Shown here piece by piece: positions 1-64,000 of a stretch of DNA of 64,000 nucleotides. Location: the NCBI RefSeq assembly GCF_000147715.2, contig NC_017934.1:620001-684000 (forward strand). Reading direction: 5' to 3'. The position numbers were made by a program, and so were the translations under genes. This DNA is from Mesotoga prima MesG1.Ag.4.2. Its GTDB lineage: Bacteria > Thermotogota > Thermotogae > Petrotogales > Kosmotogaceae. The notes below the pieces were generated by a model that saw nothing but the letters and a program-made list of their open reading frames with translations, was not told the origin of the DNA and did no database searches. Within the stretch, counting starts at the first letter, position 1. Every line of letters starts with the position of its first letter.

Positions 1-144
1 TGAAAGAACTACTCCCTTAATTTCGCTTTCGACTTTGAATTCCTCTGGACTTGCAACTGTACAAAAGACGCCCATCTCCCGAATCCTTCTTGCAAGAAGA
101 AGTGTGTACTGCGATCCGTAGTCTATAACAGCTATTCTATCCAT
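1..144 (-). CDS. guaA: GMP synthase (glutamine-hydrolysing), N-terminal fragment
   Basis: Reading the minus strand from the ATG at 144 gives 48 residues beginning [20 protein letters not shown], then the window edge cuts the gene. The IDYGSQYT stretch followed by ARRIRE is the typical start of the class I glutamine amidotransferase domain of GMP synthase, which converts XMP to GMP using glutamine and ATP in the cytoplasm. A GGGAGG ribosome site sits about 5 bases before the start. The catalytic Cys-His-Glu triad and the synthetase domain lie outside the window. Another class I amidotransferase cannot be fully excluded, but the opening motif is very GuaA-like. Confidence 0.85.
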
Positions 145-304
145 ACGGCCTCCCAAAAAAGAGCCAAATAAATCCTAAAGTAGTTCCAGCAGAAAAGGTT
201 CAGCATATTTACCATGAACCATCGACTAGATCAGGAAAATCAGCCGAATAGTTCTCTTGAGGAATCTCAAGGCAAACGCGACACGTCTGGCGACGCAGGC
301 ATTA

Positions 305-1132
305 TCACCATCGGCCAAGCAGGCCGACACTCCAGTTCCTGCTGAAGCTAAAAGATTCAATCTTATTGGTAAGGTTAGTGCCAATCCCTGCTGTTATCAG
401 CATATCTCCAACCCTTACTTCCATGCCTCCGCCAACAATGAAATCTATGTTACTTAAAAGATCAGCGTTCATAGATACTCCAGCACGAGCAGAAAAGAGA
501 TTGTTGTATGTATACTGAGTCGAAAGACCCAGATATTTTATTGCCATCCCCTCTCTTGTGCCTAATTCAAGTCCAATCATAAAAGGGTCAGGAACAAATC
601 TTATCCCAGCGAGCAGATCGACTGAACTTACGGAGGAACCACTGTTCCACAAATCGCTGCTGAAGGAAACTATGTATTCAATCAGTTCATATGCCTTACC
701 TGTGATACCTCCCCTGACTGAGACACCGTAGGTTGTTGCCGTGGCGGTCGTCATGTTTAATTCAAAATCCGCCCCGTAAGCCGTAAAGGGGCCAAGCGCA
801 CCCGATATTGTGTAGCTAAGTGATCTAACATTCGATGCATTTTCAGTGTCCATGTAGTATTGAAGCATCCCTGCCATTCCATCATCTGAATCCTCAAAGA
901 GATGCAGGTAGAGAGCACGTTGATTTGAAGAGGGAGAGGCAACCGTAGTCAGTTCAACGAAGTGCGTTGAGAAAGCTGAATTAGTTATCCCATACAAATC
1001 AGAAGGACTGCCAAATCCCGAATCATACTCTACTGCAAGGATACCATTTCCACCCGTTTGAAGCTGGAAGGGATTCATTGCCACAGTAACAACACAAAAA
1101 AACACAACGATCAGAATCAGGAGCTTCTTCAT
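305..1132 (-). CDS. Exported beta-barrel-like protein, unknown function
   Basis: 275 residues. An N-terminal signal peptide (MKKLLILIVVFFCVVTVA, cut near residue 19) is followed by a Gly/Ser/Thr-rich body with alternating hydrophobic residues and a C-terminal aromatic end (SVGLLGRW), as in outer-envelope beta-barrel proteins. I do not recognise a specific family. It resembles the PorV/UPF0164-like conserved exported proteins of Thermotogota in architecture only. The ATG follows GGGGTGATAAG and lies 4 bases after the tgt stop, so it is probably the last or second-last gene of the long minus-strand run. It probably resides in the toga/outer membrane. Confidence 0.6.
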   Translation of the reverse strand: MKKLLILIVVFFCVVTVAMNPFQLQTGGNGILAVEYDSGFGSPSDLYGITNSAFSTHFVELTTVASPSSNQRALYLHLFEDSDDGMAGMLQYYMDTENASNVRSLSYTISGALGPFTAYGADFELNMTTATATTYGVSVRGGITGKAYELIEYIVSFSSDLWNSGSSVSSVDLLAGIRFVPDPFMIGLELGTREGMAIKYLGLSTQYTYNNLFSARAGVSMNADLLSNIDFIVGGGMEVRVGDMLITAGIGTNLTNKIESFSFSRNWSVGLLGRW

Positions 1133-1136
1133 CTTA

Positions 1137-2282
1137 TCACCCCATACGTTCTTCAGAAGTCTTAAGGTTCTCTGTTTGAATTAGGCCAGTCTCAATACAA
1201 TGTTCTTTGAATTCGGCCAGTCTATCGTCAAGTATAGCTTGTCGGATCCTTTTCACAAACTGCATAAGAAAACTAATATTGTGATAGCTTAACAGGATCT
1301 TTCCAAGAATCTCATCCCTTATGAAAAGATGGTGTATGTATGCTCGGCTGTATGTCGAGCAAACCTTGCAACTGCAATCGGGATCAACGGGTCTCTTGTC
1401 TTCCTTGTTTGTTGAGGACTTAAGATTGATTCTTCCATTCGATGTCAAAGCCGCTCCATGCCTTCCTAACCTGGTCGGAAGAACACAGTCGAACATATCT
1501 ATGCCGTTTTCAACGGCGGCCATTATGAGTTCTGGAGAACCTATCCCCATCAAATACCTTGGTCTTTCTTCAGGTAATAAATTTACAGATCCCGACAAAA
1601 TTCTTTCCGTCGTTTGGAAATCCTCTCCAACGCTCAGTCCGCCAAGAGCGAAACCTTCAAAATCAAGTGAAGTAATTCTAGCGGCACTTTCTTCCCTCAG
1701 GTCACCAAAAAAGCCCCCTTGGACTATACCAAAGAGAGACTGCATACTTTGCCCTTTGTGAGAAAGCAGAAATCTCTCCGCCCAAACCGTAGTTCTCTTT
1801 ACTGACTGTCTTACATAGTCTTTGTTTGCGCTTGGTTCAACACACTCATCGAAGGCCATGGCAATATCCGATCCAATCGCCTCCTGAATCTCTGAAGAAA
1901 GCTCAGGAGTAAAGAAGAGTGCTCTACCATCAAGAGGCGACCGAAACTTTACCCCATCGTCGGTAATCTTTTTTTCTTTTAGAGAGAAGACCTGGAATCC
2001 ACCGCTGTCAGTCAGAATCGAATGTTTCCACGACATAAATTTATGAAGCCCACCAAAGTTCCTGAGAACATTCAGCCCGGGACGTAAGAAAAGGTGAAAC
2101 GCGTTTCCAAGTATGATCCTCGCGTCAAGCTCCTCCAACTGATCTTGCCATAATCCCTTAACTGTTCCGTTTGTGCCAACAGGCATAAAAACCGGAGTTT
2201 CGAATTCACCGTGAGGCGTGACGATTACCCCGGTTCTAGCTTTTGATTCCGTACTCTTTGCCTTGAGTTTCAGTTCAACCAT
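1137..2282 (-). CDS. tgt: tRNA-guanine transglycosylase
   Basis: 381 residues, full length for bacterial Tgt, which exchanges guanine-34 for preQ1 in tRNAs with GUN anticodons. Visible motifs are LTDSGGFQVFSL with the catalytic Asp region, GNAFHLFLRPG, FALGGLSVGE, DCVLPTRLGRHG, and the zinc site CSCKVCSTYSRAYIHHLF near residues 305-325 (three Cys plus His). It starts at an ATG overlapping the end of the cyclodeaminase gene by 8 bases, so translational coupling is likely. Other queuosine genes are not in the window. Confidence 0.95.
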   Translation of the reverse strand: MVELKLKAKSTESKARTGVIVTPHGEFETPVFMPVGTNGTVKGLWQDQLEELDARIILGNAFHLFLRPGLNVLRNFGGLHKFMSWKHSILTDSGGFQVFSLKEKKITDDGVKFRSPLDGRALFFTPELSSEIQEAIGSDIAMAFDECVEPSANKDYVRQSVKRTTVWAERFLLSHKGQSMQSLFGIVQGGFFGDLREESAARITSLDFEGFALGGLSVGEDFQTTERILSGSVNLLPEERPRYLMGIGSPELIMAAVENGIDMFDCVLPTRLGRHGAALTSNGRINLKSSTNKEDKRPVDPDCSCKVCSTYSRAYIHHLFIRDEILGKILLSYHNISFLMQFVKRIRQAILDDRLAEFKEHCIETGLIQTENLKTSEERMG

Positions 2283-2904
2283 TACGTTTCCCGATTATCT
2301 CAATTATCTTGTTGTATGAGAAATCAATCTGTTTTTCAAGTTGTTTCATCTCTTCGTTTATCCATGCACCGTAATCAGGGTCCTTTAGGGATTTCATATT
2401 AATCATGACATTTGCCTTGGCGATTCTATGAACTGCAAGAAGAAGATGGGCAGCACTCTCCGCATCTGAAAGAACACTGGAGTTGCCCCATTTCGCGAGA
2501 CGTTCAACATTTACGATAATGTTTTTACATCTCCTGGCAAGGTCAAAAGGGACCTCGATAGCTGTCTTTAAGGCTTGCTGAATTTTCATTTCTCTTGCAT
2601 TCTTTTCATCATCGGTAGCCTTTGGTAACTTATACGCAGATAACACCTGATCAAAAGCCTGAATATCTCGGTTCATCAAGTCACACAGATAATTGCTTTC
2701 CGATTCGAATACCTCTAAACAAGATTCCATGTGACCTTCTACGTCTTCATAACCCTTTTTTCCAATAGTGAGATTTGCAACCATGGAGCCAAGAGAGGCT
2801 GCGAGCGCTGCCACAACTGCTCCGACTGCTCCCCCACCAGGAGTTGCGGATTTTTCAGCGACTTTCTTCAAGAAGTCCTTTAACGATAATGTGCAGAAAT
2901 CCAT
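2275..2904 (-). CDS. Formiminotransferase-cyclodeaminase family protein (possible methenyl-THF cyclohydrolase)
   Basis: About 209 residues from the ATG at 2904, one base after the deoC stop. The open frame extends 22 codons further upstream but only inside deoC. The sequence shows the FTCD C-terminal-domain hallmarks: SATPGGGAVGAVVAALAASL near residues 18-37 and helical segments ending in a Lys/Ile-rich tail. Family members cyclise formimino-THF or hydrolyse methenyl-THF (FchA) in one-carbon metabolism. No glutamate formiminotransferase domain is attached, so the FchA-like role is more likely than histidine degradation. A G-rich ribosome site lies inside the end of deoC. Confidence 0.8.
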   Translation of the reverse strand: MDFCTLSLKDFLKKVAEKSATPGGGAVGAVVAALAASLGSMVANLTIGKKGYEDVEGHMESCLEVFESESNYLCDLMNRDIQAFDQVLSAYKLPKATDDEKNAREMKIQQALKTAIEVPFDLARRCKNIIVNVERLAKWGNSSVLSDAESAAHLLLAVHRIAKANVMINMKSLKDPDYGAWINEEMKQLEKQIDFSYNKIIEIIGKRNG

Positions 2905-2905
2905 C

Positions 2906-3655
2906 TCAATAACCCCCCCAATTCTCTTTTGATCCTTCTGACACAATATTGATCCCTGAACTAGTACCAATCCTGCTTGCTCCGGCAGAAATCATTGCGA
3001 GAGCTTCCTCTCTCGATTTAACCCCTCCGGAAGCCTTAACTTTGCAAGCGTCTCCCACGACGAATTTCATTAACGATACATCATCTACCGTTGCCCCTCC
3101 GCCGGAGAAACCGGTCGAGGTCTTCACAAAGGCGGCACCTGCTTCTCTCGAAATAACGCAAGCAACGATCTTTTCTTCTTCTGTGAGGAGCGATGTTTCA
3201 ATAATTACCTTAACAGTCTTTCCACAAGCCGATTCTACCACTTTAGCTATGTCATCAAATACGCTTTCGTACTCTCCAGATTTCAGCAAACCAACATTAA
3301 TTACCATATCGAATTCGTCCGCCCCATTGTCACATGCCCAGGATGTCTCAAATCCCTTCACTTCTCTTGACATCTGGCCTAACGGAAACCCTATAACCAC
3401 AGTTTTTCTTATTGTACTACCGCTGAGAGACCTGTTAACCAGAGGAAGATACCCAGTGTTCACACAAACACTCCAGAACTCAAACCTAATTGCCTCTTCA
3501 CACAATTTCTCCACCATCTTTGGAGTGGCATCTGCTTTCAAGAGTGTATGATCAATGAATTTGGCAATATTAAGGTTCTCCGGTAATTCTCTCTTGATAG
3601 GAGAATACTCCTCTTTGTACCTTCTAACTTCTCTTTCGATTATCGCCTTAAGCAT
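2906..3655 (-). CDS. deoC: Deoxyribose-phosphate aldolase
   Basis: 249 residues, class I aldolase that splits 2-deoxyribose 5-phosphate into glyceraldehyde 3-phosphate and acetaldehyde. Motifs seen are FIDHTLLKADAT near residue 33, VIETSLLTEEEK, the Schiff-base lysine motif VKTSTGF and the phosphate-binding KASGGVKS. An N-terminal extension of about 30 charged residues (MLKAIIEREVRRYKEEYSPI) precedes the core, as in several thermophile DeoC proteins. It lies 34 bases downstream of the HD-domain gene and abuts the cyclodeaminase gene, in a mixed salvage and housekeeping operon. Confidence 0.93.
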   Translation of the reverse strand: MLKAIIEREVRRYKEEYSPIKRELPENLNIAKFIDHTLLKADATPKMVEKLCEEAIRFEFWSVCVNTGYLPLVNRSLSGSTIRKTVVIGFPLGQMSREVKGFETSWACDNGADEFDMVINVGLLKSGEYESVFDDIAKVVESACGKTVKVIIETSLLTEEEKIVACVISREAGAAFVKTSTGFSGGGATVDDVSLMKFVVGDACKVKASGGVKSREEALAMISAGASRIGTSSGINIVSEGSKENWGGY

Positions 3656-3689
3656 GGCATCACCTCTCTATACCAGAATATTCTCTAGA

Positions 3690-4238
3690 CTACAGACCTA
3701 AATCAACAGATATTTCTTGCATTGCTTTCAGAGAAAGAGAAAGGAAATCTTCGAGAGACATTCCAAATTCCGAACAACTGGCCATTTGCTCTCTGCTGGC
3801 ACCTCTTGCAAATGACTTTTCTTTGAACCTGTTTTTTAGAAAATCCACATCAATGTCGGAGAGTTTGCTACCCTTTCTAATGAGAACTGCGGCCACTATG
3901 AATCCTGTAACCGGATCGGCAGCATATATTGCTTTCTCGATTAGCTTGACCCGATCTTTCTTTTCACAGTGAGCAAGAATCGCATCGTTGACCTCATCGG
4001 GCAAGTCTTCGTTTTGAAGCATTGAAACAGTCTTAAGACCATGTTGATCGAAGTTGTCTTTAGTGAATTCGTAATCAAGATCGTGGAGAAGACCTGCCAT
4101 TGCCCAAACATCTTCATTCTCGCCGAGTCGTTCTGCGAGGGCTCTCATTACCGCCTCGGTGGCCAGCACGTGCTTAATAAGATTCTTAGATTGTATGTTG
4201 TTCATTATTAACTGCATTGCGTGATCTCTTGAAATCAT
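3690..4238 (-). CDS. HD-domain hydrolase
   Basis: 182 residues with an HD phosphohydrolase signature: AEAVMRALAERLGEN, then LLHDLDYEFTKDNFDQHGLKT near residues 51-71 (metal-binding His-Asp), and a later ILAHCEKKD with a conserved His. This compact single-domain type acts on nucleotides or related phosphate compounds, but the substrate cannot be told. It overlaps radC by 4 bases and precedes deoC by 34 bases, consistent with a shared transcript. No regulatory domain is attached. Confidence 0.8.
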   Translation of the reverse strand: MISRDHAMQLIMNNIQSKNLIKHVLATEAVMRALAERLGENEDVWAMAGLLHDLDYEFTKDNFDQHGLKTVSMLQNEDLPDEVNDAILAHCEKKDRVKLIEKAIYAADPVTGFIVAAVLIRKGSKLSDIDVDFLKNRFKEKSFARGASREQMASCSEFGMSLEDFLSLSLKAMQEISVDLGL

Positions 4239-4915
4239 TTTTCTGCCACCTCCGCTTTAAATGTTCTTCCTGCTGCAAAACTATAGAATGTACCGCTTCC
4301 TATTATAACGTGATCAAGCATTTTGATTCCTAGCGTCTCTCCGGCTTCCCTTATCTTTGAAGTAACACCTTCATCTTCTTTGCTAGGAGATGGATCACCG
4401 GAAGGGTGGTTATGAACCAGGATTATTGCAGCGGCCATCCTGCTTATTGCAGGTTTGTAGACCTCTCGCGGATGAAGAAGTGAGGAATCCAGTAATCCCA
4501 CACTAACCGTATTCAATCCTCTGTAGTTGAGTTTGCTGTCTAGGGAAATTACTCTTACGGTTTCTCTATCCATAAAGGCCATATCGTGGCAAAGATGGTA
4601 GACACCTTCAGGTTCATCCAGCCGAACTTTCGTTTTCTCAGTCATTTCTCTGAAGATCCTCTGTCCCAGCTCAAGAGCGGCCTTCAAGCAAACTGCCTTT
4701 GCTTTTCCAAGGCCTTTTGTATTCAGTAGTTCGTTAACTTCTGCAGAAAGAAGAGCCGTTAGAGAGCCATAGTAGCCAAGAAGTTCTTCACTAAGCTGAA
4801 GTACATCTTTTCCTTTGATTCCTGTTCTAAGAAGAATCGCGATTAATTCGCTGTTCGACAGCGCGCCAGCGCCCTTATCCAGCAGTTTCTCTCTAGGCAT
4901 TATCTGGCCTTCCAA
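4235..4915 (-). CDS. radC: RadC family JAB/MPN-domain protein
   Basis: 226 residues. The N-terminal part (PREKLLDKGAGALSNSELIAILLRTG and NTKGLGKAKAVCLKAALELG) is the helix-hairpin-helix UPF0758 domain. The C-terminal part has the JAMM-like metal motif VHNHPSGDPSPSKEDE near residues 165-180. Despite the name, RadC's role in DNA repair is doubtful and its activity is unproven. Either the TTG at 4915, spaced behind the G-rich end of maf, or the ATG at 4900 could be the start. It is 1 base from maf and overlaps the HD gene. Confidence 0.92.
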   Translation of the reverse strand: MEGQIMPREKLLDKGAGALSNSELIAILLRTGIKGKDVLQLSEELLGYYGSLTALLSAEVNELLNTKGLGKAKAVCLKAALELGQRIFREMTEKTKVRLDEPEGVYHLCHDMAFMDRETVRVISLDSKLNYRGLNTVSVGLLDSSLLHPREVYKPAISRMAAAIILVHNHPSGDPSPSKEDEGVTSKIREAGETLGIKMLDHVIIGSGTFYSFAAGRTFKAEVAEK

Positions 4916-4916
4916 T

Positions 4917-5480
4917 TCAGATTACCCCCCGCGCGTGTAGCTCATGCCACAATCTTCCTATTGGAAGTCCCATCACATTATAGAAGTCACCTGCTATGCT
5001 CTTCACGAAAAGAGCACCATAATCCTGAATTCCATAAGCTCCAGCCTTGTCAAGTGATAGACCGCTTTCAGCATATTCTTTGAGGACTTCCGATGGAACC
5101 TCTCTAAATGTTACGTCAGTTTTCTCCACAAAGCTGAATTCGCTTTCTTCGTACATTACGGAAACTGAGGTGAAGACAGAATGAGTCCTACCCGAGAGGA
5201 CAAGCAGCATTTCATAGGCTTCTTCCACTGAAGATGGTTTTCCAAGAACAAGTCCATCAAGAACGACTACCGTGTCTGCTGCAATTACAGTGGAAAAAGG
5301 ATTTCTAAGCATGACATTTTTGGCCTTCAAGTGAGAAAGTTCGCACAATTCCTTTTCGCAGAATCTTTCTGAAAGATTCTCCTCTACTCCCTTTGGAGGT
5401 ATGACTTCAAAAGAGACCCTCAGTAGATGCAGAAGCTCCCTTCTTCTTGGAGAAGAGGAACCGAGTATTAGTCTTGCCAA
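4917..5480 (-). CDS. maf: Maf family nucleoside triphosphate pyrophosphatase
   Basis: 187 residues. LILGSSSPRRRELL at the N-terminus is the Maf phosphate-binding signature, followed by VIAADTVVVLDGLVLGKP with the catalytic Asp, then SVMY and DKAGAYGIQDYG. Maf proteins hydrolyse non-canonical or modified nucleoside triphosphates to monophosphates (house-cleaning). The start is a TTG inside the end of the preceding membrane-protein gene (13-base overlap) with GGGTGAT just upstream, suggesting coupled translation. Confidence 0.92.
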   Translation of the reverse strand: MARLILGSSSPRRRELLHLLRVSFEVIPPKGVEENLSERFCEKELCELSHLKAKNVMLRNPFSTVIAADTVVVLDGLVLGKPSSVEEAYEMLLVLSGRTHSVFTSVSVMYEESEFSFVEKTDVTFREVPSEVLKEYAESGLSLDKAGAYGIQDYGALFVKSIAGDFYNVMGLPIGRLWHELHARGVI

Positions 5481-5980
5481 AGTGAATCACCCATCCTTCT
5501 TATGACTTCAAATGCTACATAAGCATTAATTGAAGCGGAAATCGATCCAAGTACCAACATATAGGGGTAAAGAAAGATGATCTCTATATTCTTAATAATA
5601 AGCGAAGAAGCTACCATTAGCTGTGAGAAATTACTAATCGCTGCGCCTGCTACACTTATTCCAAATAGACCAAACTTTCCGGTTTTGTTCATAAGCCACA
5701 TGGTTGCTGCGGACGAAACTGCGCCTGCAACTCCCATTAGAAAACCTGGAGTAGCGAGTCTGCCTGCCAGCAAACTTCCGATGATACTCTTGCCTATTGA
5801 AAGAGTCAGGATGTCGCCGAAAGGCAAGCCGGCCAGCGCTATGATTAAGACAAGATTGGAAAAGCCCCATCTTCCTCCCGGGATTGGAAGTGGAAACGGT
5901 ATTAGGCTTTCCAGAAGATAAAGAACAGACCCTATCGCCATTAACATCGATAGTGTAGTAACTCTCTTTGCTTCCATCAT
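5468..5980 (-). CDS. Gx transporter / heptaprenyl-diphosphate-synthase-component-I-like membrane protein
   Basis: 170 residues, five or so hydrophobic helices. The PIPGGRWGFSNLVLIIALAG stretch near residues 33-52 and the Gly/Ala-rich helices are typical of the family annotated Gx transporter or heptaprenyl diphosphate synthase component I. The biochemical role is not settled. In several bacteria this family is encoded beside NusG-II and ApbE proteins in membrane electron-transfer loci, which is the arrangement here. A pair of 18-bp direct repeats lies about 100-140 bases before its start. Confidence 0.75.
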   Translation of the reverse strand: MMEAKRVTTLSMLMAIGSVLYLLESLIPFPLPIPGGRWGFSNLVLIIALAGLPFGDILTLSIGKSIIGSLLAGRLATPGFLMGVAGAVSSAATMWLMNKTGKFGLFGISVAGAAISNFSQLMVASSLIIKNIEIIFLYPYMLVLGSISASINAYVAFEVIRRMGDSLWQD

Positions 5981-6075
5981 TTCTCCACAGTCACTCGTTT
6001 AACCAGAGTTTTGAGACAAAATCATTGACTCGATTTCTTTTTTGATCCCAATTCTTCACGAAATTTCTCGCCTGC

Positions 6076-6115
6076 TGTTTGTGGTTCACTTGACGAATGT
6101 TTGTGGTTCACTTGA
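6076..6115. repeat. Two 18-bp direct repeats upstream of the Gx membrane-protein gene
   Basis: TGTTTGTGGTTCACTTGA occurs exactly at 6076-6093 and again at 6098-6115, a 22-base period close to two turns of the helix. Each copy contains GTGGTTCAC, itself with GTG/CAC symmetry. The pair sits in the 148-base space between the NusG-II gene and the Gx gene, where a promoter or operator for the downstream minus-strand genes could lie. A regulator binding site is an inference from position and spacing. Confidence 0.6.
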
Positions 6116-6128
6116 TTTTCCTAAGTCC

Positions 6129-6479
6129 CTATTGAGTTATCGCGTCAACTTCAGACCGATCCGAGACTATCTTTATCAAAGTTCTGTTTGGTACACATAC
6201 AATTGGGATATTGGGCATGTTTACTGCTCCTTGGGCAACACAAAGCTTCTCTGGACAGTCTGAATCGATCACGGAAATCTTTCCTCCCTGGACTTTAACA
6301 ACCATTCCTACATCAAGAAAAATCTCAGAATCTGAGCTCAGATCTATAGTTCTTACCAGTCTTCCATTGCAGTACACTTCTGCGAAAGAAGAGCCATTTC
6401 CACGCGGAAATGCAAAAAGGATCACCAGAGCAAACGCTACGATTACAATCAAGACGTCATTTCTCGTGGTAAATTTCAT
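6129..6479 (-). CDS. NusG domain II-containing membrane-anchored protein
   Basis: 116 residues. One N-terminal membrane segment (NDVLIVIVAFALVILFAFP) is followed by a small NusG-II type beta domain: AEVYCNGRLVRTIDLSSD, then SDCPEKLCVAQGAVNMPN and IVCVPNRTLIKI. The paired DCPEKLCV and VCVPN cysteines are characteristic. Members often accompany ApbE and Gx or Rnf-type membrane proteins. It overlaps apbE by 4 bases and so is translationally coupled to the flavinyl transferase. It carries no FMN-attachment motif that I can see, so it is not itself an obvious ApbE target. Confidence 0.8.
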   Translation of the reverse strand: MKFTTRNDVLIVIVAFALVILFAFPRGNGSSFAEVYCNGRLVRTIDLSSDSEIFLDVGMVVKVQGGKISVIDSDCPEKLCVAQGAVNMPNIPIVCVPNRTLIKIVSDRSEVDAITQ

Positions 6480-7516
6480 TTCTCCTGATACACTTCAAAA
6501 CCTGGAGACCTAAAGATACTCATATCTTCCATTACAAGTAATACAAGGGCTCCAAATCTAGGCAGGAAAGTAACACCTGGTTCCATTCCTATAACAAAAG
6601 CGGCCGTTGCATAGGCATCTGCGAGCATGGTGCTCTTTCCTATTACAGTTGCACTTATAACTCCGCTACGGGAAGGGAACCCCGTTTCGGGGTCAAAAAT
6701 GTGGTGGTAACGTACATTGTTCTCAATAAAAAATCGCTCATAATCTCCAGAAGTAGCTACAGCACCGTCGTAAAGGTAGATGTATTCAAGAACATCTTGA
6801 ACACTTTCTCCTCTAGGATTTCTCACTCCAACTATCCATGGTCTATTCCCATACTTGGGACCGATTACCCCAATGTCACCCCCGGCATCGATGAAACCTG
6901 TTGCTTCCGGATCAAGCGATTTGATCTTTGCAATTGCCATATCGACTGCATAACCTTTTGCTATCCCTCCAAGATCAATCATCGCTCCATCAACCAGAGA
7001 AACGTATCCCAGCTCTTCATCGTAGGTAACTCTTGAAAAACCCGTTGAGCCCAAAGCATCTTCGATCTCCTTATCGCTGGGAATCCTTTTTTTAGAAGAT
7101 GCATCATCGAATCCCCACAGTCTTGTTAGAGAATAGAGGGTCGGATCGAATGCACCGGACGTGTTCCGAGCTATTTCCAGTGCTGACCTAATTAGAAAAC
7201 TTGTTTCCTTATCTATGTCATGAAGCTCTCCGGTTCTGTTCAGCTCAGCGATTACGCCATTGTTTCTGCTCCCAAATTTGTCATCTATCCTCTTGATCTC
7301 GGTCATAGCAGCCTCTGCGAGTGTAACTGGGGACATTGTGGAAGAGGAGACTCTTATTGTCACATAAGTTCCCAGATGATACTCGGTTTTGTCATAGTAC
7401 TCCAATGGCTTCTGTCGAAAGAAAACAATTGTCAGCAAAATTATTGCGGAAACAAAGAGGAGTCCATACAGGAAAATTCGGTTTCTCAGAAGACTATTGG
7501 GATTTCTTTTTGGCAA
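6476..7516 (-). CDS. apbE: FAD:protein FMN transferase (ApbE)
   Basis: About 346 residues from a TTG at 7516, chosen because GGAAGGTG sits 6 bases upstream. The open frame extends to a GTG at 7525. The N-terminus has a membrane anchor (RIFLYGLLFVSAIILLTIVFF), so the enzyme faces outside. ApbE motifs present are YHLGTYVTIRV, DPTLYSLTRLWGF, MIDLGGIAKGYAVD, IDAGGDIGVIG and ADAYATAAFVIG. ApbE attaches FMN from FAD to Thr/Ser of exported redox proteins. It overlaps the radical SAM gene upstream and the NusG-II gene downstream. No FMN-binding substrate protein is visible in the window. Confidence 0.92.
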   Translation of the reverse strand: MPKRNPNSLLRNRIFLYGLLFVSAIILLTIVFFRQKPLEYYDKTEYHLGTYVTIRVSSSTMSPVTLAEAAMTEIKRIDDKFGSRNNGVIAELNRTGELHDIDKETSFLIRSALEIARNTSGAFDPTLYSLTRLWGFDDASSKKRIPSDKEIEDALGSTGFSRVTYDEELGYVSLVDGAMIDLGGIAKGYAVDMAIAKIKSLDPEATGFIDAGGDIGVIGPKYGNRPWIVGVRNPRGESVQDVLEYIYLYDGAVATSGDYERFFIENNVRYHHIFDPETGFPSRSGVISATVIGKSTMLADAYATAAFVIGMEPGVTFLPRFGALVLLVMEDMSIFRSPGFEVYQEK

Positions 7517-8481
7517 TTGTTGCACCTTCCTTTTTCATCTATGCCAACCACAGAACTTCGCATACCTCTTCTCTCGACCAGGAGGTTTCCGCAATACGGA
7601 CATGTTGTGTCCGATAGACCTGGAAGATCGATATTCCCAACATAAACGTATCGCAAGTACTCCTTTGCTACTTCGGCAAGTTGTATTAGAGAATCAGGCG
7701 AAGTTGGGGGTATTGTGCTCTTGTAGTTAGGAAAGTATCTGTTAATATGAAGTGGGATATCCTTAGACAGCCCTGAGATCCATTTAGCTTCCTCCCTCAT
7801 TTCTTCAGGCGAATCGTTCTTGCCGGGAATAATGAGCGTAGTCAACTCAATGTGCGTTCCCGCTTTCCTGGCTGTCTCTATTGATCGAAGAACAACTCGT
7901 TTTTCTGTGCCGATGTCTTTCACGTAAAACTCGTCATTCCAACCCTTAAGATCGATGTTCATACCTCTTACCGACTGCGAAAGAAGATCCATGGGTTCCT
8001 CGTCAATCACTCCGTTTGTAACAAGTATGCTATATATACCTTCTTTGGCTGCTGCTCGAGAGGTATCAAGTATGAATTCGAAAGAGACAATCGGCTCGTT
8101 ATAAGTGAAAGCTATACCTCGCGATTCTCTCTCCAGAGCAATTTGAATAAGCTGCTGGGGCATAACACGCATTACCGTCTTTGGGCGTTGCTTCGAAATC
8201 TCCCAGTTCTGACAGAAGTTGCATCTCAAATTACAGCCCCATGAACCAACTGAAAGTATCTTCTCGCCAGGGAAAAGATGATAGAGAGGCTTCTTTTCAA
8301 TCGGATCTATAGCAATTGAAGTGAGCTGACCGTAATTAAGAGAATATAGCATTCCGTCAACATTCTTTCTTACGCCACAAAAGCCAACCTGATCGGGCTT
8401 GATTATACAATGCAAGGGGCAAAGAAGACACTGCAGTACCTTTTCCTCGCCATACTCATCAAAGTAAACGGCCGGTTTCAT
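7486..8481 (-). CDS. amrS: AmmeMemoRadiSam system radical SAM enzyme
   Basis: 331 residues. The 4Fe-4S/SAM motif CNLRCNFCQNWEISKQRP sits near residues 83-100, preceded by an N-terminal cysteine cluster (CLLCPLHCIIKPDQVGFCGVR) and followed by a C-terminal zinc-ribbon-like CPYCGNLL and CNNC. This is the PflA-like radical SAM protein that co-occurs with AMMECR1 and Memo proteins. Its substrate is unknown. It is 20 bases downstream of the AMMECR1 gene, confirming the pairing, and overlaps apbE by about 30 bases. Confidence 0.9.
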   Translation of the reverse strand: MKPAVYFDEYGEEKVLQCLLCPLHCIIKPDQVGFCGVRKNVDGMLYSLNYGQLTSIAIDPIEKKPLYHLFPGEKILSVGSWGCNLRCNFCQNWEISKQRPKTVMRVMPQQLIQIALERESRGIAFTYNEPIVSFEFILDTSRAAAKEGIYSILVTNGVIDEEPMDLLSQSVRGMNIDLKGWNDEFYVKDIGTEKRVVLRSIETARKAGTHIELTTLIIPGKNDSPEEMREEAKWISGLSKDIPLHINRYFPNYKSTIPPTSPDSLIQLAEVAKEYLRYVYVGNIDLPGLSDTTCPYCGNLLVERRGMRSSVVGIDEKGRCNNCQKEIPIVF

Positions 8482-8501
8482 GAATTCACCTCTTACCGGT
8501 T

Positions 8502-9017
8502 TCAGCGATACCTTTCAACTGAAAACCTGAAAATACTGTAATCTTCCGATTCCCTTATGCCGGCTTTCCGTAAGGCTATCGATAGCTGCTTTTGAATCGT
8601 GTCTACACCTTCAAGATCGGGAAGCAGGACTCCTTTTCTGTAACCCAGAGAAACAATGACGCCATATTTCTTAGGATCAAGTCCAGAAAGTGTGGTTCTT
8701 TCTGGAGGGCTAAGAATATCGACGGAAACATCTATGTCAGCTAGTTCGCTCGCCTCTACAGGAGGGAATCGAGGGTCTTTTGTAGATGCGGAGATAGCAT
8801 TCTGGATTATTTCAAGAGCAACATTTTCCTGCAAAGGGTATATCGTTCCTATGCAACCTCTAAGCGAGCCGTTTGATGTATGGAGAGAAACGAAACAACC
8901 TGCTCTCTTAGACAGGAACTCTTCAGAAACCCAGTCAGGGGTTCCAATTAAAACACCATGGCGAATAAACTCCTCCATAGCGCATCTTGCAATCCTCACC
9001 GGCTCAGAATAATACAA
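8502..9017 (-). CDS. amrA: AmmeMemoRadiSam system protein A (AMMECR1 domain)
   Basis: 171 residues. The AMMECR1 signature LRGCIGTIYPLQENVALEII lies near residues 52-71, with DPRFPPV and LGYRKGVLLPDLEGVDT further on. The family's biochemical function is unknown. In prokaryotes it travels with a radical SAM enzyme, encoded immediately downstream here, and with a Memo-like protein B, which is not in this window. The start is a TTG with GAGGCG about 6 bases upstream. It follows the phosphofructokinase gene by 9 bases. Confidence 0.88.
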   Translation of the reverse strand: MYYSEPVRIARCAMEEFIRHGVLIGTPDWVSEEFLSKRAGCFVSLHTSNGSLRGCIGTIYPLQENVALEIIQNAISASTKDPRFPPVEASELADIDVSVDILSPPERTTLSGLDPKKYGVIVSLGYRKGVLLPDLEGVDTIQKQLSIALRKAGIRESEDYSIFRFSVERYR

Positions 9018-9026
9018 CTTAACGCC

Positions 9027-10049
9027 TCAATCGAAGAAGATCTGGGACAGTTTGTAATACTCAAAGGGAACTAACTTCTTTGTAGCTATTCCATATTCAA
9101 GGGGAATAGAGATGATATCATTGCCTTTAAGTGCAACCATTCTGCCAAAATCGCCTTTCATGACAAGCTCCATTGCGTGAACTCCGTATCTTGTGCCCAG
9201 AATTCTGTCAAATGCCGTGGGGGTTCCACCTCTCAGAAGGTGCCCCAGAACAACGGATCTAGTATCATAACCCGTTCTCTCAGAGATAATATTCGCCATA
9301 TAATGGGCAATCCCTCCCAGTTTTATATGACCAAAGGCGTCGATCTTGCTTTCATCGCCAACAACATTTTCCAATTCAGTTGGTTTGAAGCCCTCTGCAA
9401 CTGCGATAATCATGTATCCGAATCTATCCATTCGCTTCTTGACATAGGTTAGGATTTCATCTATTGTCATTGGGTATTCAGGAATAAGGATTAGATGTGC
9501 GCCGGCAGCCATGCCAGCTTCCAAAGTCACCCAACCAGCTTCTCTCCCCATTAATTCAACGATAATGATCCGTCCATGTGACTTTGCAGTAGAGTGCAAT
9601 CTGTCAATCGCGTCCGCCCCAACATTTACCGCAGTTTGATAACCAAAAGTATAATCGGTGTTGGCAACATCGTTGTCAATGGTCTTTGGGACTCCAATTG
9701 CTTTGTATCCCATGGATGAGAGTCTTGCAGCCACGGTCAAAGTATCGTCGCCTCCGATTCCTATAATCACATCAAGACCGAGTTTCTTGATGTTTTCCTC
9801 CATTTTTATTCTCATATCTTCCGATTTAAAAGGATTTGTTCTAGATGTTCCAAGGATTGTACCTCCGAGAATGTGAATACCTTCAACATCGTTATCGGTG
9901 AGTTTCATACTCTCACCAACAACCAATCCCTTCCAACCGTGCATCAAACCGATAATTTCCACGTTTTCCGGAGCAGATTTCACGATGCCTCTAATAACTG
10001 CATTCAAACCAGGACAGTCCCCGCCGCCCGTCAATATTCCAATTCGCAT
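9027..10049 (-). CDS. 6-phosphofructokinase, probably pyrophosphate-dependent
   Basis: About 340 residues from the ATG at 10049 (MRIGILTGGGDCPGLNAVIR). The open frame runs seven codons further to 10070, but MRIGIL is the usual start. The glycine-rich site reads IGIGGDDTL with Asp after GGD, and the catalytic loop reads PKTIDNDV with Lys. In the PFKA superfamily, GGDD together with PKTIDND marks PPi-dependent enzymes, whereas ATP enzymes have GGDG and PGTIDND. The enzyme phosphorylates fructose 6-phosphate in glycolysis. It is the first gene of the long minus-strand run and is divergent from rnr. Confidence 0.88.
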   Translation of the reverse strand: MRIGILTGGGDCPGLNAVIRGIVKSAPENVEIIGLMHGWKGLVVGESMKLTDNDVEGIHILGGTILGTSRTNPFKSEDMRIKMEENIKKLGLDVIIGIGGDDTLTVAARLSSMGYKAIGVPKTIDNDVANTDYTFGYQTAVNVGADAIDRLHSTAKSHGRIIIVELMGREAGWVTLEAGMAAGAHLILIPEYPMTIDEILTYVKKRMDRFGYMIIAVAEGFKPTELENVVGDESKIDAFGHIKLGGIAHYMANIISERTGYDTRSVVLGHLLRGGTPTAFDRILGTRYGVHAMELVMKGDFGRMVALKGNDIISIPLEYGIATKKLVPFEYYKLSQIFFD

Positions 10050-10079
10050 TACCGACCTCCTGTAAGCCATAAATGGTTA

Positions 10080-10105
10080 TAATACATACACTGTATAATT
10101 ATAAC
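10080..10105. promoter_or_regulatory. AT-rich divergent promoter region between pfk and rnr
   Basis: The roughly 100-base space between the divergently transcribed phosphofructokinase and RNase R genes contains TATAAT at 10094-10099 on the plus strand within TGTATAATTATAAC, which also reads TATAATTATA on the minus strand. No convincing TTGACA box accompanies either. It is placed here as the likely bidirectional promoter core from position and composition only. Confidence 0.35.
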
Positions 10106-10150
10106 ATGAAGAGTCCTAAAATTGTCTGATGACAGAGAGGAAAGAGGCTT

Positions 10151-12364
10151 ATGAAGCTAAGTTTGAAAGCATTGAAAGAAGAAATGACCTCCAAGGATTA
10201 TTCACCTACGACAATGAGAGGTCTCATAGTGAAGCTCGGCCTAACTGATCGGGAGGATAGGGCGTTGCTCAAGAAGTATCTCGAAGAATTGACCGATTCT
10301 GGCGAGATTATAAAGGATTTAAAAGGAAGGTACATTGTTCCTGGTGAAAAGACTATAGTTGGTACTATTGAATTCGCAAGAAGAGGGACGGGAGCTTATA
10401 TAAGCGTTGAAGACGAAGAGGATGTTTTTGTCGCTCCCGAAGACAGTGGTTTTTCCATTCATGGAGATACTGTTCTTGTGGAAATAACGGGAAGATATCG
10501 AGAAATTAGAAAGGGGAAGGTCATCAAAGTAATCAGTAGGAATAAAAAGAAAGTAGTCGGTACATTCAAGACCAGGGGCATCATGGCTTTTGTCGTCGCT
10601 GATGATATGAGGATAAAGACTGACTTCTATATCCCTCCCGAAGGATTCAATGGAGCCAAACCCGACGAAAAGGTTCTAATCAAGATCACCAGATATCCTT
10701 CCCCGGGGAGGAATCCTGAAGGTGTCGTAGAAAAGGTTATTGGTGACGTGTTCAGTCCCGAAGCAGATTTGATGACAGTTATTTACAGACAAGACCTTCC
10801 AGAACCGGGTTACTTTCCTGAGCAGGTGAGAAAACAAGCAGCCAGGGTTGCAAAGAGCATTGATCTTCAAGAAGTTAGAAAAAGAGAAGACCTTCGAAAT
10901 GAATTGGTTTTCACAATAGACGGTGATGATGCAAAAGATTTCGATGATGCAATATCGATAAGAAAGAGCAGAGAAGGAAATTACATTCTTGGTGTACACA
11001 TTGCGGATGTGTCGCATTATGTACGAGAGGGGACTCAGCTAGACCTGGAAGCTTATTCTAGAGGGACTTCTGTTTATTTGCTCGATACGGTTATTCCGAT
11101 GCTGCCATTTGAACTTTCAAATGATATATGTTCTCTTAAACCTGAAGAGGACAGACTTACTCTTTCGCTGCTGCTGGAGATTGACCCTGTTGGACGTGTG
11201 GTTTCCTCGTCAGTGAAGAATTCCGTTATTAACTCTAAGAAGAGACTAACATATTCAGAGGTTAACGATTTCCTAAATGGTGAAGCATCTTCAGATATTT
11301 CGGAGAAATTGAGACCAGTTTCTGAGAGTCTCAAATTGTCGCACGAATTGGCTCAGAAGATACGGGACATCCGTAAGAAGCGGGGATCAGTTATGGATAT
11401 TTCATCTAGAGAGGTTAAGATCATCTTTGACGAGAAAGGCAGGGTAACTGATATTCTGCCACAGAGTAGAGGAATATCCGAATGGATAATCGAGGAGTTC
11501 ATGATACTTGCAAATGAGACTGTTGCTGAGATATTTAACAATCAGGGGTTACCGTTTGTGTACAGAATTCACGATAAACCAGATCCAGAATCAATGATGC
11601 AACTAAAAAATTATCTGGAAGCACTTGGATTGAAAGTCAAGATTCCGAGAAACGTTCATCCTAAGGCTCTTCAGCAAATACTTGAGAAGTCTAAAGATCA
11701 CCCCCTCCACTCCTCCATAGAAAGAGTTCTAGTGAGAGGAATGAAGCGAGCTGTCTATTCTGACAGAAATATCGGTCACTTTGGACTGGCATCTGAAGCA
11801 TACACTCACTTCACTTCTCCAATCAGAAGGTACCCGGATCTTGTTGTTCACAGGCTGTTAAAAGATTTGATCAAGAATGCCGGGGCTGATCTTAAGAACC
11901 ATTCAAAGAATCTGGAGGAAAGTCTTTCCAAAATTGCCTCGTGGGCATCGAAGAGAGAGAGAATTGCAAACGAAGCGGAGTGGGATCTTGTGGACATGAA
12001 AAAGGTGGAGTACATCTCCAACCATGTGGGTGATTCTTTTGAAGGTGTTATCACGGGTGTAACAAAATTTGGAATCTTTGTGGAGTTGACCGAAAAAATG
12101 ATTTCTGGTCTAGTCCACATTTCAACACTGGATGACTATTATGACTTCATTGAGGACCAGAATATTCTTGTGGGAAGAAGGAGCAAGCGGGTATTTAGGA
12201 TCGGAGATCAGCTTGAGGTGAAGGTTGTAAGAGCAGACAAGACAACCATGGAAATCGATTTCATTATTGTCAATGATAACGGAAAGACGACCAGGAGAAG
12301 TAAGCGCTCCTCTCCCGATAAGTCGAAGGGAAAAAACTCAAGGAGCCATAAGAAATCACGTTGA
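10151..12364 (+). CDS. rnr: Ribonuclease R
   Basis: 737 residues, usual length. Order of parts: N-terminal winged-helix segment (1-60), cold-shock OB folds (about 65-215), RNB exonuclease domain with DGDDAKDFDDAISI near residue 257 (metal-binding Asp cluster) and SPIRRYPDLVVHR near 558, S1 domain near 625-705 (FEGVITGVTKFGIFVEL), then a Lys/Arg/Ser-rich tail. It degrades RNA 3'-5', including structured RNA. GAGAGGAAAGAGG precedes the ATG. The next 246 bases to the TPR gene hold no further gene that I can support. Confidence 0.95.
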   Translation: MKLSLKALKEEMTSKDYSPTTMRGLIVKLGLTDREDRALLKKYLEELTDSGEIIKDLKGRYIVPGEKTIVGTIEFARRGTGAYISVEDEEDVFVAPEDSGFSIHGDTVLVEITGRYREIRKGKVIKVISRNKKKVVGTFKTRGIMAFVVADDMRIKTDFYIPPEGFNGAKPDEKVLIKITRYPSPGRNPEGVVEKVIGDVFSPEADLMTVIYRQDLPEPGYFPEQVRKQAARVAKSIDLQEVRKREDLRNELVFTIDGDDAKDFDDAISIRKSREGNYILGVHIADVSHYVREGTQLDLEAYSRGTSVYLLDTVIPMLPFELSNDICSLKPEEDRLTLSLLLEIDPVGRVVSSSVKNSVINSKKRLTYSEVNDFLNGEASSDISEKLRPVSESLKLSHELAQKIRDIRKKRGSVMDISSREVKIIFDEKGRVTDILPQSRGISEWIIEEFMILANETVAEIFNNQGLPFVYRIHDKPDPESMMQLKNYLEALGLKVKIPRNVHPKALQQILEKSKDHPLHSSIERVLVRGMKRAVYSDRNIGHFGLASEAYTHFTSPIRRYPDLVVHRLLKDLIKNAGADLKNHSKNLEESLSKIASWASKRERIANEAEWDLVDMKKVEYISNHVGDSFEGVITGVTKFGIFVELTEKMISGLVHISTLDDYYDFIEDQNILVGRRSKRVFRIGDQLEVKVVRADKTTMEIDFIIVNDNGKTTRRSKRSSPDKSKGKNSRSHKKSR

Positions 12365-12610
12365 CAAGCTATCAAGCTCTTAATAATTAGTTGCCTTATG
12401 TAAGAAGCGCAGTGCACCGGTATTTTGAAGTCCTTCATGGTAAAGTGATTTTGGTTTTCTACCTGGAATGGTCTCTGTTCATTCTGATCTCGGCAGACCT
12501 CATTCATGGTGAAACAAGAATAGAAAGATTCACCAATCTTAGGTAAAATTACTTCTTCGGCGAGCAAACATGGTATATTTTTTACAAGTCACTCTGAGAA
12601 GAGGTGCTAT

Positions 12611-13681
12611 ATGGAGATTATTCGCCTCAAGAAAGACAAGAAGAGCTTTGATATCACGGACACACTACCATTTGCGATCGCAATCCTCGATGAGGTTTAC
12701 GATGGTGATATAAACGTTGCGATACATGATTTGAAGTCTACTAAAATTGGGAAGGATCTTCTGACAATAGGTGGTTTAGCGGAAACTTTCGACAATGTTG
12801 TAACTCCCGAAAACTACGCTCCCATAGAATACGAGGAATTCAATGATTACTTGAAAGAGACAGGTCTCTCTGTGGCTTCTTTTACTAGAGGTACATTTTC
12901 GGGGTTTCAGGACAAAATACTCTCTATAGCTGATCGGGGTGACTATGAAAGCGCCCAGAAGTTTCTTGATTTGCTCATGGATGCAAATGTTGACAAAGCG
13001 ACGGTTTGTGAGCTGAAAGGCTCTATTTTTCTAGAGTCAGGTGATGAAGAAGAGGGAATTAAATGGCTTCAAAATGCTCTAAAGATAGATTCTTCACTTG
13101 TTACAGCGTATTCATTTCTTGGTCAGACATTCTATAACAGAGGTGATTTTGATAGTGCGGCAGATTGTTGGCAAAGGGAGATTGCAGCTTCTCCCGATCA
13201 CCTTGTCACCTACTTCATGTTAACTGATGCCTATATTAATGCCGGTCGAATGGATGAAGCTCTGAATGTTCTCAAAGACCTTTCGAAAAGAGATCCAGAC
13301 AGTATTCTTACAAAGGTGGAAATGGCCGAACTTTACGAAAAGATGGGAAACATAGAGATGCGGAGAATTGTTGAAGATGAGGTGCTTAAAACAAAACCGG
13401 TTTACATAAATGATGTGGAACCTTGGGCAAAAATCCAGTTTAAGCACTCAAATTACGACGTTGTGGAAGAAGTGGCGACAAATTTTCTCAAGGAAAACCC
13501 CGATAGGCCAGAGCTTAAGATGCTGCTAGTCGTTTCTCATATGAAGAAAGGGCAGTGCGATGAGGCAAAGAGACTCCTTAAAGAATTCGAAAATGAGCAG
13601 GTTTGGTACTTCTATGGGAAGAAAGAGCTATTCGATGAATACCTCACTGAAGAAGAGAGAAAACAGTGTGGGATTACATAG
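12611..13681 (+). CDS. Tetratricopeptide-repeat protein
   Basis: 356 residues, soluble. The first 110 residues (KKDKKSFDITDTLPFAIAIL onward) do not match a family I recognise. From about residue 115 there are TPR-type helices, clearest at SLVTAYSFLGQTFYNRGDFD, LVTYFMLTDAYINAGRMDEA and SILTKVEMAELYEKMGN. It probably acts as a protein-protein scaffold, partner unknown. AGAGGTG precedes the ATG. The last 16 bases overlap the prepilin peptidase gene, suggesting coupled expression and perhaps a role related to type IV pili or secretion, which is inference from context only. Confidence 0.75.
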   Translation: MEIIRLKKDKKSFDITDTLPFAIAILDEVYDGDINVAIHDLKSTKIGKDLLTIGGLAETFDNVVTPENYAPIEYEEFNDYLKETGLSVASFTRGTFSGFQDKILSIADRGDYESAQKFLDLLMDANVDKATVCELKGSIFLESGDEEEGIKWLQNALKIDSSLVTAYSFLGQTFYNRGDFDSAADCWQREIAASPDHLVTYFMLTDAYINAGRMDEALNVLKDLSKRDPDSILTKVEMAELYEKMGNIEMRRIVEDEVLKTKPVYINDVEPWAKIQFKHSNYDVVEEVATNFLKENPDRPELKMLLVVSHMKKGQCDEAKRLLKEFENEQVWYFYGKKELFDEYLTEEERKQCGIT

Positions 13682-14436
13682 TTCTTAGAGTCTCTCTCTT
13701 CTTCATTTTTGGGCTGATATTTGGAAGCTTTTCAAATGCTTTGATATTTCGTATTCCTTCAAAAGAATACTCAATGACCAGACCTCGAAGAAGTATTTGT
13801 CCAAAATGCAAACACCAGCTATCATGGAAGGACAATATTCCTTTGATAAGCTACATCTTTCTGGGAGGCAAATGTAGATATTGTGGGGAACCCATTGCTG
13901 CAAGGTATCCCGTCGTTGAGTTACTTACTGCACTGTTGTTCTCATTGAATTCAGTTGTCTTTTCTCTGTTTGGAGCAATTTCAATGTCAGTTTTGACTAT
14001 GGGATTGATTGTCTCTTCTTTTATCGATCTTGAGCACTACATGATTCCAGACTTCGGCGTGATTCTTGTGGCTGCTGGCGGCTTCGCCTGGTCAACTGTT
14101 GAGGGTCGATTCCCTGCAAATTTACTTCATGCTCTTCTCGTTACTGGGGCGATGGTTGCATTTTTCTTCATAGCAAACCTTGTAAGGAAAGACAGTTTTG
14201 GTTTTGGCGACGTAGAATTGCTTGCAGCACTTTCTCTGGCATCTGGCATTATAGGTTCTTTATATACGATCATGGTAGCTTCTTTTGCAGCGCTAATTGT
14301 CTATGCAATAAATGCTGCCGCAAAAGGCAGAAAATTTGATCGACGAGCTCAGCTTCCTTTCGGCCCTTTCATTGCAGTCGGCGGGTATACGACAATCCTT
14401 TTTCTGGATTTTATCGAGGCGCTGTATAGAGTATGA
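13666..14436 (+). CDS. pilD: Type IV prepilin peptidase / methyltransferase
   Basis: 256 residues, polytopic membrane protein. The N-terminal FGLIFGSFSNALIFRIP, the zinc tetracysteine region CPKCKHQLSW...CRYCGEPIAARYPVVEL (residues 45-85), and the aspartic protease residues in SSFIDLEHYMIPD and GFGDVELLAAL are all present. It cleaves and N-methylates type IV pilin-like proteins at the inner membrane. Both catalytic Asp and all four Cys are intact. It begins at a GTG inside the TPR gene and ends in an ATGA overlap with the RNase H gene. No pilin or assembly genes lie nearby. Confidence 0.93.
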   Translation: MWDYIVLRVSLFFIFGLIFGSFSNALIFRIPSKEYSMTRPRRSICPKCKHQLSWKDNIPLISYIFLGGKCRYCGEPIAARYPVVELLTALLFSLNSVVFSLFGAISMSVLTMGLIVSSFIDLEHYMIPDFGVILVAAGGFAWSTVEGRFPANLLHALLVTGAMVAFFFIANLVRKDSFGFGDVELLAALSLASGIIGSLYTIMVASFAALIVYAINAAAKGRKFDRRAQLPFGPFIAVGGYTTILFLDFIEALYRV

Positions 14437-15095
14437 CTTTGAATGACTGGACGCTTGCTTTGAAAGAAACCGGTTACGAATTCGCGAGATTCCTCAAGAA
14501 AAGAGGCCTTTGCTGTTCTGTCACTGTCATCAGTGAGTACTGCGTTGAACTTTCAAACAGTGTAGTGCTCAGGCTTTATACGAACCGTAAAGGAAACAAG
14601 AGAATGGTTTTGCCTTCATTTCTCTCCGAAGAGAAGAGCGAATGGCTCCTGTTTAGATGGGAGGAATTCAACGGAAGAAATTATGATGGAGTTCACCTCT
14701 TCGTAGATGGTAGTTTCATGGACAATAAGGTAGGATATGGAGTATTGGTAATCACAGAAAATCAAATTGAGAAAAGAATCAACGGGTGTTTAAGAGAGAA
14801 TCTCGAAATGAAAAACGTTACAGGTGAAATCGAAGGCGTGATTAGGGCGCTGGAATACTGTATGCGAAAGGGATATAGAAAAGCTACTATTCACTATGAC
14901 TACATGGGACTAAGAAGTTGGGCGGAGGGGGAGTGGAAAGCGAAGAACAAATTAACGAGAAAGTACGTTGAACGGCTCAAGCAGTTCTCCTCCCAGATCG
15001 ATATTGAATGGGTAAAAGCAAGATCACATATTGGAGAGACATTCAACGAGATTGCGGATAAACTTGCAAAAAAAGCAGTTGAAGATTGTGGATAG
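14433..15095 (+). CDS. Ribonuclease H domain protein with an unusual N-terminal half
   Basis: 220 residues. The C-terminal 130 residues are RNase HI: VHLFVDGSFMDNKVGYGVLV (first catalytic Asp), EIEGVIRALEYCM (Glu), ATIHYDYMGLRSWAEGEW (Asp) and KARSHIGETFNEIADKLAKKA (His and final Asp). The first 85 residues (WTLALKETGYEFARFLKKRG and following) do not show the canonical hybrid-binding motif and are of unknown fold. It should cut RNA in RNA-DNA hybrids. ATGA overlap with pilD. Confidence 0.85.
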   Translation: MTLNDWTLALKETGYEFARFLKKRGLCCSVTVISEYCVELSNSVVLRLYTNRKGNKRMVLPSFLSEEKSEWLLFRWEEFNGRNYDGVHLFVDGSFMDNKVGYGVLVITENQIEKRINGCLRENLEMKNVTGEIEGVIRALEYCMRKGYRKATIHYDYMGLRSWAEGEWKAKNKLTRKYVERLKQFSSQIDIEWVKARSHIGETFNEIADKLAKKAVEDCG

Positions 15096-15305
15096 AATCT
15101 TTTGAGGATGGAATGCTGATCGATTTTTTCTGGCAACTTGGTCAACTTGGAGGAATAAATAGAAAAATGCTCTCGATCCTTCATTGTTTATTTCCTTAAT
15201 GCCAATATTTGGTCATTCAGTAAACCAGCCAGTGGTGTTTCAGGGTTTTCTACTTTTACCGAAAACTTCTTGCATTTTATAGAAAACTAAACAGGAGGGA
15301 TATCT

Positions 15306-16100
15306 TTGAAAGTTTTCATTAGTGCAGACATTGAGGGAACTGCAGGAATTGCGGACTGGAATGAAGCAAAAAAGGGTAATCAGGACTACGAGTATTTCAA
15401 GAAACAGATGACTGCAGAAGTAAAGGCAGCTGTTCAGGGTGCTCTTGAGGCTGGAGCCTCGGAAATAACTGTGAGGGATGCCCACGGGAGCGCAAGAAAC
15501 ATCGATCCCTCTCTTCTGCCGGAAGGAGTTCGAGTTCTCCGTGGGTGGGCTAGAGATCCTTTCATGATGATGCAAGGAATTGATTCTAGTTTTGGAGCCG
15601 TGGTGTTCACAGGATACCATTCACCCTCTGGAAAGGCTCGAAATCCTCTTTCTCATACTATGACGGGGGACATATACTACCTCAAGATCAACAACAAGCT
15701 TATTAGCGAATTTGAGCTAAACGCGATGTCGGCCTCTTATCATGGGGTACCGGTCGTTTTCATCAGCGGGGATGAGGGAATTGTACAAATCGCTAAGCAA
15801 AACGTACCTGGCATACAAACCGTGTCAACCAACATTGGCAGTGGTGCTTCAGTAGATTCAATTCATCCCGCTAAGGCAGTGAAGTTGATCGAGGAAGGTG
15901 TTTACAATGCTGTGAAGAACATCGGAGTTCAACCGGTATCAATTCCGGCTGAATTTGAGGTTGAAATTGCCTACATAGAACACACTTTAGCTCATAAGTT
16001 ATCTTTTTTCCCTGGGGTGACCAAGAAGGACGATCGTGTTCTCACTTTCAGAGATCAAGATTATTACGAAGTTCTTAGGAAGTTGCTCTTTCTTCTCTGA
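15306..16100 (+). CDS. M55 family D-aminopeptidase (DppA-like)
   Basis: 264 residues. The zinc ligands of family M55 are recognisable: Asp8 and Glu10 in ISADIEGTAG, His60 in RDAHGSAR, a histidine in GYHSPSG (residue 105) and a Glu in SEFELNAM. Related enzymes release D-amino acids from D-Ala-containing peptides and may take part in peptidoglycan recycling. The start is TTG at 15306, fixed by CAGGAGGG eight bases upstream and by the Asp8/Glu10 numbering matching the known family. There is no signal peptide, so it is cytoplasmic. Confidence 0.9.
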   Translation: MKVFISADIEGTAGIADWNEAKKGNQDYEYFKKQMTAEVKAAVQGALEAGASEITVRDAHGSARNIDPSLLPEGVRVLRGWARDPFMMMQGIDSSFGAVVFTGYHSPSGKARNPLSHTMTGDIYYLKINNKLISEFELNAMSASYHGVPVVFISGDEGIVQIAKQNVPGIQTVSTNIGSGASVDSIHPAKAVKLIEEGVYNAVKNIGVQPVSIPAEFEVEIAYIEHTLAHKLSFFPGVTKKDDRVLTFRDQDYYEVLRKLLFLL

Positions 16101-16142
16101 CAGACTCTTAAGGGTGGTGATGAGAGCTTAGCAACACCTCAG

Positions 16143-16736
16143 TCAGTGATGATCGCGAGTGGATTTCATTCGTATGCTGTCCTTTGTTGGATAGTTGGAA
16201 GGAAGATTGGTTTCAAATTCGAAACCGCATTCGGAGTATAGAGATAGTGCCTTTCTGTTCCATCGAGAGACGTCCAAAACGATTTCTGCATCCATTTCGA
16301 GTAGATGATTAAGGATCCTCCGTCCATATCCCTTGTTTCTGAAATCTTCGTGAACTGAGATTAGACCGAGGTATTTTTGCTCGGGGAAAATGCCCATCTC
16401 CATTGATCTTTGAAGAGTTCGAAATTCATGCAAGAGTCTAAACCCAAAGATACTAAAAGAAAAGTTGATCATGTCAACGTGTAAATGCGACAGTCTGTTC
16501 ATCTCCTCATGCGTGTAAAATGCATATATTGCGATTGGCCGATTGCCAATTTCGCAAACAGTAATGAATTCGAGATTTATCGCGCTGCCCATAATCAGAA
16601 GCCTTGATATGCCTGCCTGAGCTTTTGTTCCCAGTGCACGCTTGAAATGGGATGGGTCAGTATTGAAGACCAGATGCGCTACAAATTGCAAGTCGCTCGA
16701 CTCGGATTGTCTGTATTCAATCTTTTCCTTCTTCAC
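16143..16736 (-). CDS. GNAT family N-acetyltransferase
   Basis: 197 residues. The acetyl-CoA-binding motif A is visible as YLGLISVHEDFRNKGYGRRILNHLL near residues 120-145 (R-x2-G-x-G/R), followed by EIVLDVSRWNRKALSLYSECGFEFE, the usual motif B. The substrate cannot be inferred. It is a lone minus-strand gene convergent with the M55 peptidase and divergent from the degenerate GGDEF gene. Confidence 0.82.
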   Translation of the reverse strand: MKKEKIEYRQSESSDLQFVAHLVFNTDPSHFKRALGTKAQAGISRLLIMGSAINLEFITVCEIGNRPIAIYAFYTHEEMNRLSHLHVDMINFSFSIFGFRLLHEFRTLQRSMEMGIFPEQKYLGLISVHEDFRNKGYGRRILNHLLEMDAEIVLDVSRWNRKALSLYSECGFEFETNLPSNYPTKDSIRMKSTRDHH

Positions 16737-16831
16737 GGGTAAATTCTATACTCTAAAAAACGATTATTCAAAATCATAGTTGGCATGTATTTGCATATGA
16801 ATTGTCAGACATACAATATGCGAGGTGCGTC

Positions 16832-17728
16832 ATGAGAGCTGCAAAGAGAGGAATTGACGAAGGTTTGTACATTGCTCGAGCTCTTCTCGAAGGAAACGTC
16901 GAAGCGTGCGCAATTGTCTCTTCAGAAGGGAAGATCGTAGTTGCAAATTCAACATGGGAAAGGCTTGCCGCAGCTTGCTTCGATGAACTCAGTTTCTTGA
17001 GTGAAGAATTCGATATGAAACGATTTTCTGACATGCTCGACGAGGTTTGTGCGCTGAGGCTAAAGGAGTTTCTGTCTGGTAAGACTAAGCAAGTATCTTT
17101 CGCTCTTAATGATTTTGAGAATTCAAAGGGTTTACCATTTACGATAGTGATTTACAGTGTCGAGATTTCGGAAAGGCTTTGTTACTTCATTTCCTTGAGG
17201 GATAACAGTGAATCTACTGTTCTTAGAAACATTTTAAGAGATATTATTTACATCGATCCATTATCGGGATTCGGAAACGAAAGATCTTTAAATAGATTTC
17301 TCTCAAAGAAAATCTCCTCCTCGAAGGAAAATGGAGCTTGTTTTTCGATTGTTTGCACTATGTTGTCCAATTCCAAAGAGATAGCTGCAATGTTTGGAAA
17401 GAGGATACTAGATACCGTATTGCAAAGGCTTGGAAAGAGAATCACACTTCAGATAGAAGAAGGCAAGTCGTTTAGAATCATGGATGATGTGTATGTAACT
17501 GTACTGGATTGCAGCGATAGAAGTTGCGTTTCTAGAACTATGTCGGTTCTCACATCAGATTTGGAGAAACCAGTTGCCGTTTCAGATACTGATGTATCAC
17601 CTTCTGTCGTGAGTGGAATTTGCCAGTTCCCCATTGATGGAGAAAGATCTGAATCACTTCTCAGCAATTGCCTCACAGCGATTTTTACAGCTCAGAGAAA
17701 AGGCTTGAAGTGGGAATTTTACAACTGA
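16832..17728 (+). CDS. Degenerate GGDEF-type protein with an N-terminal PAS-like region
   Basis: 298 residues from the ATG at 16832, chosen for GAGGTG four bases upstream. The open frame extends to a TTG at 16802 without a ribosome site. Residues 15-135 are PAS-like (VEACAIVSSEGKIVVANSTWERL). The second half aligns by eye to a diguanylate cyclase: IDPLSGFGNERSLNRFL stands for D-x-LTGL-x-N-R-R, but the GGDEF loop is replaced by RIMDDVYVTVLD and metal-binding residues are missing. It is probably enzymatically dead and may bind nucleotide or act as a signalling scaffold. It converges with the propeller gene, abutting its stop. Confidence 0.65.
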   Translation: MRAAKRGIDEGLYIARALLEGNVEACAIVSSEGKIVVANSTWERLAAACFDELSFLSEEFDMKRFSDMLDEVCALRLKEFLSGKTKQVSFALNDFENSKGLPFTIVIYSVEISERLCYFISLRDNSESTVLRNILRDIIYIDPLSGFGNERSLNRFLSKKISSSKENGACFSIVCTMLSNSKEIAAMFGKRILDTVLQRLGKRITLQIEEGKSFRIMDDVYVTVLDCSDRSCVSRTMSVLTSDLEKPVAVSDTDVSPSVVSGICQFPIDGERSESLLSNCLTAIFTAQRKGLKWEFYN

Positions 17729-19861
17729 TTATCTAAGATAAAAAACCGCTGCATCAAAATCACCCTTGTTAGAGCCAACGTCTCCGTCAATTGAAGCTGA
17801 ATAGCCAGCAACAACGAATCCATCACAAACATAAGCGATTGATAGTCCTACATCGTCTTTACTGCCTCCAAGATACTTTTGCCATAAGAGCTCTCCTTCA
17901 GCATCAGTTTGCAGCACCCAGAAATCACTGTAAGTTATACCAGATCTCTTCATGGCCTCGTCTACGGGCTGGTTGATTGATCGATTTGATTCAGAAAAGC
18001 CAATCGCTTGAATGCCACCCGCTTGCGTGATGAAGAAGTCTTCGATTATATCGTTACCAGATCCCCCATAGACTCTTGCCCACAATAAATCACCTTCTTC
18101 AGATAGTTTTGCTGCAAATCCGTCGTAGTCGGAAGAATCTCGCTGGAAAGTTTCTTCCCTGGAATTTGTGGAGCCTGTGATAATTATTTCTCCTTCGTCA
18201 TTTATTCTGACAGAAGAAGGCGAATCCTCGCTCTTTCCTCCAAGCACTTTCGACCATATAACTTCTCCGTCTCTATTGACCTTGATTGTAAGAACAGAAG
18301 ATAATTCAATGTAGATTCCATTTACCTGAAAGCGGTTGCCGGGATTTCCCTTTGCTTCACCGTCTTTCGAAGTTGTCTCGGCGACAATCACAACGTTGCC
18401 ATCACCGTCGACATCAAATGCAACTCCTCGATCAAAAGAGCTTCCTCCATAGGATTTTTGCCATTCTAGGGAACCTGATTTGCCTAGTTTTACTAACAGG
18501 ATCGAACGATCTTCTTTTGACTCCGTCTTTGTTCCTAGAATCAAGTATCCATCCTCTACCTCAATTACTGAGGTCGCCTCATTGAAGATACCCTCACTCT
18601 TGAATCTCCACTTTTCATTCGCAAACTTATCAAGCTTTATTACAAGCAGTGAAGAATCCGCGTCGAATCCAACAGCGGTTTTATCGATTGCTTTACCCAC
18701 TACCAGGAATCCATCATCCGAGGTGGCTATGATGTCATTAAGCTCTACCCAACCAAGATTAAATCTCTTCTCCCACTCCATGAAACCGTTATTGTCGATC
18801 TTTACGATCCATCCAACCCTTGGAATCGAGTCTTTCAATGATTCGGATTCCGAAACCGGATCTGAGGAACCGCAAAGGATGTATCCACCACTGGACAGAG
18901 ACTTTACTGTGTTAAAGGAGTCTCTTCCTTCAAAACCGACAATTCTCTTCCATGTCAAAACAGGTATTTCTTCTGTCGAAAAAGACCAGACGGGACCCTT
19001 TACCAATCCCCCGTTCCCATCATCTGCAACAACCTGCCAGCTGTAAGTTTCTCCGTGTTCTAGAGGTGGCAGCTCGTACGTATTCTTGTTAATGCCTTTT
19101 GCAAGTAAACCAAGGTTCTCGGTGCCAAAATAGAGGTCATAAGACAAAATATCACCGTCGGGGTCACTACACTCCCAAGATAGAACTAGGTCATTAAAGA
19201 AGTCTTCAATCCCATCACCGGGATAAGGACCATGGGGCTCTTCGGGCCAGTGATTTTTGTCGATAACAATTATGCTGAAAGTTTCACAGTGCCACTGCCG
19301 CAAACTGTCTATAGCTTTTATAGTTACCCTGTGGGCGACAGGCGCCTCGCGTACCGGAGAACTGTAACGGTAGATATCTCCTTCAATTAACCCCGGCCCA
19401 CCGACAATTTCGTAACTTATCTCGTTCATTTCAGAAAAGGTGAGTTCTGAGAGATCGATCTCTAGTCTGTCGCCTTCAAAGACTTTCTGGTTTGCAATAC
19501 TTAGAACCGGGGGTGGTGGCAAGTTCTTTACTGAGAATGTAATGTGAAGCACAGCTTCCGACTTTTCAGACTTAACAATGATATCGATTGTTTCTTCAGG
19601 TAAGCTAAGCGTACTCGAATCAATTACGAGGAAGTCACCATCTATCTTTCCGTTTTCCCCAACCAATGAAAACTCAACGGTTGCCCCATTTGCCTTGACA
19701 AAATTAGACAGTGGTAGTGAAACAATTTCTCCATATTCTATTGTTACTAATTCGGACTCAGTTAACTCGAAATCTGAATTGTGTCTTTTCAACATTCCAA
19801 ATCCAGAGAAAACCGCTACAAACGCAATACATATTATAACGAGGAAAACGATTTTTCTCAT
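17729..19861 (-). CDS. Membrane-anchored extracellular protein with Ig-like, FnIII-like and seven-repeat beta-propeller regions
   Basis: About 710 residues from the ATG at 19861 (MRKIVFLVIICIAFVAVFSG, a signal or anchor segment). The open frame reaches a TTG at 19918 inside the upstream gene. Residues 30-190 look like tandem Ig/cadherin-like strands. Residues 195-295 contain a fibronectin-III-like module (SWECSDPDGDILSYDLYFG, GETYSWQVVADDGNGGLVKG). From about 300 to the end are seven repeats of a W-x-K-x4-G-x8-G-x-(I/V)-x-G pattern, such as LEWQKSYGGSSFD and LLWQKYLGGSKDD, suggesting a seven-bladed propeller. The function is unknown, probably on the cell surface. Confidence 0.7.
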   Translation of the reverse strand: MRKIVFLVIICIAFVAVFSGFGMLKRHNSDFELTESELVTIEYGEIVSLPLSNFVKANGATVEFSLVGENGKIDGDFLVIDSSTLSLPEETIDIIVKSEKSEAVLHITFSVKNLPPPPVLSIANQKVFEGDRLEIDLSELTFSEMNEISYEIVGGPGLIEGDIYRYSSPVREAPVAHRVTIKAIDSLRQWHCETFSIIVIDKNHWPEEPHGPYPGDGIEDFFNDLVLSWECSDPDGDILSYDLYFGTENLGLLAKGINKNTYELPPLEHGETYSWQVVADDGNGGLVKGPVWSFSTEEIPVLTWKRIVGFEGRDSFNTVKSLSSGGYILCGSSDPVSESESLKDSIPRVGWIVKIDNNGFMEWEKRFNLGWVELNDIIATSDDGFLVVGKAIDKTAVGFDADSSLLVIKLDKFANEKWRFKSEGIFNEATSVIEVEDGYLILGTKTESKEDRSILLVKLGKSGSLEWQKSYGGSSFDRGVAFDVDGDGNVVIVAETTSKDGEAKGNPGNRFQVNGIYIELSSVLTIKVNRDGEVIWSKVLGGKSEDSPSSVRINDEGEIIITGSTNSREETFQRDSSDYDGFAAKLSEEGDLLWARVYGGSGNDIIEDFFITQAGGIQAIGFSESNRSINQPVDEAMKRSGITYSDFWVLQTDAEGELLWQKYLGGSKDDVGLSIAYVCDGFVVAGYSASIDGDVGSNKGDFDAAVFYLR

Positions 19862-19869
19862 TTGTTCTT

Positions 19870-22140
19870 TCAAAGCCTTACCTTTCGGTTCTTTTTCCTC
19901 GACGATCTCACAACCCAAATGTAAATCAGTACTGCAAGTGTCAAAATCGGGATTAGCAACAAAAACAGACTCCTATTGCTCTTTTCATTTTTATCAGGGG
20001 CCGACAGAGTAAAAATCGCTTCCGAGGAATTTCCCTCGACATCTTTTGCAACAACAAGGTGTTCACCATATTCGTTCACAATAATGTGCATTTCCCTTTC
20101 CCTTTCATTTACTGGATAGGCCTTCCCGGAAACCACAACCTCTTTTACGTTTACGTCGTCACTGACTTTGAAGCTTAAAATCTTTTCGCCTGCAGAAGAC
20201 GCATACTGAACAGGAATTCCATCAATTATCGGCTCCCCCGTTGTGACAGGGCTTCTTGAGAGACAGTCCTTTTCAACCCAGCCATAATCTGAAACGTAGT
20301 AGCAGCTCTCGCCTTCTTCAGCAACCTTAACTTGCTGACCTTTCCTCAGGCTGCCATAATCCTTGGAGACCCAGAAGGGTTCCTCTTCTCCCTCTAGATA
20401 AAAGGTAGCAACTGTCTTATTCCCATCGGAATCGTAGGCGTTGACAGTGTAAACACCAGTTCCGTTAACTTCAATAACAACTTCCGTTGATGTTGAATTG
20501 AGAGTGCGACGCGAAACGGTAAGATCGGGCGCTATTACTTCTGCAGCTGTCAAAGTTCCGTTATCTGAAACAGAAAATGTCAAGTACTTATCTTTCCCAA
20601 TGGAGACTTTTTGAGTTCTCTCGCCGATTATGATAGGAGGTTCAAGATCTGGAGGTGATATCGATAAGAAGGTTTCATCAACCCATTCCCCATTAACTAG
20701 AAATTCATTGTTTCGGTAATTGTCCACTAATACTTTATCCCCTCTTTGATATGAGCTGATTTCCTTCACCACATACATGACCGTCTCTTCGAAGTGAACA
20801 GTGAGGATTCTTTCGTCGTAGGAACCGGAGCTGTCATAGGCTCTAAGTGTGTAAGTTCCTTCACCATCAGGGGAGAAAACTACGCCACCATCTTCTCCAA
20901 TCGCTACCTCTTCTTCATCCACAGTTACTCTTATTACGGGCTGGGAAACCGCGAAACTTACGGTGCTCTTTTCTAAATTTATTTCTTGTTCACTTGTAGT
21001 GTAGATTCTTGGCAACTTATCAAGTTGAAGAAGAATGGAACTCAATTCCTTACCGACCTCAGCAGGGCTAGATCCATTTTCACAGGTTACTCTCTCCTTT
21101 GCCAATGATGAAGAGACCCAGTTTCCCTGGGAATTATATGAAAAATACTCCCCATCACCAAAACCAATCAATGTTCCTATTGCTGAAGCCTTTTCAATGT
21201 CCCATACCTTCAATTTGCCATCTGTCGAGGAAGAATAGAGGACATGACCATCCATTGAAAGAGCTATCTCAGTAACGTCCCAGGTGTGCCCAGTTATCAT
21301 TTTTATAAGGCTAAACGAAGGCAGAGAGAGAAGTTTTATTGTCCTGTCACTGGACGCAGTATAAACAACTTCATTGTCAATCAAGATTTTTGTTATCTGT
21401 GCATTGTGAGCTCTTGTGGTCTTAAGTGACGACCAGGTCTTGACATCGTAGGATTTCAGTTGTCCCGCCTCAGATCCAAGAATTAGGATCGACCTTCCTT
21501 CATCCATGGAGACTGCTGTGAGGGCCCCTATTTCCGCTCTGATTACCTTTACCTGCTGACCCGTGGAAGAATCCCAGATTCTAAGGGTTCCATCTTCTGA
21601 AGCAGAGTACAGTCGACTCTGTTCAGGCCAATCCACAATTGAAAAGACCGATCCGGAATGGCCTCTAAGCGTTCTAATAAAAGCCAGGTCAGCGAGCGAC
21701 CAGATCTTCACGGTAGCATCTGAGCTACAGGAAAACAACGTCTTGCTGTCTTTCGTCACAATTAGATCGTTTACCGTGCTTGTATGACTGCTAAGCGATT
21801 TGATTTTTCTTCCCGTGGCAAGATCCCACACGATAATCATCCCATCGTCGTACCCGGCGATACCCTTCTTACCATCGGGCGAAACAGCGACGGCGGTTAC
21901 CCATGAACTATTGAAAGAAAGGTTGTTCAGTAGTTTACCATCCAAAAGGCTCCAGACTTTGATTGTGTTATCAATATAACCTGCGACAAGTTTCTCTCCG
22001 TCTAAACTTACTGCCACTGAAGTAGCGCTGAATGCCTTGCTGTCCGGTGAATACTCTATACTGAACAGTACCACTGAGAAAAGCAAACTAGCCAGTAGAG
22101 CTATTTTTTTCAATTTTATCACCCTGATTGAAGTTTTCAA
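19870..22140 (-). CDS. Exported WD40-repeat protein with a C-terminal membrane anchor
   Basis: 756 residues. A signal peptide (KIALLASLLFSVVLFSIEYS) is followed by about seven WD40 repeats over residues 35-325, e.g. VKIWSLADLAFIRTLRGHSG and LRIWDSSTGQQVK. Then come Ig-like strands alternating with two similar SH3-like modules (YQRGDKVLVDNYRNNEFLVN and LRKGQQVKVAEEGESCYYVS). A C-terminal membrane helix (SLFLLLIPILTLAVLIYIWV) and a basic tail finish the protein. Extracytoplasmic WD40 proteins anchored at the C-terminus are uncommon. Its stop lies about 9 bases before the next gene's ATG, so the two surface propeller proteins are probably co-expressed. Confidence 0.78.
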   Translation of the reverse strand: MKTSIRVIKLKKIALLASLLFSVVLFSIEYSPDSKAFSATSVAVSLDGEKLVAGYIDNTIKVWSLLDGKLLNNLSFNSSWVTAVAVSPDGKKGIAGYDDGMIIVWDLATGRKIKSLSSHTSTVNDLIVTKDSKTLFSCSSDATVKIWSLADLAFIRTLRGHSGSVFSIVDWPEQSRLYSASEDGTLRIWDSSTGQQVKVIRAEIGALTAVSMDEGRSILILGSEAGQLKSYDVKTWSSLKTTRAHNAQITKILIDNEVVYTASSDRTIKLLSLPSFSLIKMITGHTWDVTEIALSMDGHVLYSSSTDGKLKVWDIEKASAIGTLIGFGDGEYFSYNSQGNWVSSSLAKERVTCENGSSPAEVGKELSSILLQLDKLPRIYTTSEQEINLEKSTVSFAVSQPVIRVTVDEEEVAIGEDGGVVFSPDGEGTYTLRAYDSSGSYDERILTVHFEETVMYVVKEISSYQRGDKVLVDNYRNNEFLVNGEWVDETFLSISPPDLEPPIIIGERTQKVSIGKDKYLTFSVSDNGTLTAAEVIAPDLTVSRRTLNSTSTEVVIEVNGTGVYTVNAYDSDGNKTVATFYLEGEEEPFWVSKDYGSLRKGQQVKVAEEGESCYYVSDYGWVEKDCLSRSPVTTGEPIIDGIPVQYASSAGEKILSFKVSDDVNVKEVVVSGKAYPVNEREREMHIIVNEYGEHLVVAKDVEGNSSEAIFTLSAPDKNEKSNRSLFLLLIPILTLAVLIYIWVVRSSRKKNRKVRL

Positions 22141-22184
22141 TCAATTCTACCATTCAAGAATACTAAAGAACTGAACAACAATTC

Positions 22185-22535
22185 TCATAGAAATTTCTGT
22201 ATCTCCAACCGATAACCATTTGGATCCTTTGTAAAGAAATGATAGATCTTGAATTCCTGGCTTACGGTTGGTTCGGAACACGTCACGCCAGCATCTTTCA
22301 ATTTGCGGTAGAATTCATCAACCTCATTGGTCAACAAGGTAATGATAGAGTTATTTCTTTGAGAGTCAAGATTGAGATGATTGCAGAAGCCTATCATTCC
22401 ACCGCCTTGAGTTAGGAATATTTGACAGCTATTCTGATCTTTATATAGTTTAAGGCCAAGAAGGCTTACATAAAACGAGTTTGTTAAACCTAGATCTTCA
22501 GTTCCGAAGAAGACGATAGAATTCTCAATATTCAC
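22185..22535 (-). CDS. Glyoxalase/VOC family protein
   Basis: 116 residues with the beta-alpha-beta3 vicinal oxygen chelate pattern: IVFFGTEDLGLTNSFYVSLL at the N-terminus and YHFFTKDPNGYRLEIQKFL at the C-terminus, where the Glu of RLEI is the usual metal ligand. Members include glyoxalases, dioxygenases and resistance proteins, and the substrate cannot be told. It starts at a GTG with AGGGAGGAA upstream. A perfect hairpin lies about 26 bases before the start. Confidence 0.8.
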   Translation of the reverse strand: MNIENSIVFFGTEDLGLTNSFYVSLLGLKLYKDQNSCQIFLTQGGGMIGFCNHLNLDSQRNNSIITLLTNEVDEFYRKLKDAGVTCSEPTVSQEFKIYHFFTKDPNGYRLEIQKFL

Positions 22536-22560
22536 TAACTGTTCCTCCCTTCAAAGTAAA

Positions 22561-22581
22561 GGTCCGATCAGCGATCGGACC
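22561..22581 (-). terminator. Perfect 9-bp hairpin, possible terminator or leader structure
   Basis: GGTCCGATC, a three-base loop, and GATCGGACC form a perfect stem. On the minus strand it is followed by TTTACTTT, a weak T-tract. It could terminate transcripts from the FAD oxidoreductase gene upstream or form part of the leader of the VOC gene, whose ribosome site begins a few bases later. Confidence 0.45.
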
Positions 22582-23027
22582 CTTCCGGTTGATCTTTCAT
22601 ACGTTACTTTGGTGCCTTGAGGAGAAGTCGCACTTAAAAGGGTGTTGGTGTGCTTTGCGCCGGTCCTACAACTCTTTCTTAGTCGATGTGTCTTTCATCT
22701 CGGCTTTTCTGAATTGAGACCTTTGAACGGTGTCTAAAGTTCATGAGAATTGTGTAGTTTGAGTTTAGTCAAATTTAAATGTAAGTTACACAAGCTTATT
22801 GATGTTCATGAAAGACCCCTAGAGCAACTTTAAAAAGAACATTTCAAAAGCACTCTTAGCAAAAGCGACCTCCAAAGGCTTAACTAATGGAGAAGCTCTT
22901 TGGTTAAACAGCGAAGCAAATCCTCTTCACTTCGATGGAAATTTTTCTTAGTAACATCAAAACTCTCTCGAAGGCAATCTCCTTGGTAACGACAGTTTCG
23001 CATCCTAAACCCGGTCATTTTTGGATT
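22582..23027. other. Non-coding stretch between VOC and FAD-oxidoreductase genes
   Basis: About 446 bases with no gene that I can support. One short minus-strand frame of about 39 codons (roughly 23003 to 22885) has four Cys and begins MRNCRYQGDCLRES, but it lacks a good ribosome site and is probably chance. The rest is AT-rich with no clear promoter or repeat. Confidence 0.5.
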
Positions 23028-24293
23028 TCATTTCAGAGAATAACCGGTAAGCCTTCCGTGTCCAGTTGCGTAGGTAATTGATCTCGTATGGCCGCTGCAA
23101 TCGCCAATGAATTTCAGATTCTTATAGCGACTGTTGTTGATCTTGTTTGAGTAAAATTTGACTTCCACGGCATACATGAGATTGTCTGGATAAGAGATTC
23201 CCGGGATTACTTCACTTAGTTTCTCAACAAATTCTGTAATGGAAACGGATATTCTCCTTGGCAGCACAAGATTAATATCTCCAAGAATATAATCTCCTTC
23301 AGGTAGCGTGGGCTTAACTCTCCCTAACCTCTTAGTTCTCTTGGTTTGTATGAAGTCCTCGTAAGTCTGAAGGATCACTTTCCTGCCACCAGCCAGAATA
23401 TTACTTAGCCTGCTAATATATGAGCCATATCCTATTGGATCACGAAAGGGCTCAGTAAATCGCGTAGTACAAAGTATCGCAAAATTGGTGTTTTCAGAAC
23501 TCCCACCCGAGTTCGAGTGACCATTCACTGTCACAAAATCATCGTAGTTCTCTAGAACTACCTTTCCTGAAGGGTTATTGCAGAAGGTTCTTACTGTATA
23601 TCCTGTCTTGGTTTTGAGTCTCACTTTAAACTCGTACATCTCTTCGTTGATTTCTTCCACCACATGATCTGGGATTTCAAATCTAACTCCAATATCGACT
23701 GTGTTGCTAGAAGCCACGATTTCAGGATAGCGGTCTGTCACTTTCTTTATTAGTGAATGGCCGCTCCTTCCAACAGCTACCACGACATAGTCAAATACAG
23801 CCTCGAATCCCTCGCCGCGAAGGATTATTTTCTCGTCTTCGATGTCTATGTCATCCACTCTAGAACCAAAGTGAAATTTAAGATTATTTCTAGTCGAGAA
23901 TTCCTCAAATATCTTTGTAAGCACCGAACTTAGTTTATCTGTACCTATATGCCAGAAGGTAGAATTAACAGGCTCGAAGCCTTTTGAATAAAAGAGATCG
24001 AAGAAACGCGATCTTCTATCAAAAGAGACACCTCTTTTCACCTCGCGCCTATCATCTGGATTGAGTTTTTCCAGGTAGAAGTCAACGACTTCATTCTGGA
24101 TCGCGAGAGGAATCTCCATGTCTCCTCCCATTGTTTCCGACACGAAGATCTTTCCATCGGACCGTATTCCGCTTATACTGGAACTGAAAATATCTTTTGA
24201 ACGCTCCAGAACATGAATTTCATGATCCTCATCTAAAATTTCACTTATGAAACCTATCGATGCTGCTCCAAATCCCACAACTCCGATTTTCAT
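23028..24293 (-). CDS. FAD-dependent oxidoreductase (COG2509-like)
   Basis: 421 residues. The N-terminal Rossmann motif MKIGVVGFGAASIGFISEIL binds FAD, a second segment VFDYVVVAVGRSGH gives the usual mid-domain motif, and the C-terminus has LKFIGDCSGHTRSITYATGHG, the FAD-binding GD motif. The overall layout matches uncharacterised FAD-dependent dehydrogenases related to HI0933/COG2509 flavoproteins. The substrate is unknown. It stands 43 bases downstream of the malate/lactate-type dehydrogenase gene on the same strand and may share its transcript. Confidence 0.78.
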   Translation of the reverse strand: MKIGVVGFGAASIGFISEILDEDHEIHVLERSKDIFSSSISGIRSDGKIFVSETMGGDMEIPLAIQNEVVDFYLEKLNPDDRREVKRGVSFDRRSRFFDLFYSKGFEPVNSTFWHIGTDKLSSVLTKIFEEFSTRNNLKFHFGSRVDDIDIEDEKIILRGEGFEAVFDYVVVAVGRSGHSLIKKVTDRYPEIVASSNTVDIGVRFEIPDHVVEEINEEMYEFKVRLKTKTGYTVRTFCNNPSGKVVLENYDDFVTVNGHSNSGGSSENTNFAILCTTRFTEPFRDPIGYGSYISRLSNILAGGRKVILQTYEDFIQTKRTKRLGRVKPTLPEGDYILGDINLVLPRRISVSITEFVEKLSEVIPGISYPDNLMYAVEVKFYSNKINNSRYKNLKFIGDCSGHTRSITYATGHGRLTGYSLK

Positions 24294-24336
24294 TGTTTTG
24301 CTCCTAAAAGAGAAAGTTTGTCTTCAGGGATAGATA

Positions 24337-25458
24337 TTATTCCCAGCTGAACTTGTACCTATGAAGCCGCAGTTCGTCCCGTAGTTGCACAAGTTGCTTT
24401 CTTAAAACCTCGTTTAAAGGGGCACCTCTGTTTTTCCTAAATTGCCAGGCTTCATATTCCTTTTCACCTGCGGTGTAGATTCTTTCTTGACCCGGTGCCT
24501 TTTTGGATTTCCTGAGTTCTCTGAGAATGTCTCCCGCAAGCTTCTTAAAGTCATCTAGTTGTGTGAACGGTTCTATGTCTATCGCGATGAAGAAATGGCC
24601 TATTGGAATCGGCTTTTTTTCGTTGTTATCGGCAATTCCTGTTAACATCTTCAGATAGCTTCCCGTTTGCAGCGCGGCCGACAGAATCTCAACAACAGTT
24701 GCGTAGCCGTATCCCTTATACCCGGCTGTCTCCTCGCCTATGCCGCCCAGGGGAGTTAGAGCGGCTTCACCCTTTGTCAAATCAATCAGTATTTTTTGAG
24801 TGTCGGTCCTGGGTCTCCCATCTAGACCGATGACCCATCCCTCTGGTAACTCTTTTCCCGCTCGAGCGTACACCTCGATCTTTCCTCTTTGTGCCACAGA
24901 AGTAGCGCAGTCGAGAACAAAAGGAAACTTCTCATCTGTAGGGATTCCAAAAGTCAGGGGGTTCGTTCCCAACATATTTTCCACACCAAATGTCGGGGCA
25001 ATTGACGGACGAGCATTAGTGCCTGTAATGCCTATCATTCCGTTTTCAACTGCCATAATTGGGTAGTAACCCGCTATTCCATAATGTGTTGAATTTCTTA
25101 CGGCAACCATTCCCATTCCATATCTCTTTGCTTTTTCAATAGCAAGTTTCATTGATTTGAACGCTATCACATGACCCATTCCATTGTGGCCGTCAATTAC
25201 TGCTGTCGTAGCACTTTCTCTGACGATTTCGAACTCAGTGATGGGATTTTGAATGCCAGCGCGGATTCGATCCACATAGATAGGTTTCAATCTGCCAATA
25301 CCATGTGAATCAATTCCCCGTTTATCTGAGGTGATGAGAACATTTGCGCAGATTTTCGCGTCTTCTTCTGGAACCCCGATTCCAACAAATACATCCTTCA
25401 TGAAAGCTTCCAGAGTATCAAAATCGACCCAAACTACATCTTTGTAGATTTCGTTCAC
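24337..25458 (-). CDS. Type 2 malate/L-lactate dehydrogenase family oxidoreductase
   Basis: About 373 residues from the GTG at 25458, chosen because GGGAGG lies 6 bases upstream. The open frame continues 18 codons to 25512 without support. Ldh_2 family marks: DKRGIDSHGIGRLKPIYVDR, AVRNSTHYGIAGYYPIMA with the catalytic His, NARPSIAPTFG, and ETAGYKGYGYATVVEIL. These NAD(P)-dependent enzymes reduce 2-oxoacids such as oxaloacetate, pyruvate or ureidoglycolate analogues. The exact substrate cannot be read from sequence. Confidence 0.9.
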   Translation of the reverse strand: MNEIYKDVVWVDFDTLEAFMKDVFVGIGVPEEDAKICANVLITSDKRGIDSHGIGRLKPIYVDRIRAGIQNPITEFEIVRESATTAVIDGHNGMGHVIAFKSMKLAIEKAKRYGMGMVAVRNSTHYGIAGYYPIMAVENGMIGITGTNARPSIAPTFGVENMLGTNPLTFGIPTDEKFPFVLDCATSVAQRGKIEVYARAGKELPEGWVIGLDGRPRTDTQKILIDLTKGEAALTPLGGIGEETAGYKGYGYATVVEILSAALQTGSYLKMLTGIADNNEKKPIPIGHFFIAIDIEPFTQLDDFKKLAGDILRELRKSKKAPGQERIYTAGEKEYEAWQFRKNRGAPLNEVLRKQLVQLRDELRLHRYKFSWE

Positions 25459-25631
25459 AAGATTACCTCCCTTTTCTCCTCCTTCTGACATTATACAATC
25501 TGTGAAAGACATCTTCTTTTTTTTTGTTTTCCTGAAGCATCGAATCTCCGTAAATCAAGAGAAGCAGAATCCGTTGAGATATTTACATGAAACGCGATCG
25601 CTTCTTATAAATCGTCAAACGAGTGTACAGC

Positions 25632-25661
25632 TTGCTTTTCAAAGGCAGAATCGAGTAGAAT
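25632..25661 (+). promoter_or_regulatory. Candidate promoter for the flavin reductase-like gene
   Basis: TTGCTT at 25632-25637 and TAGAAT at 25656-25661 are spaced by 18 bases, about 70 bases before the TTG start at 25732. Each box has a two-base or smaller departure from the sigma-70 consensus. Position and spacing are the only support. Confidence 0.35.
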
Positions 25662-25731
25662 TAATTGATGTAGGATAGATGAAGAAGATATTCTATATTA
25701 TCAATGATGCAGGAAAGATTGGTGAAGAAGT

Positions 25732-26313
25732 TTGAAGGACAGAATTGGACCAGGAATATACCTCTACCCAATGCCTGTGGTGGTTATAGGAACGATGAAT
25801 GAAGAGAGGCCTAATTACACCACGATCGCGCTTTGTGGAGTTGTGGAGGTGCAGCCGCCCATGATTCAGATCTCTCTGGCAAAGAGCAGACTGAGTTGCA
25901 AGAATATAGAGGATACCGGGTATTTCAGTGTGAATGTTCCTTCCCTTGACATGTTAAGAGGGGTAGACTACATGGGAATTCATTCTGGGAAGACCACTGA
26001 CAAATCAGAACTCTTTAGAACCTTTCTAGGTGAAAAGGGAAATGTGCCTATGATTGAAGAGGCACCTTTGAATATGGAATGTGAGCTGGTTAGTAAATTT
26101 GAGTTCGGTGGAGCACACATTGCATTTGTTGGAGAGGTTGTTCAAACATATTGTTCTGAATCGTGTCTTGTTGATGGACTTCCAAATATCAAGAAGATAA
26201 GTCCGGTAACCTTCTCCGTTTATGACAATTCTTATTGGTCCATTGGTATGCACCTTGGGAAGGCATGGAATATTGGAATAAAATACACCCCTCCAAAAGA
26301 AGGCACGGATTAG
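25732..26313 (+). CDS. Flavin reductase / flavoredoxin family protein
   Basis: 193 residues. The pattern IYLYPMPVVVIGTMNEERPNYTTIALCGVV followed by PPMIQISLAKSRLSCKNIEDTGYFSVNVPS is the FMN-binding flavin-reductase-like fold (flavoredoxin type). Such proteins bind FMN and pass electrons from NAD(P)H or ferredoxin. The partner is unknown. The start is a TTG at 25732. It converges with the C69 peptidase gene across a shared hairpin. Confidence 0.85.
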   Translation: MKDRIGPGIYLYPMPVVVIGTMNEERPNYTTIALCGVVEVQPPMIQISLAKSRLSCKNIEDTGYFSVNVPSLDMLRGVDYMGIHSGKTTDKSELFRTFLGEKGNVPMIEEAPLNMECELVSKFEFGGAHIAFVGEVVQTYCSESCLVDGLPNIKKISPVTFSVYDNSYWSIGMHLGKAWNIGIKYTPPKEGTD

Positions 26314-26331
26314 ATCCTTCGAAGGAGGGGT
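26287..26331. terminator. Hairpin between convergent genes
   Basis: ACCCCTCC at 26287-26294 pairs with GGAGGGGT at 26324-26331, with an inner GAAGG/CCTTC stem and a small internal loop. The left arm lies inside the last codons of the flavin reductase gene. On the minus strand the hairpin is followed by GTATTTTATT, so it fits best as the terminator of the C69 peptidase gene and might act in both directions. Confidence 0.6.
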
Positions 26332-26339
26332 CTTGAGCT

Positions 26340-28058
26340 CTACTTCTTTTCGTATGATGTTGGCCCATCGGCCCAGCCAGTTTCGTCCAACCATTCTTTG
26401 GGGTAACCGGTTGGTTGAGCCATGTTCCCTTTTTCATTTATGAACCCATCATTATATCTCACAATGAGATACTCGGACAGTTTCCACCATGCTTCAACTA
26501 TTTCCTGGGAGTTTCTAGAGCAGAATCTCGCTAGATATCTGCCCGCTTCTTCGGGCTTTGTGAGAAGAATTTTTGTTATATGGGCTTCGATTTCCGGAAG
26601 ACGACTGAGTGATAGTGCTTCATACTTCTCTTGCATAAGTTTAATATCCTCGTGCATATAGCTATATTTCAATGCCGCCCAATTAGAAACGAAGTTGAAT
26701 GCCCACCAGGCGCTGTCTTTATTGAACTCCGAAGTGTCGCAGACTTGAATCGACTCAGGAAGATCGCTTACTCCTACGAAGAAAGGAATGAAACAAGTAT
26801 CGGCCGGTTTGTCGAGCCCGAGCCACATGATTCCACCAACCGGATCTGGAAGCCAATTTCTCGCTTGACAGACAAAAGCATAACCACAGTACGTAACCGA
26901 AATTGGTCTTTCCCATGCACCTCCAAGTTGGCGGGAAGGATCCCCCACGTCGCCCTGTCCGTCATAAGGACCGTAATATCTATCTGGATAACCGAACGGC
27001 CCGGCCGCGACGCCCTTTGTGAGATCAAACTCTGTTCCTTCGTAGTGATCCCTGTATAGATTCATCACATCACTGGCTGAGACCTTGTTGTCAGGCTTCA
27101 GCGAAAATGGATACTCTCGAGTGAACCCGTCTTCTACCCATGGAGACAGATTCATGCTTGGTGCCATGGACGAAAAAAGGCGCCACACTCTTCTAAGCGA
27201 GTAGTATGGATGGTTGTACTCACCCAGGCTAACGGTTCTCAACCAGTCTAGAGGGCCGTCTTTCGGATCCCACCATCCGAATTTCTCAGCGACTTCATGA
27301 AGGGTTTCTCCATAAAGAAAATCGGGATTTTCAGTATCGATTTCCCTTATTCTAAACTGATTTGCCGCAACGAAGACCTCTCCATCGGGTACTCTCCTTG
27401 CGACCCAAAGACCTCCGGTTCCCTCGGGAGAGGGAGCCATTTCGATAACCCAAGCTTCATTAGGGTCTGCAACGGGCAGAGTCTCTCCCGTTCCGTAGTA
27501 TCCATATTTCTCAATCAAGTAGCCAATCAACTCAACAGCTTCACGAGCTGTCTTGCATCTCTCAAGGGCTACTCGAGAAAGCTCGGATGAGTAGAAAATT
27601 CTTTTGCCAGGTTCTGGACCGATCTGAATCTTAGCACCGTCGGTACATTCACCAAACATCAACTGATGTTCATTCATAATCCCATAAGACCCATCAAAAT
27701 AAGCGAAAGTATGATCTACTTGAGGGATCATTCCGATGGGAATTGAAAGGGGATACCCTGGAGTATCATATGCCGGAGCTCTATCAGACACGATTCTCGG
27801 ATAAATGAAGCTGTTGTACTGGTGAAATTCACCCATCGCGACTGCGGAGCAGTACACAGGTCTGAATGAGCCAGGTTCATGATCCTGAGCTGGTACATAT
27901 ACTATTCTCTGATCGGCCAGATCGTTATCGTCTGAATGAGCGACAATCATCGATCCATCTGCACTAGCACCTTTCGTTACAATCAAAGTCGTACAGGCCA
28001 TTGAACTACTCACAGAAACTAAAAGAAGAACAAGAAAACATTTTCCCAGAACTTTCAC
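26340..28058 (-). CDS. C69 family dipeptidase, exported
   Basis: 572 residues. A signal peptide (CFLVLLLVSVSSSMA) ends directly before Cys22 in CTTLIVTKGASADGSMIVAH, so cleavage would expose Cys22 as the N-terminal nucleophile of peptidase family C69 (U34). Further marks are HSDDNDLADQRIVYVPA, YGIMNEHQLMFGECTDGAK and DPNEAWVIEMAP. These enzymes cleave dipeptides with broad specificity. The full family length is present. The start is GTG with GAGGTGAGGTG upstream. An exported form suggests peptide scavenging in the periplasm or toga space. Confidence 0.92.
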   Translation of the reverse strand: MKVLGKCFLVLLLVSVSSSMACTTLIVTKGASADGSMIVAHSDDNDLADQRIVYVPAQDHEPGSFRPVYCSAVAMGEFHQYNSFIYPRIVSDRAPAYDTPGYPLSIPIGMIPQVDHTFAYFDGSYGIMNEHQLMFGECTDGAKIQIGPEPGKRIFYSSELSRVALERCKTAREAVELIGYLIEKYGYYGTGETLPVADPNEAWVIEMAPSPEGTGGLWVARRVPDGEVFVAANQFRIREIDTENPDFLYGETLHEVAEKFGWWDPKDGPLDWLRTVSLGEYNHPYYSLRRVWRLFSSMAPSMNLSPWVEDGFTREYPFSLKPDNKVSASDVMNLYRDHYEGTEFDLTKGVAAGPFGYPDRYYGPYDGQGDVGDPSRQLGGAWERPISVTYCGYAFVCQARNWLPDPVGGIMWLGLDKPADTCFIPFFVGVSDLPESIQVCDTSEFNKDSAWWAFNFVSNWAALKYSYMHEDIKLMQEKYEALSLSRLPEIEAHITKILLTKPEEAGRYLARFCSRNSQEIVEAWWKLSEYLIVRYNDGFINEKGNMAQPTGYPKEWLDETGWADGPTSYEKK

Positions 28059-28661
28059 GGCACCTCACCTCTTCTCTCTTAAGAAAAATGGAGACTATTC
28101 CAGATAGAATAATCTTCAGGAATAATCTATGTGAGTCTCTAATCTCAAGCTCATCATTGGTGGAGAAGACGAAAATTCGGCTGATGAATCAAAGCATCTT
28201 CGAACCGATCGACTACATTTCTGTGTCGGCTGTGAGTCTTTCCAAACTGCTTCTTCCTAATGGGAGAAGGGGCAAACCAAACATAATCGTTTTTTGAAGA
28301 TGATTCCGAACCAGGTTTTTGAAATCTACACAACAATACTAAATCAAGACCATAAATCGAAGGCATTCTCAAATCTCGGATGTTTCAAATCTGTTTTGAT
28401 TCGACTGAACAGAGAATTGCGAAATCGATGGAACAAAAGGGAGTGAATCAAAGATCTCTGAGCGATTCTCCGTGCTCACGACTGATTCTTGTGACTTTGA
28501 TACTAATATACTCCCGCAGGTTCGAAATCCAAAGGAAAAATTGATTCTTTTTCTTTGCTCCGCACTCTCTTAGAAAGTGTTACTAAAATTCGACCGGTGA
28601 TAGTATATTTGAGCTATATTGAAAGTCAAATCACTTTGATTTTTGTTTAGGGAGGCACTTA
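28059..28661. other. Long intergenic region between dipeptidase and corA
   Basis: About 600 bases between divergent genes. No supported gene is present, and the plus-strand frame reaching to 28297 has no coding character. It must hold two promoters. Near corA, AAATCA-CTT-TGATTT at about 28627-28641 is a short inverted repeat that could be an operator, and GATAGTATAT upstream is a possible -10 element. Neither is strong. Confidence 0.45.
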
Positions 28662-29726
28662 ATGGATCGAAAGGGAATTTTCAGGAAGAGAAAACCGCCG
28701 CTCGGTTCCGTTCCTGGGACTCTTAGTATAGATGAAGAATCACCATTTCCAAAGATCAGTCTCATTGAATTTGACAGAGATTACTTGAAAGAAGAAATAA
28801 TTCGAAACGTAGAGAATCTGGCGTCGGTCATCTCCGCTACCGACAGAGTCCACTGGATTGATGTGCAGGGATTAGGAGACGAAGCGACAATCCGAAAGCT
28901 GGGTGAAGTCTTTTCTCTCCACCCGCTGGCTCTCGAAGATATCACAAATGTTCCGCAGGTTGCAAAGGTTGAGGAGTATGACAATTGCTTGTTTGTTTGT
29001 CTTCCCATGATGCGAATGGAAGAAGATTCAGTTGTTTATGAACAGATGAGTCTCTTCTTGGGCGAGACTTTTGTACTTACGTTCCAGGAGAGGTACGGGG
29101 ACGTTCTCGACCCCGTTAGAAACAGAATGCGGAGGAACTCAAGAATAAGAAGTATGGACAACGATTACACTGCATATGCAATATTGGACACAATCGTGGA
29201 TAACTACTTTCCAGTCTTGCAAAGTATCGGCAGTGAACTTGAAAAACTTGAAGAAGAGTTAGTTGAGAGCATCTCCAGAGAAAAGCTTAAGGATCTATAT
29301 CTAATGAAGCAAAAATTAGCCCAATTGAGAAGGCTTGTGTGGCCTACCAAAGATGTTATAGGGCGAATCTCCAGAGAAGAAAGCGAGTACTTCAAAGATC
29401 AGACTGTTCTTTATCTTAGAGATGTTTACGATCACATAATTCAGTCACTGGATATGCTTGATATCAGCAGAGAGCTCTCGTCAGAGCTCATGAACTTATA
29501 CCTCTCTTCCACAAGTAACAGATTGAATGAAATAATGAAAGTGCTGACAATTATCTCCACTATCTTCATACCACTATCCTTTATCGTCGGAATCTATGGG
29601 ATGAATTTCGTTTACATGCCAGAGCTTTCCTTAAAGTGGGGATATCCCGTTGTTCTTATTGTCATGGGTGTAGTGGTTTTCATAATGCTCTTGTTCATAC
29701 GCAGAAAGGGATGGTTCAGGAAATGA
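28662..29726 (+). CDS. corA: CorA-type Mg2+/Co2+ transporter
   Basis: 354 residues. A long soluble N-terminal alpha/beta and coiled-coil part is followed by two C-terminal membrane helices, with the CorA signature IYGMNFVYMPEL between them near residue 310. LHPLALEDITNVPQVAKVEEYD near residue 90 is also typical. It conducts Mg2+ (and Co2+ or Ni2+) inward as a pentamer. Its length and layout match the structurally known T. maritima CorA. GGGAGGCACTTA precedes the ATG. Confidence 0.95.
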   Translation: MDRKGIFRKRKPPLGSVPGTLSIDEESPFPKISLIEFDRDYLKEEIIRNVENLASVISATDRVHWIDVQGLGDEATIRKLGEVFSLHPLALEDITNVPQVAKVEEYDNCLFVCLPMMRMEEDSVVYEQMSLFLGETFVLTFQERYGDVLDPVRNRMRRNSRIRSMDNDYTAYAILDTIVDNYFPVLQSIGSELEKLEEELVESISREKLKDLYLMKQKLAQLRRLVWPTKDVIGRISREESEYFKDQTVLYLRDVYDHIIQSLDMLDISRELSSELMNLYLSSTSNRLNEIMKVLTIISTIFIPLSFIVGIYGMNFVYMPELSLKWGYPVVLIVMGVVVFIMLLFIRRKGWFRK

Positions 29727-30058
29727 TTCCCCACTTGTAGTTATCTTTGTGGGCAAACTATTGGCAGGTCTTCCGGAAAGGGAGAAAAGTTCGCTTATAT
29801 GATATGGAGAGAACGCTTTCTATCACGAGAGGTTTTGTTGGATCATCTTGGGACGGATTTCAAAGAGAGATATACCCTTCTTGCGCAAGGGCTAGCGCTT
29901 ATTTATTAATCTAAGATATTTTCAGGTAGCTTGAGTATAATTTAGATCTTAACAAAGAACCTGTATCATTTCCGATTAAGCAAAAAACTAGATACTTCAT
30001 TTTGCCTTTGAGCCATTGGTTCACAATGTTATGCGAAGATCTCTGGCACGGCGTTCAT
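29727..30058. other. Intergenic stretch downstream of corA
   Basis: 332 bases between the ends of two convergent genes. No gene is supported. CTTGCGCAAG near 29880 is a short palindrome within CCCTTCTTGCGCAAGGG that might fold as a weak terminator. A plus-strand TATAAT near 29936 has no downstream gene in the same direction. Confidence 0.4.
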
Positions 30059-31738
30059 TCAGTCAAGAGAAAAGCCCTTTCCAACGAGAGAAAGGCAACA
30101 ATCTACAACATCGCCATCGTACAGCCTTCCGGCTCCCTCTGTAAGTTCAGTAATTGCTGTTGATGTTTCGTGAGCAGGTCTGTAAGGTCTGTGAGAAACG
30201 ATGGCTTCAAATACATCGGCAACGGTGACAATCCTGGTTTCAAAGGGAATGTCTTTGCCTTTCAAGCCATGGGGATAACCCGAGCCGTCTAATCTCTCAT
30301 GGTGCTTCCTGACAATGCTTGATATTGGCCAGGGCAGATCAATTCTTTCTAGCATTTTGAAACCGGCTTCGCTATGGCTCTGAATAAGGAACCACTCGTT
30401 TTCGGTGAGCCGGCCCGGCTTACTAAGAATTTCAGTTGGGACAGAAATCTTTCCAATATCATGAAGCAAAGCGCCTTCTCGCACCGTGTCTATTTGTTCC
30501 GGACCTAGACCCATCTCGGTAGCAATGGCTGTTGCAAGTTTGCTCACCCTTCTTTGATGACCTGCCGTGAAAGGGTCTCTTACTTCAACAACTGTAGAAA
30601 GAGTTTCTATAAGACCTCTAATAGTTTTTTGAGCGGATTCCTGAATCACATCTTCGAACTTGAGGCCACTTAGGCAGTATACGGTGGCCGTCACCTTTCC
30701 TGCTAGTGATGAATCTTCGATCCTCTTTACTGCGGCCTCGACCAAAACAGATTGTCCATTGCTTTTGTTTATAGAGAAGAGGTGTCTTTCACCAATTTCT
30801 TGACCCGCGGATGGTTTCTCGCTCCTCGAGTCAGACTGGTTTTCAAGAAAGTAGTTGATATTCTTTCCTATCAGGCCGCCTCTTTCTCTTCCTAACAGAA
30901 TTTCAGCCGCCTTGTTGACAAACACGATTTTTCCGTTTTCATCAACCGAAATCACCGCTTGATCGATAGTGCCTGCCAAGTACCTTGCCGACAACAGTTC
31001 CATTCGAAGATTCATTTCGGCGGAGACTTCTTTATGTACACTTATCAAATCTCGATCAGAAAGTGGCTTTATCAACACCTCTTCATAGAAGCCTTCTTCA
31101 GAAAGAAAAAGCGCTTCCTGTCTCCCGGTTCGGGCTACTCTTATGAGTGCCTTCAAGAATAGGTGGTCGGCCTTGCTCATTGGTCTATCCAGGGGTATGC
31201 CCTCTATTACTGGAAGTCGCGCCAGACGATTGATCTCAAATGCGAGGTTTTTTGCCGCCGGGATGATCTTTTCGCGAGACATATCAACAGTGAAAATAGC
31301 CATTCCAGAAGTATTCTCTTCAAAAGCTTTTTTGTAAACCCTGAAATGATCGATTTCCGAGAGGATACTGAATGACGTGTTCGAATGCATTGAATGAAGC
31401 GTTGAATGGTCATCTATTCCCTGGAAGAACGAAGACGCTGAGGTTTTCTCTCGTTTCGTGAACGATGAACCAATACTTAGACTATTGGTCCTTCTGAATA
31501 TCTTGATTTCATTGGAGTCGGATTTGTCTGAAGAAGAAGAGACTCTCCAAACTACTCCTTCGTCGTCAACGAAAATATCCTCGCAGTCGAAGAAGGCTTT
31601 GTATAGTTTGCCGATCAAGTCCCCAAAGTGCTTTTGTGAAACCGAGTTTTGGAAGACTACTCTACCATTCTTGTTAACAACTACGACCGCTTCATCGATA
31701 AGATCGAGACAAAATTGGGCTGAATCCTCCAAAGACAA
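30059..31738 (-). CDS. PAS-HD-GYP protein, probable cyclic-di-GMP phosphodiesterase
   Basis: 559 residues, no membrane segment. Residues 1-80 are PAS-like (DEAVVVVNKNGRVVFQNSV), residues 245-360 a clear PAS (VISVDENGKIVFVNKAAEIL), and residues 380-555 an HD-GYP domain with REGALLHDIGKISVPTEILS, HHERLDGSGYPHGLKGKD and VADVFEAIVSHRPYRPA. The HD pair and GYP triplet are intact, so hydrolysis of cyclic di-GMP (or a related dinucleotide) is likely. The start is a TTG at 31738 with poor ribosome site. It is a single-gene unit by spacing. Confidence 0.9.
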   Translation of the reverse strand: MSLEDSAQFCLDLIDEAVVVVNKNGRVVFQNSVSQKHFGDLIGKLYKAFFDCEDIFVDDEGVVWRVSSSSDKSDSNEIKIFRRTNSLSIGSSFTKREKTSASSFFQGIDDHSTLHSMHSNTSFSILSEIDHFRVYKKAFEENTSGMAIFTVDMSREKIIPAAKNLAFEINRLARLPVIEGIPLDRPMSKADHLFLKALIRVARTGRQEALFLSEEGFYEEVLIKPLSDRDLISVHKEVSAEMNLRMELLSARYLAGTIDQAVISVDENGKIVFVNKAAEILLGRERGGLIGKNINYFLENQSDSRSEKPSAGQEIGERHLFSINKSNGQSVLVEAAVKRIEDSSLAGKVTATVYCLSGLKFEDVIQESAQKTIRGLIETLSTVVEVRDPFTAGHQRRVSKLATAIATEMGLGPEQIDTVREGALLHDIGKISVPTEILSKPGRLTENEWFLIQSHSEAGFKMLERIDLPWPISSIVRKHHERLDGSGYPHGLKGKDIPFETRIVTVADVFEAIVSHRPYRPAHETSTAITELTEGAGRLYDGDVVDCCLSLVGKGFSLD

Positions 31739-31940
31739 AACTCATTCATCTCTCATTCTAAAGAAAAATAATAACAAACGTTGGTTCAAAAAATCTTCTC
31801 GCCTCTAATAATAACCAGTATTCATCTAATTCTAACACTATTCCAGCGTTTTTTGGAAAGAATAATCAACTGTTTGTTAATGACTTTCTCGTTTGAGTAA
31901 ACCATCGCACGTTCGATAAATAAATTTAGGCCTTTCTTGG

Positions 31941-32888
31941 TCATCTTTTTCCAGAGAAGAAGATCTCTTCTATGGCTAAAGCAACACCATCATCATTGTT
32001 TGATTGAGTCACATAATCGCAGACGGCCTTCACTTCTGGAAGAGCATTCTCTACAGCTACAGAAAGCCCGACTCTCTTTAGAAGGGGAATATCGGCATAG
32101 TGATCGCCGATAAATGCAACTTGCTGACTGGCAAGACCATGATAATTCAGGAAGTCATCGAGTGACAGCCCTTTAGAGACTGAGGCATTAAAAAGAGAAA
32201 GAAGTCCCCAGCTGTCAACCTTTGACGCTATTTCTAGACGAACAGCTGTGTCCTCCATTTGCGACCAATACACATCCAAAAAGCCTGCATCATCCGACGC
32301 TGATATGAACGAGAAGTTGAAGTCGCCAGTGTATTTAGACGTTAGCCTGCCTAAGATCTCTTTCAAAGATTCAAGATCGCCAGTGATGTCGAGTTGAAGA
32401 AGGTTCGCACTCTTAACTACTTCCGTAAGATCGTCCAGTCTCACTATTCTGTTTATGTTGCTTTCTAGGAATGGCAAGTAAGGACTAAGAGCAAAGTCGC
32501 CCACATGATACCAGTCAGGAATTTCAGAGGAATCCGTTCTAAGGAGGAGATGACAGTTCAGTATTGATGCAAGAGAAACTGAGTATTCCGTTATCTTTCT
32601 TTCTATGCATCGCATGAGGAAGATTTCTCCCTTTCCCTTTGCAAGAAAGGCTCCATTCTGAAGAGCGTGAGGACCCTCAATGTTTAGAACGTCCAGATAT
32701 TCACGAGCCATTAAGTAGTCACGTCCGGTAAAGATCGCTAGCTTTATTCCTTTTTCCTGAAGCCTCTCGATTGCATTCAAGGCTGATGCGGGAATTCTCT
32801 TGGAATTGTCAAGTAACGTCCCGTCTAGATCAAGAATCAGAGCTTTCAGTTTACTTGCATCGATTTCAGTGTGACCAGATCTTCTCAA
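31941..32888 (-). CDS. Cof-type HAD-superfamily phosphatase
   Basis: 315 residues. HAD motif I reads ALILDLDGTLLDNSKRIPAS near residue 16, motif II KLAIFTGRDYLMAREYL, motif III includes a conserved Lys (VSKGLSLDDFLNYHGL), and motif IV VAFIGDHYADIPLLKRVG. It has the C2-type cap of the Cof family, which dephosphorylates sugar phosphates and cofactors such as FMN or PLP. The TTG start overlaps the stop of the adenosyltransferase gene (TTGA), so the two are co-translated. Confidence 0.9.
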   Translation of the reverse strand: MRRSGHTEIDASKLKALILDLDGTLLDNSKRIPASALNAIERLQEKGIKLAIFTGRDYLMAREYLDVLNIEGPHALQNGAFLAKGKGEIFLMRCIERKITEYSVSLASILNCHLLLRTDSSEIPDWYHVGDFALSPYLPFLESNINRIVRLDDLTEVVKSANLLQLDITGDLESLKEILGRLTSKYTGDFNFSFISASDDAGFLDVYWSQMEDTAVRLEIASKVDSWGLLSLFNASVSKGLSLDDFLNYHGLASQQVAFIGDHYADIPLLKRVGLSVAVENALPEVKAVCDYVTQSNNDDGVALAIEEIFFSGKR

Positions 32889-33400
32889 TACTCAATTCCC
32901 TCCCTTGCCAAAACTCCTTTAGAATAATAGTGCTTGATTTCTCTCATCTCAGTAACAAGATCCGCTTCTCTAATTATCTCGGCTGGGGCATTCCTGCCGG
33001 TCAATACTAGTTCAACCTCTTTCGGTTTCGAAAGCATGAGTCTTCGGATGTCCATTGAAGATACCAACCTGTAATGAAAAGCAATAAAAATCTCATCGAG
33101 TATAACGACCCCGAATTCTCTGCTGGAGATTACTTCTCTAGATCTGGCAAGACCTTTTCTTGCAACCTCAAGATCCTTGGTTTCTGGATCTCTAATGATA
33201 AAACATTCCCTTCCGAACTGCTCGATGACGATATTTTCAATGTAGTTAGGCAAGGATAGCTCACTGTATCTCATTCCCTTTATGAACTGGCCTATGAAGA
33301 CTCTCTCACCTGCAAGAGCAGCTCTTACTGCAAGTCCAATTGCCGCCGTAGTCTTCCCTTTTCCGTTACCTGTGTAAATTTGCACAAAGCCCGTGTTCAT
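32885..33400 (-). CDS. cobO: Cob(I)yrinic acid a,c-diamide adenosyltransferase
   Basis: About 171 residues from the ATG at 33400, fixed by AAAGGAGG seven bases upstream. The open frame runs 42 codons further into AT-rich sequence. The P-loop VQIYTGNGKGKTTAAIGLAV at the N-terminus and EFGVVILDEI near residue 90 identify the CobA/CobO/BtuR family, which transfers adenosyl from ATP to the corrinoid cobalt. Other cobalamin genes are not nearby, suggesting corrinoid salvage. It is translationally coupled to the HAD gene. Confidence 0.92.
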   Translation of the reverse strand: MNTGFVQIYTGNGKGKTTAAIGLAVRAALAGERVFIGQFIKGMRYSELSLPNYIENIVIEQFGRECFIIRDPETKDLEVARKGLARSREVISSREFGVVILDEIFIAFHYRLVSSMDIRRLMLSKPKEVELVLTGRNAPAEIIREADLVTEMREIKHYYSKGVLAREGIEY

Positions 33401-33607
33401 TTCTGCCTCCTTTAGCTTCAGTATTCTATTGTACTTCATTGAAAGAATATGAATATTCTTCATCCTGCTAGAGTTACCAAGTTGGAATAAGGCCGCAACT
33501 ATGTGATAACTTCGTACATTTATCATTTTGGAGAAGACCCTTCTTCGATTTACAGTCGGTTGTCAGGTCTGATCCCGAAAAAGCAGCGGTTTTATTTATA
33601 GGAAGAT

Positions 33608-33623
33608 TGTGAACTAAATCACA
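33608..33623. promoter_or_regulatory. Perfect TGTGA-N6-TCACA palindrome upstream of the sulfur operon
   Basis: TGTGAACTAAATCACA is a 5-6-5 inverted repeat identical in form to CRP/FNR-family half sites. It lies 16 bases before the tusA start and directly before the ribosome site AGGAGGTG, where a bound protein would block transcription or translation. Candidates are a CRP/FNR-type regulator encoded elsewhere or the ArsR-TusA protein of this operon. No good -35/-10 pair was found beside it. Confidence 0.6.
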
Positions 33624-33639
33624 TTAAGGAGGTGCCAAG

Positions 33640-33879
33640 ATGGCAAAGTATGAAGTAACAAAATCAGTTGATGTAAGAGGAGAAGTCTGCCCGGTTCCTG
33701 ATGTTGAAACAAAAAGAGCGTTAAAGAAGATGAAATCAGGAGAAATCCTGGAGGTTTGGATTGACTACGCAATGTCAAAGGAAAGAATTCCGGAAGCGGT
33801 TAAAAGTATGGGACACGAAGTTCTCGAAATCGAGGAAGTTGGGAACAGCGAGTGGAAGATATACATCAAGGTAAAGTGA
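33640..33879 (+). CDS. tusA: TusA-family sulfurtransferase
   Basis: 79 residues, single TusA domain. VDVRGEVCPVPDVETKRALK contains the CPxP motif, with Cys17 expected to carry persulfide sulfur. EWKIYIKVK ends the fold. TusA proteins hand sulfane sulfur to partners such as DsrEFH/TusBCD and are often encoded beside YeeE/YedE transporters, as here. It is the first gene of a seven-gene run, with 18 bases to the next. The strong AGGAGGTG ribosome site suggests high expression. Confidence 0.92.
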   Translation: MAKYEVTKSVDVRGEVCPVPDVETKRALKKMKSGEILEVWIDYAMSKERIPEAVKSMGHEVLEIEEVGNSEWKIYIKVK

Positions 33880-33897
33880 AAAAAGGGGTGAGATGAC

Positions 33898-34887
33898 ATG
33901 GCCTGGACGGGTCTCTTAGTTGGTCTCGCTTTTGGAATCATTCTTCAGAGAGGAAGAGTGTGTTTCAACTCAGCTTTTAGAGATGTTTTGCTATTCAAGG
34001 ATAACTACCTTTGGAAATTAGGTTTTCTTGCTGTTGGCCTGCAAATGATCACCGTTCTCTTTGTGGCACAAATGGGTTGGATAAAGATTGCTCCACCAAC
34101 TCTGAATCTCTTCGGCAACATTGTAGGGGCTTACGTATTTGGTCTGGGTATGGTTCTAGCCGGTGGCTGTGCATCTGGTGTAACCTACAGATCGGGAGAA
34201 GGAATGACGACTGCAATGATCGCTGCGGTTTTCTACGGAATTGGTGCAATGGCAATGCGGGGCGGAGTGTTTTCGCCCATAAGAACCTGGGCCTCTCAAT
34301 TTAACGTTTCCGTCGATGCCAATTCCTCTGTCTACCTTGACAAGGTTGGTCCAACTCTTGCGACGGTTCTCAATATCAATCCATGGATCCCTGCGGTGAT
34401 ACTGGCTGCTGTGCTTCTATGGTATACATTAGGGACAAAGACAACAGAAAGAAAAACTAAGTTCAACTGGAAGGTTGCCGCGGTTTCTCTGGCTATTCTC
34501 TCCCCCATTGCTTGGATAACAAGTGAGGCCGCGGGAAGAAACTACGGATTCGGCATCACCGGTGGCTGGGTCTCAATATTTGATTCTTACATCAGTAATC
34601 AGCCTCTTAGGTGGGACGGATTTGAAATAATCGGTATCATTATTGGCGCTCTCATCGCTTCACTTCTTGCCAAAGAGTTCAAACTGAGAATGCCCAAGAA
34701 TCCCAAGACTTATCTTGTTGTGATGATCGGCGGCACGATGATGGGAGCTGGAGCCAGTCTGGCAGGCGGTTGTAATATAGGTCATTTTCTTGCCGGTCTT
34801 CCAACTCTCGCAATCTCTTCTATAATCGCTAGTGTGTTCTTGATACTTGGCAACTGGACAATGGCCTATATACTATACAGAAAGTGA
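33898..34887 (+). CDS. YeeE/YedE family sulfur-compound (thiosulfate-type) transporter
   Basis: 329 residues with about nine to ten membrane helices in two related halves. Conserved family cysteines are visible in RGRVCFNSAFRD (near residue 22), LAGGCASGVTYRSGEG (near 91) and LAGGCNIGHFLAG (near 293), matching the pattern of the thiosulfate transporter TsuA, where such Cys contact the substrate. It should import thiosulfate or a similar sulfane compound and deliver it to the neighbouring TusA. The spacing to both neighbours is 10-18 bases. Confidence 0.9.
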   Translation: MAWTGLLVGLAFGIILQRGRVCFNSAFRDVLLFKDNYLWKLGFLAVGLQMITVLFVAQMGWIKIAPPTLNLFGNIVGAYVFGLGMVLAGGCASGVTYRSGEGMTTAMIAAVFYGIGAMAMRGGVFSPIRTWASQFNVSVDANSSVYLDKVGPTLATVLNINPWIPAVILAAVLLWYTLGTKTTERKTKFNWKVAAVSLAILSPIAWITSEAAGRNYGFGITGGWVSIFDSYISNQPLRWDGFEIIGIIIGALIASLLAKEFKLRMPKNPKTYLVVMIGGTMMGAGASLAGGCNIGHFLAGLPTLAISSIIASVFLILGNWTMAYILYRK

Positions 34888-34897
34888 GGCGTCTCTT

Positions 34898-35254
34898 TTG
34901 AGAATAACAATTCAAGTTTTCGCACCACCTTACTCATATGAGGATCTTGATTCAGCAATAAAGATTGCTGAAGCCGGCCTTAACAAGGGACATGAAGTTA
35001 CGATATTTCTATTTGCAGACTCAATCCTTTCTATAAACAGTAAGGTCAAGCCTATAAGAGTAGACAGAGATATCCCCAGAAAATTGGAATCTATGATAAA
35101 AGAAAAAGGTTTGAAAGTTGAGATCTGTGGAATATGCATGGACTACAGAGGTGTAACCAAAGATATGATTATCGAAGGTTCGAATCCCAGTGGTCTTCCC
35201 GAACTGGCTTCACTGATTTTCAACAGTGACAGGTTTGTTAACCTGATGGCGTGA
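34898..35254 (+). CDS. DsrE-family protein
   Basis: 118 residues from the TTG at 34898, chosen for GTGAGGC eight bases upstream. The open frame begins earlier inside the transporter gene. The fold pattern TIQVFAPPYSYEDLDSAIKI and VTIFLFADSIL is DsrE/TusD-like, and the expected active Cys lies in VEICGICMDYRGV (two Cys, residues near 78 and 81). DsrE proteins carry persulfide sulfur in DsrEFH or TusBCD complexes. It is third in the operon, followed by DsrF- and DsrH-like genes, giving a complete three-subunit relay. Confidence 0.82.
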   Translation: MRITIQVFAPPYSYEDLDSAIKIAEAGLNKGHEVTIFLFADSILSINSKVKPIRVDRDIPRKLESMIKEKGLKVEICGICMDYRGVTKDMIIEGSNPSGLPELASLIFNSDRFVNLMA

Positions 35255-35262
35255 GGTGCTTT

Positions 35263-35619
35263 ATGGATAAGAAGATACTTTTCGTTGTATATCAGGCGCC
35301 AGCAGGCTCTATATGGGTGAACGAAGCATTTAGAACTGCGTTCGGAATGTATGGCGAGGATATTGAACCATCCGTTCTCCTAATGGAAGAGGCAACTGTT
35401 GCTCTTTCAAAGAAAACTAAGCCTGAATGTCTTGGCCTACTCTCGATTTCCATGTGTTTTAGGTTTATCAAGAGATACGAGACTGCGGTATACGGTGTCA
35501 GAGAACATGTGGAGAGATTCAAAGTTAAGGAGATCGAAGAAAGCTTCAATGCAAAGCTGATTGGAGAAGCTGATCTTGGAGACTTCTTCCACGATTTTGA
35601 CAACGTAGTATTTATGTGA
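35263..35619 (+). CDS. DsrF/TusC-like protein
   Basis: 118 residues from the ATG at 35263 with GAGGTG upstream. The pattern KKILFVVYQAPAGSIWVNEAFRTAFG, then VLLMEEATVAL and KLIGEADLGDFFHDFDNVVFM resembles the DsrF/TusC subunit of the sulfur relay heterohexamer, which usually has no essential catalytic Cys. Assignment to DsrF rather than DsrE rests mainly on gene order E-F-H. It lies 8 bases from the DsrE-like gene. Confidence 0.72.
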   Translation: MDKKILFVVYQAPAGSIWVNEAFRTAFGMYGEDIEPSVLLMEEATVALSKKTKPECLGLLSISMCFRFIKRYETAVYGVREHVERFKVKEIEESFNAKLIGEADLGDFFHDFDNVVFM

Positions 35620-35629
35620 GGTGTCTGGT

Positions 35630-35893
35630 ATGTATTTAATAGTTGTGAAGAACGGACCCAATAATTCTGCTGAAAGAGTAAAGATAAGTGCATCCAAAGA
35701 GGGGGACAGTGTTGTCCTCATTCAAGACGGGATTTTCTGGGCACTGAATGACATAGAAACTGAAGCAAAATGCTTTGCCATCAAGGACGATGTGGAGGCA
35801 AGAGGTTACACAGCCGATGACGTTACTGTGCCTCTTATAAGTTATGATGGCTTCATAGATATAATCGAAAAGTGTGATAAGTCAATCGGTTAA
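35630..35893 (+). CDS. DsrH/TusB-like protein
   Basis: 87 residues from the ATG at 35630, placed by GTGAGGTG about 7 bases upstream. MYLIVVKNGPNNSAERVKIS, VVLIQDGIFWALNDIE and AKCFAIKDDVEARGY match the short DsrH/TusB family, including the DG-(I/V)-(F/Y)-W/A segment and a Cys following it. It would complete a DsrEFH-like complex that receives sulfur from TusA. A 71-base gap follows before the regulator gene, the largest inside the operon, and might hold an internal promoter. Confidence 0.8.
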   Translation: MYLIVVKNGPNNSAERVKISASKEGDSVVLIQDGIFWALNDIETEAKCFAIKDDVEARGYTADDVTVPLISYDGFIDIIEKCDKSIG

Positions 35894-35964
35894 GCTCTGA
35901 ATGTGTGATACTTGAGGTGCACTTCACACAGAGGTGCACCTCTTTCTGTAGGAGGAATACAAGG

Positions 35965-36543
35965 ATGCCTCTTAAGCTTCCGGATCTTTTTAGAACTCTC
36001 TCAAATCAAACGAGATTAGAAATCCTTACAATGTTGATGGACAATTACCTTACTGCTACGGAAATTGCGACGTTGCTTCAAATAGATCTGTCAACTGTTT
36101 ACAGACATCTGCAGCAGATGAAAAAACTTGGAATTCTAACTTCGACTCATCTACACGGAGTGGAGAGATTTGACTTCAGTTCTCCGCACATTTTTAGAAT
36201 GCTGGATGAAGCAATTACCTTCATGAGTGAACTGAAGGGATTCAGCCCGATTGTTTGCTCGGAGGGCATTTGCAGCTATTATCTTGGAGGAGAGTTGGAT
36301 GAAATTGAACCTGACCAGCTTCTTGACATGAGAGGCGAATCCTGCCCAGTGCCAGATATTCAAGCTAGGAAGACACTAAGAAAAATGAATCCTGGCGAGA
36401 TCTTGCTTGTTATAGTGGATTATCCACTTTCCGGGGAAAGAATTCCTGCATCAGTTCAGAAAGAAGGGCATGAGTTTTTGAAAAAAGTGGCGGATAATTA
36501 CGGCGATATAAAGATCTACATAAGGAGGAGAGAAAATGGTTGA
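35965..36543 (+). CDS. ArsR-type transcriptional regulator fused to a TusA domain
   Basis: 192 residues from the ATG at 35965, fixed by GGAGGAA. Residues 4-72 are an ArsR-like winged helix (DLFRTLSNQTRLEILTMLMD, YLTATEIATLLQIDLSTVYR). A linker holds Cys98 and Cys103 in VCSEGICSYY. Residues 119-190 are a complete TusA domain with LLDMRGESCPVPDIQARK (Cys127 in CPxP) and similarity to the operon's first gene. I infer a regulator that senses sulfane sulfur by persulfidation or sulfur transfer onto its own Cys and controls this operon. DNA target and ligand are not shown by the sequence. It overlaps the reductase gene by 8 bases. Confidence 0.88.
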   Translation: MPLKLPDLFRTLSNQTRLEILTMLMDNYLTATEIATLLQIDLSTVYRHLQQMKKLGILTSTHLHGVERFDFSSPHIFRMLDEAITFMSELKGFSPIVCSEGICSYYLGGELDEIEPDQLLDMRGESCPVPDIQARKTLRKMNPGEILLVIVDYPLSGERIPASVQKEGHEFLKKVADNYGDIKIYIRRRENG

Positions 36544-37897
36544 TGCCGTTGTGATTGGTGGTGGACCAGGCGGTTATGTATGCGCAATAAGAATAGCTCA
36601 ACTTGGTAAGAGCGTTGCACTCGTAGAAAAAGAGAATCTCGGAGGTACATGTACCAACTGGGGCTGTATTCCAACGAAGGCCATGTTGACCTCTGCTCAT
36701 TTGTATACGGAGATAGACGAGAAATCCAAGAGGCTTGGAATTGATACATCAGGACTAGGCTACGATTTAAAGAGAATAATGTCCCACATGAATAGGACGA
36801 TTACAATGTCAAGAAAGGGAATCGAACACCTGCTGAAGAAAAATGGTGTTGATTTCTACAACGACGTTGCAGAAATTAAGGATGCAGGACACGTTCTGCT
36901 AAAGAACCATGGTAAAACCCTAGAGACCAGAAATATAGTCATTGCCGCGGGTTCTGAACCCTCCATATTCAAGCCGTTCAGTGAAATCGAAGGTATTTGG
37001 ACCAGCAACGATGTCTTTCAAATGGAAGAGATGCCAGAAAGCCTTGTAATCGTTGGTGGAGGAGTTATCGGTGTTGAATTTGCAACATTTTTTAGCTCAT
37101 TCGGAGTGAAGACTACAATCATTGAGCTTGCGGACCACATTCTTCCATACGAAGATAGAGATGTTGCCGATGACATTCGAAAGTCATTGACTCGACAGGG
37201 GGTTGAAATAATTGAAAGAACGAAGGTGACTGAGGTGGAAAAGGATGAATGTATCTTCGTTCTAAATGCCGAAGGTGAACAGGAGCTCTCAGTTCAGGCT
37301 GAGAAAGTTCTTGTTGCAGTTGGTAGGAGACCCTATATAACCGAAGATGTGAGAAAGCTTGGTCTGGAAATTGAAAGGGGGGTCGTCACGAACAGCCGAA
37401 TGCAGACAAACATTAAAGGTATTTACGCCATAGGCGATATAAGAGCAGGAATGATGCTTGCCCACGTTGCCAGCTATGAGGGTATAGTAGCGGCTCACAA
37501 CATTGCCGGAGAAGTAATGGAAATGGATTACTCCGCAGTTCCTTCAATCATCTTCTCCAATCCGGAGGTAGGATCTACCGGCATAAAAGAAGACGATGTT
37601 GAAGATATGGAGAGAGTAATTATCGCTAAATTCCCCTTGAGTGCCAATGGTAGAGCAAGGACTGTACTAGAAAATACTGGGTTCGTGAAGGTAATCGCAG
37701 ATAAGGAAAACGGAAAGGTTCTAGGAATGAGCATAGTTTCTCCATCTGCGACGGAGCTCATAATGGAAGGAGTAATAGCAGTCAGGAATGGGTTAACGGT
37801 TGAAGAGCTTGAGAACTCGATACACCCTCATCCAACACTATCAGAGACAGTTCTTGGGGCGCTTGAAGGAGTAAATGGAATGAGCATTCATATTTAA
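36536..37897 (+). CDS. Dihydrolipoamide-dehydrogenase-like pyridine nucleotide-disulfide oxidoreductase
   Basis: 453 residues. FAD site AVVIGGGPGGYVCAIRIAQL, redox disulfide GGTCTNWGCIPTKAMLT (Cys-x4-Cys), NAD site LVIVGGGVIGVEFATFFSSF, second FAD motif GIYAIGDIRAGMMLAHVA, and dimer-interface catalytic HPHPTLSETV are all intact. By sequence it is an Lpd-type enzyme, but no 2-oxoacid dehydrogenase or glycine-cleavage genes are near. Within this sulfur operon it may reduce a protein persulfide, polysulfide or lipoyl partner with NAD(P)H, releasing sulfide. This is inference from context. Confidence 0.85.
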   Translation: MVDAVVIGGGPGGYVCAIRIAQLGKSVALVEKENLGGTCTNWGCIPTKAMLTSAHLYTEIDEKSKRLGIDTSGLGYDLKRIMSHMNRTITMSRKGIEHLLKKNGVDFYNDVAEIKDAGHVLLKNHGKTLETRNIVIAAGSEPSIFKPFSEIEGIWTSNDVFQMEEMPESLVIVGGGVIGVEFATFFSSFGVKTTIIELADHILPYEDRDVADDIRKSLTRQGVEIIERTKVTEVEKDECIFVLNAEGEQELSVQAEKVLVAVGRRPYITEDVRKLGLEIERGVVTNSRMQTNIKGIYAIGDIRAGMMLAHVASYEGIVAAHNIAGEVMEMDYSAVPSIIFSNPEVGSTGIKEDDVEDMERVIIAKFPLSANGRARTVLENTGFVKVIADKENGKVLGMSIVSPSATELIMEGVIAVRNGLTVEELENSIHPHPTLSETVLGALEGVNGMSIHI

Positions 37898-37914
37898 GAT
37901 ATTCTTTTAATAGA

Positions 37915-37960
37915 GGGCATCCTTTTGCAGTCAATGCTTCGGGATGCCCATGTTTATTTT
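37915..37960 (+). terminator. Rho-independent terminator of the sulfur operon
   Basis: GGGCATCC at 37915-37922 pairs with GGATGCCC at 37942-37949 across a loop of about 19 bases, followed by ATGTTTATTTTC. It begins 18 bases after the reductase stop and closes the seven-gene unit. Confidence 0.75.
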
Positions 37961-38126
37961 CTGATGTCCGAAATCATATTATGCTTTTCTGTAAAACCTC
38001 GATTCCTTGAAAATATCTTTCCGTTCTTTTTGCAAGGTTTCATCGAATTTTGTCGTACTAACTTGATGACTACAAATAAAGCTTTCTGAATATCCGTTAG
38101 AACTCTTTTGAATATATATTTCTCGT

Positions 38127-39767
38127 CTAGCTGAAGACCTTTGTCTTTGCAAAAGTATGCTTATAGAATAACAGATTTAGCTTAATCATTATATGACCCT
38201 CGGTCTCAAAATCAAGCTCAGCCTTCGATTCATTTACTTTTGCAGAGAAACCCACGGGAATTTCCATCTCCGGACGAAGGACACAAGCGATAGTTACTCC
38301 CGGATAGAACTTGAAGCCAAACTTTCCTTCAATTTCAGGAGATCCGTCGAAATCGACCTTATGTACAAAGGTTGAATTGTGGTCTATAGAACCCCTTGTA
38401 TAGCTTTTTCCATGGGGCCCGTGGAAGTCTATCTTCGCTTCGACTTCATAATGGAACTTCGGATATACCTCTATTTCGGGACCAAATTGAAGATCAATGC
38501 CTGCGATTTGCGTCTCCAATCCATAGAATATCTCAATCGGTATACTGACTTTTACGGGGATTCCGCATACACTGATGCTTACCTCTGGTTCAGCTACCTT
38601 CTTCGTTTTTTCAGTCTCGAACCCTTCCTTTCCAACAATTTCGAGTATAGAAGAGACTTTTGTCGGAAATCGAGGAGTTCCATTTGAGCTGAATTTGTCA
38701 TACGAAAGATGAAAATCAAGACTAATATTCGCGTCGAGGACCAGTTTGTTCTTGATTGCAACCTTAATCTCATCCTCATCAACCATAGATACTTCCCATT
38801 CTTTTGTAATCAGGTTAGTTGTTACACTCTCTGCAAAGGAACGATCACTTTCGGTTCCGAATCTCTCAATGATTTCTGATACATCACCTTCACTGTTAAG
38901 AATCAAAGTGCCCAGAGCCTCTTCAACAAATGCTTCTTCCGTTTCAAGTGTAACTTTTGAAGGGTCAGAATTATTCACGGAAACAACTCTTCTCAAAGAG
39001 TCTTTCATTGTGTCAAAAATATAATCACCAGTTGAGAAATTAGGCAAAGAAGATGTCTTGGAAAATTCGATTTGATTTTCGATTGCAGAGGGTTCCTGGA
39101 CAAGAAGAGAAGAGTTTATCATAAGCGATCTAGGTTTAAAATTGCTCACTGCAATTACGCCACTGGGAAATCTGGTTGAGGAAACCATTGGAGGTTGCTG
39201 AACTCTGAAAAGGACTTTTCTAAAGGAAACCGGGCCGGAACTCTCTGCATCGGGTATCTCGTGCCTGAAGGTTAGAAGGTACCCATTGCCTTTATACGGA
39301 TCCTGCATACTGGCGGCAGAATGGTATGAGACTCCAGAGAAGAAATCAGCATCGGATGAGCTCGAGAGATCTTGAGAACCTGCAGAAACCGGCTGAAAGG
39401 CTGAGTCAACGCGCTTGAGAATTGCACCTTCCGAATCGTAAATGAGGTATTCATATTCGATACCAGTACCATCTATGGATTTGATTTAGAGATAACCATA
39501 GTTTCTCTCCGCAATAGAAGAACCTTCTTCAGGTGCCCACTCCATTCTAAGATCCTGGAATGCAATCGGGGTTCCCTCTCCCAAATGCGAAATCAACATA
39601 TCTGAAGGCGAAAAGAGGAGACTCCCTCCATAATAAGCACCGCCCTTAAGTTCTTCAAAGGGCACCCTAAAAACAACTGGATTATCAACTACAATGCAAG
39701 AAGAAAGAGAAAAGATAACAGTTACAGTTGCAGAAAACAGCAAAAGCAATCTAAAAAAGTTCTTCAT
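38127..39767 (-). pseudogene. Large lipoprotein gene interrupted by one in-frame TAA
   Basis: The upstream part (39767 down to 39489) encodes a signal peptide with a lipobox-like end (TVIFSLSSCIVVDNP) and stops at TAA 39488-39486. Reading on in the same frame without any shift or further stop reaches the 393-residue downstream frame and ends at 38127, for about 546 codons. The segment between (IKSIDGTGIEYEYLIYDSEG onward) has good coding character. No family is recognised; the C-terminal part is rich in beta strands. A single substitution from CAA, GAA or AAA explains the stop. It may be a real nonsense mutation, a sequence error or, less likely, readthrough. Confidence 0.75.
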
Positions 39768-39798
39768 TGTCCTCCTCCAAGAAAGGGAGAAATGATGG

Positions 39799-39874
39799 AA
39801 AACCTTTGTTGCGAAAAACAGAATAACTAAACTGTCTGACGAACCAATCCTTCGAGAGTTAAAAACAAAGGTTT
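39799..39874. repeat. 11-12 bp inverted repeat spaced by 53 bases
   Basis: AAAACCTTTGTT at 39799-39810 and AACAAAGGTTT at 39864-39874 are inverted copies in the gap upstream of the lipoprotein gene. They could be arms of a long-loop transcript structure or termini of a tiny mobile-element remnant. No target duplication was recognised. Confidence 0.4.
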
Positions 39875-39970
39875 GATCCAGACATTCGATCCAATGCTAC
39901 CATACATTTGTGATCTTCTCTAAACTCTTTGAGGATGAAGACAACCATAATGTGCCTACTAGAAAGCTTT

Positions 39971-40354
39971 TTATTGCCAACTCTTGCTCTCGAAGTCACT
40001 TACTCCTCTTTCCGCAAAGTCCTTGTCAGGAAACTCCTCGATTTCTTTCGCTTCATCACGTGTGTCGATTGTATAGTAAGCTTCAGCAGGTGCAAATACA
40101 CATATCTGAGCTGCCCTGTAAGTTCGGAATCTCATTCCACATTTATCACAAAGACCAATATCCTCAACATCCCTTTTGAAATTAACTTCCCTATTGTATC
40201 TTCGGCAGAAGGACCTGTTCTTTTCGTCTGTGAAGAAGTACATGGCTTGCGGTTGCCTGGAGTTCTCACCACCAGACACCTCGGCCTCCTCAGAGTTCAA
40301 CCACTTCCATGACGTCGAGCTAAGTCTTTCCAGATCAAGGTCAGTTTTCTTCAA
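39971..40354 (-). CDS. Small acidic protein with a CxxC pair, unknown
   Basis: About 127 residues from a TTG at 40354, chosen for GAGAGGTG six bases upstream. The frame extends to 40375. The protein is acidic with clustered charges and has one LCDKCGMRF zinc-ribbon-like CxxC plus single Cys at FCRRY and ICVFAP. No family is recognised. Opposing plus-strand frames over the same bases lack ribosome sites and look like shadows. It is divergent from the peptidyl-prolyl isomerase gene. Confidence 0.5.
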   Translation of the reverse strand: MKKTDLDLERLSSTSWKWLNSEEAEVSGGENSRQPQAMYFFTDEKNRSFCRRYNREVNFKRDVEDIGLCDKCGMRFRTYRAAQICVFAPAEAYYTIDTRDEAKEIEEFPDKDFAERGVSDFESKSWQ

Positions 40355-40431
40355 AATATTCACCTCTCGTGACACACCTTTTCAAATGAAATGTTATCAT
40401 GAATGTACCTAATACACGAGGGGGAATGATT

Positions 40432-42072
40432 TTGAAGAAGTTTCTACTAATACTCCTGGCAGCGTTTTTTTCGCTCACCCTTATCGGGGCAGAGTATGCA
40501 GTCAGGATAACAAAAGGTGGAGAAGCAGTTTCTAACGAGTTCTGGATAACAAGAGAGGAAATTGAGCAGGCATTTAGCGCGACAGTGGCAAATGCGGCGA
40601 GCCAAGGGATCATTCTTGATCCGTATTTTGACAGTTACTTTACACCAAGCGAGCTTGGGTTGAAAACCATGATAATACCATACATCGTTGATGAGAAGCT
40701 AATAGACTACTTTGCTTGGGAGAGCAATTTGATTCCATCTGAAGAGGAAATTGATGCGGAAACCGATTCGATGATGGAAATGTACACCTCGAGTCCCGAC
40801 ATGGTTGAGCAGATAGAGGCGATCTATGGTTCCATGGACGCTTTCAGATCGGAAATCAGAAACTATGTTTCCGATGCCCTTAAAGCTGAGCTCGTTCAAG
40901 AATCGGTGGCTCCTTTAAATGATGACGCTCTGGCGGCTTATTTCGAAGAGTTCAAGACGGAGATAAAGAATCAGTTTGAGACGATAAGAGCTAGACATAT
41001 TCTGGTTACAGAAGAGGCTACAGCAACTGAATTAATGGACAGAATCAACAGCGGCGAAATCACCTTCGCAGAAGCTGCACTCCAGTTTTCGATAGACTCT
41101 TCAACGGCTGCGAATGGAGGCGAGCTGGGGTCAATAGTCAGAGGTCAGACCGTACCTGAATTCGAGGAAGCTATCCTTGCTGCTCCTATCGGCGAGTTGT
41201 ATGGTCCCGTTCAAAGCGAATTTGGTTATCATTTGATAATTGTAGAAGAGAGAAATGAGATAAACAGCCTTGAAGATGTTGTCAACTCGGCCAGCTACAA
41301 CGATTTCGTGTCAGGCTATCAAAACGATACTTATAACAGGTGGATAGAGAGCTATATAGAAGAAAACGAGTTCGACTATGAGATCTTGGATAATGAGCTC
41401 CTTTTCTACAATGAATATGCCAAAGCAAAAGCGACAGAAGAGACTGCGAACGAATTCTTCGTTGAGATAGCGTCGGGCATATTTGGCGATGGAACCTCGT
41501 CCGAAGCATCCTTGATGGAATATGCAGCATTTATTGAACTATCGGAAATGCTTGGATTTACTGACAGTCCGGACTACGAGACAGCGATACGAAATCTCTT
41601 TGAAGCCGGTGAGAAGCGCGGTATGATCGTGCAGAAGATGTATGATCTGGATAGTGAAAACCCCGAGGTTGCTGCAGCATACTACAATGCATTGCTGGAG
41701 GAACTTGAAAACACGTTCATGAACCAGGATCTTCTTCAGCAACAGTTAAGCAGCTATGGACAGAGCTTTGTAGATTACGTATTCAACACAATTGGAGAGA
41801 TTGAATCCGGTCTAACCAGCGTTCTTGAAAAAGAGATTTCCGATGGACTTAGAGCAGACGTTCTATACATTCTCATAAGAAATAACTCCCTTTCCCTTGA
41901 GCTCGATTACAGTCCCGACTGGAGGAAGGAGAAGCTCAATCAAAGACTCGGTTACTTAGAAGCTTTGATACAAGTTGAGCCATCTGAAGCTGCTCAGACG
42001 GAGATAGAATCTATAATCTCCGAACTGGAGCAAATCGAAGCTGAGGCTGAGACTCCTGCAGCAACAGAATGA
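40432..42072 (+). CDS. Exported SurA/PrsA-like peptidyl-prolyl isomerase
   Basis: About 546 residues. A TTG at 40432 fits the GAGGGG ribosome site seven bases upstream better than the ATG at 40426. Signal peptide KKFLLILLAAFFSLTLIGAEY. A SurA_N-like helical chaperone region precedes a parvulin domain near residues 190-285 (IRARHILVTEEATATELMDR, GGELGSIVRGQTVPEFEEAI, QSEFGYHLIIVEE). The C-terminal 240 residues are helical and acidic, longer than in PrsA. It likely aids folding of secreted or outer-envelope proteins. A strong terminator follows. Confidence 0.88.
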   Translation: MKKFLLILLAAFFSLTLIGAEYAVRITKGGEAVSNEFWITREEIEQAFSATVANAASQGIILDPYFDSYFTPSELGLKTMIIPYIVDEKLIDYFAWESNLIPSEEEIDAETDSMMEMYTSSPDMVEQIEAIYGSMDAFRSEIRNYVSDALKAELVQESVAPLNDDALAAYFEEFKTEIKNQFETIRARHILVTEEATATELMDRINSGEITFAEAALQFSIDSSTAANGGELGSIVRGQTVPEFEEAILAAPIGELYGPVQSEFGYHLIIVEERNEINSLEDVVNSASYNDFVSGYQNDTYNRWIESYIEENEFDYEILDNELLFYNEYAKAKATEETANEFFVEIASGIFGDGTSSEASLMEYAAFIELSEMLGFTDSPDYETAIRNLFEAGEKRGMIVQKMYDLDSENPEVAAAYYNALLEELENTFMNQDLLQQQLSSYGQSFVDYVFNTIGEIESGLTSVLEKEISDGLRADVLYILIRNNSLSLELDYSPDWRKEKLNQRLGYLEALIQVEPSEAAQTEIESIISELEQIEAEAETPAATE

Positions 42073-42092
42073 GCTTGGCTTTTTAAATAGGA

Positions 42093-42123
42093 GAGCCGGG
42101 GAAGTTGCCCCGGTTCTTTTTTT
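42093..42123 (+). terminator. Strong Rho-independent terminator
   Basis: GAGCCGGGG at 42093-42101, a six-base loop, and CCCCGGTTC at 42108-42116 form a GC-rich stem with one G-T pair, followed by seven T. It ends the isomerase gene 20 bases after its stop. Confidence 0.9.
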
Positions 42124-42188
42124 GATTGTGGCAGACTTTCATCTTTTCAGTTTTTGCGCCATGCGGATACTTCTATCCCGTCGTTTTC

Positions 42189-43484
42189 TCAGGCAATTTC
42201 CTCCGCATTACCATAAGAGTCTCCTCCGTGTTTTCCCGGCCTCACTTCAAAGAGTCTCGACATTCCTTTTGCCAAGAAGACAATGGTGAGAATGGCATTT
42301 GCAATACACGATATCAACACAAGATAGTGAACTGGAAGCCTGTCAACTGCGAAGCCAAAGACCGCTGAACCGAGAGGTGTTGCAATTTGCGCTAGAATCG
42401 AAATTACGGAAAAGACCCTAGATCTGTGGCTGGTAGGAAGTACTCGATGAAAAAGTGTTTGAAGAGGAGTATTCACAAATGCGTTGAACACACCCATTAC
42501 AACTATCGGTATTCCCAGTGCGGCAAAGAACAACCAAGACGGTCCACCGAAAAGACTTGTGAAGTAAGGAAAGAAGAGAGCGGCTAGAAGGAAATTTAAG
42601 ACTGTCTCTGTTACTAATCCCTCCGCAAACAGTTTGCCCTGTTTCTTATTCACGAGAATCGTACCAATTAGAATGTTTCCAAAAAGGACTCCCAATACCC
42701 AACCCGACTGGAGAAAACCGTATTGTTCGCTAGAGAAACCAACCAATGTGCGGGCGAAAAAAGGAAAAACAACGGTGAAAATCGGAGTTGACAAAAAATT
42801 GGAAACCATTGCAAACATCAGAACCATCATCAAGCCATCTATCTTCTTTAAATAGCCAATTCCTTCAACTATATCGACAAAAACGCTCTTTACCGAGACC
42901 CGCGTTTTTTTAGTAGTCTGCTGATAAACTATGAAGATTTCACTAATCGCAGAAAGAATAAACGATGTTCCATTTATAATGAAGACTATTTCAATTCCGA
43001 AAAGTCCATATAGAACTCCGCCGAGAGCAGGACCGACTATGTAGGAAACGGAGTTAACCGCGCCAAGAATAGAGTTTGCCTTCAGAAGTTTGTGCTCTTC
43101 AATGATATCTGGTAGCATTGCAGAAGTTGCCGGGTCGAATGAAATGTCGAAAGTCGATATAACTAGCTGGAAGACAAAGAGAAGCGCTAGATTCAAGACA
43201 CCAACATCTGAGAGGTATGCCATAAGAATAATTGCTGCTCCTCTAGCAAAATCCATATATATCATAATATATTTCCGATTGAATCTATCACCCAAAACAC
43301 CGGCGATTGGGCCAAAGAGGATTCTGGGCAGCATCGTTACTACAGAGAATGTGCCCATCATCACCCCGGAGCCAGTTAGATCCAAAATGTAGAGTGGTAT
43401 CGCAAGCGCTTGAACACCGCTTCCAATAAGTGACACTAGTCTTCCAAGAGTGAAAAGCCAGAAATTTCTTCCCAACCCTTTCAT
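42189..43484 (-). CDS. MFS transporter (MFS_3 / macrolide-efflux-like)
   Basis: 431 residues with twelve predicted membrane helices. N-terminal NFWLFTLGRLVSLIGSGVQALAIPLY and the loop motif GPIAGVLGDRFNRKYIMIYMD (motif A type, G-x3-D-R) are typical of the MFS_3 group that includes macrolide and siderophore exporters. The substrate cannot be assigned. It converges with the isomerase gene and stands alone. Confidence 0.88.
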   Translation of the reverse strand: MKGLGRNFWLFTLGRLVSLIGSGVQALAIPLYILDLTGSGVMMGTFSVVTMLPRILFGPIAGVLGDRFNRKYIMIYMDFARGAAIILMAYLSDVGVLNLALLFVFQLVISTFDISFDPATSAMLPDIIEEHKLLKANSILGAVNSVSYIVGPALGGVLYGLFGIEIVFIINGTSFILSAISEIFIVYQQTTKKTRVSVKSVFVDIVEGIGYLKKIDGLMMVLMFAMVSNFLSTPIFTVVFPFFARTLVGFSSEQYGFLQSGWVLGVLFGNILIGTILVNKKQGKLFAEGLVTETVLNFLLAALFFPYFTSLFGGPSWLFFAALGIPIVVMGVFNAFVNTPLQTLFHRVLPTSHRSRVFSVISILAQIATPLGSAVFGFAVDRLPVHYLVLISCIANAILTIVFLAKGMSRLFEVRPGKHGGDSYGNAEEIA

Positions 43485-43796
43485 CGAACCACCTCAATTT
43501 TTGCATATGCTGGTTTAATATTATCACGTTTAACGTCAAAACATCAAGATCTACCTTAAATTATTGATATTAGAAATTGAGTAGACACAACAAACTTGAT
43601 TATTTCGTTTAAGAAAGTAGAATTGAATCCCGACTGGGGGAAAAGTCTTGTCAGATCTTCAACTTCACCGGAGGTTTTGATCTGCCGTGCTATCATCTAG
43701 TAATTATGAATTGGAAGTTCTATTACTTTCCAGAAGTTGCAGCAGGAGTGTTCATAGATTTTGGCTATCAGTTTATGAAGTAGGAGGAGGATTTTT
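43485..43796. other. Intergenic region between MFS and sugar kinase genes
   Basis: About 312 bases between divergent genes. A plus-strand frame ending in VAAGVFIDFGYQFMK then TAG at about 43783 is open for only some 40 codons, has no supported start and is not called. TAGGAGGAGG just before 43797 is the ribosome site of the kinase gene. No clear promoter pair was found. Confidence 0.4.
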
Positions 43797-44819
43797 ATGT
43801 CTAGAGTAGTTACCTTCGGAGAAATAATGATGCGTCTCGCATCTCCTTTGGGAGAGAGATTTGAGCAGACCAAGAATTTCGAAGTTGTTTACGGGGGAGC
43901 GGAAGCCAATGTTGCTGTTGCGATTGCGAAGTACGGCGGAAAAAGTAGATTCGTATCCAAAGTATCTGCCGATCAGTTTGGAGACGCGGCAATTGGGAAT
44001 ATTGGTGTTCACGGGGTGGATACGAATTATGTTTTGAAAGACATTGGCAGGCTAGGTAAATACTTCTATGAATATGGCTATTCTCAGAGACCGTCAAAGG
44101 TAATTTATGACCGTGACAACTCGGTCTTCGCTAATTCAAAGCCCGGAGATTTCGATTGGGAAGAGGTTTTCTCAGATGCCACCTGGTTCCACTTCACAGG
44201 TATTACTCCTGCGCTTAGCGACGGGTTGATTGAAACATGTGAAGTAGCTCTAAGAGAGGCCAAGAAGCGAGGAATAACTGTTTCTTGCGATCTAAATTAC
44301 AGGTCGAGACTATGGAGCAAAGAAAAGGCGAGAAAGGTTATGACTTCTCTTATGAATAACATAGATGTCCTTTTTGCAAATGAGGAGGATAGTGAATCTG
44401 TCTTTGGAATAAAGGCTGAGGGCACTAATGTGAGTGATGGCAGGTTAAGTGTCGAGGGATACAGAGATGTGGCAACAAAGCTTAGGGACACTTTTGATCT
44501 GAAGGCAGTTGCAATTTCCCTAAGAGAAAGCATAAATGCCAATTTCAATAAATGGTCGGCTGCGTTGCTCACTGGAGGAGAATTTATTGTATCTACGAAA
44601 TACGACATAAACATAATCGATCGTGTAGGCGGAGGAGATGCATTTGCTGCGGGATTGATTTTTGGACTGGACAATTCATGGGAACCATTGAAGTCACTTG
44701 AGTTCGGAGTCGCAGCCTCATGCCTAAAACACACAATAAAGGGAGACTTCAACATCGTATCTAGAGACGAGGTCGAAAAGCTACTTGGTGGAAACGCTTC
44801 AGGAAGAGTTGTGAGGTAG
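43797..44819 (+). CDS. kdgK: PfkB-family sugar kinase, probable 2-keto-3-deoxygluconate kinase
   Basis: 340 residues. PfkB motifs: VVYGGAEANVAVAIAKYGGK near residue 31 and the catalytic DRVGGGDAFAAGLIFGL near residue 280. The opening VVTFGEIMMRLASPLGERFEQ and YFYEYGYSQRPSKVIYDR resemble bacterial KDG kinases, which phosphorylate 2-keto-3-deoxygluconate in uronate or Entner-Doudoroff-type routes. Other PfkB sugars cannot be excluded. A KDPG aldolase gene is not seen. It is followed 4 bases later by the threonine synthase pseudogene. Confidence 0.8.
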   Translation: MSRVVTFGEIMMRLASPLGERFEQTKNFEVVYGGAEANVAVAIAKYGGKSRFVSKVSADQFGDAAIGNIGVHGVDTNYVLKDIGRLGKYFYEYGYSQRPSKVIYDRDNSVFANSKPGDFDWEEVFSDATWFHFTGITPALSDGLIETCEVALREAKKRGITVSCDLNYRSRLWSKEKARKVMTSLMNNIDVLFANEEDSESVFGIKAEGTNVSDGRLSVEGYRDVATKLRDTFDLKAVAISLRESINANFNKWSAALLTGGEFIVSTKYDINIIDRVGGGDAFAAGLIFGLDNSWEPLKSLEFGVAASCLKHTIKGDFNIVSRDEVEKLLGGNASGRVVR

Positions 44820-45931
44820 GAATGTGACATCCCGCCATTATGTGCAAAGTTGTGACGTATGCGGTTTCCAGTGCAGCAATTCAGTTGGTATCCCAAAATG
44901 CCCTAAGTGTGGCAGCACTCTGAATTACAGATACAATCAAATTGGCGGAATGGATCTGGATGATTTTCCGGACAAATATCGTTTCGGCTTGTGAAAGTAC
45001 CATAGACTACTACCAATCGATGATATTCGCCATTGTGTAACGCTGGGAGAGGGTGCAACTCCTTTAACTGCTGGCGTTAGACTTCAGGCTGAGTTGGGAA
45101 ACACCGGGAGAATAATGCTGAAGGACGAAACTCAGAATCCTACCGGCACTTACAAAGATCGCCCTGCAGCTATGGGTGTCAGTAAGGCTAAGGAAATCGG
45201 TTCAGGAAAAGTAATCATCGCTTCTGATGGAAACGCTGGACCTGCAACAGCCGCTTATTGTGCGAAAGCTGGACTCCATTATTTCGTACAGATGCCCGCC
45301 GATACGCCTGTTGAAAGAAATGTGCAAACGATCTTATATGGTGCTGAACTAATTCTTGTGGAAAAAAGCACTGTGAGTGATTGTATAGACATGATAATGG
45401 ATCTATCTGAATCTTCTAGCTGGACTCACCTTACAACTGCCTCATCAGTCAATCCTTATCACTTTGAAGGTACGAAGACCATAGCTTTCGAGATTGCTGA
45501 AGATCTTGGATGGAATACTCCCGATTGGGTTATGATGCCCGAGGGAGGGGCCGGACTATCAGCTGCTATTTGGAAGGGCTTTTTGGAGTTGAGCGAAGCT
45601 GGTATGATAGCCAAACTCCCAAGACTCCTAGTTGTTCAGGCTGAGGGTTGTGCGCCTCTGGTAAAGGCCTTTAAGGAGCACGATACCAAGATCGAGAGAT
45701 GGGAAAAGCCCAGTACTCTGGCGAAAGCAATTAGCGTGCCTTACCCGCTTGACGGTGAACTTGCTCTTCGAGCAATAAGGGATTCCGGTGGGTCGGCTAT
45801 CTCCGTGTCAGACAGTGAGATGGTTAACGCTACCCGTGTCACGGCAAGACACGAGGGTATTTTTGCAGAACCAACTGGCGCGGCTTCTATAGCAGGTTTG
45901 GCGAAAGCCCTTGAAGAGGGAATCGTAAGTC

Positions 45932-45947
45932 TCAACTTTGACAGCAA
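45932..45947 (+). repeat. Left terminal inverted repeat of the IS1634-type element
   Basis: TCAACTTTGACAGCAA, perfectly matched in inverse orientation by the right end. It is preceded by the target duplication TAAGT. The stop codon that ends the first thrC fragment (TAA at 45955-45957) lies just inside the element. Confidence 0.9.
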
Positions 45948-46059
45948 AAGAGAATAAATAGTAGGAATAAGTTCTGAAAGGTGCATAAGTTCGTGGTAGA
46001 TACTTGAATCGTTTTTGAAATGCGGTGCCATGTGTGTTTGCTTGTCACTTTGTTAGTAC

Positions 46060-46089
46060 TTGACTTGTATTTAGTTATAGTAATATAAT
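46060..46089 (+). promoter_or_regulatory. Promoter of the IS1634-type transposase
   Basis: TTGACT at 46060-46065 and TATAAT at 46084-46089 with an 18-base spacer, ten bases before the transposase ATG. One mismatch to the sigma-70 consensus in the -35 box only. Very short leader, with AGGTG as ribosome site. Confidence 0.7.
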
Positions 46090-46098
46090 ATAGGTGCC

Positions 46099-47670
46099 AT
46101 GTTTCTCAGACTGAAACACTTCAAAAACAAGGACGGTTCCACCAGGAGTTACCTGCAGCTCGTAGAGAATATACGAGTGGGGAATAAGACTAGACAGAAA
46201 GTTCTGGTTAATCTGGGGAGAGTAGATGATCTTCAGAACAGTGGCCAGATAGATAGGCTTATTGAAAGTCTGAGGAACTTCTCAACGAAAGAATGGATTA
46301 GGAAAGAAGCCCTTAATGTGAATCAAACCTATCTGTGGGGACCTGTAATTATCTTCGAGCAGTTATGGAAGGAACTGGGTATCGAAAGAGTATTGAAGAG
46401 ACTGCTGGGAGATACGGATGTCGTTAGCGATTACGTTGAGGCTATATTCGCTATGGTACTTAACAGACTTGTCGAACCGAGATCGAAGAGGGGAGTAGAC
46501 AGGTGGGTAAGCAAGGTTTACAGACCTGAGTTCGAGCAGTTGAGTCTTCAGCATTACTACCGTGGACTGGATTATCTCGAGAAGTTCAAGGAAGAAGTGG
46601 AGGAAGAGCTATTCAGTAATGTGAAGACTCTCTTCAACTTGAATCTCGATCTAGTATTCTGGGATACAACGAGTACGTACTTCCAGGGAGAAGGACCTGA
46701 ACTTTCAATGTATGGTCGTTCCAAGGATCACAGGTCTGATTGCAAGCAAGTGATGATAGGGGTACTAATGACGAAGGATGGTTTCCCCGTTGCTCACCAA
46801 ATCTTTCCCGGAAACACAGCAGACATAGATACCTTCAGGATAGCTCTTGAGGATATACGAAGGAGATTCAACATAGACAGGGTTATAGTGGTAGCCGATA
46901 GAGGAATGATAAGCAACGGACTCATTGAGGAGATAGATAAGGCCGGGCTTTCATACATATTCGGGGTGAAGATGAGAAGAAGCAAGAGAGTTGAAGCGGT
47001 ATTGAATCAGCCCGGTGATTACGAAGAAGTGGAAGAGAATCTGAAGGTAAAGGAAGTTCTGCATGAGGGGGAGAGATACGTAATCTGTTTCAATCCATTT
47101 CAAGCAGAAAGAGACAGAATAAAAAGCGAAGAGATAGTGAAGAACCTTTCGAAGAAACTTAAAGAGGGACCTAAGAGTCTTGTAGGAAACAGAGGATACA
47201 GGAGATATCTAAATATCCAGAAAACAGATGTGAAGATAGACCAGGAAAAGATGGCCTCAGAAGTTAAATACAATGGCAAATACGTTCTAAGAACGAACAC
47301 AAAACTAACCAATAGAGAGGTTGCTCAATCATACAAGCTACTGTGGAAAGTAGAGAGGACCTTCAGGGAACTGAAGAGCGGACTCGATCTTCGTCCCATA
47401 TACCATTACACAGACACGAGGGTGAAGGGACACATAATGATCTGTTTCCTTGCACTTGTAATGGAGACTGCCTTATGCAGAAAGCTGAAAGAGATTGGAA
47501 GTACTTTCTCTTACGCAGAAATACTCGAAGACTTGACAGAGATAAGAGCAGTTGAGATAACGGTGGAAGGTAAACGCTTTCTTGCAAGGACTGAAACGAT
47601 GGGCAATGCTTACGACGCTTTCAAAGCACTCAAAATAAGACCGCCAAATCTACTCAAAGAGATTACATAA
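46099..47670 (+). CDS. IS1634-family DDE transposase
   Basis: 523 residues, full length. DDE-type residues appear in LVFWDTTSTYFQGEGP (first Asp, near residue 193), VIVVADRGMISNGLIEEI (second Asp) and LLWKVERTFRELKSGLDLRP (Glu in the YREK-like region). The N-terminal QKVLVNLGRVDDL stretch and the long insertion between D2 and E are typical of IS1634 rather than other IS4 relatives. No frameshift, so the element may be active. Confidence 0.92.
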   Translation: MFLRLKHFKNKDGSTRSYLQLVENIRVGNKTRQKVLVNLGRVDDLQNSGQIDRLIESLRNFSTKEWIRKEALNVNQTYLWGPVIIFEQLWKELGIERVLKRLLGDTDVVSDYVEAIFAMVLNRLVEPRSKRGVDRWVSKVYRPEFEQLSLQHYYRGLDYLEKFKEEVEEELFSNVKTLFNLNLDLVFWDTTSTYFQGEGPELSMYGRSKDHRSDCKQVMIGVLMTKDGFPVAHQIFPGNTADIDTFRIALEDIRRRFNIDRVIVVADRGMISNGLIEEIDKAGLSYIFGVKMRRSKRVEAVLNQPGDYEEVEENLKVKEVLHEGERYVICFNPFQAERDRIKSEEIVKNLSKKLKEGPKSLVGNRGYRRYLNIQKTDVKIDQEKMASEVKYNGKYVLRTNTKLTNREVAQSYKLLWKVERTFRELKSGLDLRPIYHYTDTRVKGHIMICFLALVMETALCRKLKEIGSTFSYAEILEDLTEIRAVEITVEGKRFLARTETMGNAYDAFKALKIRPPNLLKEIT

Positions 47671-47738
47671 TAGACCACTGTGGTGGTACGTCTATCTTTC
47701 TTTTCATTTTTTCCCTTGTTTAGCTGTTTTCAGATTCG

Positions 47739-47754
47739 TTGCTGTCAAAGTTGA
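47739..47754 (-). repeat. Right terminal inverted repeat of the IS1634-type element
   Basis: TTGCTGTCAAAGTTGA, the exact inverse of the left end. One base later the second copy of TAAGT begins, and thrC codons resume immediately after it. Confidence 0.9.
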
Positions 47755-48135
47755 CTAAGTAAGGAAGAATCAGTTGTTGCGCTTGTTACGGGGACAGGAC
47801 TAAAGGTCATCTTATCATTTACCAAGCTTCTTGAAATACATAGGACGATTGGAAAGAACATTTTGGATCTGAAGAGCATTTTAGAAGGATAAAGAATAGT
47901 GTGTTCTGCACCTCAAATACTGGAACCCACTGGTTGCATCCAGTAAGGCCCTTTCTCTTTAGTGATCAAAGTATAGAACGCGAAGAACAGAACGTTTCAT
48001 GTATAGGGTAATCCTTTTTTATGTGTGACTATGTGGAGATTTCTCTTATTGACATTTAGAACGTCAAGAGTTCCTTGATCTTCGGCCTTGCATAAGTAGA
48101 GTTTTCTTCAAGGATCGACATATAGTCCATCCCTT

Positions 48136-49392
48136 TCACTCAGGGGATTTCGTTTTCCTTTTTCTGTTTTCAAGTACCTCAACTATTGCGGAGTCGATCT
48201 TTGACATGCCTTTTGAAAGAAGGACCTGGATATTTTCTATTGACCTGTCTAAAGTGTTGGAGATAAATCCCTGCTCTGAGTTGACTCCAAGATTGTCCAT
48301 TGCTAGTAATGCACAGCTATATGCTTCCTGGCCTCCAAGGCCCGCCTTCAATGAACAGCTCTCTTTTGCACCATCGCACATGATGCCTGTCGTGCTCGAT
48401 AGTATAGTCAGCATTGCCTGTTCGATTGTCTCCCTTGCTCCTCCAAGAAGATAGGTAATTCCTGCAGCGGCTCCCGTTCCGGCGGCTGTAACGCATCCAC
48501 AGATCGGGGCAACTCTGCCGAGCTTGTTCTTTATGTAACCAGAGAAAAGGTGGCTCAAAGCTACTGCTTTTGCAATGTCTTTTCGGCTCTTCTGGAAGTA
48601 CTCGCCGGTTAGAGCCACTGGAAGTGTGGCGACAATTCCCTGGTTACCGCTTCCGCTACTGCTCATCACAGGAAGGGGAACACCAGACATCCTGGCGGCC
48701 GAAGCCGCGAAACAATAGTTACGAATCTTGTATCCGAGGCTTACGTTTTCGTGGTAGCTGAAGGTCTCTTTTGAAGGCAACATTTTCTTAAGGCCAAATC
48801 TGGCAATCTCGAGATTCATTTCTATTCCTTCGAAGATCTTCTCGATTTCCAGTTCAGTGATTTCTCGAATTGACTCAAATATCTCTTCAGGAGTAAAGTC
48901 TAATTCATCGGAAGGGACGAATCTCTCACTTGAACGGACCTTTTCTCCGTCTATCTCTAATGAAACTACATTCGTGTGACTGCCAATTATCCTGCAAAGA
49001 ACAGAATGATTATGATTAGACACTGTGGCTTCTATAAATACTCCAGATAGATCTTGATCACAGACCACACTGACCAGACCCTTGTCTATCATCTCTCTTG
49101 CAAGATCAACTGATTCGATTCGGCAAGGTCTAAGCGCCTCCAGCTGGAGGTCCGGATCTCCACATATAGCGCCCAAAGCGCCAGCAAACTCATTACCCTT
49201 TTCATTCGTACCTGGAATTCCCACGTACATTCCGTTCTTGTATACGTTGACGCTGGTAGTTACATGCACTTTTTCTGTTTTTCCCTCAAGTTTGCTTGCT
49301 GCAAGAGCAACACAAAACGCGATCGCTCCAGGTTCCGTACACCCAAGTGCAGGTCTAACTTCTCTTTCAAGGTATTGTTCAAGAAAACGCAT
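48136..49392 (-). CDS. cyuA: L-cysteine desulfidase / L-serine dehydratase-like protein (CyuA/UPF0597)
   Basis: 418 residues. LGCTEPGAIAFCVALAAS near residues 16-33, NVYKNGMYVGIPGTNEKGNEF, SSSGSGNQGIVATLPVAL and APICGCVTAAGTGAAAG near residue 300 mark the family, whose Cys residues hold a 4Fe-4S cluster. Characterised members break L-cysteine into pyruvate, ammonia and sulfide; some related proteins act on serine. A sulfide-producing role would fit the sulfur metabolism suggested by the 33.6 kb operon, though it is far from it. Single-gene unit, ATG start with a GGAGGTGG site. Confidence 0.85.
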   Translation of the reverse strand: MRFLEQYLEREVRPALGCTEPGAIAFCVALAASKLEGKTEKVHVTTSVNVYKNGMYVGIPGTNEKGNEFAGALGAICGDPDLQLEALRPCRIESVDLAREMIDKGLVSVVCDQDLSGVFIEATVSNHNHSVLCRIIGSHTNVVSLEIDGEKVRSSERFVPSDELDFTPEEIFESIREITELEIEKIFEGIEMNLEIARFGLKKMLPSKETFSYHENVSLGYKIRNYCFAASAARMSGVPLPVMSSSGSGNQGIVATLPVALTGEYFQKSRKDIAKAVALSHLFSGYIKNKLGRVAPICGCVTAAGTGAAAGITYLLGGARETIEQAMLTILSSTTGIMCDGAKESCSLKAGLGGQEAYSCALLAMDNLGVNSEQGFISNTLDRSIENIQVLLSKGMSKIDSAIVEVLENRKRKTKSPE

Positions 49393-49714
49393 CTTCCACC
49401 TCCAATGCCCGATAACTTAGTTTATCACTGACAGTGTATCATGTAATTCATTGATGACTATTGTTTTGAACCAAGTATGAGCTCTTAACTGCCTCTTCCA
49501 CTTGGAACTGAAAGTATGCTCATTATTGTGAAGCTGGAAAATCATCTCTGGGAAGGATTTCTTTTCTCGTTTTAAAGAGAAAGACGAACTTTCCAGAGTT
49601 CTTTATCTAGAATCGGTCATGTCTCATACTGAATTAAACTCTTCCAAGAGGGCTAAAGCAGTGTTCCTGATAGTCACTTCAATCTCCTTTGATGTTACAT
49701 AAAAAATCTGGAAG
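49393..49714. other. Intergenic region upstream of cyuA, ending at the IS21-type element
   Basis: About 320 bases without a supported gene. It should contain the minus-strand cyuA promoter. Its last nine bases, ATCTGGAAG at 49706-49714, recur at the far side of the IS21-type element and look like a target-site duplication. Confidence 0.45.
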
Positions 49715-49783
49715 TGTTTTTTGCAAGAGCAAATTCCCTGTTTTTGCAAGAATTCCAAACAACTTTCCACCCGGGAAATTTTG

Positions 49784-50509
49784 TTAATGAGTTTTCATTA
49801 GCGAATTTCTAATTCTAAAACTCTGACCTTCGAACAACAACAAATGACTGTGGTGAACAAGGCGATCAATCATTGCCGAAGTCATCTGTTCATCGTAGAA
49901 GATATGGACCCATTTGCTGAACTCCAGATTTGTTGTGATTATCACGCTCCTTTGTTCATAGCATTCTGAGATAACTTGAAACAACAACTTCGATCCATCA
50001 CGATCAAGAGGCACATAGCCCCACTCATCACAGATAATCAGATCGGCCTTCATTAGAGTTTTCATGAAGGCGTTTAGTTCTGACTTCTTCTGTGCTTCAG
50101 AAAGGCGATTTACCAGCGCAGCTGTTCTGAAGAAACGAACCACCTTGTTCTGTTTGCACGCTTCTAAACCGATTGCCTGAGCAAGGTGAGTCTTTCCAGT
50201 ACCAACGTTTCCGTACAGAATCAAATTCTTCTTCTCGTCTACGAAAGATGCTTTCTTCAGTTCTTCTGGACTTAAGTCCTGGGGTAGTCGTATCTCTTCG
50301 AATGAGAAATCTTCGAATGTCTTCATGGCATAGAAGCCCGCCTGTTTTACCAGGCGGTTCTTCCTTGAAGTCTCACGGTTATCCAGAGCAATCTGTAGTA
50401 TTTTCATAAGGTATTCCTGGTTGTTGTCTGCTTCCACCTCTTCAAATACATCCACTATCTTCCTTCCAAGGCGTAATTTCTTGCAGCAGTACGCAATCTG
50501 CTCTTTCAT
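49784..50509 (-). CDS. istB: IS21 helper ATPase IstB
   Basis: 241 residues, AAA+ ATPase. Walker A is LYGNVGTGKTHLAQAIGLEA near residue 103 and Walker B is LIICDEWGYVPLDRDGSKLL near residue 155, followed by SVIITTNLEFSKW and ALIDRLVHH-type ending (SAMIDRLVHHSHLLLFEG). IstB helps the IstA transposase in target capture and strand transfer. It overlaps istA by 4 bases, as usual. Confidence 0.95.
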   Translation of the reverse strand: MKEQIAYCCKKLRLGRKIVDVFEEVEADNNQEYLMKILQIALDNRETSRKNRLVKQAGFYAMKTFEDFSFEEIRLPQDLSPEELKKASFVDEKKNLILYGNVGTGKTHLAQAIGLEACKQNKVVRFFRTAALVNRLSEAQKKSELNAFMKTLMKADLIICDEWGYVPLDRDGSKLLFQVISECYEQRSVIITTNLEFSKWVHIFYDEQMTSAMIDRLVHHSHLLLFEGQSFRIRNSLMKTH

Positions 50510-52017
50510 GATTGGCTACTCCTTCCCAGGAATAGATCATAGTCAAGTGTTTTGTTCTTAAGAGGTGGGAGTTCTGGTACGTCATTTGGGAGTAAAACAG
50601 GACTGAACTCGAAGCTTTCCGTGTTGAGACGCCGGAATATAGCAAGGACACTATCGCTGTCTTTTGCTCCTCTCTCTAGAGCTGCAAGGAAGGCTTCTAC
50701 TGCACTCAAAAAGCCTTTATCTTCGCTCAGCTCTGCAAGGATCTTGAGAGTCTCTTTCTTGCTTGAGCGATCACTCTGCTCAAGAAACTCTTGTAGTGGA
50801 GAAGGAAACAGTCCGTATATTCCCGTGTATTTCAGCGCTGCGGGTCTCCTGGATAATTGGGTGAGATAAGGGATCCAGTTCATTGATTCTCTCTTCATCT
50901 GTCCATACAGTCTGGGGTGAGTGATTATCTCTTTGTAGTCCCTGTCCATTACGATAACTTCATGTGCGGTCAGTCTTGCCCATATCTCGGTCTTTGCATA
51001 TTGTGGAGCGCTTGAATATGTATGCCTTCCTTTCTCAAGGGTGAACTTCGCGTGAGCATCTGTGCGAACGGCCAGGAGGATCGATTCATCGTACTTATTT
51101 GGCGCAAGTGTTAGAAGCTTTGTCCTGTCTTCTTCAAATCGCTCTCTTATCATGCCTGGCTTCGAATAGTGCGGTCTTTCCATATCATGATCACATCGAG
51201 CGAGGAGCTCTTTGTTGAAGGCCATTAAGTCATTTATCTCTGGAACAGGAACTAGCAGGTTTCTCCTATGGTATCCCACTTTACTTTCGACGCTGCCTTT
51301 CTCATTCCCGCTCTGGGGATTACAAAAGACTGCTTCGAATCCATAGTGATTCTTGAATCTGAGAAAGTGTTCGGAAAGGATCCGGTCTACTTCCTTCAGT
51401 ATTTTGCTGACCATGGATGAGGCGTTGTCAAACCATATTCGGTTGGGAACACCCCCTATGTGGTTGAAGACATTCATGAGCCCTTCCATTAGGCATTGTT
51501 GGTTCTCTCCCTTGAAGAGCTGAAGATATCCCCCGTTGCTGTAGGGAAAGGAGACATTCAGAGTATATCCGTGACAGCGAACCCCGTTTTCCAGAAAGTC
51601 AGCTTCTCCAAAGTCTACCTGTGCTTCACCGGGTTTGTGTTCCAAAGCGAAGTAAAACTCTTTGTTCTGGCCATAAAGTTCTTTCCTCTTCTGTGCCACG
51701 TATGTTGCTACAAGACGATACGAACAGTCAAAGGAACCACCGTGTTTTTCCTGAAGCCTCTTGAATACTCTTAAAGCCGTATGTCGCTGTTTCCTTCTTT
51801 CAAGTTTGTCTTGCTCAAGCCAACAGTCAATCTCTTCTTTGAAAGGATCGAGCTTCGACTTAACTGTTTTCTTTGTCTGTGGTGGCTGTATATTGAAATC
51901 ATCCTTCAGAATGTACTTCTTCACTGTCTTCACATCCGTCTTTGTTTCTCTTGCAATCTCTACAATTCGCTTTCCTTCATTAAAATATTTGCTTCTGATA
52001 GAATTGATCTTAGCCAT
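50506..52017 (-). CDS. istA: IS21 transposase IstA
   Basis: About 503 residues from the ATG at 52017, nine bases after AGGAGG (a second ATG at 52026 directly abuts that site). N-terminal helix-turn-helix IVEIARETKTDVKTVKKYIL, then an rve-type DDE core with GEAQVDFGEADFLENG, RIWFDNASSMV and NPQSGNEKGSVESKVGYHRR carrying the Asp, Asp and Glu. Intact, so the element may be mobile. Confidence 0.94.
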   Translation of the reverse strand: MAKINSIRSKYFNEGKRIVEIARETKTDVKTVKKYILKDDFNIQPPQTKKTVKSKLDPFKEEIDCWLEQDKLERRKQRHTALRVFKRLQEKHGGSFDCSYRLVATYVAQKRKELYGQNKEFYFALEHKPGEAQVDFGEADFLENGVRCHGYTLNVSFPYSNGGYLQLFKGENQQCLMEGLMNVFNHIGGVPNRIWFDNASSMVSKILKEVDRILSEHFLRFKNHYGFEAVFCNPQSGNEKGSVESKVGYHRRNLLVPVPEINDLMAFNKELLARCDHDMERPHYSKPGMIRERFEEDRTKLLTLAPNKYDESILLAVRTDAHAKFTLEKGRHTYSSAPQYAKTEIWARLTAHEVIVMDRDYKEIITHPRLYGQMKRESMNWIPYLTQLSRRPAALKYTGIYGLFPSPLQEFLEQSDRSSKKETLKILAELSEDKGFLSAVEAFLAALERGAKDSDSVLAIFRRLNTESFEFSPVLLPNDVPELPPLKNKTLDYDLFLGRSSQS

Positions 52018-52329
52018 TGCAACCATCCTCCTTTGTTCCTCCCCTTTATAGTGTCGTAACTACAAGGGTAGGTAATTCCGGGGGAAGTTGCAATGGCTCT
52101 TTGCATTAACAGGGAATTTTCCCTGCAATTGCAGGGAATCACTCACTGCAATTACCGGTACTTATATTCTGCAGCAAACAATCTGGAAGGACAAATTTGA
52201 CAATTATTGGATTGTGTTAGAATCCCTTTATTCGCTGAAATACTGACTGAGAAAGGCAATGACGGAAGATTGTTATCAGAAAAGACCATAAATCAGTCAG
52301 GTGAGGATAACTAGTCGGTACTGGAATCC

Positions 52330-53454
52330 TTAGTGTGAACAATTTGGGCTACTATCCAAATAGTATGCAAATGATTCGGGGATAAGGGCAGGATTTGACA
52401 GAGGCACAAGCTGCATCTTGCTTAGATTAAAGAAATAAGGGAAAACCTTGATTCCACAAACACTCCCGTCTTCGGAAAGCTCGATTTTTAGCGATGCCGT
52501 GATTCTGCAATCCTTAGCTTTCATAGAAGAAATCCAGTTGCCCAGAGAATAGATGATTAGCGAAGTTGATCCTCTCGCATTTAAGTACACCTCCAGTGGC
52601 TGAAGAACATGAGGATGATGACCGATAATCAAGTCAACTCCTTCATCGCAGAGCTTTCTTGCGACTTCCACCTGCATTTCAGTAGGTTTGTTCTCAAACT
52701 CAAGTCCCCAGTGAAGACTAAGCACGATAACGGATGCTTCTTCCGACATAGATTCAACGATAGGAATGATCTTAGACAGCGCAGTCTCTGCATCCTCAAA
52801 TGTGTTTAGGTTGGCAACATTCAGACTGGATTCACTATCAACGGTAGCTCCATTGGTGCCGAACGTGAAACCTGAGACAGCGATTCTAACTTTATCGAAT
52901 GGAATTATTGAGAATCGACTTTCTTCTCCAAATCCAACACAATGGATTCCACGGTCATTAAGAAAAGTACGGGTCGATCTCAGTCCCTCGTTACCCCTGT
53001 CAAGAGAGTGATTGTTTGCGATATTCATAACATTAATTCCCAAGGGCGTCACTACTTTCTCAAAGTATTCGGAAGAACCGTTGAATTTTGGGAATGCCGA
53101 TTCGGGGAACCGAGTGTCTATTGGGAATTCGAGATTGGCGAACACAATTTCACTTTTAAAAAGACTCTTCTCCACACTTGAGTAAGGATCGCCCGCGATT
53201 ACAAGTCCCTTACTGTACATTAGATCGCCAAATGCGGTTAGAGTTATTGCGCAAGCCAAATCAGGAAGCTCTGCCTGATAGTTTTCTTCGTAAGGTCTCG
53301 AAATCGTACCGAAGATCAGCTTCCGCAGGTAGAAAATGGCATCTGTAAAAGTGAATCGGCCAAGATCGCCACAAACAACGGGGAAGGAAAAAACAAGGCC
53401 ATGTGTCATTAGGAAAAGAGCCAGAGCAAACCCCATAGCAAACTTTCGAGACAT
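52330..53454 (-). CDS. CapA/PgsA-type metallophosphatase-fold protein, exported
   Basis: About 374 residues from the ATG at 53454 with AGGAAGTGG upstream. The signal peptide MGFALALFLMTHGLVFSFPV is followed by a CapA domain: LTAFGDLMYSKGLVIAGDPY, VFANLEFPIDT, INVMNIANNHSLDRGNEGLR, VIVLSLHWGLEF and LIIGHHPHVLQPLEVY. These motifs supply metal ligands of the calcineurin-like fold. CapA is named for poly-gamma-glutamate capsule synthesis, but most orphan members have unknown roles, and no capB/capC is present here. Confidence 0.85.
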   Translation of the reverse strand: MSRKFAMGFALALFLMTHGLVFSFPVVCGDLGRFTFTDAIFYLRKLIFGTISRPYEENYQAELPDLACAITLTAFGDLMYSKGLVIAGDPYSSVEKSLFKSEIVFANLEFPIDTRFPESAFPKFNGSSEYFEKVVTPLGINVMNIANNHSLDRGNEGLRSTRTFLNDRGIHCVGFGEESRFSIIPFDKVRIAVSGFTFGTNGATVDSESSLNVANLNTFEDAETALSKIIPIVESMSEEASVIVLSLHWGLEFENKPTEMQVEVARKLCDEGVDLIIGHHPHVLQPLEVYLNARGSTSLIIYSLGNWISSMKAKDCRITASLKIELSEDGSVCGIKVFPYFFNLSKMQLVPLSNPALIPESFAYYLDSSPNCSH

Positions 53455-54037
53455 CCGTACCACTTCCTGTAAGTGATGAGAAACTTGCAATCTGTATGAG
53501 TCAAGTCAATCCCACATATGATTATGGTTTTCGAGAACCATCTCGCAGGGAACCCAGCTGGCGGATAAACATATCTCGACTAAACTTTAACACTATGCAC
53601 ACACAGATGATAAGCATTCAAAAGTCAGTATCCTTCATCGGCGAGAAAGAGATTTTGGTCGGAGATGTTTCTCGGCAAAATTAATAGTTCAATTGGCACT
53701 GAATTGGAAGATGAGATTTGAGGATTCTTTACTCAGTAACGGGGTCGAAGATGGGTATAAAAAATTCTTTTAGGCTTCTCATTGCTAAGTTGAATCATTG
53801 GTTTGAAGTATCAGCAGGCATTGATGAGCGCCACAACCGATGACGATGGAGAGTTAGCCTTCAGTGTCTCAGAGAACAGATAGGTCAATGGAATGCGTGT
53901 GACTCTAAGTAATAAATGTCATTAACAGGAAGGTGTCACTTGGTCATTTGCAGGGTGATACAAACAGTTTTGATTAGAGAGTACGTTAATGTCCCTGAAG
54001 GATGCAGAGGAGCAATCAGATCGCACCAAAAGAACTA

Positions 54038-54055
54038 CTCTAAGATATCTTAGAG
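54038..54055. promoter_or_regulatory. Perfect 18-bp palindrome CTCTAAGATATCTTAGAG
   Basis: CTCTAAGAT at 54038-54046 is the exact inverse of ATCTTAGAG at 54047-54055, with no spacer. It lies about 95 bases before the extended -10 element and 147 bases before the GGDEF start. A dimeric DNA-binding protein site is plausible. There is no T-tract, so a terminator is unlikely. Confidence 0.5.
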
Positions 54056-54148
54056 GTCAAACAGAAAATAGATCACAGCTAAACCGCGGCTTCTTCCGTG
54101 TTTACAAGGACATTATCTCTGCGTTTGATTTTTGGCACGAAATGGCAA

Positions 54149-54157
54149 TGCTATAAT
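54149..54157 (+). promoter_or_regulatory. Extended -10 promoter element for the GGDEF gene
   Basis: TGCTATAAT gives a perfect -10 with the TGn extension, 44 bases before the ATG at 54202. A TTGATT at 54125-54130 is too far (21 bases) for a standard -35 box, which an extended -10 can tolerate. Confidence 0.5.
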
Positions 54158-54201
54158 CAACTGAGGACATTACAGCGCCTCATCATTCCCCGGAGGGTCG
54201 A

Positions 54202-56550
54202 ATGGAATCCGACAGGAGAAATCTGTTCAGTTCAGTGAGAAGAATAATCTCGGTTCTTGTTGGCAATGAAAAGAGCTTGCAAAAGATCAAAAAGGCTCTT
54301 TCAATTATCGGTGATTCTCTTTCTGTCAATAGTCTTACTTTTTGCACAGTTGAAAGCGCTCATCATAGTTCTTCTTATATCAAGATGGTTTGCGATTGGA
54401 GAAAAGAATCAGACTCCGTAATTTGCGTCTCGAGTTCGAGAAGTGGAGATAGTAGAAAATCAAAACTTGAGAATTTAATAAGAAAAAGCAGAGCAAATAC
54501 AGTTTCGGAAGCTGGAAAAGGCGTCTTGTTAATCAAGAGCCCTCCTGGATTGCCGGAGTGTGTTCTGGTCTTAGAGATCGAATTGCATGAGAGAAATCTG
54601 TCTGTGGAGGAAAAGGACTTTGTGAAATGTGCGATTCAATTGTTGGCGCTCATGACTGGAGAAGAGTTCAGCGAAGAGACTGGAAATAACGAAAAGTCAC
54701 TTCTTCAGGAAAGACTACTAAGAAGCGATGAACTGCTGAAGAATTTCGAAGGCAACGTCTTGGACATTCTTGCCGTAGTTGACGGAGGACTGGTTTTCAC
54801 CTATGTTTCCCCCTCGGTGGTCAACACATTGGAGTTTATGCCTGAAGACCTGGTTGGGAAAAATGCTCTGGATCTCATTGACTCAAGGGATCGCAAGAGA
54901 GTTGTTGAAGAGTCCAAGGTTCTTCTGAGAGAAAAGAAACACGGTTGCTTCAGATATAGAGCAAGAACTAAGAGCGGCGGAATATTGTGGATGGAGACAG
55001 CTGTAAGTCCTTTGTTTAATGGGAAAGAAGTCGAGGGTTGGACGATGTCGTCACGGGATGTCACCGGTGAGATGAAGCTGCAGGCCGAATTGAAAGCCAG
55101 AGATAGTATGATGGTCTTCATGAACGATCTTTACGTTCTGATTCTGAGCGGTGATAATCTTCATGAAGCGGCCTCCAAGATTGTGAATCGCGCATACGAA
55201 GAGAAGGGAATGGTCGGTTGCAAGATCACATTTAGTGAGGATGAATATCTTGATCTTGAGGTTTCGAGAGGCGACACCGAGGCATTTCCGCTGAATCTCA
55301 TGAAGGACTCAAAGGCTCAGGAAACCCTCAGAGAAAATCGAATAATCGTTCAAAATACAGCCATCGAAGGAAAGGAACTGAGATACATATGCATAGCGCT
55401 TGAATCGAACAACGAGATTGCTGGTTACTTTGAAACCCTTACAGAACGCGTGACTGGTCTTTCCGAAGAAAGCATAAATCTGTACAGACTAGTTGGGACT
55501 ACGGTCTCTCTTTCTCTCACAAAAATCAAAAATCTTGTTGCAACGAGGAGAAATCACATCACATCACAGTCATTGATAAAGGCAACCGAAGCGATAACTA
55601 AAGATCTGAATATGAGAACGGTAATAGAATCTATTGTTCGGGGTCTGAGACAAGTAATACCGTTCTACAGCGCTGCAGTTGAGTTAGTTGAAGGGGATCA
55701 TTTAATCATTGTCGGTGGGAGCTGGCCTGGAAAAAATTCCTTTGTCGGGACCAAATTCACGATGGAAGAAGGAAGTCCCGGTTTCGATGTAGTAAGAAAC
55801 AAGAAAATCATTCTAGCAGAAGATGCTCAGAGAGCATACCAACAATTCAACAGGCCAGACTTCAAATTTATAAAATCTTGGATGGGCGTGCCTTTGGTTA
55901 TTGGAGATGAAACGATTGGAATGATCGCCGTCGATAGCGAGGAGGGCGGAAAGTTTAAGAATCGTCATCTTGACGCCCTCAAGGCATTTGCAGATATTGC
56001 TGCGATTGGCATAAACAACGCCCGTCTTCATGAGGAGGTGAGAGATCTCTCGGTGAGGGACTATCTTACTGGTGCTTACAACCGGCGAGGTCTGTTTGAG
56101 CATGGAGAACGGGAAATCGAGAAGGCAAAACGATATGACACAAAAATGGGATTGATAATGTTCGACATAGATAATTTTAAGAATATGAATGACATGCTTG
56201 GACATCTAGCCGGAGACTTTGTCTTAAAAAGGGTTGCAAACATATGTACCAAGATTCTACGAGCCGCAGATATTTTTGCGAGATATGGTGGCGATGAATT
56301 CATAATACTATTGCCGATGACTGATATCACGAACACCGAAGAAGCTGCCACAAGGATTTGTCGTTCTCTTGAAGATTCAAGAATAATATATAAGAGAATC
56401 CCAATAAAGGTTCGTGCCAGCTTCGGAATTGCCAATTTTGAAGGACATGAAGATGAACTTGAAGACATGATCAGGAGGGCAGACAGAAATCTGTATGTCT
56501 CCAAAAGATCCGGGGGCAACAAAGTTACCGGGGGACGAAACTATGGCTAA
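54202..56550 (+). CDS. PAS-GAF-GGDEF diguanylate cyclase
   Basis: 782 residues, soluble. An N-terminal GAF-like part (1-165) is followed by a PAS domain at about 180-295 (DILAVVDGGLVFTYVSPSVV, WTMSSRDVTGEMKLQ), a GAF domain at 455-610 and GGDEF at 615-780: DYLTGAYNRRGLFEHGEREI and RYGGDEFIILLP. The inhibitory RxxD site is present as RAAD, five residues before GGDEF. It should make cyclic di-GMP and be product-inhibited. CCGGAGGG precedes the ATG. The stop overlaps the start of the next, broken HD-GYP gene by 8 bases. Confidence 0.92.
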   Translation: MESDRRNLFSSVRRIISVLVGNEKSLQKIKKALSIIGDSLSVNSLTFCTVESAHHSSSYIKMVCDWRKESDSVICVSSSRSGDSRKSKLENLIRKSRANTVSEAGKGVLLIKSPPGLPECVLVLEIELHERNLSVEEKDFVKCAIQLLALMTGEEFSEETGNNEKSLLQERLLRSDELLKNFEGNVLDILAVVDGGLVFTYVSPSVVNTLEFMPEDLVGKNALDLIDSRDRKRVVEESKVLLREKKHGCFRYRARTKSGGILWMETAVSPLFNGKEVEGWTMSSRDVTGEMKLQAELKARDSMMVFMNDLYVLILSGDNLHEAASKIVNRAYEEKGMVGCKITFSEDEYLDLEVSRGDTEAFPLNLMKDSKAQETLRENRIIVQNTAIEGKELRYICIALESNNEIAGYFETLTERVTGLSEESINLYRLVGTTVSLSLTKIKNLVATRRNHITSQSLIKATEAITKDLNMRTVIESIVRGLRQVIPFYSAAVELVEGDHLIIVGGSWPGKNSFVGTKFTMEEGSPGFDVVRNKKIILAEDAQRAYQQFNRPDFKFIKSWMGVPLVIGDETIGMIAVDSEEGGKFKNRHLDALKAFADIAAIGINNARLHEEVRDLSVRDYLTGAYNRRGLFEHGEREIEKAKRYDTKMGLIMFDIDNFKNMNDMLGHLAGDFVLKRVANICTKILRAADIFARYGGDEFIILLPMTDITNTEEAATRICRSLEDSRIIYKRIPIKVRASFGIANFEGHEDELEDMIRRADRNLYVSKRSGGNKVTGGRNYG

Positions 56551-59196
56551 GAGAGAATGGCAGATAAGAAGTGAACGTTTAGGCCTTGAAGCGCAGCTAA
56601 GGGAAAGAAATAAAGAACTTAAACTTCTATATGATTTCTCAAGATTAGTTGACAAAGCAGAGAAATCTATTGACGACATTCTGATGGGTCTCCTGAGAAT
56701 CCTTTCCGATGCTTTTCAGAACCTGAGAGCGCGTGTGCCGTGATCGTCTACAGTGCCAGAGTGTATGAATCGAGAAGAGTCTTCAAGAAGTGATCGCTTT
56801 ATACGTAACCAATGATAGTAAGAGGCAATGAGGTCGGGAGCGTAACGGTCTATTATTATTGAGACGGGAAAATCGCCTTCCTCTATGAGTAGTCTCAAAT
56901 GGTTCTCTCGGTAACAGAGAGACTCGGGAAAATAATTCAATCATCGAGGTGTCAAGGATGCTCATTGAAAACAAAGAGCAGTACCGCGCTAACCTCTCAA
57001 GTATTGGTGATGCAGTTCTTTCGATGGATGCTTTTGGAATAGTCACTTTTGTTAACGAAGTTGCCTGCAGTCTTATTGGTCTTAGCGAAAGCAGCACCAT
57101 CGGCAAGAGAGTTTCTGAAGTTATGGAGATCTTTAGTGAAGATTCAGATGAACCTGCAATTATTCCAGTAGAGCATGTGCTAGAAACCGGCAAAAAGGTT
57201 GGACTGGCAAATCATACTGCGCTCAGATCAAAGAACGGAAAAATCTACTCAATTGCCGATTCTGCAGCTCCGATATCTAGAGAAGACGGTGAAACAACTG
57301 GTGTTATTCTTGTCTTCAAAGATCTGACCGAAGAGAGAAAAAAAGAAGGGAGAATCATACAAAGTGAGGCCCGATTCCAAGAGTTGATAGAAAATACGAA
57401 TGGAGGCCTGTTAATTCTGGACAGTGGAGATGGAGAACGATTTATTCTGAAGGAATTCAAGGCGCCTCTCGAAAATCTTGATAGAACTGGACTCGGGACC
57501 TTTGGCAAGGAGTTAAGGGATGTTTTTACCGGTGTCGAGAAGAGTGGTCTCTTCGAAGCAGTGAGAAAGGTGTGGAAGACCGGGACCCCTGAGAAAGTAG
57601 AGGCCGAGAAATATGTTTGCGGAGATCAAGAAGGTTGGTGGACAAATTATGTGTATAAACTTCCTTCTGGTGAGGTTGACAGCCTCTGCTACGATGTGTC
57701 TGAATCACTCAGAATTCAAGAATTCAAAAAGAAAACGAACGATGGCCTTCTCACACTGACAAAAATGGCTGCTGGCAGTGGTTTCTCACTGGATGAGTTT
57801 ATGAAGAGCGCCGTAAGAATAGTAGGCTCTTCTCTTTGTGTTTATCGTGCCGGGATCTATATGCTAAACAGAATTGGTGAGATGGATCTGATTATTAGCT
57901 TTGACCTGGTTGATGGAGAGGCAAGAGAAGATAAGTCGAGAGCTATGGATCGAGATCTCGCTTCCGAATATCTTCACTTGATTCAAGCAAAGAGATTCTT
58001 CAGCATTTCCGACGTGAACCAGGCAGAAAAAAGCAACTTCATCGCCAGTTTGCAAGAGGTTGGAGTAGAAGCGATTCTAGATATCCCCTTGAGGATCAGA
58101 GGGATCATCGTGGGATCACTATTTTGCGACATGAACACAGCAAGGCAATGGTCTTCAGATGAAATGAACTTTGCCGCGTCCGTAGGTGATGTTCTGACGC
58201 TTGCTCTTGAAGAAGATGAGCCTGTTAATAGTGAGCATCGCTACAAGAGCTTCTTCAAAATGAACGGTGCGACAATGCTTCTCATAGATTCGGCAACGGG
58301 TTCAATCGTAGATTCTAACGAAGCTGCATGCAAATTCTACGAATATGATCTCGGTACGCTAAAAGGGTTGTCCATAGAGGATTTGGCTGCAAATAATGAA
58401 TCCCTGGTTGAGATATGTAACCTAGCTGCTGGAAGATCTTCTAGTGTAGTCTCCAGGCAGAAAAAGTCCTCTGAAAAAGTAGTCGACGTCGAGATTTTTG
58501 CTGCTCCTTTTAGCACTGAAAATATGGATCTGGTTAGCCTGATAGTTGTCGACATAACGGAAGTCCTTGCCGCAAAAAATAAACTTTCGGAAGCTTTGGG
58601 GAGATTGCACACTGCTCTTGAAGGAGCTGTAAACCTTGTTAGCAAGGTAGTAAAGGCGAGAGATCCATGCACGGCAGGCCATCAGAAGAACGTGAGTCGT
58701 TTAGCTACTGCCATTGCAGAGCGGCTCGGCCTGGATGATAATAGGAGTACAACCGTCAGAATTGCCGGCTTGCTGCACGATGTCGACAAGGTTTCGATTC
58801 CGGTTGAGATACTTTCAAAGCCGGTTCGACTTACTGATCTTGAGTGGTCTTTGATCAAGCGCCATCCAATAGTCGGCTACGAAATCCTTCGCGATGTAAA
58901 ACTTGGTGGGCCAATAGCGGAGATTGTCAAGAACCATCACGATAGGATAAACGGATCAGGTTATCCAGAAGGACTTACGGTATCAGAACTATCTTTAGAA
59001 TCAAGAATCGTGGCAGTGGCCGATATGGTGGAGGCAATGGTCTCTCACAGACCGTAGAGCATCTAGGGGATTGGGCGAAGCTGTGCAAGAGATCAAGAGC
59101 AACTCTGGTGTTCTTTACGATGAAGAAGTAGTTGACGCTTGTCTAGCTGTAATCGATTCGGGTTTCAAGAATGATAGGTCTGATGGCAGATTATAG
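56543..59196 (+). pseudogene. PAS-GAF-HD-GYP phosphodiesterase gene with several frameshifts
   Basis: Opens at ATG 56543 (GGGGGACG upstream) with MAKREWQIRSERLGLEAQLR, then breaks near 56720. Between 56720 and 56950 coding fragments continue in changing frames: PESACAVIVYSARVYESRR, VTNDSKR, GSVTVYYY, DGKIAFLYE and VLSVTERLGKIIQSS. The long frame from about 56949 carries two PAS regions, a GAF and an HD-GYP domain (LLHDVDKVSIPVEILS, HHDRINGSGYPEGL). At 59055 a one-base deletion after SHRP ends it. Restoring one base gives YRASRGLGEAVQEIKSNSGV to TAG 59194-59196. The HD-GYP residues themselves are intact, but a full product cannot be made. Confidence 0.82.
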
Positions 59197-59213
59197 ATTG
59201 TTGGAGGTAGAGA

Positions 59214-59381
59214 ATGAACGTATTTATAGTTATTCTGGCGATTTTCGGAGGGCTGGTTTTTTTGGGTCTTGCGGTGAAGCTCGCCTTCTTCGGACTCCGG
59301 GTAATTTTTGGTCTTGCCTTTGTTGGGCTGATTGTTTTCGCGATTATTTGGCTTCTTTCGAAGGTCCTTTTACTGTTTTAG
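59214..59381 (+). CDS. Small hydrophobic membrane protein
   Basis: 55 residues, MNVFIVILAIFGGLVFLGLA then two further hydrophobic stretches, ending LSKVLLLF. Nearly the whole chain is membrane helix, probably two helices. The ribosome site TTGGAGGTAG is strong and ideally placed. It is 17 bases after the HD-GYP pseudogene and may have been co-transcribed with it. The family is unrecognised. A longer overlapping frame (59171-59575) in another phase has no ribosome site and looks like a shadow. Confidence 0.6.
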   Translation: MNVFIVILAIFGGLVFLGLAVKLAFFGLRVIFGLAFVGLIVFAIIWLLSKVLLLF

Positions 59382-59598
59382 TTTTTCTGATTGTCGGGAA
59401 TACTGAGGACTTTGCCCTTGACACCCGATTCGTTTCAATTCCGAATGGGTGGATTTTTCAAGTTGAATCTTCATTGGCGGTTGAATGCTTTTGTAGATTA
59501 GATCATTTTTCTGAGGATAGATTGAGAAAAGTCGTACCATACTGCCTGTGCCGAGAATTTCTGGGTAGAGTCTAAGTTTTAATTGGGGAGTGAAAATT

Positions 59599-60339
59599 AT
59601 GAAAAGGGGTAATACTTACATCTTGTTGATTGCAACAATATCACTGACTGCAGTTCTTACCCTGAGCGTGCTCAATTTTCTCAGACCTTATCCACCTAGT
59701 AAAGAGGCCTATTACTCTCTTTCGAGTTCAGATGAAGTTATCTACTGTTTCAAAGATGGAACTCACATCTTCACTCCTGCGAAAGGAAGTGAGATTGGAA
59801 TAGTGTTCTATCCCGGTGGCCTCGTTGATCCAGTATCATATGCTCCACTTCTTAAGAGAATCGCCACAAGCGGTGTTTCATGTTTCCTTGTGGAAATGCC
59901 CCTTAATCTTGCCGTACTTTCTCCAAACAGAGCAGAAAATATCTTGAAAGACAATCCAGAGATTAAGAGATGGATTTTGGCCGGGCATTCTCTTGGGGGT
60001 TCAATGGCAGCGAAATTTGCTTACGATAATCAGGGCAGAGTCGACGGTCTCATTTTGCTTGCCGCCTATCCCGGTAAAGACACTTCTCTATCTGAATCAG
60101 GTATTCATGTACTGTCGATTTATGGTAGCAACGATAAAGTACTTGACATTGAAGCTCTGGAGAGCGGAAAAGCTCTACTCCCTGAAGGAACAACTTACTT
60201 GACGCTGCGTGGGGGGAATCATGCGCAATTCGGATACTATGGACCACAGAGAGGGGACGGAGATGCATTAATAACCCTTCTCGAGCAACAAGAAATGACC
60301 GTCAGCGCGGTTCTATCATTCATTGACAATGCGATGTAA
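59599..60339 (+). CDS. Alpha/beta hydrolase, membrane-anchored or exported
   Basis: About 246 residues from the ATG at 59599 (GGGGAG eight bases upstream; a GTG at 59590 is the alternative). N-terminal hydrophobic anchor YILLIATISLTAVLTLSVLNFL. The hydrolase core shows IGIVFYPGGLVDPVSYAPLL (oxyanion region), the nucleophile elbow WILAGHSLGGSMAAKF (Ser in GHSLG), the acid in YGSNDKVLDIE and a terminal His in RGGNHAQFGYYG. It resembles the Abhydrolase_5 group. The substrate is unknown. Confidence 0.88.
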   Translation: MKRGNTYILLIATISLTAVLTLSVLNFLRPYPPSKEAYYSLSSSDEVIYCFKDGTHIFTPAKGSEIGIVFYPGGLVDPVSYAPLLKRIATSGVSCFLVEMPLNLAVLSPNRAENILKDNPEIKRWILAGHSLGGSMAAKFAYDNQGRVDGLILLAAYPGKDTSLSESGIHVLSIYGSNDKVLDIEALESGKALLPEGTTYLTLRGGNHAQFGYYGPQRGDGDALITLLEQQEMTVSAVLSFIDNAM

Positions 60340-60353
60340 TCCTAATTTTGAGA

Positions 60354-60794
60354 TTATTTTGCCAGCTGATATATCAGAACGCCCGAAAGCATTAGGAACA
60401 ATCCAATGACTTTGGAGGGAGTTAGATCGATAGGCAGCTCGCCAAAGAGTCCTGCAACACTTATGATAAGTGCAAAGACTATCTGGGTTACTACAATTAT
60501 TACGATCGCTCTGCTCGCACCTAGAGAAGATACACCTTGAGAAATACTTAGGATTATCAAGACACCTATGAATCCAGCGGTGTAGTAGAGTGGATTGAGT
60601 CCTTTAAGTGACTCTAGGGTCATTTCGCCCTTACCGAAGAAAAAGAGAAGTACCGAGGCAAGGAGAAATCCCGTTCCGTGTATGAAGAAGTTTGAACCGA
60701 AGAATCCAATTTTCTCCCCCAGTCTTGCACTAAAAACACTTTGCATAGCGATTACAATCCCAGCTGCTATTGCGAAAAATACCCCTCTAATCAT
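60354..60794 (-). CDS. DMT-type membrane protein (DUF606/YdcZ-like)
   Basis: About 146 residues from the ATG at 60794, with GGTGAG seven bases upstream. Five hydrophobic helices and the pattern AAGIVIAMQSVFSARLGEKIG and SQGVSSLGASRAIVIIVVTQIV match the short DUF606 branch of the drug/metabolite transporter superfamily, which usually works as a dimer. The substrate is unknown. It converges with the hydrolase gene, with only 14 bases between the stops. Confidence 0.82.
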   Translation of the reverse strand: MIRGVFFAIAAGIVIAMQSVFSARLGEKIGFFGSNFFIHGTGFLLASVLLFFFGKGEMTLESLKGLNPLYYTAGFIGVLIILSISQGVSSLGASRAIVIIVVTQIVFALIISVAGLFGELPIDLTPSKVIGLFLMLSGVLIYQLAK

Positions 60795-61143
60795 CCCATG
60801 TCTCACCCATCTGTCTTTGAAGTTGGAAATTTCACTTCCAGAATCAAACTTTCATCTTTTACTCCCTATAAAACCATCATAGCTGAGATTCACCAAAACT
60901 CTGTTAAGAAAGTTTCATGTTCAAGCCACACCAAAATCTCACTCAGTGAGTAAAAAATCGTAGTTTAAAGGCAATTTTTGTTTTGGTTTTGGTGTACTTG
61001 GTCATAATGAAGTACATGACTGGGTCGTTTTCCTTCAAGAAAAGGCATAACGAAATTTTGTGTTTTCGTTAGTTCGAGGGCATAGAGAACCTCATTTTTC
61101 TTTGATAAGCTTGAAATCGGATCGGATTTTAAGGCTTCTTGTA

Positions 61144-61495
61144 CTAACACGAGAAACTTTCTTGGAAATCAACCAAAATCCAGTAGGCCTGCCTTCCGTT
61201 TTCGTCTGTCGATTTTGCTCCAACAACGACGAATTTCCCAGCGCCTATTCTTGCAAATGCGTGTGGTTCAAATGAATCCACATTAAAAGCCTCATGAGTC
61301 AATACTTTTTCTTCTGAGTAATTCCATTTAACATAAAATTGTTCGATTCTAAACTAGTCCTTGTGAAAACTGCACGTAATGTGTATTGCTCAATCACTGA
61401 GGCGTGTTCTATTTCTCCCGAAACGAAGTTAACTATCCGAATTTTGGTCTTAATCTAGTTTTCAGACACTCCTTAGAAAAAGTCTACGATTTGTA
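61144..61495 (-). pseudogene. Decayed fragment of a propeller-like secreted protein gene
   Basis: Reading from about 61495 to the TAG at 61146-61144, coding fragments occur in two phases: KTKIRIVNFVSGEIEHASVI and EQYTLRAVFTRTSLESNNF, then after a shift KWNYSEEKVLTHEAFNVDSF and FARIGAGKFVVVGAKSTDEN, ending DFQESFSC. In-frame stops also occur upstream. The GKFVVVGAKSTDENGRQ pattern recalls the repeats of the surface propeller gene at 17.7 kb. There is no start codon or complete domain. The flanks (60795-61143 and 61496-61647) hold no gene I can support. Confidence 0.5.
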
Positions 61496-61647
61496 AGGAC
61501 TCGTCCTGCAAACTAATATAAGGAAGCAGCGATTTCAACTGTGGGGAGTAGCAAGAGATGATCTTTCATAGAATTTCTAGATTCAGGTATACGAGTAATA
61601 TAATCAGTCTATGACCTGCTAATTCTTTTTCAGAGGGTGATGCACAA

Positions 61648-64000
61648 ATGCTTCAGCTGAAGGAAGCATCGAAAATCTATAGAACGGGAGAACTAGAACA
61701 AACAGCCCTGGATCAGGTTTCCATTTGCTTTTCAAACGACGAATTTGTTGCAATCCTTGGGCCAAGCGGTTCAGGCAAAACAACGCTTTTGAACCTTATT
61801 GGTGGGCTCGATAGATGCGACATGGGTGATCTAGTGATAAATGGCAGATCCACAAGGGATTTCAAAGACTGGGAGCTAGATGCTTACAGAAACAAGAGCA
61901 TCGGATTCATTTTTCAGAGCTTCAATTTGATCCCACATCTTAGTCTTCTCGATAACGTTGAAATAGGTATGACACTTGGCGGTGTGCCTTCTTCAGAAAA
62001 AGAAAAGAGAGCCATAGAGCTGCTAGAAAAAGTGGGCTTAGCAGATCAAGCTCATAAGAGGCCCTGTCAGCTATCGAATGGTCAGATGCAGAGAGTTGCT
62101 ATTGCAAGAGCCCTTGCCAATGATCCCGATATCATCTTGGCTGATGAACCTACTGGTTCTTTAGATACTCAGACAGGTGAAGAAACTGTGAAGTTGATAA
62201 AGGAGGTTGCGAGGGGAAAACTCATAATAATGGTAACTCACAATGAAGAAATCGCTAATCGCTATGCAGATAGGATAATCAAACTTAAGGACGGCAAAAT
62301 CGTAAGTGACTCCCGTCCTTCAGATGATGACGATCCTCAACCAGAACTGATTATAAAAAAAACAAGTATGAGTTTTCCAGCTGCCTTGAGGCTTTCTGCA
62401 ACCAATATCCTAACAAAGAAATGGCGTACAGCGCTTACGGTACTGGCTTCTAGCATTGGCATAGTCGGAATCTTTCTAGTCTTGTCACTTTCTAGCGGTT
62501 TTGGAAGGCAACTATCAGAATTCGAGTCGCAGACTCTCTCTACGTTTCCGATAATGGTGAGTCAGACAACAGTTGATCTGGAGTCGCAGCAGTATCACCA
62601 AGCTGAGTCTGAAAAGCGGTTTGAAGAAGATGATAGTGATGTCTTGGGGCAATTTGTCTATCCATATGATCCCCGTGATGAGATTCTAATTCACAACAAC
62701 GATCTATCTGATGAATACTTGGCTTATGTTGAGAGCATAGATCCCAAACTTCTTTCGGGCTTCACATACACGCGACATATAAACATGAATTTGGTTGCAA
62801 AGTACGGAGAAATGGCGAAAACTGTTGATCAGACTTCAATCAAATTCACGGCGTATCCGGAAGATCTCGACCCGGAGTCTCCGGGTTATCTCGAGAACAA
62901 TTTCGACTTAGTTGCGGGATCCTTTCCTAAGGAATTCACCGATCTTGTAATGATCGTTGGAAAAGGAAACAGAATATCAAATGTGATTCTTCAAGCGTTG
63001 GGTCTTGATCATGATAAAGAGAGGATTGGATTTGAAGAAATCATTGGATTAGAAATCAAGGCAATTTACAATGACGATTTCTACTTGAGAAAAGGGATGA
63101 GTTTTACGCCGAAGACTTCTCTAAGAGACCTCATGGATCTTTACTATGGTGATCTCGGGATAATGCTGAAAATAGTCGGCATTTTAAGACCCAAAGCACA
63201 GATTGAGTTCTCAGTTCTTGACGAAGGAATAGCATACTCCGATCGTCTCGCCCAGAAATTCATTGAGAATGCCGTAGATTCGGAGATTGTCCTCGCCCAG
63301 AAGGATCTTTATGTAAATGTTCTGTCCGGAGAACAGTTTGCTTCGGATTTGTTCAATGTCCTCTCAGTGATACCACCCGATATTACTGCAAGATTGGTGG
63401 GCGGCGTAAATCTACCCATAACGAAAAGAAATATTCTTCAGAAGCTCGGAGCATACAAAACTCCTGTTTCCGTCGTGCTTTATCCCAAAGATTTCAAATC
63501 CAAAGAAGAGGTCTTGAAATACCTGGACTCCTGGAACGAAGGCAAAGCCGCTGAGAATAGGATTCTTTACATTGATCTCGCGTCAACGATAACGGGATTA
63601 CTCGCGGGGATACTAAATGGCTCAACATTCGTGTTGTTGTCTTTCGCTGCTATTTCGCTTGTCGTTTCGCTAATAATGATTGGAATTATTACATTTATAT
63701 CGGTGACTGAGAGAACAAAAGAAATAGGGATACTGAGGGCTCTTGGAGCAAGAAAGAAGGACATCAGTACCGTGTTCAACGCGGAGAATTTCATCATAGG
63801 AGCGTTTTCCGGGGCCCTTGGAATATTGTTTGCTTCGATATTGATCGTGCCACTTAACTCAATTATCGAAAGACTTACCGGTCTATCTAACGTGGCCTAT
63901 ATAAATCCTTTTTACGTGATCTCTTTAATGGTGGCCAGTATTCTATTAACAGTTTTGGGGGGCCTGATACCTTCAAGAATGGCATCCAGAAAGAACCCAG
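61648..64000 (+). CDS. MacB-like ABC transporter, ATPase-permease fusion (cut by window edge)
   Basis: At least 784 residues, open to the right edge. The N-terminal ABC ATPase (1-220) has Walker A ILGPSGSGKTTLLNLIGG, Q-loop FIFQSFNLIPHLSLLDNV, signature LSNGQMQRVAIARAL (an Asn replaces the usual second Ser/Gly), Walker B DIILADEPTGSLDT and H-loop MVTHNEE. A first membrane helix near residue 265 (ALTVLASSIGIVGIFLVLSL) precedes a long extracytoplasmic domain, then FtsX-type helices (FAAISLVVSLIMIGIITFIS, TKEIGILRALGARKKDI). It probably exports a lipoprotein, peptide or drug as in MacB/LolCDE relatives. The ATG follows AGAGGGTGAT. Confidence 0.9.
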   Translation, partial: MLQLKEASKIYRTGELEQTALDQVSICFSNDEFVAILGPSGSGKTTLLNLIGGLDRCDMGDLVINGRSTRDFKDWELDAYRNKSIGFIFQSFNLIPHLSLLDNVEIGMTLGGVPSSEKEKRAIELLEKVGLADQAHKRPCQLSNGQMQRVAIARALANDPDIILADEPTGSLDTQTGEETVKLIKEVARGKLIIMVTHNEEIANRYADRIIKLKDGKIVSDSRPSDDDDPQPELIIKKTSMSFPAALRLSATNILTKKWRTALTVLASSIGIVGIFLVLSLSSGFGRQLSEFESQTLSTFPIMVSQTTVDLESQQYHQAESEKRFEEDDSDVLGQFVYPYDPRDEILIHNNDLSDEYLAYVESIDPKLLSGFTYTRHINMNLVAKYGEMAKTVDQTSIKFTAYPEDLDPESPGYLENNFDLVAGSFPKEFTDLVMIVGKGNRISNVILQALGLDHDKERIGFEEIIGLEIKAIYNDDFYLRKGMSFTPKTSLRDLMDLYYGDLGIMLKIVGILRPKAQIEFSVLDEGIAYSDRLAQKFIENAVDSEIVLAQKDLYVNVLSGEQFASDLFNVLSVIPPDITARLVGGVNLPITKRNILQKLGAYKTPVSVVLYPKDFKSKEEVLKYLDSWNEGKAAENRILYIDLASTITGLLAGILNGSTFVLLSFAAISLVVSLIMIGIITFISVTERTKEIGILRALGARKKDISTVFNAENFIIGAFSGALGILFASILIVPLNSIIERLTGLSNVAYINPFYVISLMVASILLTVLGGLIPSRMASRKNP

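Follow-up and report, generated by a model that had tools for sequence, protein, structure and literature searches.

The gene at positions 44824-47892 of the window, by which we mean the whole 64,000-nt stretch of Mesotoga prima MesG1.Ag.4.2 DNA that was analysed, carries two independent lesions, as an earlier note based on the sequence had proposed, and with a probability of about 0.85 it is a pseudogene that once encoded an accessory PLP enzyme of fold type II, set in a sugar-acid context and wrongly annotated as a threonine synthase. The double lesion, a TGA at codon 57 and an IS1634-family insertion, is real and far beyond chance, and the gene is most likely an accessory catabolic enzyme's ordinary pseudogene.

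In the history that we propose, the PLP gene and a 2-keto-3-deoxy-sugar-acid kinase would have formed a two-gene unit beside a divergent seven-gene operon in the ancestor of a Mesotoga group. M. prima would have lost this sugar-acid uptake and breakdown operon by deletion (~10 kb). The PLP gene would have suffered two inactivating hits, the change of a Trp codon to a stop and the arrival of the IS1634-family element, which severed the last 43 residues, with the kinase retained and threonine synthesis unaffected. We infer both the order of these events and the loss of selection. The gene and the element within it are laid out as follows, in window coordinates:

44824-47892, plus strand: broken ThrC-like PLP gene, with a GTG start at 44824 and a TAA at 47890-47892
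44824-45930, plus strand: 5' part of the broken gene, with a PALP domain (PF00291), fold type II, and a Zn ribbon (CxxC...CxxC), ending in the left TAAGT
44992-44994, plus strand: premature stop TGA at codon 57, TGG (Trp) in relatives
45926-45930, plus strand: left copy of the target-site duplication TAAGT, from the sequence and relatives
45931-47755, plus strand: IS1634-family insertion element, 1825 bp, recognised by its inverted repeats, target-site duplication, and transposase
46099-47670, plus strand: IS1634 transposase, an intact DDE protein of 523 aa (NF033559, PF01609)
47756-47760, plus strand: right copy of the target-site duplication TAAGT, from the sequence and relatives
47761-47892, plus strand: 3' part of the broken gene, comprising the last 43 codons with the TGTGLK motif, plus the TAA

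The broken gene's family is unlikely to make threonine

In regard to overall similarity, the name threonine synthase is understandable. Read through the TGA, the broken gene scores 319.5 bits against NF006050 (cut-off 303), and against TIGR00260 it scores 206 bits (cut-off 167); intact orthologs likewise pass the NCBIfam "threonine synthase" models. The nearest solved structures are ThrC (PDB 2zsj, 2d1f, 6cgq, and 1uim), and the gene shares with the genome's true ThrC the fold-type II PLP superfamily and 36% identity. Within the genus, where our search took in ten Mesotoga species genomes, the product read through the TGA up to the insertion is 86%, 86%, 81%, and 65% identical to the intact genes of G009, G007, G002, and G008, respectively.

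The gene nevertheless differs from ThrC in its signature residues, in its N-terminal Zn ribbon, and in its sugar-acid gene context. All ThrC rows examined carry ASTGNT(S/A), NS.NP.R, and PVGNAGN, and three solved threonine synthases retain the signature residues. The broken gene's family instead carries ASDGN(A/T)GPA, TTA...NPY(H/Q), and P(A/V)GG(A/G)GL; in the orthologs and the broken copy, ASDGNAGPA, TTA..VNPYH, and GGAGL replace the STGNT, NS..NP.R, and GNAGN motifs, and the ThrC signature STGNT(S/A), NS.NP.R, GNAGN was absent from the broken copy and all orthologs aligned. We take the ThrC residues, from structures of the Thermus enzyme, to hold the phosphate of O-phosphohomoserine, and their absence here makes threonine synthase activity unlikely for this family, although living relatives may have weak ThrC activity, given their scores above the thrC cut-offs. 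In the tree, the broken gene does not group with ThrC and falls in a clade apart from the ThrC clade (98/92); its own clade also takes in a sequence of a different Thermotogota family (91/78). The separate clade, the missing signature residues, and the sugar-acid neighbours together argue against the name that the earlier note had given the gene, and the living family appears, from its sequences, to be misnamed. Thus a gene that scores above curated "threonine synthase" cut-offs can be another enzyme, which matters for automated auxotrophy calls.

An alternative that fares better than the others, yet seems improbable to us, is that the gene did make threonine and was decaying by drift as a surplus third isozyme. 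It shares the fold and superfamily of ThrC, Zn-ribbon ThrC-like models match it, and true thrC is itself duplicated in this genome. However, across several lineages no intact ortholog has the ThrC residues of STGNT, NS..NP.R, and GNAGN, and the neighbours are sugar-acid genes: the broken gene adjoins a KDG-type kinase, with no linkage to hom or thrB, whereas the true thrC pair lies in hom-thrC-thrB. The suggestion of a redundant copy under no selection survives as far as dispensability goes, but the dispensable gene is no copy of thrC: it encoded a separate kind of Zn-ribbon PLP enzyme that lacks the ThrC signature.

M. prima has three further paralogs of the Zn-ribbon "threonine synthase" kind, each in a clade of its own and each without the ThrC signature, and on these grounds they are probably misnamed. 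Plasmid-borne "threonine synthases" of haloarchaea, Azospirillum, and Chlorohelix were considered as a guide to context and set aside, as they belong to other subfamilies; the Chlorohelix gene likewise lies among sugar genes.

A sugar-acid neighbourhood and its decay across Mesotoga

The surroundings of the broken gene in the window are these:

43527-43662, no strand: putative deletion junction of 136 bp, where relatives (G007 and others) have ~10.0 kb
43797-44819, plus strand: intact PfkB-family kinase of the 2-keto-3-deoxy-sugar-acid (KDG/KDGal) type (PF00294, NF041633/NF041332)
48136-49392, minus strand: intact SDH-alpha gene (PF03313; serine dehydratase alpha / cysteine desulfidase-like), a convergent neighbour also found in relatives

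The kinase gene precedes the broken gene by 4 nt and runs in the same direction. In G007, G009, G002, and G005, the PLP gene likewise follows a KDG/KDGal-type PfkB kinase, and the same four relatives have a divergent seven-gene operon encoding RpiR, a DHDPS-family KDG aldolase, two PfkB kinases, TctC, TctB, and TctA, its gene content being counted as far as the contigs reach. Window positions 43526 and 43663 flank the site at which G007 has ~10.0 kb with this operon (L110:7496-17511), and no ortholog of the KDG aldolase was found anywhere in the M. prima genome. G006, which has the same upstream MFS gene, still has pieces of the operon at this position (a TctA fragment, an aldolase with a stop, and the regulator), so the comparison is more simply explained by deletion of the operon in M. 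prima. G001, G003, and G004 have the seven operon genes, again counted to the ends of the contigs, but lack the kinase-PLP pair.

Exactly those seven of the ten Mesotoga genomes that have the PLP gene or a relic of it also have an intact kinase. Its partner is damaged in three of these seven: in M. prima; in G006, where it carries TGA, TAA, and TAG stops along with other damage; and in G005, where it has 1-nt and 2-nt deletions, the latter less certain because it lies in a T-run. Since the lesions differ among the three genomes, they arose separately. Loss of the operon as the sole cause of decay was rejected, as the G005 operon is intact and its PLP gene frameshifted. The kinase stays intact beside all three damaged partners, with a dN/dS of 0.04-0.10 wherever it is computable, which suggests that it has a separate function. 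Repeated damage beside an always-intact kinase offers a small natural series on the loss of a catabolic branch.

Two lesions in one gene

The insertion has the common features of the IS1634 family, namely a DDE transposase, terminal inverted repeats, a 5-bp duplication, and a length of ~1.8 kb. Its 16-nt inverted repeats (45932-45947 and 47739-47754) are perfect, at 16/16, and the transposase matches the NCBIfam model transpos_IS1634 (NF033559) with 420.4 bits over residues 32-514 of 523, against a cut-off of 100. One extra C stands on each side between the 16-nt arm and TAAGT, so the element is bounded at 45931-47755, with its outermost bases unpaired (C/C); apart from this mismatched outer base pair, nothing notable sets the M. 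prima copy apart from its family. Two other full-length copies in the genome, 96-97% identical and with an intact 523-aa reading frame, point to recent mobility. Several partial copies of the element also occur elsewhere in the genome, and another copy (G000:C1:1690472-1693636) is itself split by ~1.3 kb of other DNA. The window holds a second mobile element at 49715-52167, with IS21-like genes on the minus strand (istB at 49784-50509 and istA at 50506-52026), which adjoins the SDH-alpha gene; G009 lacks this element at the corresponding position.

The empty site is seen directly, because relatives carry the gene uninterrupted by the element. In G007, L062:5512-7780 and 7776-9452 match window positions 43663-45930 and 47756-49428, and the two alignments overlap by exactly 5 bp, which is the duplication; the same holds in G009 and G005, and TAAGT is present once in the relatives. 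The repeats, the duplication, and the family assignment given in the earlier note are upheld, as is its prediction that deleting the element with one duplicate would restore IVS-KEESVVALVTG: scripted joining of the flanks yields this junction within a 412-aa frame that only the TGA interrupts and that equals the frame of G007, G009, and G002. Compared with intact orthologs, the M. prima gene therefore has both a stop at codon 57 and its last 43 codons severed by the insertion, and the severed part includes a TG.GLK motif that is almost invariant in the paralog alignment.

The stop stands where Trp is expected, all five relatives read at codon 57 (G007, G009, G002, G008, and G005) having TGG. 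It is unlikely that the TGA reflects a mistake in sequencing or assembly and that the insertion is the only lesion; the single-base difference from TGG in every relative read lends this reading what weight it has. The record looks finished, consisting of one 2.97-Mb contig (C1, 2,974,229 bp) plus 1.7 kb (a second contig of 1,724 bp), and the published chromosome size of the strain is 2,974,229 bp (PMC4603820). Moreover, eight of the amino-acid changes in the broken copy fall at sites that do not vary among four orthologs, one of them being A240E in the P-A-G-G-A-G-L loop. With or without the TGA, the gene is dead. The M. prima branch has 21-23 amino-acid changes against 14-15 on the sister branch, a small excess that is statistically too slight for a claim of relaxed selection, and the decay looks recent. 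It is highly improbable that the TGA is read through or recoded (as Trp or selenocysteine) and the element excised to leave a conditionally functional gene: in its favour are a frame open to either side and a perfect duplication, but TGG in the relatives makes UGA a new stop, the lesions of other kinds in G005 and G006 speak for decay, and precise excision of insertion sequences is rare as a rule.

Threonine synthesis elsewhere in the genome

Eleven PALP-domain genes are present in the M. prima genome. The genome-wide search for another thrC that the earlier note had suggested turned up two intact, true copies, at C1:169-170 kb and 179-180 kb, which score 315 and 323 bits against TIGR00260 (cut-off 167), fall in the ThrC clade of the tree (98/92), and carry all signature residues. 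Each sits between an aspartokinase-homoserine dehydrogenase fusion gene and a thrB-like gene, in clusters of the form aspartokinase/homoserine dehydrogenase-thrC-thrB at C1:167.1-171.2 kb and 177.2-181.2 kb; the thrB-like genes score 155-159 bits, slightly below the model cut-off of 168. The genome also has asd. Because two complete thr operons remain, threonine synthesis should be unaffected by the loss of the broken gene.

Threonine auxotrophy, which the earlier note had raised as one meaning of the double lesion, draws on the broken gene being dead and passing the NCBIfam thrC models, yet it is contradicted by two intact ThrC with every signature residue, each in its hom/aspartokinase-thrC-thrB cluster, together with asd, and we regard it as very improbable. 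A false inference of auxotrophy is thus removed from a reference genome. The whole thr operon (fusion gene, thrC, thrB, and then a 474-480-aa gene) occurs twice, ~10 kb apart (G000:C1:164000-183000), and thrC1 clusters with the G006 copy and not with thrC2.

A possible function of the living orthologs

Removal of ammonia from 2-amino-3-hydroxy acids is a common reaction among PALP enzymes of fold type II. If such a lyase took a 2-amino sugar acid, its product would be a 2-keto-3-deoxy acid, the class of compound that the neighbouring kinases and aldolase use, and genes for a 2-keto-3-deoxy-acid kinase and aldolase are found at the locus in G002, G005, G007, and G009. We tentatively propose, from motifs and gene context, that the living enzyme may be an ammonia-lyase whose substrate is a glucosaminate-like 2-amino-3-hydroxy sugar acid with the D configuration at C2 and whose product, a 2-keto-3-deoxy acid, would feed the kinase and aldolase. 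Somewhat more doubtful is the wider idea that the intact relatives constitute an unrecognised family, filed as threonine synthase, whose members would split ammonia off 2-amino sugar acids of D configuration and so form 2-keto-3-deoxy acids. Alternatively, the living enzyme may be a racemase or epimerase.

The Asp of SDGN, a candidate for the residue that would take the proton of a D-amino acid, is invariant in the clade and aligns with the Asp of TDGNHG in E. coli YgeX, a 2,3-diaminopropionate ammonia-lyase in which this residue is the proposed base for the D-isomer. YgeX shares with the broken gene's family the Asp in the (S/T)DGN loop, but the two are only 20% identical overall and their other motifs differ.

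A second likeness is to the DgaE system. A distant relative of the PLP enzyme from the Bacillota (48% identical) lies in a gene run with RidA, a DgaE-family protein, a solute-binding protein, and permeases, the DgaE-like protein scoring below that family's curated cut-off, and the partner genes in Mesotoga are predicted to act on 2-keto-3-deoxy acids. DgaE has a SelA-like fold, however, not a ThrC-like one. If the proposed activity were correct, it would represent a second, ThrC-fold answer to the reaction of SelA-fold DgaE, and the living orthologs would be candidates for a new amino-sugar-acid lyase. A literature search for a link between threonine synthase and glucosaminate found none, and an AlphaFold model of an intact ortholog built from a two-row alignment had a mean pLDDT of 38 and was unusable. 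In the Bacillota genome G448 (L146:5510-7998), two ThrC-like PALP genes stand in tandem and adjoin genes for an M20 peptidase, a class-V aminotransferase, and an amino-acid ABC transporter.
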